From the NCBI GenBank assembly GCA_001630475.1, contig KV419397.1:379758-443757 (forward strand): a DNA stretch of 64,000 bases, in the 5' to 3' direction. Shown here piece by piece: positions 1 to 64,000 of this stretch. Position numbers and translations under genes: made by a program. Numbering within the stretch: the stretch's first letter is position 1; each line of letters starts with the position of its first letter. The notes below the pieces were generated by a model, which saw only the letters and a program-made list of their open reading frames with translations, was not told where the DNA came from and searched no databases. The DNA comes from Sistotremastrum niveocremeum HHB9708 (taxonomy: Eukaryota > Basidiomycota > Agaricomycetes > Sistotremastrales > Sistotremastraceae).

Positions 1-105
1 AATTCAAGTTACACGTGGTTCCCTATGTCCGTTCCAGCCTTCATGGAGAAGGTTCTCACCCAGGACCCAACTTGGGATTTCACACGTCCTGTTGAGACGT
101 CATGA
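1..105 (+). CDS. C-terminal end of an unidentified protein (partial)
   Basis: Frame 1 is open from the first base and ends at a TGA at 103-105, giving 34 residues with an aromatic- and proline-containing tail (segments such as SYTWFPM and DPTWDFTRP). The gene begins outside the window. The tail is too short for a family assignment. It is supported as coding only by its open frame at the edge and its non-repetitive composition, so it could be the last exon of any enzyme. Confidence 0.4.
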   Translation, partial: NSSYTWFPMSVPAFMEKVLTQDPTWDFTRPVETS

Positions 106-2542
106 AATGTGCTTCGGAAAGAAAAGGCCTGCTCAGAATAGTCGGTCGTGTTCACTGTTCTTGTTTTCTTGTCTCCGGGTTCGGAATTCTCCTCGACTTT
201 CTTGAAAGAAATTGTCGCTGTATTGGGCCGTTAGCACAGAAAGGTCATTCGGACGGAGAGCCCAAATGTAGTGTTATATAGCAGCATACACGTCAGAATT
301 AAAGTGTAAATTGGTCAATTCAAATTAATTCGCTCAGGATCAGGAAATCGGGGGATTTGAGTACACCTGTCTGAGCAACATAGTTTGTGCACACAAGAGA
401 CGAGATCAAGACACGGGAGCATCCAAAAAAGTACAATCCACCACTCGTACACTGCAGTACAGGCATTTGCCAGTGCACGGTTGCATTGAGTAAGGTTTTC
501 GTCGCGTGTTTAATTGTCCTGTGGCGTATCAATTGAAAAAGATTCCGGATCGGGACATCGACACGCTGTTGGGTGCCCTATCGAGATGGATAAAGATCAG
601 ACTAGCCAATAGGAAGTTGTCCCGTCGATACAACTTAGTCAGAAGTACAAGATCAGTGGATGAATTGGGAAAAGCCGAAAGGCGGTCAGGGCCCGTCTCG
701 TGAAGATTATCTCTGAGCCTAATGACCGTTCAGAGTTGCCTGAAGCAATCAAAGAAATTCTTGGAAGAACGATGGTCCGGGGTTCTCGGGCGGAGGCTTG
801 CCAGCGTTTATGGAGTCAGGCCGAGATGCCGCGGCCCTTAGGCGCCTAGACTGAGGATAGCTTTTCCAACTCCGCCAACCGAACATGAGTTCCGCCACTG
901 TGACTATAAAAGCTCGTCGCTTTTCATGCGGACCCAATTGTCCCTCTCTCCCTCCTCCACTTCCCCCAACCACACTCCCTGATAACATTCCTCCAAACCC
1001 TCTTCCCCTTCCACTCTCCGAGTCTTCTCATTCCGTTCTCTCATCACCGGATTCATGTCATGCAGTCATCGACACACTCGCAACTCGTGTCATTTCTTTG
1101 TTATCTCCTCCATTTATCTCCAGAACCTTCTCGTCTCTATCTTTAACTCCTTATTCTCCATTCTCTCCTCTCTCCCCTCCTCCCGATCTCTTGGTGTATC
1201 GTCCCCGAGCAAGCCGAGTCACTGATGCCGCCGTCGATCATGGGCTCTTACTCTTCATCTGTTTCTCTATATGAGCACTATAAGTAAACTCAAGTCCTCT
1301 ACCTCAAATTCCTAAAATCCCAGCAAGCAGCGGGAACCTCAGCTGAGTCGTTGGCCCCTTCATTGCGGTCAACTTCAAGGACGCTGACTGGACGTGGGGT
1401 CTCTTCGACAACGACTGCGTCAAGAGATCGTGGTCTTGTTGGGGAGCGGGTCTCAAGTATTGAGTGAATCAAACAAGATATCGCGGCTGCATCATCATGT
1501 CGACGATCGCGAGGATCGCTGACTCTTATCGGGTCTCGGCAATCACGCATCCCAGGCTTTCACGAAGAGCGATCGGACTTTAAGTGTGCGTATGGGGTAG
1601 TGGGTTGGTGGGCGGGGCCAGGGACACTCCCCTTCAAGAAACGCAGATTCTCCTTGGTATCCAGAAACATGAGATCAAGCTACCTTCAAGTGAACTGCAA
1701 TATCGTGCTGGCTTGGCAAATATTTCTTGAGGCTGTCCAGGACTTTACGCGGCCATATACATAGTTCAAGACATTTGGCATGAAGATTGTATTTGGTAGA
1801 TTTCGACCTCACTCGAGCCGCTGAGTCAAGTGGCCCCTACATAGTTCGAGAATGTAGCTGTAGTCGTAGAGTACTCCACTGAGCGTCTCCAAGCACGCAC
1901 AAAGGACGGCCGGGGGCCTGCAGTTGTGTTTCTCCGCATCTGCTGACCTGTGACCACCCCACGCTGGCTTGGTAAGGCGGAATATCTTGAACCAATTCTC
2001 AGATATTAATAGTGCTACAAAATCTCGTAGAATACAGTACCAGGCTGATCAAGACGAAGTCAATATAGACCGATCGACCCGAGAACTGGCTCTCCCTGGC
2101 TTAGATTTATCAGCATTTATATATTCCTTAGAGAAAGGGATACACAGAAGCCGATTCTATGTCTATCGTCGCTTTGAAGGTTTCTAGAGATAACATATCT
2201 TTCCGGTTAAAGCTGACAGCAACGCCTAATCGGATAGAACAACGGCACTAAACACCGGCGATGGAATCGATTTTTGAGCGATAGGAGACGACTTCAGACC
2301 GCTAGTGTACAATAGAGTTAGCTGTTCTGCAAGTATGGAGAAATCAGACTGACTTCTAGGTATCCAGAATTTTTTACGCCAGATCCTGAGACCCAGATAG
2401 AGAAGTGCAGGACACATTCATCGAATTCGTGCCTTCAAGATGATCACAAGTGAAGGATATAGTATTACAATGAAGTTTCATAAATTCTAGTGCTATTATA
2501 CAGAGGTCCATGATTATTGTTCGTTTGATATCTCGCATGCAT
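106..2542. other. Long intergenic stretch without a convincing gene
   Basis: About 2.4 kb lies between the partial gene and the 3' end of the DUF3292 gene. Only short frames occur, none with splice-consistent extension or a recognisable domain. It contains the promoter-like block at 905-1190 and otherwise looks like ordinary mixed-composition intergenic DNA. Confidence 0.5.
905..1190 (+). promoter_or_regulatory. Orphan TATA box followed by a CT-rich tract
   Basis: TATAAAAG sits at 905-912 and is followed by about 250 bases of strongly CT-biased plus strand (runs of CTCCCTCCTCC type). This arrangement is typical of highly expressed filamentous-fungal promoters and 5' leaders. The short frames that follow (an ATG near 1054, another near 1237 with a possible GTAAAC donor) do not extend into a recognisable protein. 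The downstream gene is therefore missing, very small or decayed. Confidence 0.35.
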
Positions 2543-4832
2543 CTACCAGCTCTCCCACATCTGCGGCCCCATGGCGATCAATCGATTGAACAACTCTTCG
2601 CGAAGCTGGATGGCAGTGAGATGTCTCTCGTTGCCCTCTTTATCCACAATCACGATACCGTCCACGATCTCCCGTGCAGTCGCCCATCCAACAACCAATT
2701 TCGCCTTCCAGCCAAACCCGCCCTAAATTTACATAAACCGACAGAAAGTGAACGAAGAAGGAAAAGAGACGTACGACTTTCTTAATCTCTTGTATGTCAG
2801 GGATAGCGATCGAGAAGACAGGATTGATATTCTTGTCTTCCTTGGTCCAGCAAATACACGGGCTAGTCGCCATAGTCGAGATATACAGCCTTCCCTTGTT
2901 GCCTTTATATCGTGCAGGGAATTCAACAGGCCCAGATGCTTCCATCTCCGTCGCCTTAGGCAATACACCAAGTCGATTGCGAGCCGGTGTGGAGCCCGCA
3001 GCTGCTTTGACTCGATCTGTCCCAAGGACAGTCTCGACACCAAACCGAGCAGTGCCTCGGAAGAATCCTAGAATGCGAGAACCATGCTTCTTCTTCGGCT
3101 TAGCTGCGTCCACATCGTCTTTTGGAGGAACCGGGGGTGGTGTTGGATCGGCGTGGATTGCGGCTTGGATTTCTTGATGACTAGCATCGAGATGTTCGAG
3201 GTCTTCGCCGGCGGTATCGTGCGCACGTTCCGGAGGTGGCGAGGATGTGAGCCCGGTGGAAGGAGGTGGTGGCAGAGGAGCTTTGTTGGCTTCTCCGATC
3301 CGAAGGAGCGTGATAGTGAGTTGGGCATTGGTGGGGACGCCTTTGAGAATGGTACTGAAAAGTCGCTATTAATAAAGCACGTTGTGGTGGCAAAGCGGAA
3401 CCTACTTTCTGATTTCCAGAAGCTTCTGCCAGTGAGGGAATTTTCTGTTGAGCCAAGTAGCGCCCTTCTGCAGGATGGGATCGCCGAAGAAAGTGAAACC
3501 GAAAATGAAAGTGTTCGCCTTCATGAACATGTAGGAGGAAGTGACGCAGGATACGAGGAGTACGGGAACCAAGAGAGCCGCAAGCTTGATTCGGGGTCCA
3601 TTTTTGGGGAATGGAGCAGTAGGCGAAAGCGCGTTCGCAAATCTCTCCCATCCATCGGCGACATCCGCGATGCCATGCATGACAGGCCTCGTCTTCGCCC
3701 ACATCGCATCCGACATGGGCTGTTTCGTCTTATCATGAGTAGCACTCGGATTTCCGCCCTTCGATTTCGTCTTCGCTTCGTGCAATCCCATCGCCAAGGT
3801 GGCAGGATCAGGCGTAGCCTTCTCGAGAGAACTAGCCTGCTCATTGTTATCATTCGCGGTCTCGGGATTAGATTGCTCAATTGAGCTTGCCTCCTCGTCG
3901 GTGCCATGTGGATCTCCTTGAGGGTGCTTGCCAGTTGCGCTTGTCAAGGCGATGGATGCCAATCCTGAGACGAAGTTGCTGGCTTCTTGCTCTGCTGCCT
4001 CGCCTTGATGTTTCTCCGGTGCGCCTGTGAGCGTGTTGTCACTTCCGAGAACCCCAGCTGCAGGTTTTTGGATTCCTCCGGTCTTCGAATCGATCAATGC
4101 GATTGGTGCGGGAGGGAAGCAGAACGACCGAGCCGGCGGGTAGACGATGAGGGTGATCAGGAAGGCGATGATGAGAGGAACGATGAAGTCGAAGATCCAT
4201 GCAATAGAGTAGGCCTTGAAACGTATCAGATGAATTCATATGAAAACCGAGGTTTAGTCAAGACTTACCGCCAGGAAATATGCCGTGCGTTTCTGCTCAC
4301 GCCATGAACGTAATCTCGCGATATGCTTTCCAAAGCCGACCATGCCGATGATAACAGTGGTGTACATTCTTTCCATGTTGGCTCTGAGCTTATCAGGAGA
4401 AAATTCTTCTTCGTCAGCGATATTCAGGTCAAGTCCTCCGAGAGGCGGCTCCGCTAGAGCCTTGATATGGTACATTTGCTAGAATGAAGACCGTCAGCAT
4501 TGGGACAAGAAAACTCTGCAAATACGAAAAACCTTGTTGAACCGGCGTACGAGAGTCCACAGCTCCTCGTTGTCTAAGCCACCGACCAACGGCGCAGGGA
4601 CGTCTTCTGGTTTCTCGTTCCATCCCAAGTCTTTAACTTCAGTTTCGAAATGTTGCATCTGAGAGGCACCTTTTTCGAAATGGTCTGCTTGAGCAAGTGC
4701 ATGGCTTTCTGTAGGTTGGTCCGGGGATAACTCGGGGACCTCAGGATCGATGAGAGAGTTCATAGGTGCATCTTGCGCCAGATTCTGGTCGAGCAGAGCA
4801 CCAAAGTCAGACTTTGGTTCGTCGGTGGACAT
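2543..4832 (-). CDS. DUF3292 family membrane protein
   Basis: Five exons, complement(2543..2722, 2775..3354, 3406..4214, 4269..4478, 4533..4832), give 692 residues with every junction in frame and GT-AG introns of 51-54 bases. The N-terminus is acidic, then carries the family hallmark PLVGGLDNEELWTLVRRFNK near residue 80-100. Next come a long hydrophobic hairpin (AWIFDFIVPLIIAFLITLIV), a disordered Glu/Ser/Lys middle, and a second hydrophobic stretch around SYMFMKANTFIFGFTFFGDP. The C-terminal half has a GRAM/PH-like portion (RGTARFGVETVLGTD, then RYKGNKGRLYIST). DUF3292 proteins are widespread in fungi and of unknown biochemical role; a membrane-contact or lipid-binding role is inference. 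Divergent from the cysteine-protease-like gene at 5454. Confidence 0.9.
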
Positions 4833-5453
4833 CGTGTTGAGAGACGGTGATGAGGGAGCGATTGGGAATATTTTTGGGCATTTTAAAGGTTGTTGGTGCT
4901 GGTGATGTCATGGGTTGGAGTGATGATGGAGGCAAGACGCGTCAACGAACTCAGTCGACGCGCCATCCGAGGTCAGCCAATCTGTCGCGAGGCCTAGCAT
5001 AAGCCACACTCATCTGGCCTCCGTTTCGAATGCGATGGACGTCTCGTCGTTTTTTATTTGAAATTTCGTCTTGGACGCCCCATCTCAAAAAGGAAAATCA
5101 GCGAATCTGGTTACCATCCAGACAGTTCTCACGGATCTACTCGCTGTATTCAAGACCAATACAATAGTCGTGCTTTCAACAGGGCGCACATACGCGTTCA
5201 GCTTCTTAGTTCGTTTATCTTCGGCCTTTATCCATTACGCAGCTGAAACGGGCATTAGCAGTGCCTTGAAGCGGTGCATAATTTCCACGAAAGGCATTAC
5301 TTCTAGATCTTACTGGAGGGGCCCGCAGTACGCTCACTATCACTACAAAGGCTACGGCTCCAGCTTTCTCTCCCCTATTGTACCTGGATTGCACAACTTA
5401 GGATCGGTGCATCTACTCCTACCCCCTCTTCCGAGTGCAGCCGTGTCACGAGT
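4833..5453. promoter_or_regulatory. Shared upstream region of two divergent genes
   Basis: About 620 bases separate the two start codons. Short open frames occur on the plus strand, but none joins the downstream exon with good splice sites. No clear TATA box is visible on either side. The region is read as a bidirectional promoter by position only. Confidence 0.4.
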
Positions 5454-7303
5454 ATGGCGAATGACGATAATGAGGATCGGAGAGGGAAGATAACTTTGGA
5501 AAATCTGGGGATGGGGAGGGAGGCGGTCGTCAGCTTTGACGGCGCAAGTCAGTATGCTCAAGGTGGTCCATCAACGTGCGGCCTCGCCTCCATGAACGCC
5601 GTCCGAGTAATACTGGCTCGCCAAAAGAGTGGCACTAAGATGGTGGAGGAAATGTCGACGAAAGCTTTGATGGAGGCAAGTATACCGAACCAATCCAAGA
5701 GATAAGCAATGAATTTGTGGAATTACAGGAGATACTCTTGATATGCGCCTTCTTGCCCGATCAACGCCATCTGGAGGTAGATGATCTCCTAGGGATGGCA
5801 CTCTTCCGACACTCAGTGAATCGTGTCTCTACGATGAACTATCCCGTGTCTCTCGATAGCTTTCGGACCATCTTGAGGTAAGTCTACGTCTACCGATGCT
5901 CGCAGTCACTGACCATTGGCATTCTCAGACAATTGCAAACGCTCAGTAGAGCGCCTGGCACTCGGACCCCTGCAAAAGTCAGCGCAGTTGTGATCACTCG
6001 TCCTCCGGAAATCATAGCAGTATTCCACATCCTCATGACCGACCACGATCGCTTGACAAGCGTGTTCGCAGTCTTCGACTCTCATCCTCGTCCCGCGAAA
6101 GCCACAAGAGGTGCATCTTTCATCTTTCATCCATCCGTCGATGCAGCAGCGGGCTATCTTTCCCAACTATTCTACGTCGATCCTGCCCTACGGAAGGGGA
6201 TCAGCACATGGGAAGCTGAACTCTTATCTCAATTTGCTGCCGATTGTTTCACACTCCCCGATGATTACGATGCAAACTCTGATGCAAGGGGTGCATATGA
6301 GGCCAATCTTGAATTATTTCGACTTCGTAGAGAGATGAGAGAGAATCCGACTCCAGCCCGTGCTCCGGCCACTCAAGCTGCTGCTGTTGCCCCTGTTCCT
6401 CCTCCGCTTCCCCATCCCGTAGCTGCTGCACCTCCCCCACAGCCAGCACCAAATAGACAACCCCTTCAGCGTATAGGAACCAATGCATCCCCTGCTGCTC
6501 CACCAAATCGCGACGGCCCGTTCCCACCACCAGAAGGTCCTCCGCCAGCGTACACCTTCGACAACCCTCCTCCAGCACCTGCGCCTGCAGCCGGACCTCC
6601 ACCAGTACCACCGCGACCTGTGCCTGTTGCCAGAGGAGATACAGATCCCGATACAGCTGCGATGATAGCTCAGCTACAATTAGAAGAGGAAGAAGATGCG
6701 CGAAATCTTCGAGAAGCTCGACGAGTCCAAGCCACTTATGAGCGAGTAGGACAAGGTCACATCCCAATGCCTCAGCCTCATGCTCGATTACAACGACCGA
6801 ATAATCAGCCTCAGAGGGGCGAACCGACGATTATCGCACGGCTTGGAGAAGGCGTTCGGTCTATTCCTGCGGTCGTGGGCGATATCGTCAATCGTGCTAT
6901 GGAACCGGGTTCTCTTGCTCGTGTAGCATTGCCGCCTCCCATTCTAGAAAGGCCAGCACGACCGCAAATTCCACCAGGGACAGATATCGCGACAGCGGAA
7001 CTGATAAATCGACTCCATCGAGAAGACCAAGAAGAAGCTATGCGGGGTCAGGTAGTCATCGAAGGACCACCAGAAGAGGTTTTCATGTTTACGGTGCATG
7101 AGGCAGGGCGCAACGAGGTTACTTATCAAGTACGTGATGAGAATGACCTTATGGCGTTGCCATCTTCGGTCAGAGGAACTGCAGAGCGAATTCTACGTGA
7201 AAGAGGTTTATTAGGGAATGGAGGTGGAGGGGGTCATCATGTTCGACCTATGGTCATTCGACGTGTTCGGCGCTGTTCACCCGTGCGGGGTTTCACGAAT
7301 TGA
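5454..7303 (+). CDS. Papain-like cysteine-protease-fold protein with UIM-like helices (putative deubiquitinase-like)
   Basis: Exons 5454..5675, 5729..5877 and 5929..7303 give 581 residues. The first intron needs a GC donor (GCAAGT at 5676). The N-terminus has a segment resembling a papain-like active site, GGPSTCGLASMNAVR, with Cys42 preceded by glutamines at 33 and 36 that could form the oxyanion hole. A later AVFDSHPRP segment supplies Asp174 and His176. The middle is proline/alanine-rich and disordered. Two acidic amphipathic helices follow, around 368-382 (AQLQLEEEEDARN) and 478-495 (ELINRLHREDQEEAM), and resemble ubiquitin-interacting motifs. Related agaricomycete proteins are known only as ubiquitin-interaction-domain proteins. 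The Cys/His pairing and the UIMs are read from sequence; deubiquitinase activity is inference. Confidence 0.75.
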
Positions 7304-7464
7304 CGATCGTTTCGGATGCCATTGTAACATGTATTTATTCCATCTTTTCCAGTCATCACGTCCGCTGTTTAGTATCACTGTTCCGTGTATCCATACTCCA
7401 ACGCATTTGTAGTAATTACAGTGAGGAGCAATGTCATCTTGCATTGATCGAACGTTGCATGGTT

Positions 7465-8784
7465 TCAGGCAAAGCCTTGTATTTCCTTCGGGACATAGCT
7501 AAAGATATGATTAGTCAATTAGTCTACCGTAGCATTCGACCCAGCAGAAACGACGTACGGTTCTTCCAAATATTCAATCTCATCGGTAGAGAGCTTCTTG
7601 TCGGAGACGATTGCGTCGTCGACCCTTCCAATCTGATCAAACCTTTGAGACAATGAAAGTAACAATGTGATGATCTAGCTCACAGTGCTGATCCCCACAA
7701 TGGGCGAAGCCACTTTCGACATCACCCAGGCAAGTGCGACATGGCTCATCTTCCATCCTTTCTTGAGCGCAATCTCTTCGAGCCGCTTTATTATCTCGAG
7801 ATCCGCGAGGGAGAGGGATCCAGATCCTCCGTCATGAATTGTGCGAGCCGTTTCTGTTCCGGCTGGTCTGGCAAGTACACCTGCGGACAGTGCACCGTAA
7901 GGAATCAGTCCGATTCCTTGATGATTGCAGTATGCTATCATTTCACGTTCCTGAGTGATATGTCTCATCTTTCGACATCTTTCGACAGTAAAATTGATGA
8001 CGTACCTCTTCACGATAAAGCAATGAATATTGATTCTGCATTGAAACGAACTTGGTCCACCCATGCCGCTCAGCAGTAGCGTTCAGAAGAGCAAACTGCC
8101 ATGTCCACATAGAACTAGCACCGATATATCGGATCTTCCCAGCTTTGATAAGGTCATGGAAGGCTTCCATCGTCTCCTCGGGTGTCGTATCGGAATTATA
8201 TCGATGCACTTGAAGAAGGTCGATATAGTCCGTTCCCAGTCGTTGGAGCGAGACTTCTACTTGATTGAATATCCCTTGACGAGAGAGTCCGGCTTGATTG
8301 ACATAGTCTCGAGTTTGCTGTAGTTCGGGGTGTTCCCAGGCATGCATTTCGGGTTCAGCAGGGACTGGGAAGAAGCACTTCGTCAAAATGATAATCTTGT
8401 GCCGAGGAATATCATACTAAGATCGAGCAATACGGTCAGGGTGTAGGACTGGGGGTGAAAATAAAACACACCTTTCGTATGAACTTTCCTACTATCTCTT
8501 CTGAAACTCCGTTGGAGTAATGATTAGCGGTATCAATGGTGTTTATGCCGCGATCCCAAGCGGCCTTTAACACTTCCAATGCTTTATCTTCCTCGATCAC
8601 CCAAGACTATGCACAGACAATGAACACGGGCTCAACGTGTAGGATGGAAAACACTCACTGCCCATCGAGGATCTCCAAAGCTCATCGCACCCAGAATGGG
8701 TACGGACACTCGCAGACCACATTTCCCAAGCCTGTGATACTCAACTTTCGGTTTGACGTCGCTGACAACACTAGGCGTAGACAT
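7465..8784 (-). CDS. Aldo/keto reductase, copy 1
   Basis: Six exons, complement(7465..7498, 7559..7632, 7684..7950, 8006..8416, 8472..8606, 8659..8784), give 348 residues. This is an NADPH-dependent aldo/keto reductase of the Shaker-beta/versiconal-reductase-like group. The tetrad is visible: Asp and Tyr in [12 protein letters not shown], Lys in [10 protein letters not shown], His in LLQVHRYN. The cofactor end is in [17 protein letters not shown]. All five introns fall at the same places as in the three other copies. The C-terminus is unusual: it ends in GFA where the others end in GH plus one residue. TATAAATA on the minus strand at 8907-8914 is a plausible promoter element. Substrate unknown. 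Lies head-to-tail with copy 2. Confidence 0.92.
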
Positions 8785-9223
8785 TCGGCGTAATAGGCGA
8801 GGGCATCCATTGCAACTGACAGCTAGAAGGCTTTTATCTATCGAGGAGCCGCTCGCGGGAGGCCTTGAAGTTGTCTCGAACAGTCGTTCGTCTCGGTACC
8901 GAAAGTTATTTATAGGTAGCGCCCAGCAAGTCCTAGTCAAGAGCGACCCAAGGTGCTCTGTCAGGCTGACGAAGATTGTCTTTTGTGTGTGTCATGTTGC
9001 AGAGGAGATTACAAAACTGTCGCTCGAGCGTCTTGCTGGATATCTGGTCAGTTATCGGAAATTTGATTCGCTGAAGTGGGCACCATAAGGCGCTTGCATT
9101 TTAATGGTAGATAAGTACAGAACACTCTATTGCGCCATGAGAACTCGAAAGTATGCATGTACAAGCACCCACAAAGCTTACAAGTACTAGTATTTTCAGA
9201 AATAATAGGGTAAAACGCCGAAA

Positions 9224-10516
9224 TCATTGGTGTCCAGAGACTGGTTTAGGGACGTAGCTATGTCAAGATGAGAGGGGTTCATAAGCTGATATATGGAAGC
9301 AACGTACAGTTCTTCGAGATAGGCAGCTTCTTCCGCTGTTATATCATTACCAAAATCGACAGCATCGTCTAAACGTTTCACCTAAGCGAAGATAAGACAT
9401 CGTCGGATGAAGATTGAGGAGAAAAAATTACAGAATTGATTCCCATAACCGGAGAGGTAACTTTCGTCAAGAGCCAAGCGATAGCGACTTGACTCATAGT
9501 ACAATTCTTTTTCTTTGACACTTCCTCTACTCGGCCGATGATGGCGCGATCTGCGTCGGAAAGAACTGTGGCATAGACCATGTTATCTTCATGCTTCTTC
9601 CTTGCCGTCTCAGTTCCTAGAGGTCTGGCGAGAAAGCCTGAGGCGAGAGGGCTATAAGGGATGAGCCCGATGCCGGCGTATTTGCAGTACGCATTCATTT
9701 CACGCTCCTGGAATGATGGAACAGAAAGCCTTAGTATATATGCGTACGAGAGGTAAGAAAATTCGAACCTCTTCGCGATAAAGCAATGAATAATCATTTT
9801 GCATTGCAATGAACTTGGTCCAACCATGACGCTCCGCAATCTGGTTCATATTCGCGAACTGCCATGTCCACATTGAACTCGCGCCAATGTACCTCACTTT
9901 CCCCGCTTTGACAAGATCGTGAAGTGCCTCCATTGTCTCCTCAGGTGGCGTATCATAATCGTAACGATGCAGTTGATATAGGTCGATGTAGTCCGTCCCG
10001 AGGCGCTTCAGCGATGCCTCAATCTGGTTGAAGATGGCTGCTCTGGAGTTTCCGCCTTGGTTGACGTATTCTGCAGTATTGCTGAGTTCGGGATGCTCAA
10101 AGGTCCTGATACCTGGAGTAGTGCCGACTGGGAAGAAGCATTTGGAGAATATGAGGATTTTGTTTCGGGGTATGTTGTGCTAGTCACGAGTTCAGATATA
10201 TGTACGATTGGGTTTTTATCGTACTCACTAATTTCAGGAATTTGCCGATTATCTGTTCAGAGGCTCCGTTGGAATATTGATTGGCAGTATCAATCGTGTT
10301 GATGCCACGATCCCATGCCGCTTTGATAATCTCGATGGCTTCTTTCTCTTCAACGATCCACGGCTTTCAACGTATGCCATCAGCAATAGTAGTAGCATTA
10401 CAATTTCAGCAAAGACTCACAGCCCACTCTGAACTACCAAAGCTGCCCGCTCCGAGGATGGGGACAGAGACTCGTAGGCCAGAATTACCAAGCTTGCGAT
10501 ATTGAACCGAAGACAT
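9224..10516 (-). CDS. Aldo/keto reductase, copy 2
   Basis: Six exons, complement(9224..9257, 9308..9381, 9432..9707, 9769..10179, 10229..10363, 10421..10516), give 341 residues, slightly short at the N-terminus (MSSVQYRKLGNSGLR). The catalytic Asp/Tyr ([12 protein letters not shown]), Lys (KILIFSKCFF) and His (LYQLHRYDYD) are all present. The third-exon donor is the weak GTTCGA. Same fold, exon plan and likely NADPH dependence as the other copies. Its start is 325 bases from the divergent HPM1-type gene, so the two may share a promoter region. Substrate unknown. Confidence 0.92.
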
Positions 10517-10841
10517 CAAAGCCAGGTCGAGGGAATTTGGGAAAAAACGACTATATGATGTAGTTTGAGAAGCAGAATGACTCCAAATCATGCACGGCAT
10601 GTGCTTCAAGAGCGTCGGCTCCGCAAGAAGCACCCATGCAATGAAAGACAGCGCCAACTAAAAAATATCGGGTCCATTGTTCTTGGGTAGCCTATGAAAA
10701 TACCAAGTAGCGATTGGACCATCTATGTAGTTGGCAGTGAAGCGGTATGAGTTGGACTGCGTTGCGCGAGTGATTGTCGAAAAATAATGTCTTGACCGGA
10801 GCGAGTGACTCTAGAACCTGCCGAGAACGTCGACTAGTGAA

Positions 10842-12140
10842 ATGTTCAAATTCGACTTCAACGTCGAAGACCTCGATGAAGAGATCTCTCAAGACCTGGG
10901 TGGCCTGTCAAACGAGACTACACCTGATGCACGAACCCCTCAGACCGATGTACCAGAAACCTTAGTGGCAGCCGAAACACATTCTCTAGAAAAAATGGTC
11001 AGTTCAAAATGCGCTCACATCTTGATGAAGTCCTTATACAAAGCAGCCATTCTAGTTATCTAAGCTCCCAGATTCTATATCCTACTCTTTCATCCCCATT
11101 CAGTTAGAGAATGGAAGCTCAGTCAATCTGCCCAAGCGAGAGCTTTTCGATGCACGGCTACAGCTTTTGAGCTCAGATGAAGATAGCGACGATGCACTTA
11201 GAGGCCTTGGGGAGCCCTCTGACCTGCTAGCTGGCATTTATGAAGGAGGCTTCAAGACCTGGGAATGTAGCCTTGATCTTGCATCGACTACCTCCCGTCT
11301 TCTCCTTAATTTACTCGATGAAAATCTGAGGGTGTTCGAGGTATGTAATAAATACCGTCCATCTTCAGACTTCCCACTAACATCGATACAGCTCGGTTGT
11401 GGCACTGCCATCCCTTCGCTATTCGTTCTTCACTCCAAACTATCCCAGCCCGTCAAAGAAAACACAAAACAAAAACCTTTATTCCTTCACGTACAAGACT
11501 ACAACAAATCCGTACTCGAGCTATCAACCCTACCAAACCTGATACTCACTTGGTGTACGTACACATCTTGCTTTCTTGGTCTTGCATCTTACCATTCCTT
11601 CCGCTTACCTTACCTTCTCCAGACTTTTCTGACGCAGCTAAAGCCTTCCGATCCGGATCCGCAGAACTCGAAGAAAATGAGGGCGAATTAGAGCTCTCGC
11701 CAGAACTTCTCAGCGCATTCAAAGAATGCTTATCAACCTACCAGATCACTCTTGCTTTCACATCGGGCGCCTGGGACACCCTTGTTCCCTTACACTCGTC
11801 GTCGGAGTCTCACAGAGAAGACTACGATCTCATCTTGACGAGCGAGACCATTTACCGTTCTTCCTCACTCCCATCTCTCATACGGACATTACGAGCTTGT
11901 GCAAAGCTTCCGCCCGTAACTCAGACGGTTCAGACAGATCTTGCCGATCCAGTCCAAAAACTGGCACTCAATTCGGAGACTGTCACTCTTGTTGCTGCTA
12001 AAGTTGTGTACTTCGGTGTCGGTGGATCTATTTCTGATTTCATAGCGGCCATCAGACAGGCCGGCGGTGAAATCCAGATCCTTCACGAACACACTGGAGG
12101 AGTCGGGAGACAGGTATTGCAGATCCGGTGGCTGCGATGA
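10842..12140 (+). CDS. HPM1: HPM1/METTL18-type protein-histidine methyltransferase
   Basis: Exons 10842..10997, 11104..11340, 11392..11554 and 11623..12140 give 357 residues. This is a seven-beta-strand SAM-dependent methyltransferase of the family that methylates a histidine on ribosomal protein uL3 (family knowledge). Supporting motifs are an acidic N-terminus (FKFDFNVED), the KTWECSLDL segment before the core, SAM motif I read as LGCGTAIPSL at residues 132-141, and the family-typical QDYNKSVLELSTLPN. The last exon has YDLILTSETIY, the expected motif IV/post-IV region. The first donor (GTCAGT) is weak. Converges tail-to-tail with the WW-domain gene, with only about 200 bases between the two stop codons. 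Confidence 0.88.
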
Positions 12141-12343
12141 TGAAGGAAGGAATCTGGGTTTTGAATGGGGAATGAATTTTGTGCAGGAAGGGAAACGATT
12201 AGACATTGTGACGATACAAGATCAGACAAGCAGGGATAGCGATGATAATTAACAGATTTTCCCTTCATCCGTAAGATGTGGAAGGTTGTGCTCCAAGAAA
12301 ACATTTTTGCTATAAAACAGAAACCGCGGGAACCTCGACCGCG

Positions 12344-15300
12344 TCAATTCCTGCGCGATCGTTTTCCTTTGGATCTCCTCTTGCTAGAGCTCTGGCGATG
12401 ATAACCATCTGGTTCATCAGCGAAAGGGAGAACAGGAGACTTGAGATCGACCCTCTCGCGGAGGGACGGCGAGGGGGTAGGGTCATCGTAAGTCTCGACG
12501 GGCTGAGACAATCGCCTGAGAAGAGAGCCACCGCTGGTGGATCGTGCATCAGTTGGCGTAATAGGTGTCATAGACACATCCTCGTCTCTCCATTTGTCGG
12601 CTCGCTTTCGTTTACCAGTTGAACCTCTTTGCGACGACCGGTCCTCGCCTCTTCCCGAATCATCCAGACGGCGATGGTCAATTGAGACTCTTGTGTCTTG
12701 CGAGTCCCTCGGATTTTCGACTCGTTTTCGTTCCGGAGGCGGGCTACGGGTGGGAAGCGGAGCAAGGAACGAGAGCCTCTCTTTTTCAGGAGGAGGAGCA
12801 ACTTTGCGTTCAGGGACCTCAGGCGGTGGTGCGGGGACTCGTTCGGGGAGAGGATGAGGACGCCGAATAGTGATGGGCTTGCTCGGAAGCGAAGATTCTT
12901 TGGCAAGAGGGGGAGCTGAGGACTGTGTTGGTGTCGGTACAGTCTGCTTAGCCTCGTCCCTCGTTTGCCACACCTGGATGAACGATCGCTCAGAAGGCGC
13001 CGTTGATCGAGACGCCGGGTAACTTACTCGTGGTGGACTAGAAGGCGCAGGAGTCGGCTGACTGACTGTGGATGGTGCTGCAGGGATCGGTGGAAGACTA
13101 TTCGGCAGCGCGGGCTTAGCCTGAACAGGGATTGCCGGGAGTGGATGCTCCCGAGGAGGTGGTCCAAATCGAGAAGATCTATGAGACTACAGAGAACAGC
13201 GTAAACCAGGGCTCATCGGATTGAACGCAGACACATACAAGGTCAGCGTCGGAACGGTCTGGTCGAGTCGGGAGCCTTTCTTGTATCGGAGGCGTTGGCT
13301 CGCGTTTCTTCTCGACTCTCTGTGGTTGGGGAGGAGGAGTAGACTCAAAAGGTAGACTGTCCTCTCGTACCTATAATCGTTTAGACAACGGGTATACTAA
13401 CATACGGAGAAGACATACCAATGGCGAAGGACGTTCGTGACGTTCGTTACGTTCACGATCTCTACGATCGTCGAACTTGATCCCATTCTGTTTCGGAGGA
13501 GGATTTGGCGGAGGCTGTACGACCTGCGCGACCGGCGATGGCTCAGTTTGGACCTTAGGCTTTCCCCAAGCTCTAAGACTAGCAACCGGCGTGACGTTCG
13601 AACCAGAGAGCGCAGCACGACGTCCGTGTCTGTGACGGCCGCCTTCGGGAGGCTGAGCCTACAAAGAATGCGTTAGTGACATGTTATCATGATATTGAAA
13701 AAGGAACGAACCTCGGTGCTGGACGGACTTGACGCGCGGCGTCTATCACCATTAATTACGCTCTGGAGAAGCATTAGCCTGGATTCTTGATAGCACAAAG
13801 AGAAAGGACATACGAGACTAACAGGAGGGGGTGCTGGTCTACGTTCTTCATGTCTATTACTCCGCTCGCTGGGCTTGGGCGCTTCGGTGCGATTCCGAGT
13901 CTCTCGATCATCACGCCCAGACGGCCCACTCATTGAATCGACATCTTCAGATCGTCTTTCAGGGCGATAAGGCAGATTTGCAGAAACAGGGGGAGTCCTC
14001 GCTCTTGCGGGTGGTGGCGGCGGCGTTCTTGCACGGGGTTCTCGACGACCACCATCCCGACCATGCGAATACTGAGGCACAGGTGCTGGCATGAGGAAGG
14101 GCGCAGGCTTGTGAACAGGCTCTTCGGGCTCGATGGGGACTGGAGCGCGAGGACCCTTCGGGAGATCGTAGTTATCACTCCTGCGTGATTCTCGTTCAGT
14201 ATGTCTCGAGGAAGCAGGATAAGGAGGAGCTGAATATTTTGGAGGATCAATATCCATATCGACATCCCTATCAGGAGTTTCGGGCGTTATCGGCCTGGGG
14301 TTAGCCACCGGCGAAGGCACGACCTGAGGCGTCATTTGCGGAGCGAATGGAGGCATCGCATGAGGAGGCGGTGGCGGTGGCGCGAATCGACCCCATCCAA
14401 CTTGAGTTTGGTGCGAAGGTCCTGACGGTGGCCTAGGTTGATTAGCGAAATCAGGATGACTAGCATCTCTCAATGCCATGCCACGAGGTCCAAGAGGGAT
14501 AGCATTGACTGAAGAAGCTTTAGCGGCACTCGGAGGTCCATCATTGCGAGGAGGCGGGCCAGAAGCGTGAGACGGGGGTCCACGATGCAAATCTTGACGG
14601 AAACTCGCGGTTTGAGGAGGTAGAGGCACACGCTTGCGACCTTGAACAAGGAATATGTCAGTGACTGGTGACTGATAAAACGGATCAAAAAGGAAACATA
14701 CGAGAATAGGCATCGGCAGCGGCAGCAGGTTCGGGCGAGCGCATATTCACATCCGCAGAACCAGACTCCCTTCTTGCTGATGTGGAATCTGAAGTAGACT
14801 CATCAATTCTTCGGCGCTTAGCATCATTTTCGACTTCTTTATTATCCCGGCTATCGCGGTCGTTAGGTCGATACCCTTTCGTAGAAGGGGCTTCTTCGAC
14901 AGGTCGTTCCGTGCGTGGACGAGGTGGCAGCGGGACCTGATTCTCATCGCGATCCCGTTCGCGTGATGGTCGGTCGATCTGAGGTAGAGAAGGCTTGAGC
15001 GGGGTTCGCGATGCACGGAGAGGATGAGAATTACATCGGAAGAAGCATGTTGATTTTGTGAACCATTCGAGCGCTCGAACCTCGAGTGACGTGTCCCTGG
15101 CGAACGACGTCTCGAATCTTGGTGTTCCGATCTTGACGTAGACGCCGACGGTGCATTGTTGACGTTCGAAGGCCGATGTTCACGGTCTCGAGCTGATAGG
15201 GGCGGCGGAGTCAAAGAAGACCTATGTCCTGCGAAATGGGGAAAAGAAAAAGGCGAGCGAAAGGAAAGGGGGGTAAAAGAAGGAGGAAGAAAGGGGGAAA

Positions 15301-17314
15301 AGAAAAGATCCAATGAGCTTCCTTGACCGAAGAGAGACGAGTCGAAAAGAAACGGGGGAAGGAGGTGACATGATTCGCAGTCCATCCCTCACGGCACCAC
15401 GCTCGACTCGCCACCAAGCTCGGAGGGAGATATTGGCTTTGGCCGTGAGGGTTGGTACAACACATACAGGAGTCGAAGAGAGGGGAGTGCGTTGGGGAGG
15501 ATAACGTACTTGGGGTAGATGAAGGAATATTATTGGCTTCATAATTGTGACTGTCTTCGTCAGAACGTCCTCGGCGGGAATGCGAGGTTTGATGGGAAGA
15601 TTCTTGAGGTTGCGCTTCGAAAGTCTCGGGGCTCCGTCCTCTTCGGTTCGAAGGCTTTTCATCTGAAGTCCTAGTACGTTCGCGTTCGCGATCACGATCA
15701 CGCTCGCTACGGTCTCCACGCTGGCCACGCAAGATCTCCTTTCCCGCTGTACCTATATATCTGTCCGTGGATTCCGTCACAGCTGGGAAATACCGTTCAA
15801 GATTGTCGACATTTGGATCAGGTCGTCGAGATTGCGGCTGCTGATGGGACGGTAAGTCAACATTTCGCTCACGCGGTGTTGTGAAGGGTGAAGGCGTATG
15901 ATGAGGAACCCTATCAGAGTCGTCAACAGCAGAACGTTGTCCATTGGGACGCCGAGAAGGTTTGACGGGTTCCTGATCTCTGGACCTCTCGACTCTGTCG
16001 CGCTCTCGGTCTGCTTGTGCAGGTGGTGGGGATGGCGAACGACGGCGAGAACTCCTAGACCAACTCGAGGAAGGGTCAGCAGCACTACCAGCAGTAGAAA
16101 GAGCAGCAGTTGTAGGTGCAGTATCACGTCTGTCGAGACGTCTGGAAGACTCTTCTTGTCGTGGGGCGTGTCTATCAGCAGACGCAACGGATTGTGACTC
16201 CTGACGAGTATCGTTGTCACGAGAGGCTGATGGAGGAGGCTGGTTTTTGGTGCTTTTGGTCGAAGCTGGTACAGAAGGGCGCTTCCAGGTGGACTGGAAA
16301 GTCTCCGTATTATAGTAATACGTTCTTCCATTGCTAGAAGAAATGCGAGGTTCCCAGTTAGGAAGCAGCTCGCCAGTTTCCTCTTGCTTGTCGGCATTAG
16401 TCTGCTCCTTGTCCTTGTTGTCGCCAGGCCCGCGAGATCCGTTCGATCGAGAGTTCGACCGTTCGGGCAGTTTATCGCCTCTGCTTGGAACAGACATGCT
16501 GCTGGCCGACAAAGAAACATTATTCTGTCGTTCGCGGGGATACCTACCCGGCGAAACTGCAGCGGTAGGTTTCGGCGGCAACCCATGAGAGCCAGTGGGG
16601 ATGAGGATAGGCTTGGATGACGACGAGGTATTGCTGGAGGAGCTATTTTGGTGTTGATGATGCTGTGAAGAAGAACGAGTCGAAGAGGTCAGCTGCTCTC
16701 GGTTTTGTTGCTGCTCTTTCTCCTGCTCAGACGCGGTGGTCGTCGTCTGTAGCTCCAGATTAGATGACGAAGACGGGGAGGACGAGAGTCGATCGTACAT
16801 GGTGTTGGCGGTCTCGATCATCTTCTCGCTCTCGCTCTCGTTCACGATCTTGGTCTCGAGAAGAAGCGTGTTCGTGTCGAGTTCGTGAAGTGGTCGGAGT
16901 GGCATTTTTGCCACTTCTCGCAGAGTCCCCAGCGGGATGACGTGAAGAAGATGGAGCATCGACGTCCATCCCATCATCCGCTTCGCCCAATCGTCTCTTC
17001 TGATACGAAAGCAAGTCCTGCGTATCATCCGCATCGTCGTCTCCAAAAGAAATCATCGAGCCCGCGTCGTCGTCTTCATCGCGTCTGCCTCTATCTCTGC
17101 CCATATCATCGTCAGCATCACGATCATATGGATTCGCATCATATCCCTCTCCCTCCCCATTCGCGAGATTGTCTTCGTTCGAATATTCCCTACTAGCTTC
17201 ACCCAAGCGCCGAGGCGCGCCTTGGCCTAAGCTCTGAGAAGAAATCGCCGCAACGACGGGATTATTATCTTCGTCTTCCGCGCCCCAGTCAACTACTTCT
17301 TCCTGGTCGTCCAT
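12344..17314 (-). CDS. Very large WW-domain, Arg/Ser/Pro-rich nuclear-type protein
   Basis: Ten exons, complement(12344..12973, 13028..13186, 13239..13370, 13419..13658, 13712..13762, 13814..14640, 14702..14978, 15035..15228, 15510..16746, 16799..17314), give about 1420 residues with all phases consistent. The acidic N-terminus (MDDQEEVVDWGAEDED) is followed by RE/RD-dipeptide tracts. A single WW domain lies near residues 300-330 (LPNWEPRISS, then RTYYYNTE and STWKRPS). The rest is disordered, with proline-rich blocks that could bind SH3, WW or GYF domains, many SR/RD dipeptides, and basic patches (RRKRVPLPP, SKRRSKGKRSRRN at the C-terminus) that look like nuclear localisation signals. Composition suggests an mRNA-processing or transcription scaffold; that is inference. 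One intron (15229-15509) is 281 bases, long for this genome. Confidence 0.85.
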
Positions 17315-17530
17315 TATTCGTAGCTTTTCACTTCTTGATCACTGGGCTGTACAGAGTGCGGGGAAGGACTGCAGCGTGCGGTGTTGGTGGTCAAGACAAA
17401 GGACCAGTTACGAAGATGCCTTTTCAAACTCCGGTTATACTCTTTTCGAGACAATGCAGTGGCTACACCGCCCTTTATCTCTATAATTGTATACGCGACC
17501 CTGCCCTCTAGTCTCCGGAATATATCACAA

Positions 17531-17928
17531 CTAAACTAAACTTGCTCCCTGCCCAAAGTTAGAATAGACTGAATCACGCTTAGACCCAAGAGCGAATATT
17601 TCTTGCATCGGCATCGTCGGAACCGGCACAAAACAGAGGTGGCACTGACTCGACTCGCCCGAATTCTCCGTCCCTTTCCCTTGAATCCAGACCACAGGGA
17701 CATCATTCACTAATTTGAACAACGCCGCTTTCAAGGTCCCCGTCTATGATATCACCTCTCGCTAGCTTCACGCCAGTCAACGATGGATACCACCAAGATC
17801 CGATTCGAGAAGCCTGACAGCTCCCAGGCTGGAATTGTAAAATGAAGTGTCAGTGAAGGGGCGCGCGGGTCCTGCGGGAAGAGGGTCTGGAATCTAGTGT
17901 GACGTGTTTTCTTACGACGGACGATCAT
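17531..17928 (-). CDS. Possible small spliced gene of unknown function
   Basis: A model of about 100 residues can be read on the minus strand: ATG at 17926-17928, a GTAAGA donor a few codons later, an acceptor before PWELSGFSNRILV, then a second intron (GTATCC donor) leading to TLKAALFKLVNDVPVVWIQ and a tail with a Cys pair (CHLC). Beta-strand-like alternation around ILV and VPVVWIQ could fit a small OB-type fold, but I do not recognise the family. The splice sites are moderate and the first exon is only about 13 bases, so this may be non-coding. It lies upstream of and on the same strand as the WW gene. Confidence 0.3.
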
Positions 17929-18493
17929 GATGTCGTTCAAGGGTCCTCATTTCAAGCGAGCGCGAGTGAGGCGACCGTGTCGGAGCCTTGCTTTTGGATC
18001 AAGTTGGGGTCGTGAAGTTGTACAGCTGATGTTCGTTTTATAGCCTGCTAATGGTAATTAAGTCCTCACGCCTTGCTTGCAGGTTCCATCAGGTGTTCTA
18101 CTAATGGTCAATGATCCCCGTTCGGCCGCATAGTGGTTTTTCGTGAGGTTACAGGGACTTGCTATATTATGATCTTCGCCGGTAATATTGCCTTGGCGCG
18201 AGACGAACACGACTAGCTAATCAAACCTTTCCAAGACTTCGAGGAACTAAATACAGTACCCGTATCGAAATTCCAATCGCTATCATGTGAGCTCCTTTTT
18301 TCACGGTAACTCAATAAATAGAGCTTACGTTACGATGTTATCCAGATGTACTCCCCTTGTTCTTGCGCCGGTATTTAATCAAGTTCAAGTTTTAGTTCCG
18401 CCGTTCCAAGTACCGGTATACCAATTCTCCGCAGTCGTGGTTTGGAGCCAACCCGACCCTGGCGTGCACACAATTGCCCACTAGTCTCGTCAT

Positions 18494-19290
18494 CAGGGTC
18501 ATTCGCACTAATTGAACATCCTGCGTCGCCCCTAGCTTTATCAGTCCTCGTCCTCAGATTTGGGCGAAAACTAGGATGACGGAGAACATATCGACTGATG
18601 AAGAGCTATCTTCGACGCTAATGTGGCCATCGCCGCCGCCAACTCTGCACCCGCACAGTCACAATACTCTCCTATTGCCCTGTGCTTTGTCACTTGCATT
18701 CCGACGCGATAATACCCTTGGATCTTATTCTTGGCTTTAAGGCGGAAAGTGGCCGGGGACGTCAGCCAATCTATCGACAGTGACTGATTTCGAATACGAT
18801 CTGTCGTCGACGCCATTCAAACAATCATCGCTGCCAACTCTGTACCCACACAGTCAGAAATCCCTGTGCTTTGTCACTCAATCTATCGACAGCGGCTGAT
18901 GTCCATTGCGGCCGTCAGTCAGCACCATTCAAACGATCATCGCCACCAATTTCTCAACCGCACATAGAATGCTCCCTTAAAGCATAACGTCTTGTGCTTT
19001 GTCAATCGCTTCTTCATTGCTCAGGGCCATCCGCACCAATCGAACATTATGCGTCGCGGAACTCTTCGCTGAGTCTCGTTTTCGGATTCAGGATGAAAAG
19101 GAATGTCGGCCAATATCTCGACGGCGGCCCACTTCGCTCTCGATGCTACTCAAACAATCATCGATGCCAATTCCTCAAGCGCACACTCAGAATGCTCCCT
19201 TGACGTCTTGCGCTTTGCTAATCGCCTCTTCGACGTTGTGAGGGTCATCGACACCTTCCACCCGTTGTGCGTCGACGATCTCAGATATTA
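18494..19290. repeat. Decayed coding-like direct repeats
   Basis: Four imperfect copies of one module lie at about 18627-18694, 18810-18878, 18924-19008 and 19148-19225 (core CAAACAATCATCG-TGCCAA, ending in TG(C/T)GCTTTGTCA). A second module, (T/C)CAGGG(T/C)CAT-CGCAC-AAT, recurs at about 18494-18537 and 19020-19062, with a weaker third copy near 19238-19286. TCTATCGACAG-G-CTGAT occurs at 18770 and 18882. All four first-module copies read on the plus strand as related peptides (DAIQTIIAANS, STIQTIIATNF, TQTIIDANSSS, VAIAAANSAPA), which suggests relics of a protein-coding repeat. Stops interrupt them. Confidence 0.55.
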
Positions 19291-19562
19291 TTCAATCGAG
19301 AAAGGAACGAATTACATCGTCGCAAACATCAAGTACGGACTTATCCCAGGCTCTTCGGTGTCGTACACTCCATCATCACATCATTGTCTCAAGCCTCGGA
19401 TCCCCGAGAAAGCCGAATCAGTCTAGTTCCTATTCCAACAGCCGTCGATCTCTCAGTCTTCGTTCATAGTTCTCATCTCTTTGATTTATCGTTACTTCGT
19501 CAAGTTGACTCCGGCTTCAACGCATTCCATTCGCTATTCCGCCTTGACGTGTGTCTCGCATT

Positions 19563-19855
19563 ACGCACGTCAACAAAGACGGCTTCGTGATGAAAAAGCA
19601 ATTCCTCCTTGATGACTTTTCAATCGGAGCCCTATCAACCTCCTGCTTCTTATTGCGCAAAGCGTCTACCTCATTTGTCAATTATAGCTGACTCAACGCT
19701 TGTATTCATACGGCCTTCGAGCTCAGTGAAGAATGGAAGATTTACAAGGGATATTAGTTATACCACGCACGTCAATGAAGACGGCTTCGTGATGAAAATA
19801 CATGGTTGATGACTTTTCAATCAAAGCTATATCAACCTTGTGCTTCTTGCTGCGC
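19563..19855. repeat. Pair of about 95-base direct repeats
   Basis: 19563-19658 and 19765-19855 share long blocks (ACGCACGTCAA-(A/G)AAGACGGC, TTCGTGATGAAAA, TTGATGACTTTTCAATC, ATCAACCT, TGCTTCTT). They differ by point changes and small gaps. Both can be read as HVN(K/E)DGFVMK followed by a stop, so this again looks like duplicated remnants of a coding exon rather than a transposon end. No terminal inverted repeats are seen. Confidence 0.6.
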
Positions 19856-20105
19856 ATGTCTGCTTTCTAAAGTGTCAAGCCAATTCCGAATCCTGCGGCT
19901 TGGCGAAGAATTCTAGCAAGCCGGCATGGCCGAATGTTCTTTGTACTGAGGTAGTGGCGGTGGCTGAATAATGTAGACTGTCGTGATGAAAATTGGGTGA
20001 CAGCCTAATGATCGTCGTCCGTATACGGTCATTCTCCAGCAGATCTGCATCAAATGTAACGTGGCGCTTATCTCGAACCAATAAACGAAGTCCGAATTCT
20101 ACAAT

Positions 20106-21107
20106 CTACGAACCAAAGTACAAAGCAAGAGCTCGCTTGGCGATATTGAAACCGACAAGTGATACGATATAAGTTGCGACGAGAGGAAGAAGCGGGAAAA
20201 GAAGGAGTTCTGTGCGGATGAGAAAGGGAAGAGCACTGAGTCCGAGATACACGCCATATGTATATTGAGCAAAGCTGTTTCCGGTTAGAGCGTTAATTGA
20301 AAGAAGACAGTGATGGTGGGTGGACGTACGCAGCGAGCCAGAGGGTATTGCCGAGCCACATGCAGATCCAGTTGTCCTTGAGGACGATCTTGATGAGAAA
20401 GAGCTGGGCGAGGTATAGGGTGAGGTAGAGAGGGAAGAAAGCGTTGATGTGGACGTCGAATGCGTATGCCCATTCTACGGTCGAGTCTTCAGGGGTTGTA
20501 TGGGAGGGCGGGGAGAGGAGGGCTCTGTTTGCGAAGAAGGAGAGAAGGGAAGCGACGATGGCGCCGGAGAGAAGAAAGTCGCGGAAGATCATGAGGAAGA
20601 CGAGACGGAGTGCTTGGAGTGGGGTGAAGGCGTAGACGACGGACCATGCGATGGCAGCGACTGAGGATCACATTAGATTGGAAGATGAACGAAGAAGGAA
20701 GACGGACCGGCAAGACAGGCGCTGATGAGGACGAGAATGGCGGGATCATCGCGGGCCCAGGTGTTTTTGGTTTCTGACACTGTTCGGCAGAGAGCACAAC
20801 TAAAGAAGAAGAGACTCACGTTTGTGAAAGTAGACGTTTCTGTATCTGATTTACGGGTGAGCGCGTGCAGCAAACAGCAGAAGACGACTCACACTCTGCG
20901 TGGGGCAAGACAGAGATACGTCAGTTGCCAGGCGGCGAGTTCAAAGTCCTGTTTCGGGTGAGAATGGAAGACGGGAATGGAACGCGAGCGACTCGCCATC
21001 TGCTGGAACTTGAGGAGACGGCGGAAGATCGGGGGCACACGGGCGGCGGGAGGAGACGACGAGGAGCGGGTGCCGTTCTCGAGGGCGGCGGTGGGGAGAA
21101 TGGACAT
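20106..21107 (-). CDS. UNC50: UNC-50 family Golgi membrane protein
   Basis: Five exons, complement(20106..20274, 20330..20660, 20708..20773, 20820..20845, 20893..21107), give 268 residues, the usual length for UNC-50. Family landmarks are FELAAWQLTYLCLAPRRVYR before the first membrane segment, KNTWARDDPA, the VEWAYAFDVHINAFFP segment, and KDNWICMWLGNTLW in the third quarter. Several hydrophobic segments (LVFLMIFRDFLLSGAIVASLL, LYLTLYLAQLFLI) predict a multi-pass protein. UNC-50/GMH1 proteins reside in the Golgi and assist receptor or coat-associated trafficking (family knowledge). One exon is only 26 bases. Divergent from the zinc-finger gene. Confidence 0.93.
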
Positions 21108-21373
21108 GGCAGCATAGAGCCTCTGTGGCTGGCGGCGGAGGCGGGACGACAGCTTGCACGACGGAGTGAGGTTCGGGAGATGCCGGGACGCGGTTGTCAG
21201 GCAGTTTTGGCGCAAAGTGTAAAGTGGGTACGGAAAAGGATCTGCGATGGCCCGAAGCAGATCTCTGCCTTTTCCCCCTTTCGACCGTTTCTGTCCGATT
21301 CCAGCCAGATCTCAGATCGTCCAGATCCACTATTTATGCTATTTATTCCCTCTCCTCTCTTTTTCGCCTTCCA
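21108..21373. promoter_or_regulatory. Short bidirectional promoter between UNC-50 and the zinc-finger gene
   Basis: Only 266 bases separate the two start codons, so both promoters must overlap. A TATTTATGCTATTTATTC stretch at about 21331-21348 is the only TA-rich block, followed by a CT-rich tract just before the plus-strand ATG, typical of fungal transcription starts. Confidence 0.55.
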
Positions 21374-24300
21374 ATGCGTCTCCTGCTCTCAGAGCCCCAG
21401 ATCCTCTACTCCGCCTCGCCCTCCAAGCTCGCCATGCTCGACGACGACGACACCTCTTCCCTCCCCTCCACCGCCTCCGTCCACATCGCATCCCGCGACG
21501 ACCTCGCTCACTTTCTGCGCTCTCGCTCCCGTGTCATTCGTGTACGCCCTCTCTTCTCTATCCCCGCTCTATCTCACTCTCTTTAGCTCTTCAACCTCCC
21601 GCCCAACCCCTCACTCGCTCTACCTCGTCTCTTCAACGCTGCCGTCCCCATGCCTCTCACCACCTGGTCTTTGCGCGAAGAATATGGAGGGAAGCCACCC
21701 GGAGAAGAAGACAGCGTTTGGGCTGTATTTCGCAGCCACGAAGAGGTATATAATAGCTTACTCATATGCACATCTCTAACATTGTCCTAGGCAAAGGTCG
21801 CCCTCTCCCTCAGTGGTCTAGCCATCAGCGTCGCTACCGCCCTCGAGCACGACCTCGAACCCTACGCCAAGCTCAGAAAATTCGACATGCGCAAACCCGT
21901 ACGTCCCTCATTCGACCTCAGCTGTCACTAATAACGCCCATATACAGATGCCGATGCCCGTCGCTCAACCGCCCTACCTCTCCTACACCCTCCAGTCCAT
22001 CCCACCCCAATACCTCCGTTCCTCAATATCCTCTCCCGACCTCCGTCATGCTCGCCAGTCCCAGCCTCAGATAAACCAAGAATACCAACTATCCACCAAC
22101 CCACCCAACATCCGCACTTCATTCCGTACAGGCGATTGGATATGCCATAACCCCGCATGCGCCGCTCACAATTTCACGTACGTCTCTCTGATCCAATCTG
22201 GTTTAGTCTACTCTCTAACCCCGCTTTATTTCCAGCCGCAATCCTATCTGCATCGGCTGCTCGACTCCAAGACCCTCTGTCCCAGGCACGTCTACTACTG
22301 TCCCCGGCGTACGATCAGGGGATATCTCGCCTTCTCCAGGAACAAACTCTCCACTTTCACCCGGCTCGCCATCCCCCCCGGGTTCTCTCCTTTACAATCC
22401 CAATAATCAGAATCAGAATCCGACTCTGCACATCGCAAGTCCCCGATTCCTCCAAAATAATCACCACCATCATAATCTTAATCAAACCTTCCCCAATAAT
22501 GGAAACGGATCATTATCCCTCCCATCCTCTCCTTCATCCAACATTAATCCCTCATTCTCATTCACATCATCACTTCAATCCATATCTTCTCTCACTACTA
22601 ATCCCGCTCCTTCGCTCTCTTCACTCACTTCCTCCGCGTCGGGTACGACGACCCAATTAACCCTTGGTCCAGGCAATCAACTTCGTCCTCTCCCTTCAAT
22701 ACTCACTCCTACAGGTCGAGCATTCGCAGTAGGCGGTCGCGTCCGTAACGTCTCTCCTAATCCTCTAAGCCCATGCGTACTCTTCTGGCCCGACAACGAA
22801 GATCTCCCTAGCGAAGGTCAAGTCAGACCCGTCTATTCCGGAACAGTGAGTCTCTCCTCTCCCATCCCCCATCTCTATATCCTCTCCATCTCGAATCCCG
22901 ATTTTTCCCAATCTTCTTCCATCCTTCGTTCAATTTTTTGCATTTCACCTTCATTTTCGTCCTTTTTTCCGGGTCATCAATGCCTCATTCCCTCTTCCCA
23001 CGACTCGCTTAGCCACTAAGCGAAGAGACTCAAGCGCTAGCGCCCACTAGTACTCTCTTCTCAGGGACGCGCTTCGTTGCTTCGGCGGCTCTTCTCGATC
23101 CCAACGACCAGATCCATGATGAGATGGAGTAGATCTCGCTCTCTTTTCTTTTCCTTCGTCTCGCTTGCTTGCTTGGCTCGCTTGTTCCTTCGGTCCGTTC
23201 TCATTCCAGAATCTCCTCTTATTGAAATTTCGCAACTTGTTTTTTTGCGCCGTGCGCCGTGCGGCTGGGTTCGGCTTCGGCTTTGTTCCGAGTCGCGCCT
23301 TTCGCCTTGATTTTTCGGACCTTTCGTCTTCCCTCCTTCCTTCCTCGCTCGGGGGACTCGGCCTCTTTTTCATTCTTCATTTTTTTCCCATTTTTTTCAA
23401 GTGTGGTTGGTTGGGGATATTCCGTCCCCGCCCGAGAATTATCGGCTCCGTTTACTCTTCATTTTATTTTGACTTGCGCATTCCCGTGTTTTCGAGCGAG
23501 CCGGACACGGAGTTTTTGTCATCCGGTGTTCATCTCCCTCCTTTTCCTTTCTTCTTTTCGTTTCTTTTTCTCGAGGGCGAGTCTCCAGCCTCGCTTCGCT
23601 TAACTCAGGGTCATGAGTCTCAGAGTCTCGCCTCGGTGCCTGAACCGCTTCCTTTCCCATTTTCACCCTTACGCTTCGCTTAACACCCTTACTACCCTTT
23701 CTAAACGCTTGCGCTTGCTACCCTGAACAACGTTACATGTTACTGACTATGCGTCATAGCAACCGCCCATTATGAATACCGGCAATCGAGGACCGATCGA
23801 ACATCAGCCTGGAGATTGGGTTTGTCTCAAGTGCGATTATTTGGTAAGCTTCCGTTCTTTACTTTTCCTCCTGCTTCTTTCTTCTTTCTTCTGTGACATT
23901 CGTCCCCCTTATTCTCGCGTAATTTCACCGCTTTCGCGTATTTCGCATGTTTGCTCTTTGATTTTGAAACGGGGAGTTTGGACGCGATGCTAACGGGACG
24001 TTATGTTACAGAATTGGCGCAGGAGAAAAGTCTGCGGATCGTGTTTCCCGTACGCAGAGGGGAATCTCGACGGTGTATCAGCTTCCGTCCAAGCTGAACG
24101 CGTTGCACTCCTTACATCCGTTCTCGTCGCTCAACAACAACAGCAGCAGCAACAGGCTCAGCAGACTCAAGTCCAAAACATCCAAGGAGTCCTGCATTCG
24201 TATCCCAGCTCTACCTACGATCCCCTGCAGATGCAAATGCAACTATCAATGCACGCATCTGGACCCGGGCCTTCACCGTCGTCAACACCCGCCTATGACG

Positions 24301-25616
24301 AACGGATTTATTTCCCGTATGCTTCTGGCGCTGGATCTCCAGATCTTAGTCTGCTTCAACAACAGTTACAGCAGCAGCAGCAACATCATCAGCAAGGCCA
24401 GACCCAGATCTCGTCTATCGCGTCGTCAAGCCACCACGCTTCCTCTTCCACGTCTACAGCAGCCTCAGCTTCCAATTCGGCTTCATCGGTATCGGCTTCG
24501 GTGATACATCAGAGTTTACCGCACCTTGCTCAAGACCGTCATGGTGACCGTCATAGTGAACGGGATTGGGACCGGGACGCTTCAGCTTCGGCGATTCATT
24601 CCCGAGCTAATCTCGCGGGAGGCAACAACGGCGTCGGCGCGAATCTTCATCTTCACGGGGCCGAACAATATTATAGCGGTGTCATTAATTTCGCTGCTGC
24701 TTCTTCCGCTGCTGCTGTATCTGCTCAGCGAACGCTGTCCAGATCTTCGTCCTTGGCAGATCTCGTCGCTGCGAACGTCGCTTCCAACGCTACCGCCAAC
24801 GTAAACGGAGCAGCGAATGGTCCTTCCGGTTCGACAGGTTCAGTCTCCAATTCGCCTTCGTCGTTCGGATGGAACAATTCGCCGACGAGATCGACGACGT
24901 CGGGATCTGCGAGTGCGCATGGGAGTGGACAGTTGAGGACGAAGTCGAGTTTGAGCAGTATGAAATCTATGACGTCCTCCTCTCAATTCGTCGTCGGTAC
25001 TCCTCCTCCTTTCCCCCAACTCCAATTCAACGCCTTCCGCGAACGCGACGCTCATTCTCCTCCTAACGCCAACGCTGCTCCTGGTTCGCACGGTCCTCTC
25101 CTTCCTTCATTCTTCGCGGACGTCCTTCAATCCCCTTTCTCGAGTCCGAGAGGGCTTAGAGGATCGTCGATTGAGGAGAGCGATGAGGATGAAGTCGAAC
25201 ATGGTCGTGGATTCTCAGGCGATTGGATGAAGAGCGACGACTTCAATACTTCTTCTCTCATCGGTGCTTCCTCCTCTGCATCCATGGGATTAAAAGAAGA
25301 CGAATTGGACGACGTCGTCTACCCCTCCTCTCGTTCCTCCCGTCGTACATCAAGTCATCTTTCGCTCTCCCTCTCAGGCGAATTGAAGGACTTGCACGAC
25401 GGAGCTGAGAAGATCGTATGGAACGGAAGGAGAGATGTTGGTAATCGAGCTGTTGGAGAAGAATGGAGTGATTCGGGGAGCGGGAGTAGAGGTGGAAGTA
25501 GGGGTGGAAGTCGGAGGGGATCTCAGGAGAATTTGAATGGAAAGAATAAGGATCTGGAAAAGGACCTGAAGGAAGCTATTGGCGCTATTGGAGAATTGAC
25601 CATGGGTCGAAAATAA
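21374..25616 (+). CDS. RanBP2-type zinc-finger protein with RRM-like N-terminus
   Basis: Seven exons (21374..21541, 21587..21745, 21791..21898, 21948..22177, 22236..22845, 23760..23843, 24012..25616) give 987 residues. Residues about 55-140 have an RRM-like pattern (VIRLFNLPPN, then SVWAVFRSHEEAKVAL). Two C4 fingers follow. The first, near 205-235, starts GDWICHNPACAAHNF and continues NPICIGC after an intron. The second, at about 441-465, starts GDWVCLKCDYL and continues in the next exon with KVCGSC. Each finger is therefore split by an intron. The long C-terminus is disordered, with a polyglutamine run, Ser/Ala-rich tracts and a Gly/Ser/Arg repeat near the end. Single-stranded RNA binding is likely from the finger family; the target is unknown. 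Confidence 0.87.
22846..23759 (+). other. Unusually long (914-base) intron
   Basis: Flanked by GTGAGT and a CATAG acceptor, with phase 0 on both sides, it joins SGT to QPPIMNTGNRG. It is T/C-rich on the plus strand. It contains a CGCTTAG-(4 bases)-CTAAGCG hairpin near 23010 and two CTTCGCTTAAC copies near 23593 and 23673. Open frames inside it are compositional and carry no domain. Nearly all other introns in the window are 45-60 bases. Confidence 0.7.
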
Positions 25617-26517
25617 TCTGCTATCTCGGTACGTCTCCGTTCTTCGTCGAAATGACTGGATACTGACGGAGATGGCAGCTCGAAACCATCGTACCATATT
25701 GCATTGCTTTCAAGAAATCTCGAAACTGCTTATCGCTCTGTATCCCTCATCGTCATCGTCAACATAATCGTCATCATCGATCGTCTCTCTCTTCGCTGCA
25801 TAATCTCAACTCAACTCAACTCACGTCTACAATACAAAAATCTTACGGAATTATTCGACTCTTCGTCCGCCATTCGATATCTTGGAATTCCCTAATTCGC
25901 TCTCCTCGACCAAACCCTAAAAACCAGGGCGACCCTCGGTCCTACTAATATGGAAGGAGCGGGAACTAATCACCATCGCCATTCACCAGATGGGAGTTCT
26001 TGATATCTCACCCACAAAAAACCAAAACAGCGTCTTATACGTACTTTACTGCTTGGCCTCATCCATTTGTTCGCGTTCGCAATTGGCATTACGTAACACG
26101 TTGAACTGCTTGTCGTACTTTCTCATTTCTCATTCTCATTCTCATGCTCATCGTTGCAATTCTTGTTATTCGTACTGGATTTATTTTTTTGGTAATACCG
26201 ATTTGAAGTATAGTAGATATAGTTACTGGAAACATCAAGTAATAATGCATTGACATACCTACCATCCAAAGCTCTTGCTCGTCCCTGTTTTCTTTCCAAG
26301 ACCCGAGTGAAAATCTAGGCACGACCGTCTCCGGAGATAGCGAAGGGATCAGAAGCACGTGGCTGGGCCGGACTCGAAGTGCCCCTTTTTGGTCCAATTC
26401 ACGTCCTTGTCTCTGTTGCTGGCAACAGCTGCCGTGCTGCGTCCTACTGTCGTATATATTCAGGCCTGAACTTGTCAGAGCTCCACATAGCCTCTTTCAC
26501 CCCAACGAGCCTCAACG
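25617..26517. other. Intergenic region upstream of the nuclease gene
   Basis: Contains the presumed 3' untranslated part of the zinc-finger gene (TC-rich) and short AT-rich stretches with tandem TTCTCA units near 26123-26143. A TATATATTC at about 26453-26461 lies 57 bases before the nuclease ATG and may be its TATA box. No gene was found. Confidence 0.4.
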
Positions 26518-27669
26518 ATGAGGACAACATCTGTCATTCTAGCACTCGGTCTGGCTTCAACACCTGCAGTTCATGCATGGGGTGCAGTGGGTACGTCGCG
26601 TCCACGTCTATCTTCAATGTCTATGGGATATGCTTAAATGGGTTTGAATGCCAGGTCATGAAATCGCTGCAACCATAGCCCAGATGTATCTCTACCCATC
26701 CACCCTTTCGAAGCTCTGTTCCGTCCTGCCACCGTACGCGGAATGTCATCTCGCACCAGTCGCAACCTGGGCAGATAAAATCCGCTTCTACCAACGCTGG
26801 TCAGGACCTCTCCACTACGTCGGCTCAATAGGCGATCATCCTTCCCAAACCTGCGTCTTCCAAGCTGAGAAAGAGAACGATAAGGGTGGATGGGAGAATA
26901 GTCAGTATAACGTTCTTAATGGGATTCGAAATACTACCGAGTGGATTCTGGATGGAAGAGAAGGTGTTGAAGAAGCTACTAAATTCTTGGTCCATTTCTT
27001 GGGAGATATGCATCAGCCTTTGCATCTTACTGGAAGAGATAGAGGTGGAAATGGAATGAAAGTCAGATTTGACGGCAGGCAAACGAGTTCAGTTCATCTT
27101 GGATTTCTTCACTTCGATGGAGGTACTTATCTGTAGTAGACTTGCATTCCGTCTGGGATTCAGGCCTCATCGCGAAATCTCTGCGAACACTGCCTCTAAA
27201 CTATACTCGACCGCTCCCAATCGACTGGGTCGAATCTGCGCTCCGTGAGACCATCTACACTCCCTACATCCGTCAGATCATGTGGGAAGGCGTTCTTACG
27301 GAATGGAAAGACGAGCTAGACGCTTGGCTCCTCTGTCCGGGCGCCGTCTGGAAGACCCTCGGGCTCGTCAATCAAGATGGCAACCCTACCCCTCTTCAAT
27401 CCATTCCTACAGACGACGATGTTGTCTGTCCGTTCGCATGGGGTGAACCAATTCACCAACTCAACTGTGACCTTATCTGGCCCCCAGAACTCGACGAATA
27501 CGGCCCTCGTCCTCATTATATCGAACTCGACACGCCTGAGTACTCTGGAAGGATAAAGAGAGAGAAGCTTATCGAGAAATTGTTAGCGATGGCTGGGATA
27601 CGTATGGCGGGTGTTCTCAATTATCTATTCGCTGATGAGAGTGATGGAAACCGGCTTTTGTTGTTGTAG
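26518..27669 (+). CDS. Secreted S1/P1-type zinc-dependent nuclease
   Basis: Exons 26518..26590, 26655..27086 and 27140..27669 give 344 residues. Signal peptide 1-20 ends in VHA. The mature protein then begins with Trp21, whose amino terminus is a zinc ligand in this family. Other zinc-ligand motifs are in order: GHEIAA, ATWAD, GPLHYV, FLVHFLGDMHQPLH and LHSVWD. The GRDRGGN loop is also typical. Enzymes of this family cut single-stranded DNA and RNA outside the cell to release nucleotides and phosphate. The second donor (GTTCAG) is weak, and the acceptor offers two overlapping TAG choices of which only the second keeps the frame. Confidence 0.92.
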
Positions 27670-28071
27670 TTGGTCCCGTTGTACTTCTAGACTGTGCCTT
27701 TAGCGCGTTAGCTTCTGTGTTTCGAGCTGTAATGTATAGGTATTTCTATGATACCCCATTTGATGAAGATCAAGATACATCGTTCTATTTTATACTAGAC
27801 CCGGTGTTCCCGACTATCACTTTTGGGGAAACATTCATCTCGATTAATTATGGTAACTGCTAAAAGTCTAATCGTACGGAAGGCGCCGGAGGATAACAGC
27901 GAGCCGCCGGTAGCACCCGATTGTGAACTATGCCTCATGAAGAGCATGCTGAAGACATCCAGCTTTGGCATGGACTTGGTGAAGGCAATCCTTTGTTAGC
28001 ACACTAGGCCGAGGCAGTGCGTGCCATCGACATTGACTCGTACTCTAATTCGTACTCAACGCTAGAGTACA

Positions 28072-28477
28072 GTACTACTACTGTATAATTTCGACCACTT
28101 AGGACGGTCCCTGTCCCCTCGGGTCCTCCTATCCTGTAATAAATTTCCCATGTCCCCTGTCCCGGGCGGCTTGTCCCAACCAAAATTTCAATGTCCCCCG
28201 TGCTTTTGAGACTTGGAAAGGGCGCAAATACTTTAAAAAATCGAATTAAATATTAAATTCATTGTGTGCTGATGCCTGAGGCTCTACAAGGGCATGTCAT
28301 GTCAAAATGACCGAGATAATATACATATAAAATATATTTCTCAATTTATCGGTCCCTCATCCTGATGTTCCATCCTATGTCCCCATGTCCCAACCTGTCC
28401 CTCCTTTGCGCCACAGTGTTCTTTTGTTGTCCCTGTCCCCTGGCCCATCCCGAGTGGTCGAAATCTTACAGTAGTAC
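28072..28477. mobile_element. Short non-autonomous TIR element (MITE-like)
   Basis: The left end reads GTACTACTACTGTATAATTT then CGACCACT. The right end, reverse-complemented, reads GTACTACTGTAAGATTTCGA then CCACT. These are imperfect inverted repeats of about 25 bases. Just inside, GTCCCTGTCCCCT occurs at both ends, with further TGTCCC units between. The 406-base interior is AT-rich and has no open frame. A clear target-site duplication was not found, and the superfamily is uncertain; GGGAC-rich subterminal repeats with such TIRs recall hAT-derived elements. It lies between the nuclease and aldo/keto reductase copy 3. Confidence 0.6.
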
Positions 28478-29457
28478 GGAACCGGCGACGATCGAATTTG
28501 CAGGTGATATGCTGCAGCCTGTCAATGCCGCAACAGTCTAAGAACTAACATGGAACGCTATAGAACTATATCCCCACAATTATCATGACAAGGCCTTGTC
28601 GGACCATCGAAGAAAAAATGCGAGCCGCTCTTCGCGGAGTCCCCCTATCGAGGTCCATCTCCCCGAAACAGTCCGTTGAGTGAACGAGACGGTCCAGTCA
28701 ATAGTCCCAGCGGTATTGTCGAACGCTACATCAGTCATACTCAAAGGTTCACTAAGCAAACGTATGTTTTTAATATGTTTTATGATTATCACGGCCATTG
28801 TTGAATTACCATCTCTCAGTCAAGCTTTAGCCTTATAATTATGGCATGAAATCGGTTTCGTAGAGGGTATGTTATCATTACTTCCAATGCAAATTTCGAT
28901 CCACGATCTTATCCCCAGATTGTCCGGACTAGCTTTCGCCGGTCGCCACAAATGTTGGCACCGTATGCTGCGCGTTCTATATTCCATTGTGCAGATACCC
29001 CACCCTCCGACTCGGACTTGCGCCGCTGTCTTCGTAATTGTCAAAAATATTCAGGGAATAAGAGATTGGTCTCATAACATTCACCAGAAGCCTGAAATTT
29101 TAGTCGAAAGACTTCACAGGTTCGTCAGGCAAATCTGTAGCTTTCTAGCCAAATCAAAAAATTCAACGACTTCAGGCATAGGCAACGGAAACATCGGTTT
29201 CGAACCATGGTTGAGATTATTTGTCAGAGGCACGGAAATTCGGGTCGGCATTTGCTTAAGATTACCTGCTACTTGACCTGCTATCGACTTGCGCAAGCTG
29301 GTGAGCCGCTAGCGATGACTTATTCTTCAATTAATGTGTCAGGCCTGACAAATAAAATAATTTAGTGACAGAACGACCGAATAATCGGGATTCGATCGAG
29401 GCTGACGCGTCGCCTCCTCAATAAACAGAGTGCACGATATTCCTATGGATCGTCTGG
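28478..29457. other. Intergenic region upstream of aldo/keto reductase copy 3
   Basis: About 1 kb without a supported gene. Open frames on both strands are short and show no splice-consistent continuation. Confidence 0.4.
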
Positions 29458-29467
29458 AATATAAAAG
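29458..29467 (+). promoter_or_regulatory. TATA box of aldo/keto reductase copy 3
   Basis: AATATAAAAG lies 81 bases before the ATG and is followed by a pyrimidine-rich leader (CCTTTTCACCTCTGCC). The equivalent element in copy 4 lies 58 bases before its ATG. Confidence 0.55.
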
Positions 29468-29547
29468 AGTAGAGGTGGAAGGTTGAAGTCGACCAGTCCT
29501 TTTCACCTCTGCCTATTACTCTCAGTACTCTTTGCAAGCGTTCTATC

Positions 29548-30845
29548 ATGTCTGCTTCTTCGGCAAATACACCCCAAGTCGAATACCGTCGACTTGGCAA
29601 TTCTGGTCTTCGAGTATCAGTACCTATCATTGGAGCGATGAGCTTCGGTGATAAGAAGTGGTCGGTGAGCTATAATGTCGTGATGACTCTGATATTTTCT
29701 CTTATGAATGCTTTAGCCGTGGGTCTTGGAGGAGGATGAAGCTTTGCCACTCCTCAAAGCGGCCTGGGATCGTGGCGTTAACACCATCGACACGGCCAAT
29801 CAGTACTCTGGGGGCGTCTCCGAAGTCATAGTAGGAAGATTCATCAAGCAAGTATGTATTCTGGTTTGCGGCTTTCTTCGACTACTGACCGAAATAACAG
29901 TATAACATCCCTCGCCACAAGCTTTTGATTCTCACGAAGTGCTTCTTCCCCACAACCGAAGAAGATCATTCGCTCCAGGTCTATGCTCATCCTGAGCTAC
30001 GGGACACCCAGGACCATGTCAACCAGTGCGGTCTATCTCGTCAGGCTATCTTCAATCAAGTCGAAGCTTCCCTCCGACGTCTCGATACTGACTATATCGA
30101 CCTTCTTCAAATCCATCGTTACGACTACGAGACTCCCATCGAAGAAACCATGGAAGCTCTCCACGACATCGTCAAATCCGGGAAGGTCCGATACATCGGG
30201 GCCAGCTCTATGCGGACTTGGCAATTCGTTCTCATGAACAGCGTTGCCGAAAAGAATGGCTGGACTCAATTCATTTCGATGCAAAACCAGTACAATCTTT
30301 TGTATCGTGAAGAGGTTAGTCTATTTGATCCGGCTCTCAGAATAGCGGCTAAAATCAATTTCAGGAGCGCGAGATGAATGCCTATTGCAACTACAAGGGC
30401 ATCGGTCTGATCCCTTGGGGCCCACTTTCGTCTGGTTTCCTTGCTCGTCCTTCAGCTCAACAAACTGCGCGTTCCGACGACACCAAGAAAGTCTACGGTC
30501 GCGAGTTAAGTCACTCGGAGGCTGTCATAGTAGATCGTGTCGAAGAAATCTCAAAGAAGAAAGGCTGGCCCATGAGCCAAGTAGCGCTTGCTTGGATCAA
30601 TTCGAAGGTCGCTTCGCCTATTGTTGGAATTAGTTCGGTAAGCCCCTGGCCCTTTATCGTTTTTTTCGTGACTCATGTGTCTCCAAGGTCGCACGCTTGG
30701 AGGAGTCGATTATTCCTGGAAAGACCTTGACTCCTGAGGAAATAAAATATTTGGAGGAACCGTAAGATTGCTCAAGTTGATGGTTCTTTCAGCTCACTCA
30801 TTCTTGGATAGATACGCTCCCAGGGCTGTCTATGGTCATTACTAA
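29548..30845 (+). CDS. Aldo/keto reductase, copy 3
   Basis: Six exons (29548..29664, 29717..29851, 29901..30314, 30365..30637, 30688..30761, 30812..30845) give 348 residues. Catalytic tetrad: Asp and Tyr in [12 protein letters not shown], Lys in [10 protein letters not shown], His in [10 protein letters not shown]. It ends [10 protein letters not shown]. Exon 3 is one codon longer than in the other copies. Exon plan and phases match copies 1, 2 and 4. It sits head-to-tail with copy 4 and is clearly its closest relative in the window (shared MSTSE/MSASS-type start, SVPIIGAMS and QYSGGVSE). Confidence 0.93.
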
Positions 30846-31419
30846 ACGTCCAACGTGACTTCTGTCAATCAGACCTTCATGTTGAAAGTCTCGCGTACCT
30901 TGTGGTCCCTACTGGGTCCCTCCTGATGTGCTCCTTAAACATGAACGGGTCAATATATATTACACCCCTTATCCTATATCTATTTGCTGCGCAGTGCCTC
31001 TCGGTTGTGGCTGTCCCGCCATTCGAAGGCAAGGGTTGCCTCTTTTCTCATCCAGTCCACAGCAATTGAGTGGTAAAATTAATATTGAGCTCTCCTTGAG
31101 CAGAAAAGACGGCGATAATTGCTACTCACCGCCGAGGTACGGCATGATCATTGATCACGGCATCTTCGTAATATCAGTCGCCAATCGGACTCGGAGCTGC
31201 CTTTTCGTCGAATCGTATGGTCTTCCTCGGCCAGGTCTCATCGTTTGGCAGTTACAGCACTGTAGCAGTACCAGCAAATAAGTCAGATATTACAAAGAAC
31301 AGTAGGCTCAACTTATTTACCGATGCCGCTTCTGAATCGATGACGCGGCATCGACGGAGCTGAAAGCAGAGTTCGCCCCTGGAGTCGAGGCTTACCGCTC
31401 AAAGTAGGGGTTCCCACGC

Positions 31420-31612
31420 ACGAGATAACATGCGAGATAACATGAGTTATCTCGCGGACCTCAATTACTCTCTTTTGTAGGCCGTCTAAAATCTTGTCAA
31501 TATTATTCTAGGAAGATATGAATATTAATGATTATCTAGCGTTTTTAGAACATTAATTGGTCGAGAGAGAAGCGCCAGGAAGCCCAATGCGAGATAACAC
31601 GAGATAACATGT
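31420..31612. repeat. Cluster of CGAGATAACATG repeats with a perfect palindrome
   Basis: CGAGATAACATG occurs twice in direct tandem at 31421-31444. The second copy is part of a perfect 10-base inverted repeat with a 4-base loop (GCGAGATAAC at 31432-31441 and GTTATCTCGC at 31446-31455). About 145 bases downstream the pair CGAGATAACACGAGATAACA appears again (31590-31611). The interval is AT-rich and without open frames. It could be ends of a small element or protein-binding sites. Confidence 0.6.
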
Positions 31613-31963
31613 GACTGTGACTGCGGGTGACGCGTGCAAGTTCCGAGCTTGCTGCCCTAGTAATTCCCTGCGTGTGAGCTCTCGACGTCTAAGGTTCTGT
31701 CAAAAGTGTATTCAGTGGTCTAATGTATCTACTCTGATCACTGGAGAAATTTAAACCGGATTTATAGCGCATTAGCAACTGTACAAATAAAGAAAGCAGT
31801 GAAGGCTGGTCGAATAAATCCCGGATGCATTGTACCAGTGTGTTATGAGCACGAAGAGCTCACCACAGGATCGCTCAGGAAGTGCTTGTCGATTAAAGCA
31901 AATCGCGGGGCTACGAGCTTCCTGTCGTGCTGGCGCAAGTGGCGAAAAGGCTCCGAAAGGGGT

Positions 31964-31980
31964 CCGGGGCAGCGCCCCGG
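31964..31980. repeat. GC-only hairpin
   Basis: CCGGGGC, a three-base loop, then GCCCCGG: a perfect 7-bp stem embedded in a GC-rich block after AAAGGGGT. It resembles a transcription-terminator or element-end hairpin, but no gene ends nearby. Confidence 0.5.
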
Positions 31981-32271
31981 GCGAAAAATGATAATTTGAG
32001 AGGGCTAAAAGACCGAAATCACGTCAAATGCCATTATATGAGTCTACTAGGCCAGTTGGAGTCCATCCATCAATTTATTGAGCTCGAATTCTTCGCATAT
32101 AGCCTACCCGAGCCTTCCCTGAGCCAGTCCTTTGGTGTATTCAAAGCCGCAAATGATACAGAATATTCGACAAGGAGATTCATGAGGTTTGGCTCATATA
32201 AAAACGGTGAAACGACGTAGTGACGATAAGAATAATGTTTACCTCCTTCACATGTCGAACCGCGCCGATAG

Positions 32272-32285
32272 GCGCGCGCGCGCGA
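32272..32285. repeat. Alternating GC tract
   Basis: A pure GC dinucleotide run of about 13-14 bases, a potential Z-DNA-forming sequence, within the upstream region of aldo/keto reductase copy 4. Confidence 0.5.
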
Positions 32286-32490
32286 GCGTTTTAACTCCAA
32301 AAATCACTCAAAAATACATTCAGAACCATGGTTGAATTCGCATAATCATGGATGATTTTATAATGATTTTTACAAAAAATGCTACCGAAGTTCCCTTTAT
32401 CTCTCTCCCTTTTCTTTCTTTTCCTTTCTTTTTCTCTTTCTTTTCGGGCCGAAATACCCCCTTCTTTGAGGGGAAAACCGGAGTCGACGG

Positions 32491-32497
32491 TATAAAA
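32491..32497 (+). promoter_or_regulatory. TATA box of aldo/keto reductase copy 4
   Basis: TATAAAA lies 58 bases upstream of the ATG, after a long T/C-rich tract. Confidence 0.55.
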
Positions 32498-32554
32498 CCT
32501 TCCCTGCTTGAACCCTCTTCACTTCATCTTATCAGTTCATCAGTAACATCGAAC

Positions 32555-33876
32555 ATGTCGACCACCAGCGAAACCAAAAAACCACAGGTTGAATACCGCA
32601 GACTCGGTAAATCGGGCTTGCGAGTTTCAGTGCCTATCATAGGCGCCATGAGCTATGGCAGCAAGCGCTGGATGGTGCGTTGATCAAAGCTCAATCTATA
32701 GCATTCATACAGGACTGATGCAGTCCTTAGCCTTGGGTATTGGAGGAGGACGAAGCTTTGCCTTTGTTGAAAGCAGCCTGGGATCGTGGTGTGAACACGA
32801 TTGACACTGCCAATCAGTATTCGGGAGGAGTATCTGAACAGATAGTCGGAAAATTCATCAAGAAGGTGCGCATTTATTGGTTTCAGCTCAATCAACTGCC
32901 GAAGCCTGATTTTTATGTCTAGTACAATATTCCCCGCGAGAAGATCCTTATCCTCACCAAATGTTTCTTCCCCGCTCCCGAGGATCCCTCCATTCAAGTA
33001 TGGATGCATCCTGAACTTCGTGACGAGCAGGCATACGTCAATAATTGCGGATTATCTCGCGGAGCTATCTTCAATCAGGTCGAAGCATCTTTGAAGCGCC
33101 TCGACACTCCGTATATCGACCTGCTCCAAATCCATCGCTTTGATTATGAAACTCCTATCGAAGAAACCATGGAGGCCCTTCATGACCTCGTCAAATCTGG
33201 GAAGGTCCGCTACATCGGTGGTAGTTCCATGTGGGCTTGGCAATTCGCCCTCATGAACAGCACCGCCGAAAAGCACGGTTGGACACAGTTCGTCTCCATG
33301 CAGAATATGTACAATCTCATGTATCGCGAGGAGGTAAGCACGTCATTTGCACCCGACCCCAATGCATTACTGAGTCGCATCAAGGAGCGAGAAATGAACG
33401 CGTATTGTAATCACAAGGGCATCGGCCTCATTCCTTGGGGACCTCTTGCTTCCGGTTTCCTTGCGCGACCCTCTGGTAAACAAACAACACGGAGTGGCGA
33501 TGATCCCAACAAGATATATGGTCGTGACATCACCAAGTCCGAATTCGTAATCATTGATCGTGTCGAGGAGCTTGCTAAAAAGAAGGGTTGGCCAATGAGT
33601 CAAGTTGCGCTTGCTTGGCTGAACTCGAAGGTCACCTCTCCCATCATTGGGATTAGCTCGGTATGATATATGCTTTGCGTCTCCATTTAATGCTCATCTG
33701 TATATTCGACCAGGTTGCGAGACTGGAGGAATCTATCATCCCAGACAAGAAGTTGTCGGAAGAGGAGACCAAGTTTTTGGAAGAACCGTAAGCGTGGCTC
33801 TCTTTGATCATTGTGCCGCTCATGCTAACTTCGCTTTCCTAGATACGTGCCCACCGCCGTGTTTGGTCATTTCTAA
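32555..33876 (+). CDS. Aldo/keto reductase, copy 4
   Basis: Six exons (32555..32674, 32731..32865, 32923..33333, 33385..33660, 33714..33787, 33843..33876) give 349 residues. Catalytic residues: Asp and Tyr in [12 protein letters not shown], Lys in [10 protein letters not shown], His in LLQIHRFDYE. It ends YVPTAVFGHF. Intron positions and phases are identical to the other copies (0,0,0,0,2). Highest similarity is to copy 3 upstream, so these two are a recent tandem duplication. Substrate unknown; NADPH-linked reduction of an aldehyde or ketone is expected from the family. Confidence 0.93.
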
Positions 33877-35541
33877 GCGCTGCTCCGTGGTAACGTCGAC
33901 GAGCAGTCATTGAGATAATCTCATTTCAGTGAGACGCGGAAGACCCATCTCACGCAATTCCCTGCTTCCTCAGTAAATTTCTGTTTCTGTGTATAAAAAT
34001 GTGATCACATTGTTAAATTTATCACACTTGTCCGGTTTACTGGTTCCGACCCGAGGAATTTCTCAAGCTTGTGTTGTCCGTTCAATGTCCTCTGTAGTAG
34101 CGCCGCAAATGCCCGCATTCTCGAGATGATGATATTGTCACTAGCATATGGTGGGGAATAACTGCAAATGACCGCGAGAGTCTGCAGCCACTTGTGCCTG
34201 ACCTGCCGAATCTGCCGACGCGCTACGGCATGATTCGCTCGTCCGAGTTTGGAGCTGATCGTGGGCCGACTCTTTTCGAACGTTTCAACCCTCCTGCGGA
34301 TTATAAGGAGACCGTGGGCACTCTCTCATGCATGGGTACCCTGCGTTCGTGATAGTTCAGCCACTTGCCCCGAAATCACTCATCCGAGATACACATTCTT
34401 GGCTGCGTGCTCACACCATACCTACAGCCATTGATAGATCGTCAAACATAACCGAAATCGATTTAAATCTGGATACCAGATAAGTTTGGCTTGAACGAAC
34501 TCATCAGATGTTACAGGCAGTGATTCACACTTCCTGATCGGCGTTCTCCAAGGCTAATATACCACCGACTCTTCTCCTTCACGGGAGGACCATCGTTCGA
34601 CTAAGAAGCGCTGGAATAACTTCGAAACGAGATTTCTCAAGAACTTGTCTTCTGATAATATCGGCTGTTGTTCGTGAGAGCAGCTTCCACTGCGTTTTAC
34701 CAATGACTATGTGGCGCAGTCGTTTATCTCATTTTCATCGAATCTTCAGGTCAAGAGGGACGGGCTCACCTCGACCCAGTGCAGACGATGTCAATATTAC
34801 CGTGAATATGAAATCATCAGTTCCATTGATAAAAATGGCCATTGAGATGCATCGAGAATGTCGCGAAATCGTTGTCAGGCACGCACAAGCGACTGCCGAA
34901 GTCACTCTGAAGCACGTTCTTCGGTCAGCAGTCAGCACTGCTATAAAGTCCCTTTACTTGGGAATTTGACAACTTACTAGGATGGATCTGGTGTGACAAT
35001 CTTGCGTATTGCCAAGGTGCTATGGCACGACGAGGGCATAGCACTGTAATTCCAAACCCTAAGCCGAGGTGGTGGACTAGTGGAGTCGATATTTTCTCCC
35101 ATCTGTTCCAGCGATCTGCAATATTTGGGGCGCGGTGAAAGTCCTGAAGTTAGCCAAATTTCTGTAGGATGGGTGCATATGATGAACCCAGCGCATAATC
35201 GATCGGTACGATCGGTCAACCAACTGCATGACTCGGGACTTGAGCTGCCATCTCCATGTGGTAAATTGGGACATGCAACCAAATCTTCGGTGTTGGCGTG
35301 ACAATCAACAGTGTGAATGATTGACTGGCTCCGTATGTGAATGCCCCCCTACCGCCTCCTCAATCAATTGTGGGACTATGACGAGAGCAGTGGGGATTTG
35401 AACGGGTCGACCTCGATGAGGAATCTGCCAGTGTACCTGAAATCAAAAGAGTCAGAGATATATTTAACGTCCGCGTGTCGAATATAGAGTCTGACTGCAG
35501 GCATACCTTGCGCTGCATCACACGCCGAACCTCCTCCTACC
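33877..35541. other. Intergenic region without a supported gene
   Basis: About 1.7 kb. The longest plus-strand frame (34703-34969) lacks a domain and any splice-linked continuation. A TATATTTAA at 35457-35465 lies about 80 bases before the first beta-trefoil-like gene. Confidence 0.4.
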
Positions 35542-36296
35542 ATGCATACTTCCATTCTTCTGTCACTCTTCTTTGTCTTCTGCTCCACTGTAGCTGGCCT
35601 CTCTCCGGGAACGTACTTTATACAGAACGTCAATTTCCCGAGCTGGCGAATCAGCACTGTCTCTCCCTCGGCAGCAGGGCAACAGGGTACACCTCTGGAT
35701 GTTTTCGTCGTGAGTTGGCACAAGTTGCATAACTTGGTGGAGCGTGTTGTCTGAGGATGGCCCAGGCACCCATAGGAACCCAAGTTTTTGCCGAAGACAT
35801 AGTGAGTCGCATCCAAGCCTTATCTTTCTCGAAGCCGAATGCTGGCAATAGTTCACGGTCAATTCTGCGATGACAACACTGTTTGCAGAAGCGATCCAAC
35901 AGTTTGCGGTAGTCGATTTGGCAGATGGTGGTCCGCAAGCAGGATTGGGAGTTTGGATGTCGAATACGTTCACGCCACAACCACCTTTCCAAGCTATAGG
36001 ATCGCAAGCATGGGAATTTATTCAGGAGTCTAATGGGATGGTGTGAGTTACTGCCACATGTCTTCTTCGTGAGCTTTTTTGGATTCAATATGGGTTTCTC
36101 CAGGATATTGCTTCAAGGAACCGACCTTGTTTGGACTATGCAGGCTGAGTCTATTGCAACCCAGGTAGCTATGGGTTTTCTCCGTAATATCGGGTCCTTG
36201 TTGATCGCCCGACATCGATATCAGATTACGCTCCAACCTTCAAACCCGGCGGATCTTCGTCAACAGTGGACCTTTGTTGCGCATGCACTAGTGTAG
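35542..36296 (+). CDS. Secreted beta-trefoil-like (ricin-B-like) protein, array member 1
   Basis: Exons 35542..35709, 35766..35801, 35852..36042, 36104..36164 and 36225..36296 give 175 residues. Signal peptide: a hydrophobic N-terminus (LLSLFFVFC) ending near TVAG. The mature start LSPGTYFIQNVNFPSWRIS matches the first strand pair of ricin-B-like beta-trefoils. Trp motifs recur at QAWEF, DLVWTM and RQQWTF, in keeping with a threefold fold. The second exon is only 36 bases (APIGTQVFAEDI), one codon shorter than in other members, and in phase 0. Fold assignment is inference. The usual activity of such secreted fungal proteins is glycan binding or protease inhibition. Confidence 0.78.
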
Positions 36297-36613
36297 AGCG
36301 TGATGTCAGGGACAGAATATAGCGTGAGGGAAATTTGGGAAAGATTTCGTGATCTTGGCCCAGTTGACACAGTATATTCAGCCAGATTGGGAGAATGTCC
36401 AATGATCAGTCGCAAAGGGGATATTTATAGTGTAGATACCAAGTCGAATTCGGATCGCCTTCATATTCTTTGCATGGCAGATACACTTTATGGTTGAGAA
36501 CTCACGAGGGGGTATAATATGTACGCTGGCTGAACTTCAACAAGATGAGTCAAGTTGAAGTAAGCTTAGTCAGCCATACTGGACTTGGCTTCTCCTAACA
36601 TCTCGTCACCTTC

Positions 36614-37732
36614 ATGGCTCTCGAGGCACAGACAATCCATTCTCATTACTCTCCACCAGTTCGACCAAACATTGAGCTGCTGACCTCTGATGCTTCGCCC
36701 GATGAAGTTTGGAGAATTGAGACTGCGCGTGCCGACCGCCGCCCACCCCCACGATTTGTACCCGCTGTCTTGTCCTACGACGAATACGGTCTCGTAATCG
36801 GTAATCAAGACGCCTTAGAAGAAACAAAGAAGTCTATTGAGGATGGGGAGGTACAAGAAATCGCCATAAATGTAGGCGATTGGTACCGAAATCTGCGTAA
36901 ATCACTACCTGACCCTGACATTCAAATCATTCCAAATCCCAACCTCAGACAACATAAATCTTCGACTTCGTCTCTAAACTCCTTACCATCCCATCCCTCT
37001 TCTTCCAAACATTCCAGTCGCCAGAACTGGTTTTCATCAGCCAGTGTGCCGGTGACTCCCTCTCCAGTTGTTGAGTCTATCGCAGACTTGTTACAGCGCA
37101 ATCCGCCTCTCAAACATGGGAAACCATTTAGGCCACCAGTGCATCTGGGCATTGGTCCGTCGAACAAGGGTTACGAAATGCTTTCGAAGAGCGGCTGGAG
37201 GGAAGGGGAGGGGCTTGGGTTTCGAGTCGGTCTCGGAGCCAAGAAGAGAAATGTCTCATCCGTCCTGCACAGTCAATCCACTCCCAACCTGCCGAGCTTA
37301 TCGTCCTCTGCGCCTCTCAAGAGGGAACATCGAGATTCCGACGACGAAACTGGGTTCATTGATCTCACTTTATCTGACTCGGATCATGAGCCAAATGATA
37401 GTGAAGACGTGCGCTCCAGTGACGAAGAATCATCTGGGCCTACGACTCTACCCTCTGGTGGCGTCTCACTCCTCACTCCTATCCCGACTACTCTCAAGGC
37501 AGATCGGCGTGGTATAGGACTCGGGGGATCCTATATCACAACGCCCTCTGGCATACGGATTCCGCAGCGCCGTGTCACGCACGGAAAAAAGGCTCTTCGG
37601 GGGCATTTGAAGCAGCATGAAGAAAGTCAACGAAGGAAAGAGCGGTTCGGGCGAGGCAGTCGCGGGTTTGATAAAATTCAAAAGCATGATTCACAAGAAC
37701 GGACCAACCTCATTGCATACATGAATTCGTGA
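36614..37732 (+). CDS. G-patch domain protein
   Basis: A single-exon gene of 372 residues. The G-patch lies near 180-205 (NKGYEMLSKSGWREGEGLGF) and continues after an acidic Ser/Asp insert (DETGFIDLTLSDSD) with PIPTTLKADRRGIGLGG, the conserved end of this G-patch type. The N-terminus has a conserved-looking RFVPAVLSYDEYG and the C-terminus is basic (RRKERFGRG). G-patch proteins activate DEAH-box RNA helicases; the exact partner here is unknown. It is a housekeeping-type gene sitting between members 1 and 2 of the secreted-protein array. Confidence 0.85.
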   Translation: MALEAQTIHSHYSPPVRPNIELLTSDASPDEVWRIETARADRRPPPRFVPAVLSYDEYGLVIGNQDALEETKKSIEDGEVQEIAINVGDWYRNLRKSLPDPDIQIIPNPNLRQHKSSTSSLNSLPSHPSSSKHSSRQNWFSSASVPVTPSPVVESIADLLQRNPPLKHGKPFRPPVHLGIGPSNKGYEMLSKSGWREGEGLGFRVGLGAKKRNVSSVLHSQSTPNLPSLSSSAPLKREHRDSDDETGFIDLTLSDSDHEPNDSEDVRSSDEESSGPTTLPSGGVSLLTPIPTTLKADRRGIGLGGSYITTPSGIRIPQRRVTHGKKALRGHLKQHEESQRRKERFGRGSRGFDKIQKHDSQERTNLIAYMNS

Positions 37733-38600
37733 TGTCACTTGTCTCCCATCTCAGACCAAATGATCTGTATATGTTGCTGAAGCTTCCAGTTATCCTAGAC
37801 TGCTGTACTATATCTATACGTAATATAATGAAGTCCCAAGTAATTGTTTGAACGAAAGTTTTTCCCCCCGTTCTGTCGAGGCGCTTATCTGCTTGCCTTT
37901 CAACCACAACGCCAGAAAGCTCATTGTAGTGACAGGTCGACGCAGCATATTAGATTCACGTTCAGAAGGAAGTACTAAACGATCGTCTGCAACAACGGAA
38001 GCATCAGCTATCAAAAGTCCTCAATGTTACTAATCTCATGAGTCGTTCCGAATTTGCGTCGCAGGCAGTCGAGGTCATCCAGTGCAGGTCGAATTTACCA
38101 CCACAGTCTTGTGACGACGTTAACTCCCTCGACCTGCTAGTCAACCCGAAAAGCTATTTTGTTCACTATGCGATGTCTGTCACCGAGCACTGGCGAAAGA
38201 ATATCACTTACTGTCGATGGTTTCGGATCTGCATACGAGGCTGCCTCTTGCCAGCTGCGCTTTCCACGCTTTCAACTTGAAGGCGTACGGTGGTATTCAC
38301 CTCGACCATTGATCCCTCAGCATGACTGCCGAACATGTGGTACAGATCCTACCCCATTGACTTTCCCAAGACTCTCACAGTGCGAAGAATTATGACGATC
38401 GCCTTCCAAGCGAACCCAAGTCCATCTATCCCAGAACGTGCATGAACTCCTAATGGCTAGCCGCTTATCCCCCGACCCCTGAAACCTCACGTCTCTCACG
38501 TCTAACACGAGCTTTTAGGAGATCACAGCGTTTCTGTGAAGCAGTTCACTCAGCTTATAACCCTGAGCTACTCTCATTCTACGACGCCGTTCCTCAAACA
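37733..38600. other. Intergenic region upstream of array member 2
   Basis: No gene supported. Short frames lack domains. A TTATAACC at about 38554 lies roughly 45 bases before the ATG of member 2. Confidence 0.4.
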
Positions 38601-39357
38601 ATGCTGTCTCGCGCGATCGGTTTAGTCGCTCTCCTAGTCCCAACAGCCTTGGCAACTTTGGCGCCAGGAAGTTATGTGGTACAAAATGTCAATTTTCCTG
38701 ACTGGCGCATCAGTGCGGGCCCCGGGGGTGGTCAGCCTTTTGGGGCGGAAGGTGGTGTTGTCCCCACTTTCTTAGTGAGCCTGATGCCTTGGCTAGCTTG
38801 AGAAGTGTCTGATGGATTCGACTGGACGACTAGCTTCCTTTCCCCTCGGCGCCTGTGATCAGCAATCACGTCGTGAGCTCCTTCTCCGAACATTTCAAGT
38901 CGTCGAATTGATGAGATCTGTCAGTTTACCATAGATTCAACAATGACGCGCATCGTCAACGAGGCTTCTGGGCAATTCTGTGTCGTCGACTTGCTTACGG
39001 GCGGCTTCGGGGCGCAGGCTGGTATAGGTCTCATCCTCGCTAATTCGACCACGCAAGTCCCTCCGTTTGTGCCTTTGGGCAATCAAGCATGGCAGTTTAT
39101 CCAGGCTTCGGAAGGCATGGTGTCAGTAGATGTCTACCTCATACGCTCGTGATGCGCAAGCTAATGGTTGAAAAGTGTTTTGTTAGAGGGAACAGACCTT
39201 GTATGGTCACAGCAAGCCGTAGGTTTAGGCACTCAGGTGAGCTAAAATGATTTATGGGCCTCAAACACTCATGGTTGGTTCGCAGATCACACTTCAACCA
39301 TCAAACCCCGCCGATTTACGCCAACAATGGACTTTCATCGCACATGGCCCGGTTTAG
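38601..39357 (+). CDS. Secreted beta-trefoil-like protein, array member 2
   Basis: Exons 38601..38774, 38834..38872, 38925..39121, 39176..39236 and 39286..39357 give 180 residues. Signal peptide about 1-20 (ALVPTALAT region); mature start LAPGSYVVQNVNFPDWRIS. The 39-base microexon reads LPFPSAPVISNHV. Later landmarks are FTIDSTMTRIV, GNQAWQFIQ, LLEGTDLVW and the closing ITLQPSNPADLRQQWTF. Exon phases equal those of the other members. Exon 3 is two codons longer than in member 1. Confidence 0.8.
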
Positions 39358-40465
39358 ATTGGAAGCGATGTCAAGGCGGCGTCGTGAATGTGCAATCCAT
39401 GCACATGAGGAGCTTTCTGGATGATCCTGTTATCGGTTTTCGACTGCTAACAATAAATGGATTAAATTATCTCTGTACAATGTTGTCTTGAGCTTGGGAA
39501 ATTCCTGGCTCGTGACGCGACGAGCGCTGCGTCGGCTAACAATTTGAAACTCTGACGGATGTTTACTTGCTCGCTGCGTCCACCAATAGCTTGCACCATA
39601 ATCTCATACTCAGTATACACCGAAGCGCCCTTCCCATCGCCCTCGCGTGCGTGTGGACTGGAATGTCGCCTCATGAATATCAATTCTCGGGCGCGGCCAG
39701 ACTAGGACACGATCGGCGGCGCAACACGTTACACAACAGTTCTGATGTCCATTGCTCCGTCCCCAATATAACCTGGAGTTTGTACGGGATTGAAAGCCCA
39801 AATATGTGCGTCTGATCAAGCCACACTCTATACTTGGTGTTATGATCATGAGAGCTCTTCATGGGAGCCGCCCCAAGTCGACCTGGTCCCCGTCTTACGC
39901 CGCTAGCTCACAATCAATCTTGGACACGCCTGTCATTCCACGAGACGTGTACTGCCGAGGTGAGTGTATCGGGTGTCTCGACATGTCAGTTATTATCTAA
40001 AGGCAATTCATGTCAGTCTCATTATTTCCAGGCTTTCAGTTCAATGCCGCATCAGCTATTGACCTCCAAATCTTGACTGGCATCGGCAAGACGTTTTCAT
40101 GTCCTGTGCGACCTCCTGCGATACTTCAGGGCCTCAAGACCCCAAGCTTTGGACTCCCAGCCGATCTGAGAGTGGAAGAGATATGAGCTATGGCCACTTG
40201 CGTCATGCCGGTATGCTCTCTCAGGTCCCACTGTGAGAGGGCCTTTCTCACCCTTTCGTCGTCGCTACAGTAACGCCACGCGATGTCTTCGCTCTAGAAA
40301 GGGTCACTCCGATCCCACTTCTCCAAATGTTCAGGGACCATCCGGCCGACGCATACCCATTCATCCGCCTTGCCGCGCACGATCTTTTGGATCCTTTGTC
40401 AAAATCAGGACAGCTTAAAACCCAAGCATTTGGGCTGACCCAGTCTACTCCAAGTCCTGCAAGTA
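39358..40465. other. Intergenic region upstream of array member 3
   Basis: About 1.1 kb with no supported gene. Frames on both strands are short and unlinked. Confidence 0.4.
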
Positions 40466-41241
40466 ATGCTGTCATCCGCTTTACATCTGCCTGCTGTGTT
40501 TCTGCTCGCGGCTTCTTCGGCCTTGGCTTCTCTCTCTCCCGGCAGTTATTTTATTCAAAATGTCAACACTCCCGATCAAAGAGTGTTAGCGGGCTCTTCT
40601 GCGGGCGTTGCATTACCCCAGGAGGGCTCGCCCATCGTAACATTCAATGTCAGTGCTCCCTTCAAGTTACTGAGGACACTCAGTACATTAACCGCGTGCA
40701 ATTTCGTCAGACACCATTTCCCCAGGACCCGCCTATCTCTAACCATATAGTCAGCACCTTCTCGCTGACTTAGGATGTCTCATCATTTTTCAATTTAGTT
40801 TACCATTGATTCTACCATGACTACAATGTTCCACGAAGAAACCCAGCAATTTGCTGTGGTTGACGCCGCGACCGTGGGGCCTGCAGCCGGCCTTGGTGTC
40901 ATGCTTTGCAACACCACCACACCCGTGGCTCCGTTCACCCCTATCGGCCCGCAAGGCTGGCAGTTCGTTCAAGGAAGCAATGGAATGGTGTACGTTGATA
41001 GTTCGATGCGACAGTGAGCTTTGGCCGAGAAAGATTTCTTGACTATAGAATTCAATTCCGCGATACCGATCTCGTTTGGAGTCTTGAAGCCGTTGGCTTT
41101 GGGACGCAGGTAAGACTTCGTTCATTTTCCGTGAACTTGCTTAATCACTAAGCATCTTACATTCTATAGATCACGCTACAAAACTCTAATCCGAGTGATC
41201 TTCGACAGCAATGGAGTTTCATCCCTCATAGTCTTGTGTAA
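40466..41241 (+). CDS. Secreted beta-trefoil-like protein, array member 3
   Basis: Exons 40466..40648, 40711..40749, 40799..40989, 41049..41109 and 41170..41241 give 181 residues. Signal peptide: LHLPAVFLLAASSALA, then SLSPGSYFIQNVNTPDQRV. The microexon reads TPFPQDPPISNHI. Core strands: TQQFAVVDA, GLGVMLCNTT (possible N-glycosylation site), GWQFVQGSNGMV, RDTDLVWSL. The end is ITLQNSNPSDLRQQWSF. Only one cysteine is left after signal cleavage, so the fold would not rest on disulfides. Its 3' flank is partly repeated beyond member 4. Confidence 0.82.
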
Positions 41242-41800
41242 GGTTCCTCAGCTACATCCGCTAACGTCAAGGATGCTGCCTTGTGGCTCGAACGAGAGGA
41301 CTGAGCTTCCTTGGCATACACTTGTATCTATGTTGGTTTTCAAAGGAACTTCCATCATCGAAAGTAGCCACTTGGCTACTTGGGAAAAGAACGAGTCACT
41401 TCCCGGGTCTTTGAAACTCTAAAGCAAATCTGCCACACTGCGCTATGAGTTCTCTGGAAGCATGCTTATGGATCACAGTCAAGCCTTACGCCTCTCTTTA
41501 TCCACTGAATTGGAAGTCATGAGAGGATTCGCACGACATCCATACCCGAGACTGACTTTCATCGTGGCTGTCATACTCCTGAAGGGGGTAACTATCTATC
41601 AATGTCTCATGGACTGCGAAATGTGGCCTGCCGCTCGCCGCTGTGAGACCTATCTTTGCCAGAGAAAGAAAATTGCCTGGTATCCAAGTTAGTCCAACCT
41701 TGCGGGACTCTCGTATAAATACTCGACAGCCGTGCAAGAAGACGGTCCACTCTCTATTATTGGAGGATACTGAAGGACTGCACACCCCAAGTCACGAAAT
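41242..41800. repeat. Left copy of a duplicated intergenic block
   Basis: This block resembles 42944-43662. Matching pairs are AGGACTGAG(C/T)TTC near 41299 and 43164; AGCAAATCTGC(C/A)ACAC near 41423 and 43302; (C/T)TTACGCCTCTCT and CACTGAATTGGAA near 41487-41515 and 43382-43410; and GGGGGTAACTATC then ATCAATGTCTCA near 41584 and 43459. It supplies the promoters of members 4 and 6. Confidence 0.7.
41714..41721 (+). promoter_or_regulatory. TATA box of array member 4
   Basis: TATAAATA lies 80 bases before the ATG. The duplicated promoter of member 6 has the same octamer at 43583-43590 at the same spacing. Confidence 0.6.
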
Positions 41801-42543
41801 ATGTTTCACGTCACATTTGCCTGCCTCGTGTTGTCTCTCGTTCCTTCCGTTTTCCCTTCGCTTTCTCCAGGATCTTACTTCATCCAAAATGTGGGCTTCG
41901 CCACGCAACGAGTGTTCACCGACCAGACTCCTACCGAAGTTTTACCTCAACAAGGAATTGTAGTGTTCACGACAAACGTGAGCTCACGAAGATCCATGCC
42001 ACTTTCTCATATCTTACGAGTGGATCTATCCTAGTCTCCGTTTCCGCAAGACCAAGTGCTTTCGGAACATATCGTGAGTGCAATGTATCAAGGTCTGAAC
42101 TGACATGGTTCTGAGTACCATTTATGCCCAGTTCACGGTCGAAGGCGGAACTGTCTTCGCCGAAACGGCTCAGCAATTCATTGTTGTGGATGCCCATGAA
42201 GGCGGAACAGCGGGTTCTGGTCTCATCCTATGCAATACAACAGATCCGGTCCCCCCATTCAATCCGATTGGCAATTCGGCATGGCAATTTGTCCAAGGAT
42301 CGCAAGGAATGAAGTCAGAACGGGCATGCTTTATCCGATGTCATCCCACTCATTTCCTCTCAGTGTTTTCTTAGAAAATACTAATCTTGTTTGGGCAATA
42401 CAGTCTACTGCTTTTGCGACACAGGTCAGGCTTTCTGGCATGACGATATTCACAGAGTTGACGTCGGACAGATCACCATTCAAACGTTTGACTCGTCTGA
42501 TCTACGACAGCAATGGAACTTCATCGCACATGGGCTTGTATGA
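41801..42543 (+). CDS. Secreted beta-trefoil-like protein, array member 4
   Basis: Exons 41801..41977, 42035..42073, 42132..42313, 42364..42424 and 42472..42543 give 176 residues. Signal peptide: FACLVLSLVPSVFPS, then LSPGSYFIQNVGFATQRV. The microexon reads SPFPQDQVLSEHI. Core: GTVFAETAQQFIVVDAH, GLILCNTTDP, SAWQFVQGSQGM, LENTNLVWAI, and a diverged end ITIQTFDSSDLRQQWNF. Exon 3 is three codons shorter than in member 3, and exon 3 ends in AA rather than GT, changing the joint Val to Asn. It is the parent or sibling of the frameshifted member 6. Confidence 0.82.
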
Positions 42544-42734
42544 GGCGCTGTACACTGATAGTGAAAGTCAGAGCATGGGAGTCCAAAGTCCATTGTATGT
42601 GTAGAGAATACAGAACAATATATGAAAGTCCCCAAAAACGTCAGCTCATGAAGTAGCGATTTAGATGACTTCCGGGAATGGGACCCTCAACGCAAATGAT
42701 GACCCAGATTGATCGAATATTAAGCTCACGAGTC

Positions 42735-42945
42735 CAGAATTCGATTGCGCCTGAAAGGCTTGGAGGCTTTAGCGCTTGAAGCTTGAAGCCGTCGGCCTGG
42801 GAAAAGCAGGTGTTGTAACTTGAAGGCAATATTTCTCCTACTCCGAAACTGACTTGTCATTTCCTTATTCTTCATGTCGTATTACAAACTTCAATCCAAG
42901 TGATCTCCGAGAGGAATGGGATTTAATACCTCATTATAAGGTCAA
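42735..42945 (+). pseudogene. Remnant of an array member (exon 4-5 relic)
   Basis: Two pieces match member 3. One resembles exon 4 (AGAATTCGATTGCGCCTG at about 42736, then GCTTGAAGCCGTCGGCCTGG before a CAGGT). The other resembles exon 5 (ATTACAAACTTCAATCCAAG at 42881, then TGATCTCCGAGAGGAATGGG). Reading frames are interrupted and exons 1-3 are absent. It marks the left edge of the duplicated segment that ends with member 6. Confidence 0.65.
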
Positions 42946-43662
42946 CCCTGTGACCCTGCGTCGTCCGGCGGACGAAGAGACGACCATGCCTCGAGACTCG
43001 GACTCCTCACGTGCGCACTCTCTTGATGCCTTTTCTTTGACCTCCACGGACCTCATACGACCAGACATACAAGGTCCCCATAACGGTGTAGGCTCGGTCA
43101 CTGACCTCTACTGGCCGCCTGAACTCCTGGCCCGGGTGCTGCGCCGTTGCGGTTCGCGTGAAAGGACTGAGTTTCGCTGGCAAGCTGCCCGGTCCCTGTA
43201 CCTGTGTCGATCTTCGAGGTTTTGAATCCGGGAGACCATCGATATCCAAATCAGCCACTGGGAAAGAGGACAACTTAATCCGCAGGCTTGTGGAACTGTC
43301 GAGCAAATCTGCAACACGTAATATGCTGCTTGCCAGTGAGGTGCTCTGATGGGACGGCACAACCAGGAATCACGGCCAACCTTTACGCCTCTCTCGATCC
43401 ACTGAATTGGAAATCATGAGAATATTCACACAACATCATCGTGGCTGTCATAGTCCCTAAGGGGGTAACTATCCATCAATGTCTCAAGGACCACGGACAG
43501 TGACCTGCCGTCTGCCGTCTGCCTTAGCCTATTTTTATCGAAGAAAGAGAACTGCCCCATCTTCGGCCTCACAGAACTCGCGTATAAATATTAAGGAGCG
43601 GTTGGTGCAAAACGACGATTGACTCGCTTACACTGGACCGTATTGATCTCTACACACGAATT
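42946..43662. repeat. Right copy of the duplicated intergenic block
   Basis: Diverged copy of 41242-41800 (matches listed there), with several small insertions and deletions, including loss of about 25 bases near 43425. It ends with TATAAATA at 43583-43590 and an ATG at 43663. Confidence 0.65.
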
Positions 43663-44414
43663 ATGTTTCCAGGAATCGCATCCGCCTGCCTGCCTTGCCC
43701 TGTCTCTTATTTCTCACATTTCTGCTTCAATTTCTCCGGGGTCTTACTTCATTCAAAATGTGGGCTTCGCTTCGCAGCGAGTGTTCGCCGATGGAACTCC
43801 TACTGAAGTACTACCTCAAGAGGGAGTGGTGGTCATCACGACAAACGTAAGCCGCCCTCTGAGCGATGATGTATCCATACCTTAACATCGCCGATCCTGT
43901 AGGTAGACCAAGTGCTTTCGGAACATATCGTACGGACAACTCACATGTATTAAAGCCGCTAGCGTTCGAACTGACGTGGTTTTTCCGCCATTCGTGTGCA
44001 GTTCACAGTCGAAGGCGGAACTGTCTTCGCCGAAACGGCTCAGCAATTCATTGTTGTGGATGCTCATGAAGGCGGAACAGCGGGTGCTGGTCTCTTCCTA
44101 TGCAATACAACAGATCCGGTCGCCCCATTCAATCCGATTGGTAACTCGGCATGGCAATTTGTTCAAGGATCACAAGGAATGAAGTCAGAGCAGAACCACC
44201 TCATTTGACACCATCCCACTCATATTTTGCCAGCGTTTTCTTGGAGAATACTAATCTGGTTTGGACAATACAATCGACCGCCATTGCAACGCAGGTCAGG
44301 TTTTCCAGACAGTACAACAGCCAACAAATTGACCTCGAATAGATTGCCATTCAAACGTTCGACTCCTCTAATTTAGGGCAGCAATGGAACTTCGTCGCAC
44401 ATGACCTTGTATAA
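43663..44414 (+). pseudogene. Frameshifted beta-trefoil-like gene, array member 6
   Basis: The exon plan equals member 4 (43663..43846, 43903..43929, 44002..44183, 44234..44294, 44343..44414), and exons 3-5 are nearly identical to it. In the signal-peptide region a four-base TGCC repeat (GCCTGCCTGCC against one fewer unit) shifts the frame, so the ATG at 43663 no longer reads into SISPGSYFIQNVGFASQRV. No other in-frame ATG exists. The microexon is 27 bases (VDQVLSEHI), 12 shorter than in member 4. Exon 5 has NLGQQW in place of DLRQQW. Either a recent pseudogene or a base-calling error; everything after the shift is open. Confidence 0.7.
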
Positions 44415-44580
44415 GTCACCGTATATTAGTCCGCATGCTACTACAGGAGTTACTGATAATGCGATGCGCCGCCGAAGCAAGAGAGGTCCGTATATATGTA
44501 CATAGCATCCAGCGCAATACGAAAGTCCAAAAAATCATGACACGAAGTAGTGAAATGAGTAAGGTCCGAGGAAGGTCCTT

Positions 44581-46080
44581 TCATCGACGAATTTTTCGCA
44601 ATGCGGCATCTGCCATACGCAGTATTCGCCCTTGTGGACGAGCCCATCTGTCATACTTAGACTGATAGTTGAACTCAAGCACCGGAGGGCTCCATGCTGG
44701 TGGAAATTTGAGAACGCATTCAGCTTCCGAAAATCGATACTCACCGGCAGGAACGGACTCAATTTGTAATTTGATCCCGCGTCTTCGGCATTTCTCTTTC
44801 AGACAAGAACACAACAAAGATAACATCCCGAGATCGGTTCTGTGACCGGCAAAGGGCCAACTCAAATCGATCCGTTTTATCGAGCAATGTGGGGTGGCAA
44901 CATCGTCAATGAATTTAGATAAGCTGCCCAAAATTTCCAGTGTTTCGTAGGGCGCTGGTCTCCGAGTTGAGAAACGGATCACAAGGGTATGCATGGATGG
45001 GGGGAATTGTTCTGCTCGCAATAGATGGCACGAATCGCTGATGAAGATCTCCAAGATCTCCAAAGACTCCAGCTGCACAAGAGCGTTTCGATGGAATCGA
45101 AATCCTCTCATGGAATCCAGAGAAAGAAATCGAAGATTGCCATAGTGTGTCTTCCAGTCCATTGTGTGGCCAATCCACGGAAACGGCCGCCAACCTAGCC
45201 CATCGAAGAAGAACCGCGTCTCCTCCACAAATATATTATGGAGTTCCACTGGGCCCAGCAGATGACTGAACACCAGGTCAAAGACGGCTTGAGGAAAGGC
45301 ACATTTCCGAAGAATGAGTGTGCTCAGGTTTGGGCAATACATATGCCAAAAATAATGATGTTTAGATTCAGGTGGGTGGGTAACGGGTAGCCAAGGCGGG
45401 ACGGATATGCCATCCAAAATAATCGTTTCAAGTGCCGGAAGGGAAACGGGCGCGAACATTGGAAATGCATCATGATTGTAGTCCGGTAACGTCAATGTCA
45501 AACAACGCAACTGGGCAAGTAGTTGCGTATTGAAGACGTCAGCCGGCTGGAAAGAAGGGACTATTCGGCCTAGCGACAAACTGCATTGAACTTGTATACG
45601 ATCCACCCGCTTGCAACGCTTGCTCAGCGTATCGATAGCTTGCATCAGCTCTAGGTAATCATTCTTGGACATTCTGGCGACCTGTTCGCGCTGATGCAAG
45701 CCGTCCAGATAGACCATTTGAGTTCGCCAGGAGGGTCCCGGAAGGAAAGGGTAGCATAAAAATGGGCGATACACCTGTCGAACAAGATTGGACAGTTGTG
45801 GACTATGGGTGATAGTGCGGAGGAGTAGATGAAGGCATTTGGTGGAAGTCGGCTCGATAATTTGATAGAGGAAAGCGTTCGCCGATGCGTTCCAATGTCG
45901 CGAAACTAGGGAGGCAGAATACAAAGTGCTTCTGCACGACGAACCCTGTTGGACAACGCGTTCAAAAATTTGCGCCAGCACTTCTTCGGGCAGAGTCTGA
46001 TCAGTATGCTCGAACATTGGTCGGGGTTGTGTTTGACTGGGCATACGATTCCTACGAAGAGTAGGAACTTGAAAGCCCAT
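44581..46080 (-). CDS. F-box protein (499 residues)
   Basis: A single open frame. The start chosen is the ATG at 46080 (MGFQVPTLRR); a second ATG at 46044 (MPSQTQPRP) is possible. The F-box is at about residues 27-75: LPEEVLAQIFERVVQQG, then YSASLVSRHWNASANAFLY. The rest shows leucine-rich-repeat-like periodicity (LRCLTLTLPD, LETIILDGIS, LSTLILRKC, LESLEILEIFIS), as in the large agaricomycete F-box/LRR families that recruit substrates to SCF ubiquitin ligases. Substrate unknown. It is tail-to-tail with the secreted-protein array. Confidence 0.85.
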   Translation of the reverse strand: MGFQVPTLRRNRMPSQTQPRPMFEHTDQTLPEEVLAQIFERVVQQGSSCRSTLYSASLVSRHWNASANAFLYQIIEPTSTKCLHLLLRTITHSPQLSNLVRQVYRPFLCYPFLPGPSWRTQMVYLDGLHQREQVARMSKNDYLELMQAIDTLSKRCKRVDRIQVQCSLSLGRIVPSFQPADVFNTQLLAQLRCLTLTLPDYNHDAFPMFAPVSLPALETIILDGISVPPWLPVTHPPESKHHYFWHMYCPNLSTLILRKCAFPQAVFDLVFSHLLGPVELHNIFVEETRFFFDGLGWRPFPWIGHTMDWKTHYGNLRFLSLDSMRGFRFHRNALVQLESLEILEIFISDSCHLLRAEQFPPSMHTLVIRFSTRRPAPYETLEILGSLSKFIDDVATPHCSIKRIDLSWPFAGHRTDLGMLSLLCSCLKEKCRRRGIKLQIESVPAGEYRFSEAECVLKFPPAWSPPVLEFNYQSKYDRWARPQGRILRMADAALRKIRR

Positions 46081-46825
46081 GACGGTCACCGATGGTTCTA
46101 AACATCCGTCATCGTTGAGCTTCGTCGACAGAGGATATCATAATATATATATAGATGACTGACCGCTGGCGATACAGAAACCTTCAAGACTACTGGGCCA
46201 GTAAGTCGGGCCCTGTTGTTCCTGTGCTAATTCAGGGTAGGTTTCTTGCACTCGTAGATGAACGTCGAATCCTTCACTGTTGGCTTCCCGCAATAGCCTG
46301 CATAGAATGACGTTGAGTAGACAAGCAGACGCTCGTGGCTTGGGGAAGCAAGCCAGTCCAGAATGTCATAGAAGCTGTATCGAAATGATTTTAGTGTGGC
46401 CACCTGCGGACTTCGAGTCAGAACCCTCTGTCCAATTACAAATTCCCTGATAAGCGCCAGACCACAGCCTCATACAGCAGATCTTGGAATTAATATTCAT
46501 TCCACAGAGAGAGGGCGGTTTGTGTTGTTTAGCTGATCGAAATTCATGACTGTTACGGAGAGAAATTGACCCGCGGAGCGCGCAACAGAGCTTTCTTTGA
46601 TGGCCATCAAAGCTTGCAAGTCATGACACGATCATTGAATGATTTGTCGCTATACAATTCAACTAATTCCAATATACAGAATAAACCGAGCCCATTAAGA
46701 AAGATGGTACGAGTGACTAGTACAATGGAAACAAGAAAACCAAGAGCGCATTAGATGTAGTATGTGACGATAAAAAATGCAAACTAGACGATGAGGGACG
46801 CAAAGGAGAGTCTGACGCGATGTGT
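46081..46825. other. Intergenic region between the F-box gene and SIN3
   Basis: About 745 bases, including the F-box promoter (an AT-rich run TAATATATATATAG at about 46142) and the 3' side of SIN3. No gene was seen. Confidence 0.4.
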
Positions 46826-49800
46826 TCAAGCCTTCGGAAGAGTTCCTGCTGGGCCTTCATCAAAACGCTTCAGCCATTCTGTCCGACTGCGATGCTTCGC
46901 AGCAGACAGCGCCTTGCGCCGGCGGGGTGAAGGTCCGGATTTCATATATAGATATTCTTCCGACCCTCTAACGTAGAAGAGCCTAAAAGTTTGGGTACAG
47001 ACTTTGATCTCCAGGCCGCTTCGACCGACGATCGAGGACGCAGGACGCTTCACTAGAGTTCTACAAGAGACGTTCAATCATTTGTAGATACATAGAGATC
47101 CTCACGAACCTTTTAAGGAAAGGAGGGGCTGTCTTCGCCAACCAAGGTTCGGTGACGGCTGCCTGTAAAAACTATCAGTTTGGACAATCCCTGGTGAGGA
47201 CTCTGCGAACTTACCCCCACATACGAGTCGAGGTATGTCCTCCATCGCTCGATCTGAACCTCTGAGTCTTCTCCGGGTCGATCATCTTTGCCAAGTAAAG
47301 TGAACGTGATAGATGATCTGTCCGAGTCCTATGCACGACAGTCAATGTAAACCAAAACGGCTCGCAACATGACACTCACCCATTCAACCCGATAAGAATG
47401 CTCTTCAGGACCCAGCGTCCTTTCAACGGTTTGACGATATGATTGTATCGATTCCGGAGACGGAGTAGGACCTTCCACTTCTTGCAAGAAGAGCGCCCAT
47501 ATATCACGACTCTTAGGTTCGGCGATGACACATTGAACCTAGATCCAAATAAAAATGAAGCATCTTATGACTGCCAAAGCCACGGACCTGCTTTATTATC
47601 GCGGCAATAAGCTTATCGACCGTGTACATTTGATAAGCTTGGGTGCCGAACATATAGCGCAAAGTATCTTCGAAGGTGGTTTGATCAATTTCATTGTCGA
47701 AGAGCTTTTCGCAGCAGTGCAGCAGATGTCCATAGAAATATGCAGCGGGATTCCCCTCGTCACCAAAGGCAGGCGAAAGGATGGAATCTCCAGCACCTGC
47801 TTCCTGAGCGATGGTGGTTGTTGTCTGAGCTGCAGCCGTGCCGGTGAAATCTTTGCAGCCCTTCAGCCTCAGGTACAACAGCTGGAACGGAATACGCTTC
47901 AGAGATAGGTTCAAGGTATTTAAAGGATCACTCACATGAATCAGACGGATAAGGACGTAAAATGTGGTATTGGCAAAGAAAAGAGTGTCTTTCCTATTCG
48001 ATTTACCGTTCGAGACCCCGTTCAGGCGAATAGAAGGCCCAGCGATAGAGTGCGCTGGAGATGCGTGGCGCGATCCAACCCCTTCCCGTCCTCGACGGGG
48101 TACTGACTTGGCCTGCTCGCTCTTCAGAAGTTTCTTGCGCAGATCGCCTCCGGATGGGTTGGTCCCGTTGGCAGCAGCACGACGGCCACGCTGCGAACGC
48201 CCAGAGATACTACCCACTTCTTCGTTTTCGTCTACGACGCTCGCCGGGTCCTCACTCGTCATTCCGTCACTCTCCGCCGTATCCGGAACCGCAAAGACGG
48301 AGTCAAACTGGGCCAAATCCATCGCAAAGAAGGTCGGAGTGAAGGCGCGAAGGAAGCTTTCGATCCTTCTTCGATCTGCAGTGCTGAGCTGCCCTTGAGT
48401 GCGATCGAGATACGAGAAGGTGAGCTTGAGAGCATCCTGGAGAACCGAGGATTCGGTAAGGGCGACTTCAAAGTGATACTTCGGCCTACAGCGGGCAAAC
48501 GAGGGATCGATGAGACTGGCTCGTTTCGACAGTTGTTCCTCGCGAGCGGCTTCCAGCTGAGAAACGAACGCCTTGCTAGTGATGGTCTTTTTGTCGTTAG
48601 CTTTGAAGGTGATGCCCTGGTGGTCAAGGCTCTTGTAGTAGTTTCGCTTGTCCACTTCCCTCCAGACCTTATTCCATTCTCTTTGCGCCCGCTTCCACTC
48701 TTCTTCTTTTTGCCGAAGACGCATGAGGACTACCGGAACGGCATTGGCAGGAGATTCCTGCATGGCATTGATGACTTCCTGTCCGGCATCGCGACCGTAT
48801 ATCTTCTTGATGATTCGTTGGTTAACGCTCTTGAAGCCACCGCCAAGATTAGCTTTGAGCTTGAACGCAGCGCGCTCATCACTCGTAGTCATTTGCTGAA
48901 TCTTGGTATTGATAGGCTCAAGGAGGGCGATCGTACGAACGATGGCTTCGATATGGAAGTCGTATTCGTGACGCTCTTCCTCACTTCGATGCAAGGCTTC
49001 CTCGTATACGTTCTTCTTGTGCGCAACGAAGCCATTATCGCCGACTTGCCAAGTTGGGTGCGAAACGTACTCGTCGTTCAGTACAGATTTGCAGAGCTCA
49101 TCGCGCCCTGAACAGACGACGTTCGTATCCTAATGTCACGGTGAGTTTGTCGCCTTTTATATAATAGATCGGGTGCTTACGCTCATAGGAAGGCGTCGAT
49201 AGCTGATGTTCGCTTTCATGTTAACCTCCGCTCTCAAGTTATGATCCCATCGTAGAGGCTTGGATCCAACGGAAGGTTCGGCAACAGATTCCTTGCCACC
49301 ATCGTAGCCAATCACTTCGCGAAAATAGTGCATAAGCTCAGTATCGCCGAGGAAATGACCGACGCGTTCAACGAGAGTCCGCGAATCAATTAGTTCCTGA
49401 ACGAAGAGATTGACGACTTTCAGGAACTCGTCATACACTTCACGACTGCCGACATGTCGCTTGACGCGTTCGAACAAAAGATTTTCCTCAGCCGGTCTTC
49501 TAGCGTGAGCGTGCTGTCGTTCCGTTGTTGGCTCGGGGTGCCGGGTCTTCGGTCTCTTAGCCTGCAGATATTCAGCATAGTCCACAATCTCGATAGAACC
49601 ACATACCTTGGGTTGTGAGGGCGCAATTGGAGTGTGTTCTCTCGTATCTCGTTCTGGCGCCTTTCGCTTTCGCTTATGGCTATCGACGATCGGAGCTGGT
49701 GCCTTCCGTCTCTTGTCAATGTCGCTCGCAGGCTCATTTCCTCCCCCAGCCGCATACAGGACTTTCCATCCATTCTCGTTGCGATCGGGTAAGAAGAGCT

Positions 49801-51218
49801 TGAATTCGTCGAGGAGATCCGGCGCGCTGTGCTGGAATAATCGAGTAACCCGCTCATAGACATCATTCTATCGAAACGCATTGGATCGTGCTTAATATTA
49901 CAGCTTCAAAGGCCACTCACTGATTGGACCACAACGCCATTCACTTGAGAGTCTTGCAAAATATCCAAAAACGTCCGATACACCTCAGGCTCGTCTATGT
50001 ATCTTGTCTTGATTCGATTGACGTAATCCATAGCCTTATCCATGGGAGGAGCATGAGGTTGGGGTGAAACTCTTTGGTTCAAGGGGAAATATCCGACCTC
50101 AGGATTTGCTCTTCCCATGACACCGCCCGGCGTGAGGTTGGGAGAAATTGCGTCGACGTCTAGTGATGACAAATGGGTCATGTTAGTTCAAGAACCATCA
50201 CCCGTGTTGGCAAAATTCTGCGTACCTTCAGTTCGGTCTTGCTGGCGAGGAGACGATGGAACAGTAGACTTCATGATAGTACCGTTAGGCGTTGTCACTT
50301 TAATGGTACCCATCCTCCCCATCTCTGTCGAACACTCTATTCGGTAGCCGGCAGGCAGGAATGTGTTGAACCCCTCTATAAGGTGCGGATGGCCATGGAA
50401 GAGCTCCGAGACTCGATCGATGACGATGGGTGTATCGATTCTGCGAAGATAGATTAGAGAGCGGGATTGCAGGGATGAAGATTGCTCACTTCTGCGACTT
50501 GAATTCTTTCATGATGTCAAGAAAACGTGAATATGTCTGTCCAATCGATCAGGATTGCTCCGAATGGGGAGATTCGTCGACTCACATTAGGCTTATGCTC
50601 GAACTGAGCTTTCACTCTATCGAGATAGACGAGGGCATGGTTGATATCCAAACTTCGAGGCGGGTTTTCCCCTGCATCCTCTCCGAGCATGTCGTCATCC
50701 ACATCTTGCTCCGGCTTAGGTACAGGGCTCGGTATTCTGCTCTGTGGCAACGAGCTGTCGTTCTGAGAGAGTTCATGTGGCAGGGATGAGGGAAGCGTCG
50801 ACTGAGACGCCCGGGGCGATGTATGAACCGGCTGAAGGTCTGAGGGTCCCGGCAGACGGACTGAAAAGAGAAAACCGTCAGAAATGTCGGGAGGGTTGGA
50901 TGGGCGGCGGAAAAGAATAACAACGAGTGGGAAAATGAAGATAGACCAGAAGTTGGAGACTCACTTTCAGGTTTAGCTTCGGGGCTCACTGGCAATGAGC
51001 CACCCGCGCGCACCTCACCAGGAGGCCTTGACTCAACTAGCGCATCCACCGATTTCTTTGGCGAAGTCGACAAAACGGAGGGCACGATGTCTTCGGAGGT
51101 CACTTGTGAAGACTCCAGGGCAGGAGAAGCAGCGGATGTCGCGGTGTCGGTCTTGAGTGGATGGCGTCAAGGTGATATATGCGCGTAAAAAGACGGCGTG
51201 CCGACTCACAGGTTCCAT
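46826..51218 (-). CDS. SIN3: SIN3 transcriptional co-repressor
   Basis: Fourteen exons, complement(46826..47060, 47110..47162, 47215..47328, 47380..47538, 47588..47881, 47936..49129, 49181..49561, 49607..49867, 49921..50159, 50226..50440, 50490..50536, 50586..50860, 50965..51151, 51210..51218), give 1220 residues. Three PAH domains are visible: PAH1 about 134-205 ([17 protein letters not shown], then [16 protein letters not shown]), PAH2 about 287-355 ([20 protein letters not shown], then [10 protein letters not shown]) and PAH3 about 438-500 ([19 protein letters not shown]). The HDAC-interaction region follows ([43 protein letters not shown]). SIN3 scaffolds the Rpd3-type histone deacetylase complex in the nucleus. 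The first coding exon is only 9 bases (MEP). The intron at 47882-47935 is 54 bases and in frame. Confidence 0.93.
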
Positions 51219-53449
51219 TATAAAACGAGGCAGATTACTCAAAAAAGATATAAAGATATCGGGTTATATCGCGCGGAACGCTGGGGTCGATGTATGCGGC
51301 TGTGAATGCTCCATGTCGGCCGTTTTATTCAAGGAAAAAGCGCATATAGGGGCCTACCTTACGCCAACTCGACGGATTGAAGATGGAAAAGCGACGAAGG
51401 GTTGTAGTAAGCGGTCTTGAGAGAGGCTGGCGACGTATCAAGACGATCTAGGTGGAGGCGGAGGGTGATGCAGAACAAGGAGCAAGAAAGGGCTTCAACA
51501 CGCGCGTGTACAGTGCATCGGAAGATGTCGGATCGCGGATGTGGCTCTGTTGCCATCTCGTCGACACCTGCAGGCCATGTACTATTGTTACTATCAAGAC
51601 TCCCGGTATTCCCGATGCCACCCACTCTAGTGATGACCAGTCTCTGAATCAGAAATTCTGTCTACCATGCCATTGATTTGAGCTACTCCTTGTCTGATGA
51701 TTCGTCTGCAATCCGAGACCACCGTGGCCTATTGGCACTTTTTCACCGAGCGAATGCGAGGTGAATTTAAGTGTCCGTCCTTCTCTTACGTCATCCCGGG
51801 GTTAACGGCGGAAAGGGAGTGCAGGGGGGTGCTCGAGGTGAAATCTGTGTATCTCGGCCATATTGCCAGCCGCTCCTCTGCCTCAGCCTCATTCGCCAAA
51901 TAAACTAGATATTTATGCTCTACACCTGTGAACCTACCCACCTGTCACTTTCCAGCCGCCAATCCGCAGATTTGAGCGAGCTGAATGAACGATGTATCAG
52001 CCCAGCCGGTGACGCGTTGTCGGAGATATCGGCGAATGAGCCGAATATAATTCGATTTATTCTTAATGCTGTACATGGTACTACATATACATTCGATTGC
52101 TATTATGATGACTGTACAGCAACTCAAGAGAAATTCCAGCTCAGATAAGACACTTAAATTCACCTCTCTTTCGTGAGGTGGGCTAAAGCACCGCGTGCTA
52201 CGATGTTAAGTGAATCACTCGTGCTTTCGTGATACAATTCCATTGCTAAATCCGTCCAAAGTTACACATAGAATGATGATGGGAGAGCGCCTGATACATT
52301 TCGTCTGTCTCGGCGACAGCTTGTGGAACGTAGCCGTTGGCTTTTCGTTGGACTTCTGTCCGGAGATTCTGCGCGAAACGCTGGCGATAGTCAAAGAATA
52401 ACCCACAAGCTCACTCCGCCCTCAAACCACCCACTCGTTGTTCTCGGATACGCTGCAGTTGAGAAGATGACGGTGTGACGTGGTCAGACAGTGGTCTCCC
52501 TCTCTCCGAAACTTGGCAAGTCTCTGCTATCTGGGGCCTCCCCTGGGACGTTCTCCACAGCCTCTTCGGTTGTCGTTCTGTGAGATTGAGCAGTGCTAGC
52601 TTGCGGCCATTATGCTTCAAGGCATGTCGCTTTCTGCATCGTAATTCCCACTCCCCCTTGGAAATCTTGTCAGCGACTTGATGTCATAACTCCTTAGTGC
52701 GAGGGTCCCTGAGACCCAGTTCCAGGTCTGGCCCCTCTGTTTTACGTCTAATAGCAATACTGTTTCCTCTTCTCCGCCGGTAGTTTCGCCTCTCGACTGT
52801 GCCGTTCAATATAGAATAAAAAACACGAGCTGTTTTATATGTGAGAACGCAAGGACAAAGTCGGCGAAGCCATAATTTTAAAACATGTAGCACAGTCATC
52901 GAATATTTCCTCCCCTTGTTCTAACAACTTTTTCGCTTCCAGATGCAGGCTGAACGTTGATTCGTTTCAAACCAGAACGGCTGCTCGCTAATCGATCACC
53001 CCGCTGCCAGTGCATCATTGTCGGCGATCACGGCCACAACCCGGAATTTGGCGTCGTCTACGTTTTTCACTGCGTCAAACGGTCCTCGGTATTGTTCATA
53101 AAAAGCTAGTCTCACTCCTAATATGTAGCCGATATTCCAAACTGCGATAACATGACGAAACTGGAATCAAGACCGTCTTCTGATCGCGCCGCAACGTGTG
53201 TAAGTGCCGGCGGATGTTCCATAGAAGTTACAGGCACAAGATCAAAGAGCATGCGAACCAGATGAATCTAGTCCCTGTTCCTTTAGAGCTCAGACGCGGC
53301 GTTCTTTCAACCTTCTTCTTCCCTACATCCATCTTCAAGCTTCAAGGCGTACTGGTTGGTGAGCTCTCGCGTCAAGTTCGTACTCTAATACTAAAGACGA
53401 CAGTCCCACCAGCAGTTTCTGAAGCAGTTGGCATTGTATCGTTGACACA
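51219..53449. other. Long divergent intergenic region
   Basis: About 2.2 kb between SIN3 and the second F-box gene. It must hold both promoters. Minus-strand frame 52411-52620 (basic, ERQPKRLWRTSQGRPQ) is the most protein-like piece but has no start or splice partner. The plus-strand frame ending at 53453 overlaps the F-box ATG and is taken as leader sequence. Confidence 0.4.
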
Positions 53450-55006
53450 ATGACCACTCAACCACTCAGAGCGACGCCAGTGGTGAAGGAGCTCCCTCCC
53501 GAACTGTTGTCCCTCGTCGTCCACGACCATCTCCTTCAGGACCCGCTCGATACCTCACAACTCCAGGACGGAGGTTGTTTCTACACTCGTTCTGATTTCC
53601 AAACTTTCCGCCTTGTGTGCAGAGCTTGGAATCAGAGCCTTGTCTGCGATCCTCGGTTCTGGTGTCGGTTACATATTGGGGGCCCTTTCAGCCTGGATCT
53701 GGCTGATCTCGCACTTAAGCGCGCCGAGTCCGCCGACTTTCCATTGGTACTTTCTCTGAGAACCATAGATTACGCCGCACAGTGGCAGCGCGATGCTGTG
53801 ACGTTAATCTTCAAGCTGCTGCCACGGTGCTCGGAACTGAGCCTGCGATTACTGCCTAGCTATCTTTTACCGATCCTCCAACATCTTGTTTCGTCCGGTG
53901 CACCTCTGCTGCGAAAAATTCTTCTGGAAGCGTTGAATTCCAAAGAAGATATCGCAACGTCTTTGGTATTCTGGGATGAGCCCCAGCCGAGCAGTGAGCT
54001 CGCACCCGCGGAAGCCCTGCCGTCTCTCGTATCCCTCACCATCATTTCATTGCGCCCTTCTATCCTCTCCGATCCTTTCCCAATCCCTTTAGAGAAACTC
54101 AAGCATCTCGTTATCCACAACTCATTCAACCGGGATTGGCCTGCCGTAGGTCCAATCGATGCGTTGCTCGCGAAAGCAACAAACACCACAAGATTGACCG
54201 TCAACACAGGCGTTTTCCATTGTCAGCCTCTTCTCAACATGCCCCACGTACTCCACGCCTCTCTCACCACTCGCGTTTTTCATCTCCCAGTCATAAACAT
54301 CCCGCCCAACTATGACACGAAAATAACCCACCTCGCATTGACCGGGTCAATCGCGGATTTTCATATGTGCGACCGCTTTCTCGAATTCATTAATGCATTG
54401 CCGGAACTGCGGTCCTTGGCACTTGATTTAATTGATTCCTTCGTCGTCGAGCCGATGCCCGTCCTCCGGCGAGGAAAAAGACTGAATCATCTCCAGAAGC
54501 TTTTATTACGGACGGCTCCGCACTTTGCGCTGCATTTGTTAGCCACATTTTCCCTGCCCAGGTTGACCGACCTTTGCTTCGACGATGCCCCCATACGTGT
54601 AGATGCCCCAGAGGCATGGACGCTCTATGAGCTCGACAAGTTAGCGAGACGGATGGACGATTTACTTCTGCTACGGTCGCTCGGAGTTTTCTCCCGGCTT
54701 CCGTCAGAGTGCGTCGTCACCATTCTGAAAAAAACTCCCAACTTGGTGACTCTGCACCACGGAGGCTTGACAATGGCCCAAGGGGTGTTCGAGGCCCTGA
54801 CCAGTCGGACTGGTTTCAATGGAGGGATTTTGTGCCCTTCTCTACGATCTGTCGCAATCGTTGGGCTATCGACCCCAATGACGCTAGTGGGGACGCGCCG
54901 AAACTGGGCTGAGGAGGGCCTATGCCCAGAAGTCACATTTGTGGATGCATGCTATGGTAAATTCGGTTTACTCGCCCTGTCACTGGGATCTGACGGACGG
55001 ATCTAG
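53450..55006 (+). CDS. F-box-like protein (518 residues)
   Basis: A single-exon gene. The F-box-like N-terminus is VKELPPELLSLVVHDHL, then FRLVCRAWNQSLVCDPRFW, the common basidiomycete form with a WCRLHI continuation. The remainder has LRR-like strands (LPSLVSLTIISLRP, LKHLVIHNSF, ITHLALTGSIA, LRSLALDLIDSF). Likely an SCF adaptor. It is not closely similar to the F-box protein at 44581-46080, so the two are independent members of a large family. Confidence 0.83.
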   Translation: MTTQPLRATPVVKELPPELLSLVVHDHLLQDPLDTSQLQDGGCFYTRSDFQTFRLVCRAWNQSLVCDPRFWCRLHIGGPFSLDLADLALKRAESADFPLVLSLRTIDYAAQWQRDAVTLIFKLLPRCSELSLRLLPSYLLPILQHLVSSGAPLLRKILLEALNSKEDIATSLVFWDEPQPSSELAPAEALPSLVSLTIISLRPSILSDPFPIPLEKLKHLVIHNSFNRDWPAVGPIDALLAKATNTTRLTVNTGVFHCQPLLNMPHVLHASLTTRVFHLPVINIPPNYDTKITHLALTGSIADFHMCDRFLEFINALPELRSLALDLIDSFVVEPMPVLRRGKRLNHLQKLLLRTAPHFALHLLATFSLPRLTDLCFDDAPIRVDAPEAWTLYELDKLARRMDDLLLLRSLGVFSRLPSECVVTILKKTPNLVTLHHGGLTMAQGVFEALTSRTGFNGGILCPSLRSVAIVGLSTPMTLVGTRRNWAEEGLCPEVTFVDACYGKFGLLALSLGSDGRI

Positions 55007-55455
55007 GGCAATTTGCTGACCTGTGGGATCCCTAAACCAAAACAAAAAGACCAGAGATTTACGTACTGTACTCCTGATTGACAGAGGATCAACCGGTCAA
55101 GTTCGATCTGGAATGGAGACTGATACGTTTAAAACGGGCAAGTTCGATAGCCTGATCGGATTCTTTCAGGGTCGCAAAAGAAAACTGATCGAATATTGAC
55201 CCTATCGGAGTTTCAACATTAGTACAGACGCTTCTTTGATTCCATGTACCGAATATAGTTTACTTTGCAAATTTCACCGTTGACAACGTTGAGATTCGAT
55301 ACGCTCCATGGTCTATGAAATATCCAAGGAAAACATCGGGTTGCGGCCGCAGAGCCAGCTAACGGGAGGAACAAGGCGACGACCTCGCCAGCCCTCCAAT
55401 GAGTCCAATAGCTGTGACGCGGGACAGGTTCACACGGCGTCCATCAAAAGTTAAA
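55007..55455. other. Intergenic region between converging genes
   Basis: About 450 bases between two convergent stop codons. A CAAGTTCGAT segment occurs twice (about 55097 and 55139). Nothing else was recognised. Confidence 0.4.
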
Positions 55456-57100
55456 TCATTGATTGAGCTGACGATACTGGTAACAATCCGAGGTGATTAA
55501 GGCACTGATATCGGTCCGCCACCCAGTTTGGCGCAGTCCATCAACAAGGGTGTGAAAATGCGCTGTTGTAAATTGCAGTGACTCCTCCAACAAAGAGTTC
55601 AGCGATGCAGAAGACGGCGCTCGAGAGTGCAGTGTTGAAACATAACAAGCTTGCAACCAAGCTTCCAGCTGATCTTCGGGCGTATGCCCCTGTTTCAGGA
55701 AAATACAGATGTGGAGACGCTGCATTCCGTTTCTAAGCGAAGATGACGTAGATCCGCTGGCGTGACACCAGAGTATGTATCTATCTCTGTGAGAGATGTG
55801 TCCCCGCTCGAATAGATGCCGTTTGGAAGCAATCTCCGATAGTCGGGCACCGACGGTACAGCTACCAATCACAGTTTCATCGGCCAAGCGAAGAAGTCCT
55901 TCTGGCTCAAAGATTCGTTCACGGAGAGAAACTTGGCGTGGAGATAAGATAGTGGTTGGTGAGTGTATGAAGTTGGCGAAGACAATCGAAGAGCGTTGTT
56001 GGTTGAGTGAGGTCATAATGACATTTCGCACGGCAAAATAGTTCATTAGGAGGTGGATCGCCAGCAAGGCGAAGAGGGACGTCCAAGTGGCGAAAGGCGA
56101 CACGATGCGTTGGATTATAAGAGTGCCCGCCTGTGGAACGAGAAATGGGTATCAATGCACCGGGATTATACTTGGAGACGTACCAACATCCCCATAAGCC
56201 CGATGACAGTTTCTTGACTCGAATCTTTCGCGTTCAGGTCGCCGATATTGCCAGATTTAGCAAAATGCACGCTGAGGGCAGCTTTTGCACCGCCTGCTGC
56301 GACTCCACAGAGAGCCCTCAGAGAGCCACTAAGGCACAGAATCGCGACACGCCACGGGCCTGGAAAGATGGGAGAAAGACAATCAAGGACTATCGAGCTG
56401 TCATTAAAGATGTCCGCCATTAGCCTATATTTCTTGGCTTCGGGTTCCAATGCAGTGCCGAGACGCCATGCAAAGAGGATAGCTAGCACAACATGTCAGG
56501 AACACTGCGAAGCAAGACAATACAACACGTACTCGCCAGCCGACTGAATATCTCTTGTGTTATGGAGAGAATCAAGGCATTGGTCGGCGAAGCCGTCGCA
56601 TCTCCGACGCCAAACCCTGCAGGAGTTCAGAGTTATTGAATAATATCATGTCGGAGGTGCCACACCTTCAAGGACCGCTCGGGAAGACAACATTCCCGCT
56701 ATGGAACTAGTGAAAGCTTGCAGAGAATCAAAGATCTGGTACCTGATAACAGATTCAATTGATCAGTGAATTATGAATGTGTGAATGAGCTCACCAAAGG
56801 TAATCTATGGCCAGGCTTCAGCATGGTGATCAGCTGATCAATATATGAGTCCCACCTTCCGACACACTTCCTGGATACCCTGCTGGGAGAAAGACATGGA
56901 CAATGGTTTGCAACACAGATCGTCGGGTTAGAGCCATGGTCCCATCGTTGCTCTACAACGTCTCATTGTTCGATGCAAGCCAGAGACGTAGATCGTGTAA
57001 GAACCTCTTTGACACCGTCTTTGCCAATGTAGAAGAGGGCCGACGGCTCTCCCGCCTCGTTCAATTCTTGAAATAACAACTGAGGAGATTTCTCCATCAT
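55456..57100 (-). CDS. RUS (root UVB sensitive)/DUF647 family membrane protein
   Basis: Exons complement(55456..56130, 56184..56482, 56533..56616, 56666..56742, 56795..56804, 56856..56952, 57005..57100) give 445 residues. Core family features: FLPAGYPGSVSEDYLWYQIF, SSRAVLEGFGVGDATASP, RLGTALEPEAKKYRLMADIF, then hydrophobic SPIFPGPWRVAILCLSGSL, HFAKSGNIGDLNAKDSSQET and TSLFALLAIHLLMNYFAVR. One exon is just 10 bases and supplies DYLW. The N-terminal exon (MMEKSPQLL) depends on a weak GTTCTT donor; if wrong, translation starts at the ATG at 56937 (MALTRRSV). Fungal members have no settled function; plant RUS proteins act in vitamin-B6-linked and auxin processes. Confidence 0.85.
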
Positions 57101-57273
57101 ATGACGGCGAAGAGAGTAAGAAGGGAGGAGGTGTAAGCTGTAAAGGCTTCGGGTTTAAGGGCCTCACATGAACCTGATCAAGGCGCTGGCAGATGACGTA
57201 ATGTCGTTTCGAGTATTGATAATAGAGAACAAAGCAACCTCAACATTCATATTTGAGGAAAAATCATATATCG

Positions 57274-60200
57274 TCATCCGGATATGGGCTCTTGCACTCT
57301 GTCGCGCCATGACCCATCCGAATCAATCCTAGCCAAAAGATCAGCCAGTGTGCCACCACCATCCGCTTTCTCGGAGTTCAACAACGCCCTCAAGTCACTT
57401 TGTGCCCTGGCCGACAATCCCTCAAACGTTGTCTCGTTCGTAGCGCCCTTCCCAGTCTCTGACACCAATGCCTTGACCTTATGACACGATGGTATGAGAA
57501 AAGAATCAACTAAGAACGATGGCCAAGAATACTTACCAAATTGAGCATCGCTTGATCAAAGTCCTGGGAAATGACCCTCAGTTCATCTGCGGCCAGAACT
57601 TCTGTTGATCTCGTTTTGTCCAGGTCATCGAGAAGTTTACCGAAGCGGAGGATATTGTCGAACAGACTATTCAAAATCCGAGATATGCGACTCTGACGCT
57701 GTCGGAGAACACACAGATTCATGATACGGTCCAGCATCTGAGAATGTCGTGCAGCGAGAGCGAATATATCTCCAATGTCTCTGCCAGCAGACGCTAGGCC
57801 CTCATCGCTTCCCTTCGGGGACAAGACAGATGAGACCTGGGCAAGGAAGGAGTCGAAATTCACGCGGATCGCGAAGTCGAAGACATAAGTCGTCAATGAG
57901 CTCTGGAAAGCATGGACGCGGAACCGAAGCTGCTCCAAAATATTGAACATAGCCCGGTCGTACTCGAATAGCGGCGGATTTTGAGCTTTCAAAGTCCGTT
58001 GTGTTATATAACGGACTACGGCATTCACTGATAATAAATGAGCAAGACGGCTCCCAACAAGATCGAAGAAATACCTCGCAGGAGTCGCAGCAGAAAAGTG
58101 AAGACTCTACCGTACTTCGTGAGCACGTCTTGCGATAGGACTATACTCAGAGTAGGCGGTGGTCTGTATTGCAAAGCCAAGAAGTCCAATGCTCTAAATC
58201 ACCAGTCAGACCCTGTCGAATTAAGAGGAATGCTTCATACTCGAGAGCTGGAGAAATGCAAATAATGAGTGCCGCGCATTCTGATAGCGATATTATAGGC
58301 TTACAACTGGGGTCCTGCCATCTTATCTCCGTGTCTTTATCAGGAGGATCGACGATCGTAAAACCGACTCGACTCTCAGCCTGCTTCCATGCCGCTGACC
58401 CATCCGCCTGACCTTCTAACGTATCCATAATCACACTTCTCAGATGATAACTGAGGCTGCTCCCGCGAGGCGGCCATTTTCCTGACTCCAATAGACCTGG
58501 TGCCAGACCAATCCCAGATAGCTCCCCATTCTTTCGTTTCTTCTTGCCTCGTGATCTCCGAGAAAGAAAGGGAGAAAGTGTGTTCAGGGTGTCGTCGTAA
58601 TCAGCAAATAGGGCGACAGATAGCCGAGCCTGAAATCGAGCAGATGTCATCAGGAGGAAAGATCGAAGAACGCGGAGGTGACTCGTCAAGTCGAGTTCTG
58701 ACGGCGAGATATACAGTGATAGGAGGGCGTTGGACAACGTTGTTGCTCGCAGTTTCAATGCCGAGAGCATGTGCTCGGTAACCAGTGGTAGAGTGGGAGA
58801 AAAGAGTGAGAAGCTGTCCGGGTACGAAGTGAGAGTCGTAGAGAATCGATGACTAGCACCAGTGTGTACCTTCTGTCTCACATCGGATGCGTAGACAGGA
58901 GGATGAAAATCGGGTCGCTGATCGAAGATCTCGAAAACGTCCAGTTCTAGTGGATATCTATGTGTTGCTATTGGGCTTCTTGCACTCTCGTCATTCTGAT
59001 GATCCGTTCTCGAATCAGCTTCCCATGGCCATCGAACGGAAGATTCGCCTGGCGCTTCAATGAGGAGTTTGTGACTGGGTCTCGCGGTTCTGAGTATCGC
59101 AAGTGAACGACGCCCAGCAGTTAAAGCTGCCTGCAATTCCGGTGCAAAGAACTCAGGATATCGATGATCTCGTGAATCTTTCTCAGAAGTTAGGATGATA
59201 TGCATGATCCCGTCATCGTCGTCCTCCCGAACGTCCACTGTATCCAGATGGAGAATAGGGGTCTCATTGGACGAAAATCCCAACGATCTTCTAACGAGCC
59301 CCAAGTATTCGCTCGAAGAAGTAGAGAGGATATAGGCCATTGTGGATTGTATCTGCATGGGAGAAGCACGATGGACTGCTGATTCTAGCCGTCCATAAAT
59401 ATATGATAAGAGTTCGTCATCAGGAGTCGGAAGGGAGAGATAGGGCGGAGAGGTTTCGATGGGCTGAGAATTACTCAATGGGTGGCAGCACCTTAAGCAA
59501 AAAGAAACGTACGCAGCGACAGAAGTCACTTAATTCCTGCAGCATAGCCAGCTTCGGTTCATGATAGGCAGAGAGTTCCGCGAGATGAAACGGAGAAAAT
59601 GGGGGCTGGCTATCAACTTCCACCCGCATGTGATCAAGTACACTCGATAGGGCAAACCCACAACTTCGAGTGACACCACCGTCTGGACTGCCACGCAAGT
59701 CAGCATATATTGGCCTCTCAATCGGATGACTTCAGGTTTGACCTCTGCCGGAGCTTCTCAGCGACTCCTTCTACCCTCCGAAAGAGCGTCCCTATCTCGC
59801 TGAAAGTCTTGACAATACTTGAGAATAGAGTCAGAATCAGGCGATAGAGATTAAAAGAACACTCACTTTCGACTAAGGACGCGGTCCAAATAATCCAGAA
59901 ATATATCCACAGACGAGTCCCCATTATCTCCAACAATATTTAGCTTCTCTTCGTCTTGATTCCAAATGAATATCTCTGACGAGGAACCGACGAGTGTCGA
60001 AGGTAATGTTGCAATGAGGTCTTCGGCTCGAATGAAGCCAACCTTTCTATCCTTTCCGTCTTCCGGTAGTAAGGCCCTATTTTGTTGAATGGTCAGAGAG
60101 AGAATATCCGGAAAACAGAGGTTCCTACTGTTCTCGGAGTGTTGCAGATATGTGAGGCGGCTGCTCTGACAGGAAGGGCGAAGGCTGGGGTTGGGTGGGT

Positions 60201-60582
60201 GGCTTGTAGAAATTCTCCCAACTTAGAATACGGCTCTACAACAAAGATATGAGCGAGGTGAATCATTCTGATTACTCAAACTTACCTTTCGTGTTGCCTC
60301 ATCAGGTTGCGAAAGTTCATCTTGAACAACTTCATTTCGCGAAGCTTGCGAGGCCACCTCGGATTGCTCGACTTCTGATCCTTCCAACGACGATTCATAC
60401 CTCCTGAGACGTTCAACAATGGGGTCCTTTCGTTCATCGACGAAGTCGAGGGATTCGATTGAGAAGGTGGGTCCCAATGCGGGGAGCGCATCATAGCCAA
60501 CAGAAGAATCAAAGATGGCGGGACCCATATCAATGGGTGGGCATTGGAACTGGGCATTCCAAGCATTTGCAGTCATGATCAT
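57274..60582 (-). CDS. Gamma-tubulin complex component (Spc97/Spc98 family, GCP4/5/6-like)
   Basis: Nine exons, complement(57274..57477, 57537..58027, 58075..58163, 58241..59463, 59513..59687, 59743..59817, 59867..60076, 60129..60235, 60286..60582), give 956 residues with all phases closed. After an acidic N-terminus comes the GRIP1-type region (ILSWENFYKP, LLPEDGKDRKVGFIRAED, DIFLDYLDRVLSRNIVKTF). A divergent middle follows, then the GRIP2-like C-terminus (LSIVLSQDVLTKYGRVFTFL, AFQSSLTTYVFDFAI, FDSFLAQVSSVL, DIFALAARHSQMLDRIMNLC). The family caps microtubule minus ends at the spindle pole body. The length and divergent middle argue for a GCP5/GCP6-type subunit rather than the core Spc97/98. 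Start 60582 or 60576 (adjacent ATGs). Confidence 0.85.
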
Positions 60583-60876
60583 CAGCTGGGTGCTCTCTTT
60601 GGAGCTGGGCAGCTGGGTGGTTGCTCTCCGTCGACGAAACGCGAGTCGAAACGCGTGACGAACGCGATCTGTGATCCGACTGCCTGACCGCTTTCACGCT
60701 CTATGCTTCACATGTCAAAAGGCAGCAGGTTTGGCAAAAGGTATCACTCAGAAAATAGCAATAAACATTTGGTTTTATTTATTTGTAATTAAACAAGGAG
60801 TGATCAGTATTACACCCGTCAAGGGAGAAATGGCAGCCCCGCTGCCTCCAAACCAGGCGCCACAGGCGTAGAGAAA
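60583..60876. other. Intergenic spacer
   Basis: About 290 bases containing the upstream region of the gamma-tubulin complex gene and the AT-rich 3' flank of the chitinase gene (TTATTTATTTGTAATTAAAC at about 60775-60794). No gene. Confidence 0.45.
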
Positions 60877-62465
60877 CTATAGGATACACAAAGAGGAGAG
60901 GAGAAGGATAACAATACACGAGAACCCAGTATATGACAAGGAGAGTGAGTGATACAACGAGGGAGCTGCTGATGATGCCAATGCAAGAGGAGAAGGTGTG
61001 GATGATCCGGTAGCAAGAGAACCAGGCTCAGCTACGGGTGTCTTGGAAGTCTCAGTCGAACATGGTGGTTCAGACTCGTCATCTCCATCGAATCCAGTCG
61101 CACTGCGGATAGAGTCGAGGAGGATGTCTTTGGAATCACCGCCGGCCTCCCACATGGAAAAGCCACGAAGCCCGGTGTTCACGATGAAGTCACCTTTGGC
61201 GGCGAATGCCTGGGCGCTATCGTAGGCAACCATGATCTGGCTTTTGGGGTTGTAGACGAAGTCGGTTTGACTGCATTCGTCGAAAATGTGGTCCATGCCA
61301 GGAGCGACGGAGCCGTTGGCCTGGAGGAAGCCGTTCTGAACCAATCCCCAGAATTCGTATTCACCACCGGCAGGCTGTTGGACACCACACTGGTCGGGTC
61401 CACCCTGGTTATTCCAAGAATCACCAGGAGGGGGGTTTGACTTGTCGAAAGGTGGGTAGAGGGCGAGAGCGCCGGACGAAGTGAGGGCATTTTGGTTCGA
61501 GACAGTGAAAGAATGGCCGTAAGAGGCGACACCGAGAACGATTTGGTGGGCGGGGATACCAGCGGCGGTCCATGCATTGACGGCGCTGACGGCTGAGCCA
61601 ATTTGATCGTGAGCGGGAGCGCATGTGTCGTTAAGAGGAGCGTTGGGACCGACAGTGTCAGTCCAACTGCCGAAGACGTCATAATTCATGATCTCGATGA
61701 AGTCCAGGACGCTAGCGAAACCTGAGACATCGGTGGAAGGGGAACCGGTTCCATCGGCGAAAGGTTTGACGCTGACGGCGGCGGACAAGGTGAGATTGGC
61801 ACCCTTGGGAGTGGCACGCAATTGTTTCAAGAAGGTCAAGAAATTTGCAGTATCGTCAGGATTGACAACGTTACAGCCAATGCCTTGAAGGCCAGGATAT
61901 TCCCAACTAAGGACGATTGATGAGCACGGGTAAAAGAAAGACCAGAAACGGTACTCACTCAAAGTCAAACCCGTCAAGGTTGTATTTGGACTGGAGGGCG
62001 AGGAGAGAGTTGGCGAAGGCGGTCCGGTTGGCAGCAGAACCAACGGCATACGAGTAGCTCTGAGAGCCACCCCAGCCGCCAACGGCTAGGCGCGCCTCAA
62101 CACTATTCTTGTGGGCCAATGAAACGAACTGGGTCAAAAGGGTAGCATCCGAGTCCTCGAGCGCAACATGGGCGTCATCATCGGTGGTTATACTGTCAAC
62201 AACAAGTGTTAGTCTCCGCGCAACTCAGGGCATATCACCAGGCCACTTACGCAAAGGAATAGACAACGGAAGTGTACTTTTCCCAACTGAGATCGTTCAA
62301 ACCGAATACAGGGTTGTCTTGGGTGCTGGCATGCCACCCGGCGAACCAAGTCGATGCGACCATTTCGACAGAGTCACCCATGGCACGGGAGGCTAACTCT
62401 CGAGAGCCAAGGTAAGAAGGAGATGCAAGAGCCAATGCAGGGAAGAGCAATAATGAAGAAAGCAT
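60877..62465 (-). CDS. Secreted GH18 chitinase, probably GPI-anchored
   Basis: Exons complement(60877..61906, 61959..62192, 62251..62465) give 492 residues. Signal peptide MLSSLLLFPALALA. The GH18 barrel shows SVEARLAVGGWGGS and the catalytic DGFDFDWE signature (about 145-152, proton-donor Glu152), which is completed only after splicing. Further on come FIEIMNYDVFGSW, VLGVASYGHSF and RGFSMWEAGGDS. After the domain, a Ser/Thr/Pro-rich linker (TPVAEPGSLATGSSTPSP) leads to a hydrophobic tail (FSCIVILLLSSLCIL), the layout of a GPI-anchor signal. It would hydrolyse chitin at the cell wall during growth or autolysis. Confidence 0.92.
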
Positions 62466-63684
62466 GATGATTTTTGACACGGGCGATAGACGTTAGATAG
62501 GCGAGAGGGCTGGAGTCACTAAGGAGTGGTCTGGGAAGTCGATTAAGAGTAGAGACGGACGACCTCGTGTCAAAGGTGTTCGGTGGAGAGGAGGAGACGG
62601 AGAGGAGCAGGGAAGGGGTAGGAGACTTTAAAGAGTGTGGAGCGGAGTTTGTATAACCGGTCTCGGATGTCTTTGTATCATTTTTTGATTCCATCGCCGG
62701 TCGGAATGCCACACACAACCCTAAAAAACGCAGCCCCAACGTGTTATGGCATCAGTCACCTGAACGACCCTACATCTCCTTTGAAAATTTTAAAGGTCGT
62801 CCCTCTCGGGCGGGTCTCACTTGAGGGCAACTTCTCTCCTTCCCGAATATTCCGGGTCATTTGTGCGTCAAAGTGGCATATATTCTAGCACAAAAAACAC
62901 TGTAGTTGCAAAGCCACCAACAGACACTTCATAAAAGCTCTCCTAAAACATGAAGAGGACCTGTCAACATGTCAATTCGTGCATGGTTGGCGTGGCATCA
63001 ATTCCCGTCAATCGGTCTCGGTTTGCGTGCTGCTCTTCGATCTCCGATGTGCCGTTCCGAGCCACTCCTTTTCAGCATGTTCAGCTTTTCGGACATTGCA
63101 AGTGAGTCAATACCCGTCTGTTAGGTGAGCCTCCATCGTCCACGAAGTTTAGCTCCCCGGAACCATGTTTTGATGGATTTGAAAATCAAATGAGTTCATT
63201 TTCGTCTCGAGTGCAAACAACCTGAAGCGCTTTTGTCGCGCCTTGTGAACCTTCCAGATCCCTCTTGAATCCACTGAATAAAGTTAGTAGTGAAGGGCGG
63301 CATTGTTCAGCGTTTTGCACAATAGCGGTATTGTTTTGTTGCAATTTGGCCGGCAAACTATGCGGTTAGGGTCCGGCACCGGCTAGATGGACCGGTAAGT
63401 TGTACAAAGCGACCACAACAAACCCGGCGTTCAATTGATCAAGCTTCCAAGTTCAAACGTTCAAAATCAAAGAACAATTGCAACAGTGACGCGCAGAACG
63501 AAATAATCAATGCTGTTAACTGTTTGTCTGGGCCTATCCTCTTCGGGAACTGCTTTGAATCCTTGGGAACATTCTGCGCGTTCGGTTCAGTTGTAATTCT
63601 CACACAGGCCGACATGTGAGCTTGTGAGAGTACGAAAGACCATGACCAGCGGACGGCCGCCCGAATCACCTCATCAACCACACC
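62466..63684. other. Divergent intergenic region
   Basis: About 1.2 kb between the chitinase and aldehyde dehydrogenase starts. A TTTAAAG on the minus strand at about 62627-62633 lies 160 bases before the chitinase ATG. No gene or strong repeat was seen. Confidence 0.4.
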
Positions 63685-64000
63685 ATGTCTCCTGGCAAAG
63701 CTGGTTTATTCATCGATGGCGCTTGGCGCAGTGCAAGCAATCAGGAGGAATATCCAGTCTACAGTCCTGCTTCAGGGGACTTGGTTACTCTTTCTGCCTC
63801 AGCAAGTGCCGATGATTGTCAAGAGGCTATCGACGCAGCCGCTCGAGCTCTCCCAGCATGGGAGGCGACCCCACCATCAGCTCGACGAAAGATCCTCCTC
63901 AAGGCTGCAGACTTGCTCGACACAGAGTCGTATCGAAAACGCATGGTGGCTTCCGCATGTGAAGAGACGGCTGCTACTGTAACCTGGGCCAGCATAAACG
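63685..64000 (+). CDS. Aldehyde dehydrogenase, N-terminal part (partial)
   Basis: An ATG at 63685 (MSPGKAGLFIDGAWRSASN) opens a frame to the window edge, about 105 residues without an intron. GLFIDGAWR, then YSPASGDLVTLSASASADD, AARALPAWEATPPSARRKIL and LKAADLLD are the standard N-terminal cofactor-domain elements of NAD(P)-dependent aldehyde dehydrogenases. A salicylaldehyde/vanillin-dehydrogenase-like subgroup is possible. The catalytic Cys and Glu lie outside the window. Confidence 0.88.
   Translation, partial: MSPGKAGLFIDGAWRSASNQEEYPVYSPASGDLVTLSASASADDCQEAIDAAARALPAWEATPPSARRKILLKAADLLDTESYRKRMVASACEETAATVTWASIN

Follow-up and report, generated by a model that had tools for sequence, protein, structure and literature searches.

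A single-locus tandem array of small, acidic, lysine-free and probably secreted proteins with a likely beta-trefoil fold in Sistotremastrum niveocremeum

Six related loci stand in tandem on the + strand at positions 35542-44414 of the window, by which we mean the whole 64,000-nucleotide stretch of Sistotremastrum niveocremeum DNA that was analysed: four intact genes (g1-g4), one broken copy (g5) and one relic. Our main reading, a tentative one with a probability of about 0.45, is that they are an old tandem family at a single locus, whose products are acidic proteins of ~17 kDa that contain no lysine, are secreted and carry a divergent ricin-B/CCL2-like trefoil that may bind glycans or proteins in defence or competition. 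The intact genes were spliced by hand, with GT..AG introns, from conservation between the copies rather than from transcript data, and the features are as follows.

35542-36296, + strand: g1, intact, 175 aa, spliced model with GT..AG introns; exons 35542-35709, 35766-35801, 35852-36042, 36104-36164, 36225-36296
36599-37732, + strand: ORF for an unrelated G-patch protein (PF01585, E 1.9e-8) between g1 and g2, interrupting the array
38601-39357, + strand: g2, intact, 180 aa, spliced model; exons 38601-38774, 38834-38872, 38925-39121, 39176-39236, 39286-39357
40466-41241, + strand: g3, intact, 181 aa, spliced model; exons 40466-40648, 40711-40749, 40799-40989, 41049-41109, 41170-41241
41801-42543, + strand: g4, intact, 176 aa, spliced model; exons 41801-41977, 42035-42073, 42132-42313, 42364-42424, 42472-42543
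42780-42940, + strand: relic, an exon-4-like stretch (recognised by eye) and exon 5 (42881-42934; tblastn), nearest to g3
43663-44414, + strand: g5, broken copy, nearest to g4 (three-frame reading; tblastn of pieces against g4)

Each of g1-g4 has five exons, and the four intron positions are common to all, in phases 0, 0, 2 and 0. The introns span 47-62 bases, and exon 2, a mini-exon, only 36-39. Any two of the four proteins are 47.6-55.2% identical across 159-181 aligned residues (E 1e-44 to 2e-63), a relatedness far above chance level. The spliced models and these identities agree with the six-locus tandem array that an earlier note had placed at the same coordinates, and the model lengths bear out its four intact genes of 175-181 residues. 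Its frameshifted copy is likewise recovered, since the candidate ATG of g5 and the SPGSYFIQNV stretch lie in separate frames in a three-frame reading; by eye, exon 2 of g5 is also shorter than that of g4. At its close g5 carries LGQQW. The relic that it described is confirmed by a tblastn match of exon 5 to g3 (E 4e-4), and the exon-4-like stretch lies near 42780.

Every detected copy of the family sits in this array. Searches of the organism's own genome (34.7 Mb, 111 contigs) with g3, g4 and g2 as queries, and not g1, returned 17, 18 and 17 exon matches, all of them within the array; these searches scored first-look candidates only, and distant intron-split copies could escape detection. A minus-strand match to g2 at 45722-45775 (tblastn E 0.013) was dropped because it lies inside an F-box ORF, and the remaining tblastn rows beyond the array (E 0.16 to 9) were discarded. 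Further afield, no relative was confirmed in 84,980 prokaryote species, where 19 stretches fitted a search pattern, or in IMG/VR, where 70 did. As to the host, exon matches in the genome number 24 for PF11895, the class II peroxidase extension, and 25 for STE3 pheromone receptors, the latter all in C13 and C35, which fits a ligninolytic agaricomycete. A hydrophobin search gave no match, but its controls were silent too.

The paralogues g1-g4 are old, since synonymous sites among them are saturated, and for that reason dN/dS was restricted to g4 versus g5. Over 103 codons of exons 3-5 this pair gives a dS of 0.35, a dN of 0.05 and a dN/dS of 0.13. Divergence between the two copies has thus been mostly under constraint, and the breakage of g5 therefore looks later than the duplication. 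The dS values are uneven across exons 3, 4 and 5 (0.15, 1.46 and 0.50), a hint, from few sites, of possible gene conversion in exon 3.

All four intact proteins begin with a stretch of ~19-22 residues that we judged by eye to be hydrophobic, and from this we infer that the products of g1-g4 are probably exported. The signal peptides of the earlier note hold to that extent: the hydrophobic N-termini are there in each protein, and calling them signal peptides is a judgement by eye. With the mature start taken, again by eye, at LSPG or LAPG, the mature proteins have 156-161 residues, a pI of 4.05-4.35, 2-3 arginines, no lysine and 0-1 cysteine, the last in keeping with the few cysteines already reported. 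One N-x-S/T site is found in each of g2, g3 and g4.

The complete absence of lysine, with a count of 0 across all 712 residues of g1-g4, is the most unusual property of the family. Seven hand-picked neighbouring ORFs contain 2.0-6.3% lysine. Because the lowest of these, a GH18 ORF, is itself poor in lysine (2.0%; arginine 1.5%), the scarcity may be partly general to secreted proteins here. We regard it as a long shot that the array represents a separate secreted beta-trefoil family from which lysine has been excluded by selection, with a binding site unlike that of CCL2 or ricin-B. If this were true, the loss of lysine could give resistance to trypsin-like and Lys-specific proteases, whether these are extracellular or in the gut of a feeder. 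Alternatively, it could keep the proteins from being tagged with ubiquitin once a target cell has taken them up.

In regard to fold, the g1-g4 proteins are likely to be beta-trefoils, judging from family-model matches and motif spacing. No Pfam model reaches its cut-off for any of the four, and the three NCBIfam families that appear, one member each, have E values of 0.077-0.24 and were taken as chance; the statement that the proteins match no named subfamily is accordingly upheld in both collections. Searches of the PDB by profile and with two single sequences gave 1, 2 and 4 matches at E 0.27-1.6, none of them credible. Below the cut-offs, g3 matches the CCL2-like model (E 0.048-0.067, mature residues 62-151 of 159 against profile positions 34-127 of 127), RicinB_lectin_2 (E ~0.078) and Toxin_R_bind_N (E 0.18). 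For g1 the matches are Toxin_R_bind_N (E 0.040), RicinB_lectin_2 (E ~0.080; 0.075-0.095 is the range over g1 and g3) and Ricin_B_lectin (E 0.087-0.11). The PF00652 and PF14200 scores in g1 and g3 are 13.1-14.2 bits against cut-offs of 29 and 25.6, and neither model matches g2 or g4. g2 has no Pfam match at all, and g4 matches Toxin_R_bind_N (E 0.0013) and DUF2944 (E 0.011) with no trefoil model. Models of the trefoil clan thus match two of the four proteins and none of ten controls (eight shuffles and two reversed sequences, of which two gave any Pfam match).

It is unlikely, though the best placed of the alternatives, that these proteins adopt some other small all-beta secreted fold and that the likeness of their LRQQW end to a ricin-B lobe is a coincidence. 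All of the family matches are sub-threshold, and Toxin_R_bind_N, a domain whose fold is other than a beta-trefoil, matches three of the four proteins and none of the ten controls, outranking every trefoil model in g4 and g1. Its best match covers g4 residues 111-152 at 18.9 bits against a cut-off of 23.8. We judged it, and this is a matter of judgement only, to be a chance likeness in the last segment that the paralogues have in common, and set DUF2944 aside in the same way. The trefoil is preferred because three trefoil models agree, in g1 or g3 and in no control, and because the mature length and the spacing of motifs suit it: three of the proteins (g1, g2 and g3) each have two QxW motifs at a distance of 45 residues, and g4 has one QxW.

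Comparison of thirds points in both directions. When the last third (R3) is aligned with two lobes from a ricin-B domain encoded in the same genome, none of 200 column shuffles reaches its score, with an hhalign probability of only 8%. R1 and R2 give no match to those lobes, their scores being equalled or exceeded by 166 and 78 of 200 shuffles, and in a whole-profile hhalign against the same domain the alignment is confined to the last segment (probability 2.8%). A match in just one of the three segments speaks for another small all-beta fold. Internal repeats are weak by hhalign, with 107, 14 and 3 of 150 shuffles reaching the score for R1/R2, R1/R3 and R2/R3, and this weak symmetry counts towards a fold other than the trefoil. 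QQW occurs in the last third of all four proteins and QAW or QGW in the middle third of three, and QxW is found in the first third of none, so that the ricin-B pattern of a QxW in each lobe is absent. A trefoil of the ricin-B type has twelve strands in a threefold arrangement. A model predicted from exon 3 alone with five sequences was poor (mean pLDDT 55.7, five short strands), and a Foldseek search with it returned eight matches, the best at E 4.0, with no trefoil among them.

Of what the earlier note had proposed for the fold, the closing LRQQW motif is present in the intact members, and the beta-trefoil itself keeps the sub-threshold matches of g1 and g3, the QxW spacing in three of four proteins and the alignment of R3, set against weak threefold sequence symmetry and the lack of any Pfam model above cut-off. 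Its three Trp-centred segments do not correspond to three lobes. Three Trp are conserved in all four proteins (W128, W148 and W173 in g3), but they are spaced 20 and 25 residues apart and all lie in the C-terminal half, and therefore they do not mark the lobes of a trefoil.

If the fold is a trefoil, CCL1 and CCL2 (PF21595) offer a comparison, being like the array proteins in size, in the sub-threshold match of one of the four and in a departure from QxW in one lobe. Lectins of the CCL2 kind are also characterised by their ligand, alpha1,3-fucosylated chitobiose. The consulted part of PMC3355094 describes a YxW in one lobe of CCL2, proposes LPxxYVW as its signature, and describes the protein as having neither a signal sequence nor an N-glycosylation site. 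In contrast, the array proteins have hydrophobic N-termini, and three of them bear an N-x-S/T site. We rejected CCL2 membership: LPxxYVW is found in none of the four, the lack of a signal sequence in CCL2 sets it apart, and PF21595 scores 14.2 bits in g3, about half its cut-off of 27, with no match in the other three.

Proteins of similar description are known from another mushroom. Among tissue-specific defence loci, a section of PMC4082614 includes five 'Ricin B-fold' loci of Coprinopsis cinerea (C. cinerea) for which a signal peptide is predicted (CC1G_07937, 11246, 05246, 08066 and 15739), two of them higher in primordia and the other three in mycelium. Like the array they are of mushroom origin; they have the signal peptide that is probable in the array and, by published annotation, the ricin-B fold that is likely there, a likeness at the level of description. 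Because such proteins are listed there, this kind of protein is already known. The Ecp32 family of Dothideomycetes, as described in the excerpted text of PMC9493481, is also secreted and multi-member, with a predicted beta-trefoil and none to five cysteines. It differs in belonging to ascomycete plant pathogens, in having 0-2 introns and in that most members elicit plant cell death; this comparison too is by description only, and we claim no role in plant cell death for the array.

In the tentative main reading, each protein would be exported from the cell, and its variable loops may attach to a glycan or glycoprotein on the surface of another organism (a competitor, a microbe or a feeder), the target being a guess; the paralogues could cover different targets. 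We suggest non-self glycan or protein binding on the basis of the probable fold and of a proposal in the available text of PMC6272156 that fungal effectors are directed at microbial competitors if secreted and at animals if stored. According to the same text, the lectins of fruiting bodies commonly have no signal sequence and take effect on being eaten. Beta-trefoil-type lectins are reported to be raised in a mycoparasitic mushroom in the portion of PMC8510539 consulted.

Alternatively, these may be secreted trefoil protease inhibitors like mycocypins, cospins and cocaprins, in which a loop blocks a protease at its active site, whether the protease is a competitor's, a feeder's or the fungus's own. 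This is the main rival to glycan or protein binding as a function, and we consider it unlikely. Inhibitors of these kinds share the likely fold, and the array proteins are small and acidic with cysteines too few for disulphides. Cocaprins, compared with the array by description only, have a mass of 15 kDa, contain a ricin-type trefoil domain and inhibit cysteine and aspartic proteases, and their three genes lie in tandem within 4 kb (PMC9104457, in part), so that they are alike in small size and short tandem. However, they are described there as predicted cytoplasmic and without a signal peptide, which the array proteins probably have, and cospins carry a SignalP 'N' in the consulted section of PMC4082614. 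The Inhibitor_I48 and I66 Pfam models find no match in any of the four proteins at E up to 10, which lends no support to the mycocypin (I48) membership raised in the earlier note; the genome also gave no match at E up to 1, a weak result as the controls were silent too. Moreover, as the mature proteins contain no lysine and 2-3 arginines, a trypsin-type inhibitory residue would be confined to those few arginines.

A developmental or structural role as secreted wall or matrix lectins, in hyphal adhesion or fruiting rather than defence, seems improbable: a conserved-fruiting-transcription table of PMC4082614, in the section consulted, gives counterparts from Schizophyllum and Laccaria for the signal-peptide-bearing CC1G_15739, but a broken copy and a relic would be more in keeping with an interface that changes than with a core role.

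Returning to glycan or protein binding in defence or competition, the array would, if its members are trefoils, belong to the known fungal binding proteins, as a branch that has received little study, and be no new kind of system. Among the matches listed in a literature search, titles and the starts of abstracts mention no secreted tandem trefoil array and no lysine-free trefoil. The lysine-free composition is unusual next to the neighbouring ORFs and is easy to test. A clean secreted tandem family would also let the hypothesis of secreted versus stored effectors, as set out in the available part of PMC6272156, be put to the test.

The four intact array genes, g1-g4, encode candidate secreted beta-trefoil-like proteins that together contain no lysine and only 11 arginines among 712 residues (coding exons within window 35542-42543), whereas lysine makes up 2.0-6.3% of seven hand-picked neighbouring ORFs. 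Searches with array proteins recovered neither of two matches on other contigs of the genome, of which L001 is the genome's one clear ricin-B domain:

C64:25577-25888, L001, clear ricin-B domain, lobes with typical QxW
C14:524452-524550, L020, short match below cut-off, GYFLIKS start, separate from L001

Near the end of the window lies a chitinase-type ORF:

60877-62085, (-), GH18 chitinase-type ORF (PF00704, E 1.4e-32)

g4 and the broken copy closest to it each have a TATAAA box 80-87 bases ahead of the ATG, and a pattern search for TATA[AT]A found no match in the 200 bases upstream of g1, g2 or g3:

41714-41719, TATAAA box upstream of g4
43583-43588, TATAAA box upstream of the broken copy

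Exons 3-5 of this pair were also compared:

42132-42543, g4 region
44002-44411, broken-copy region

Synonymous divergence, calculated from few sites, is far lower in exon 3 (dS = 0.15) than in exons 4 (1.46) and 5 (0.50), a pattern that may be a trace of gene conversion.
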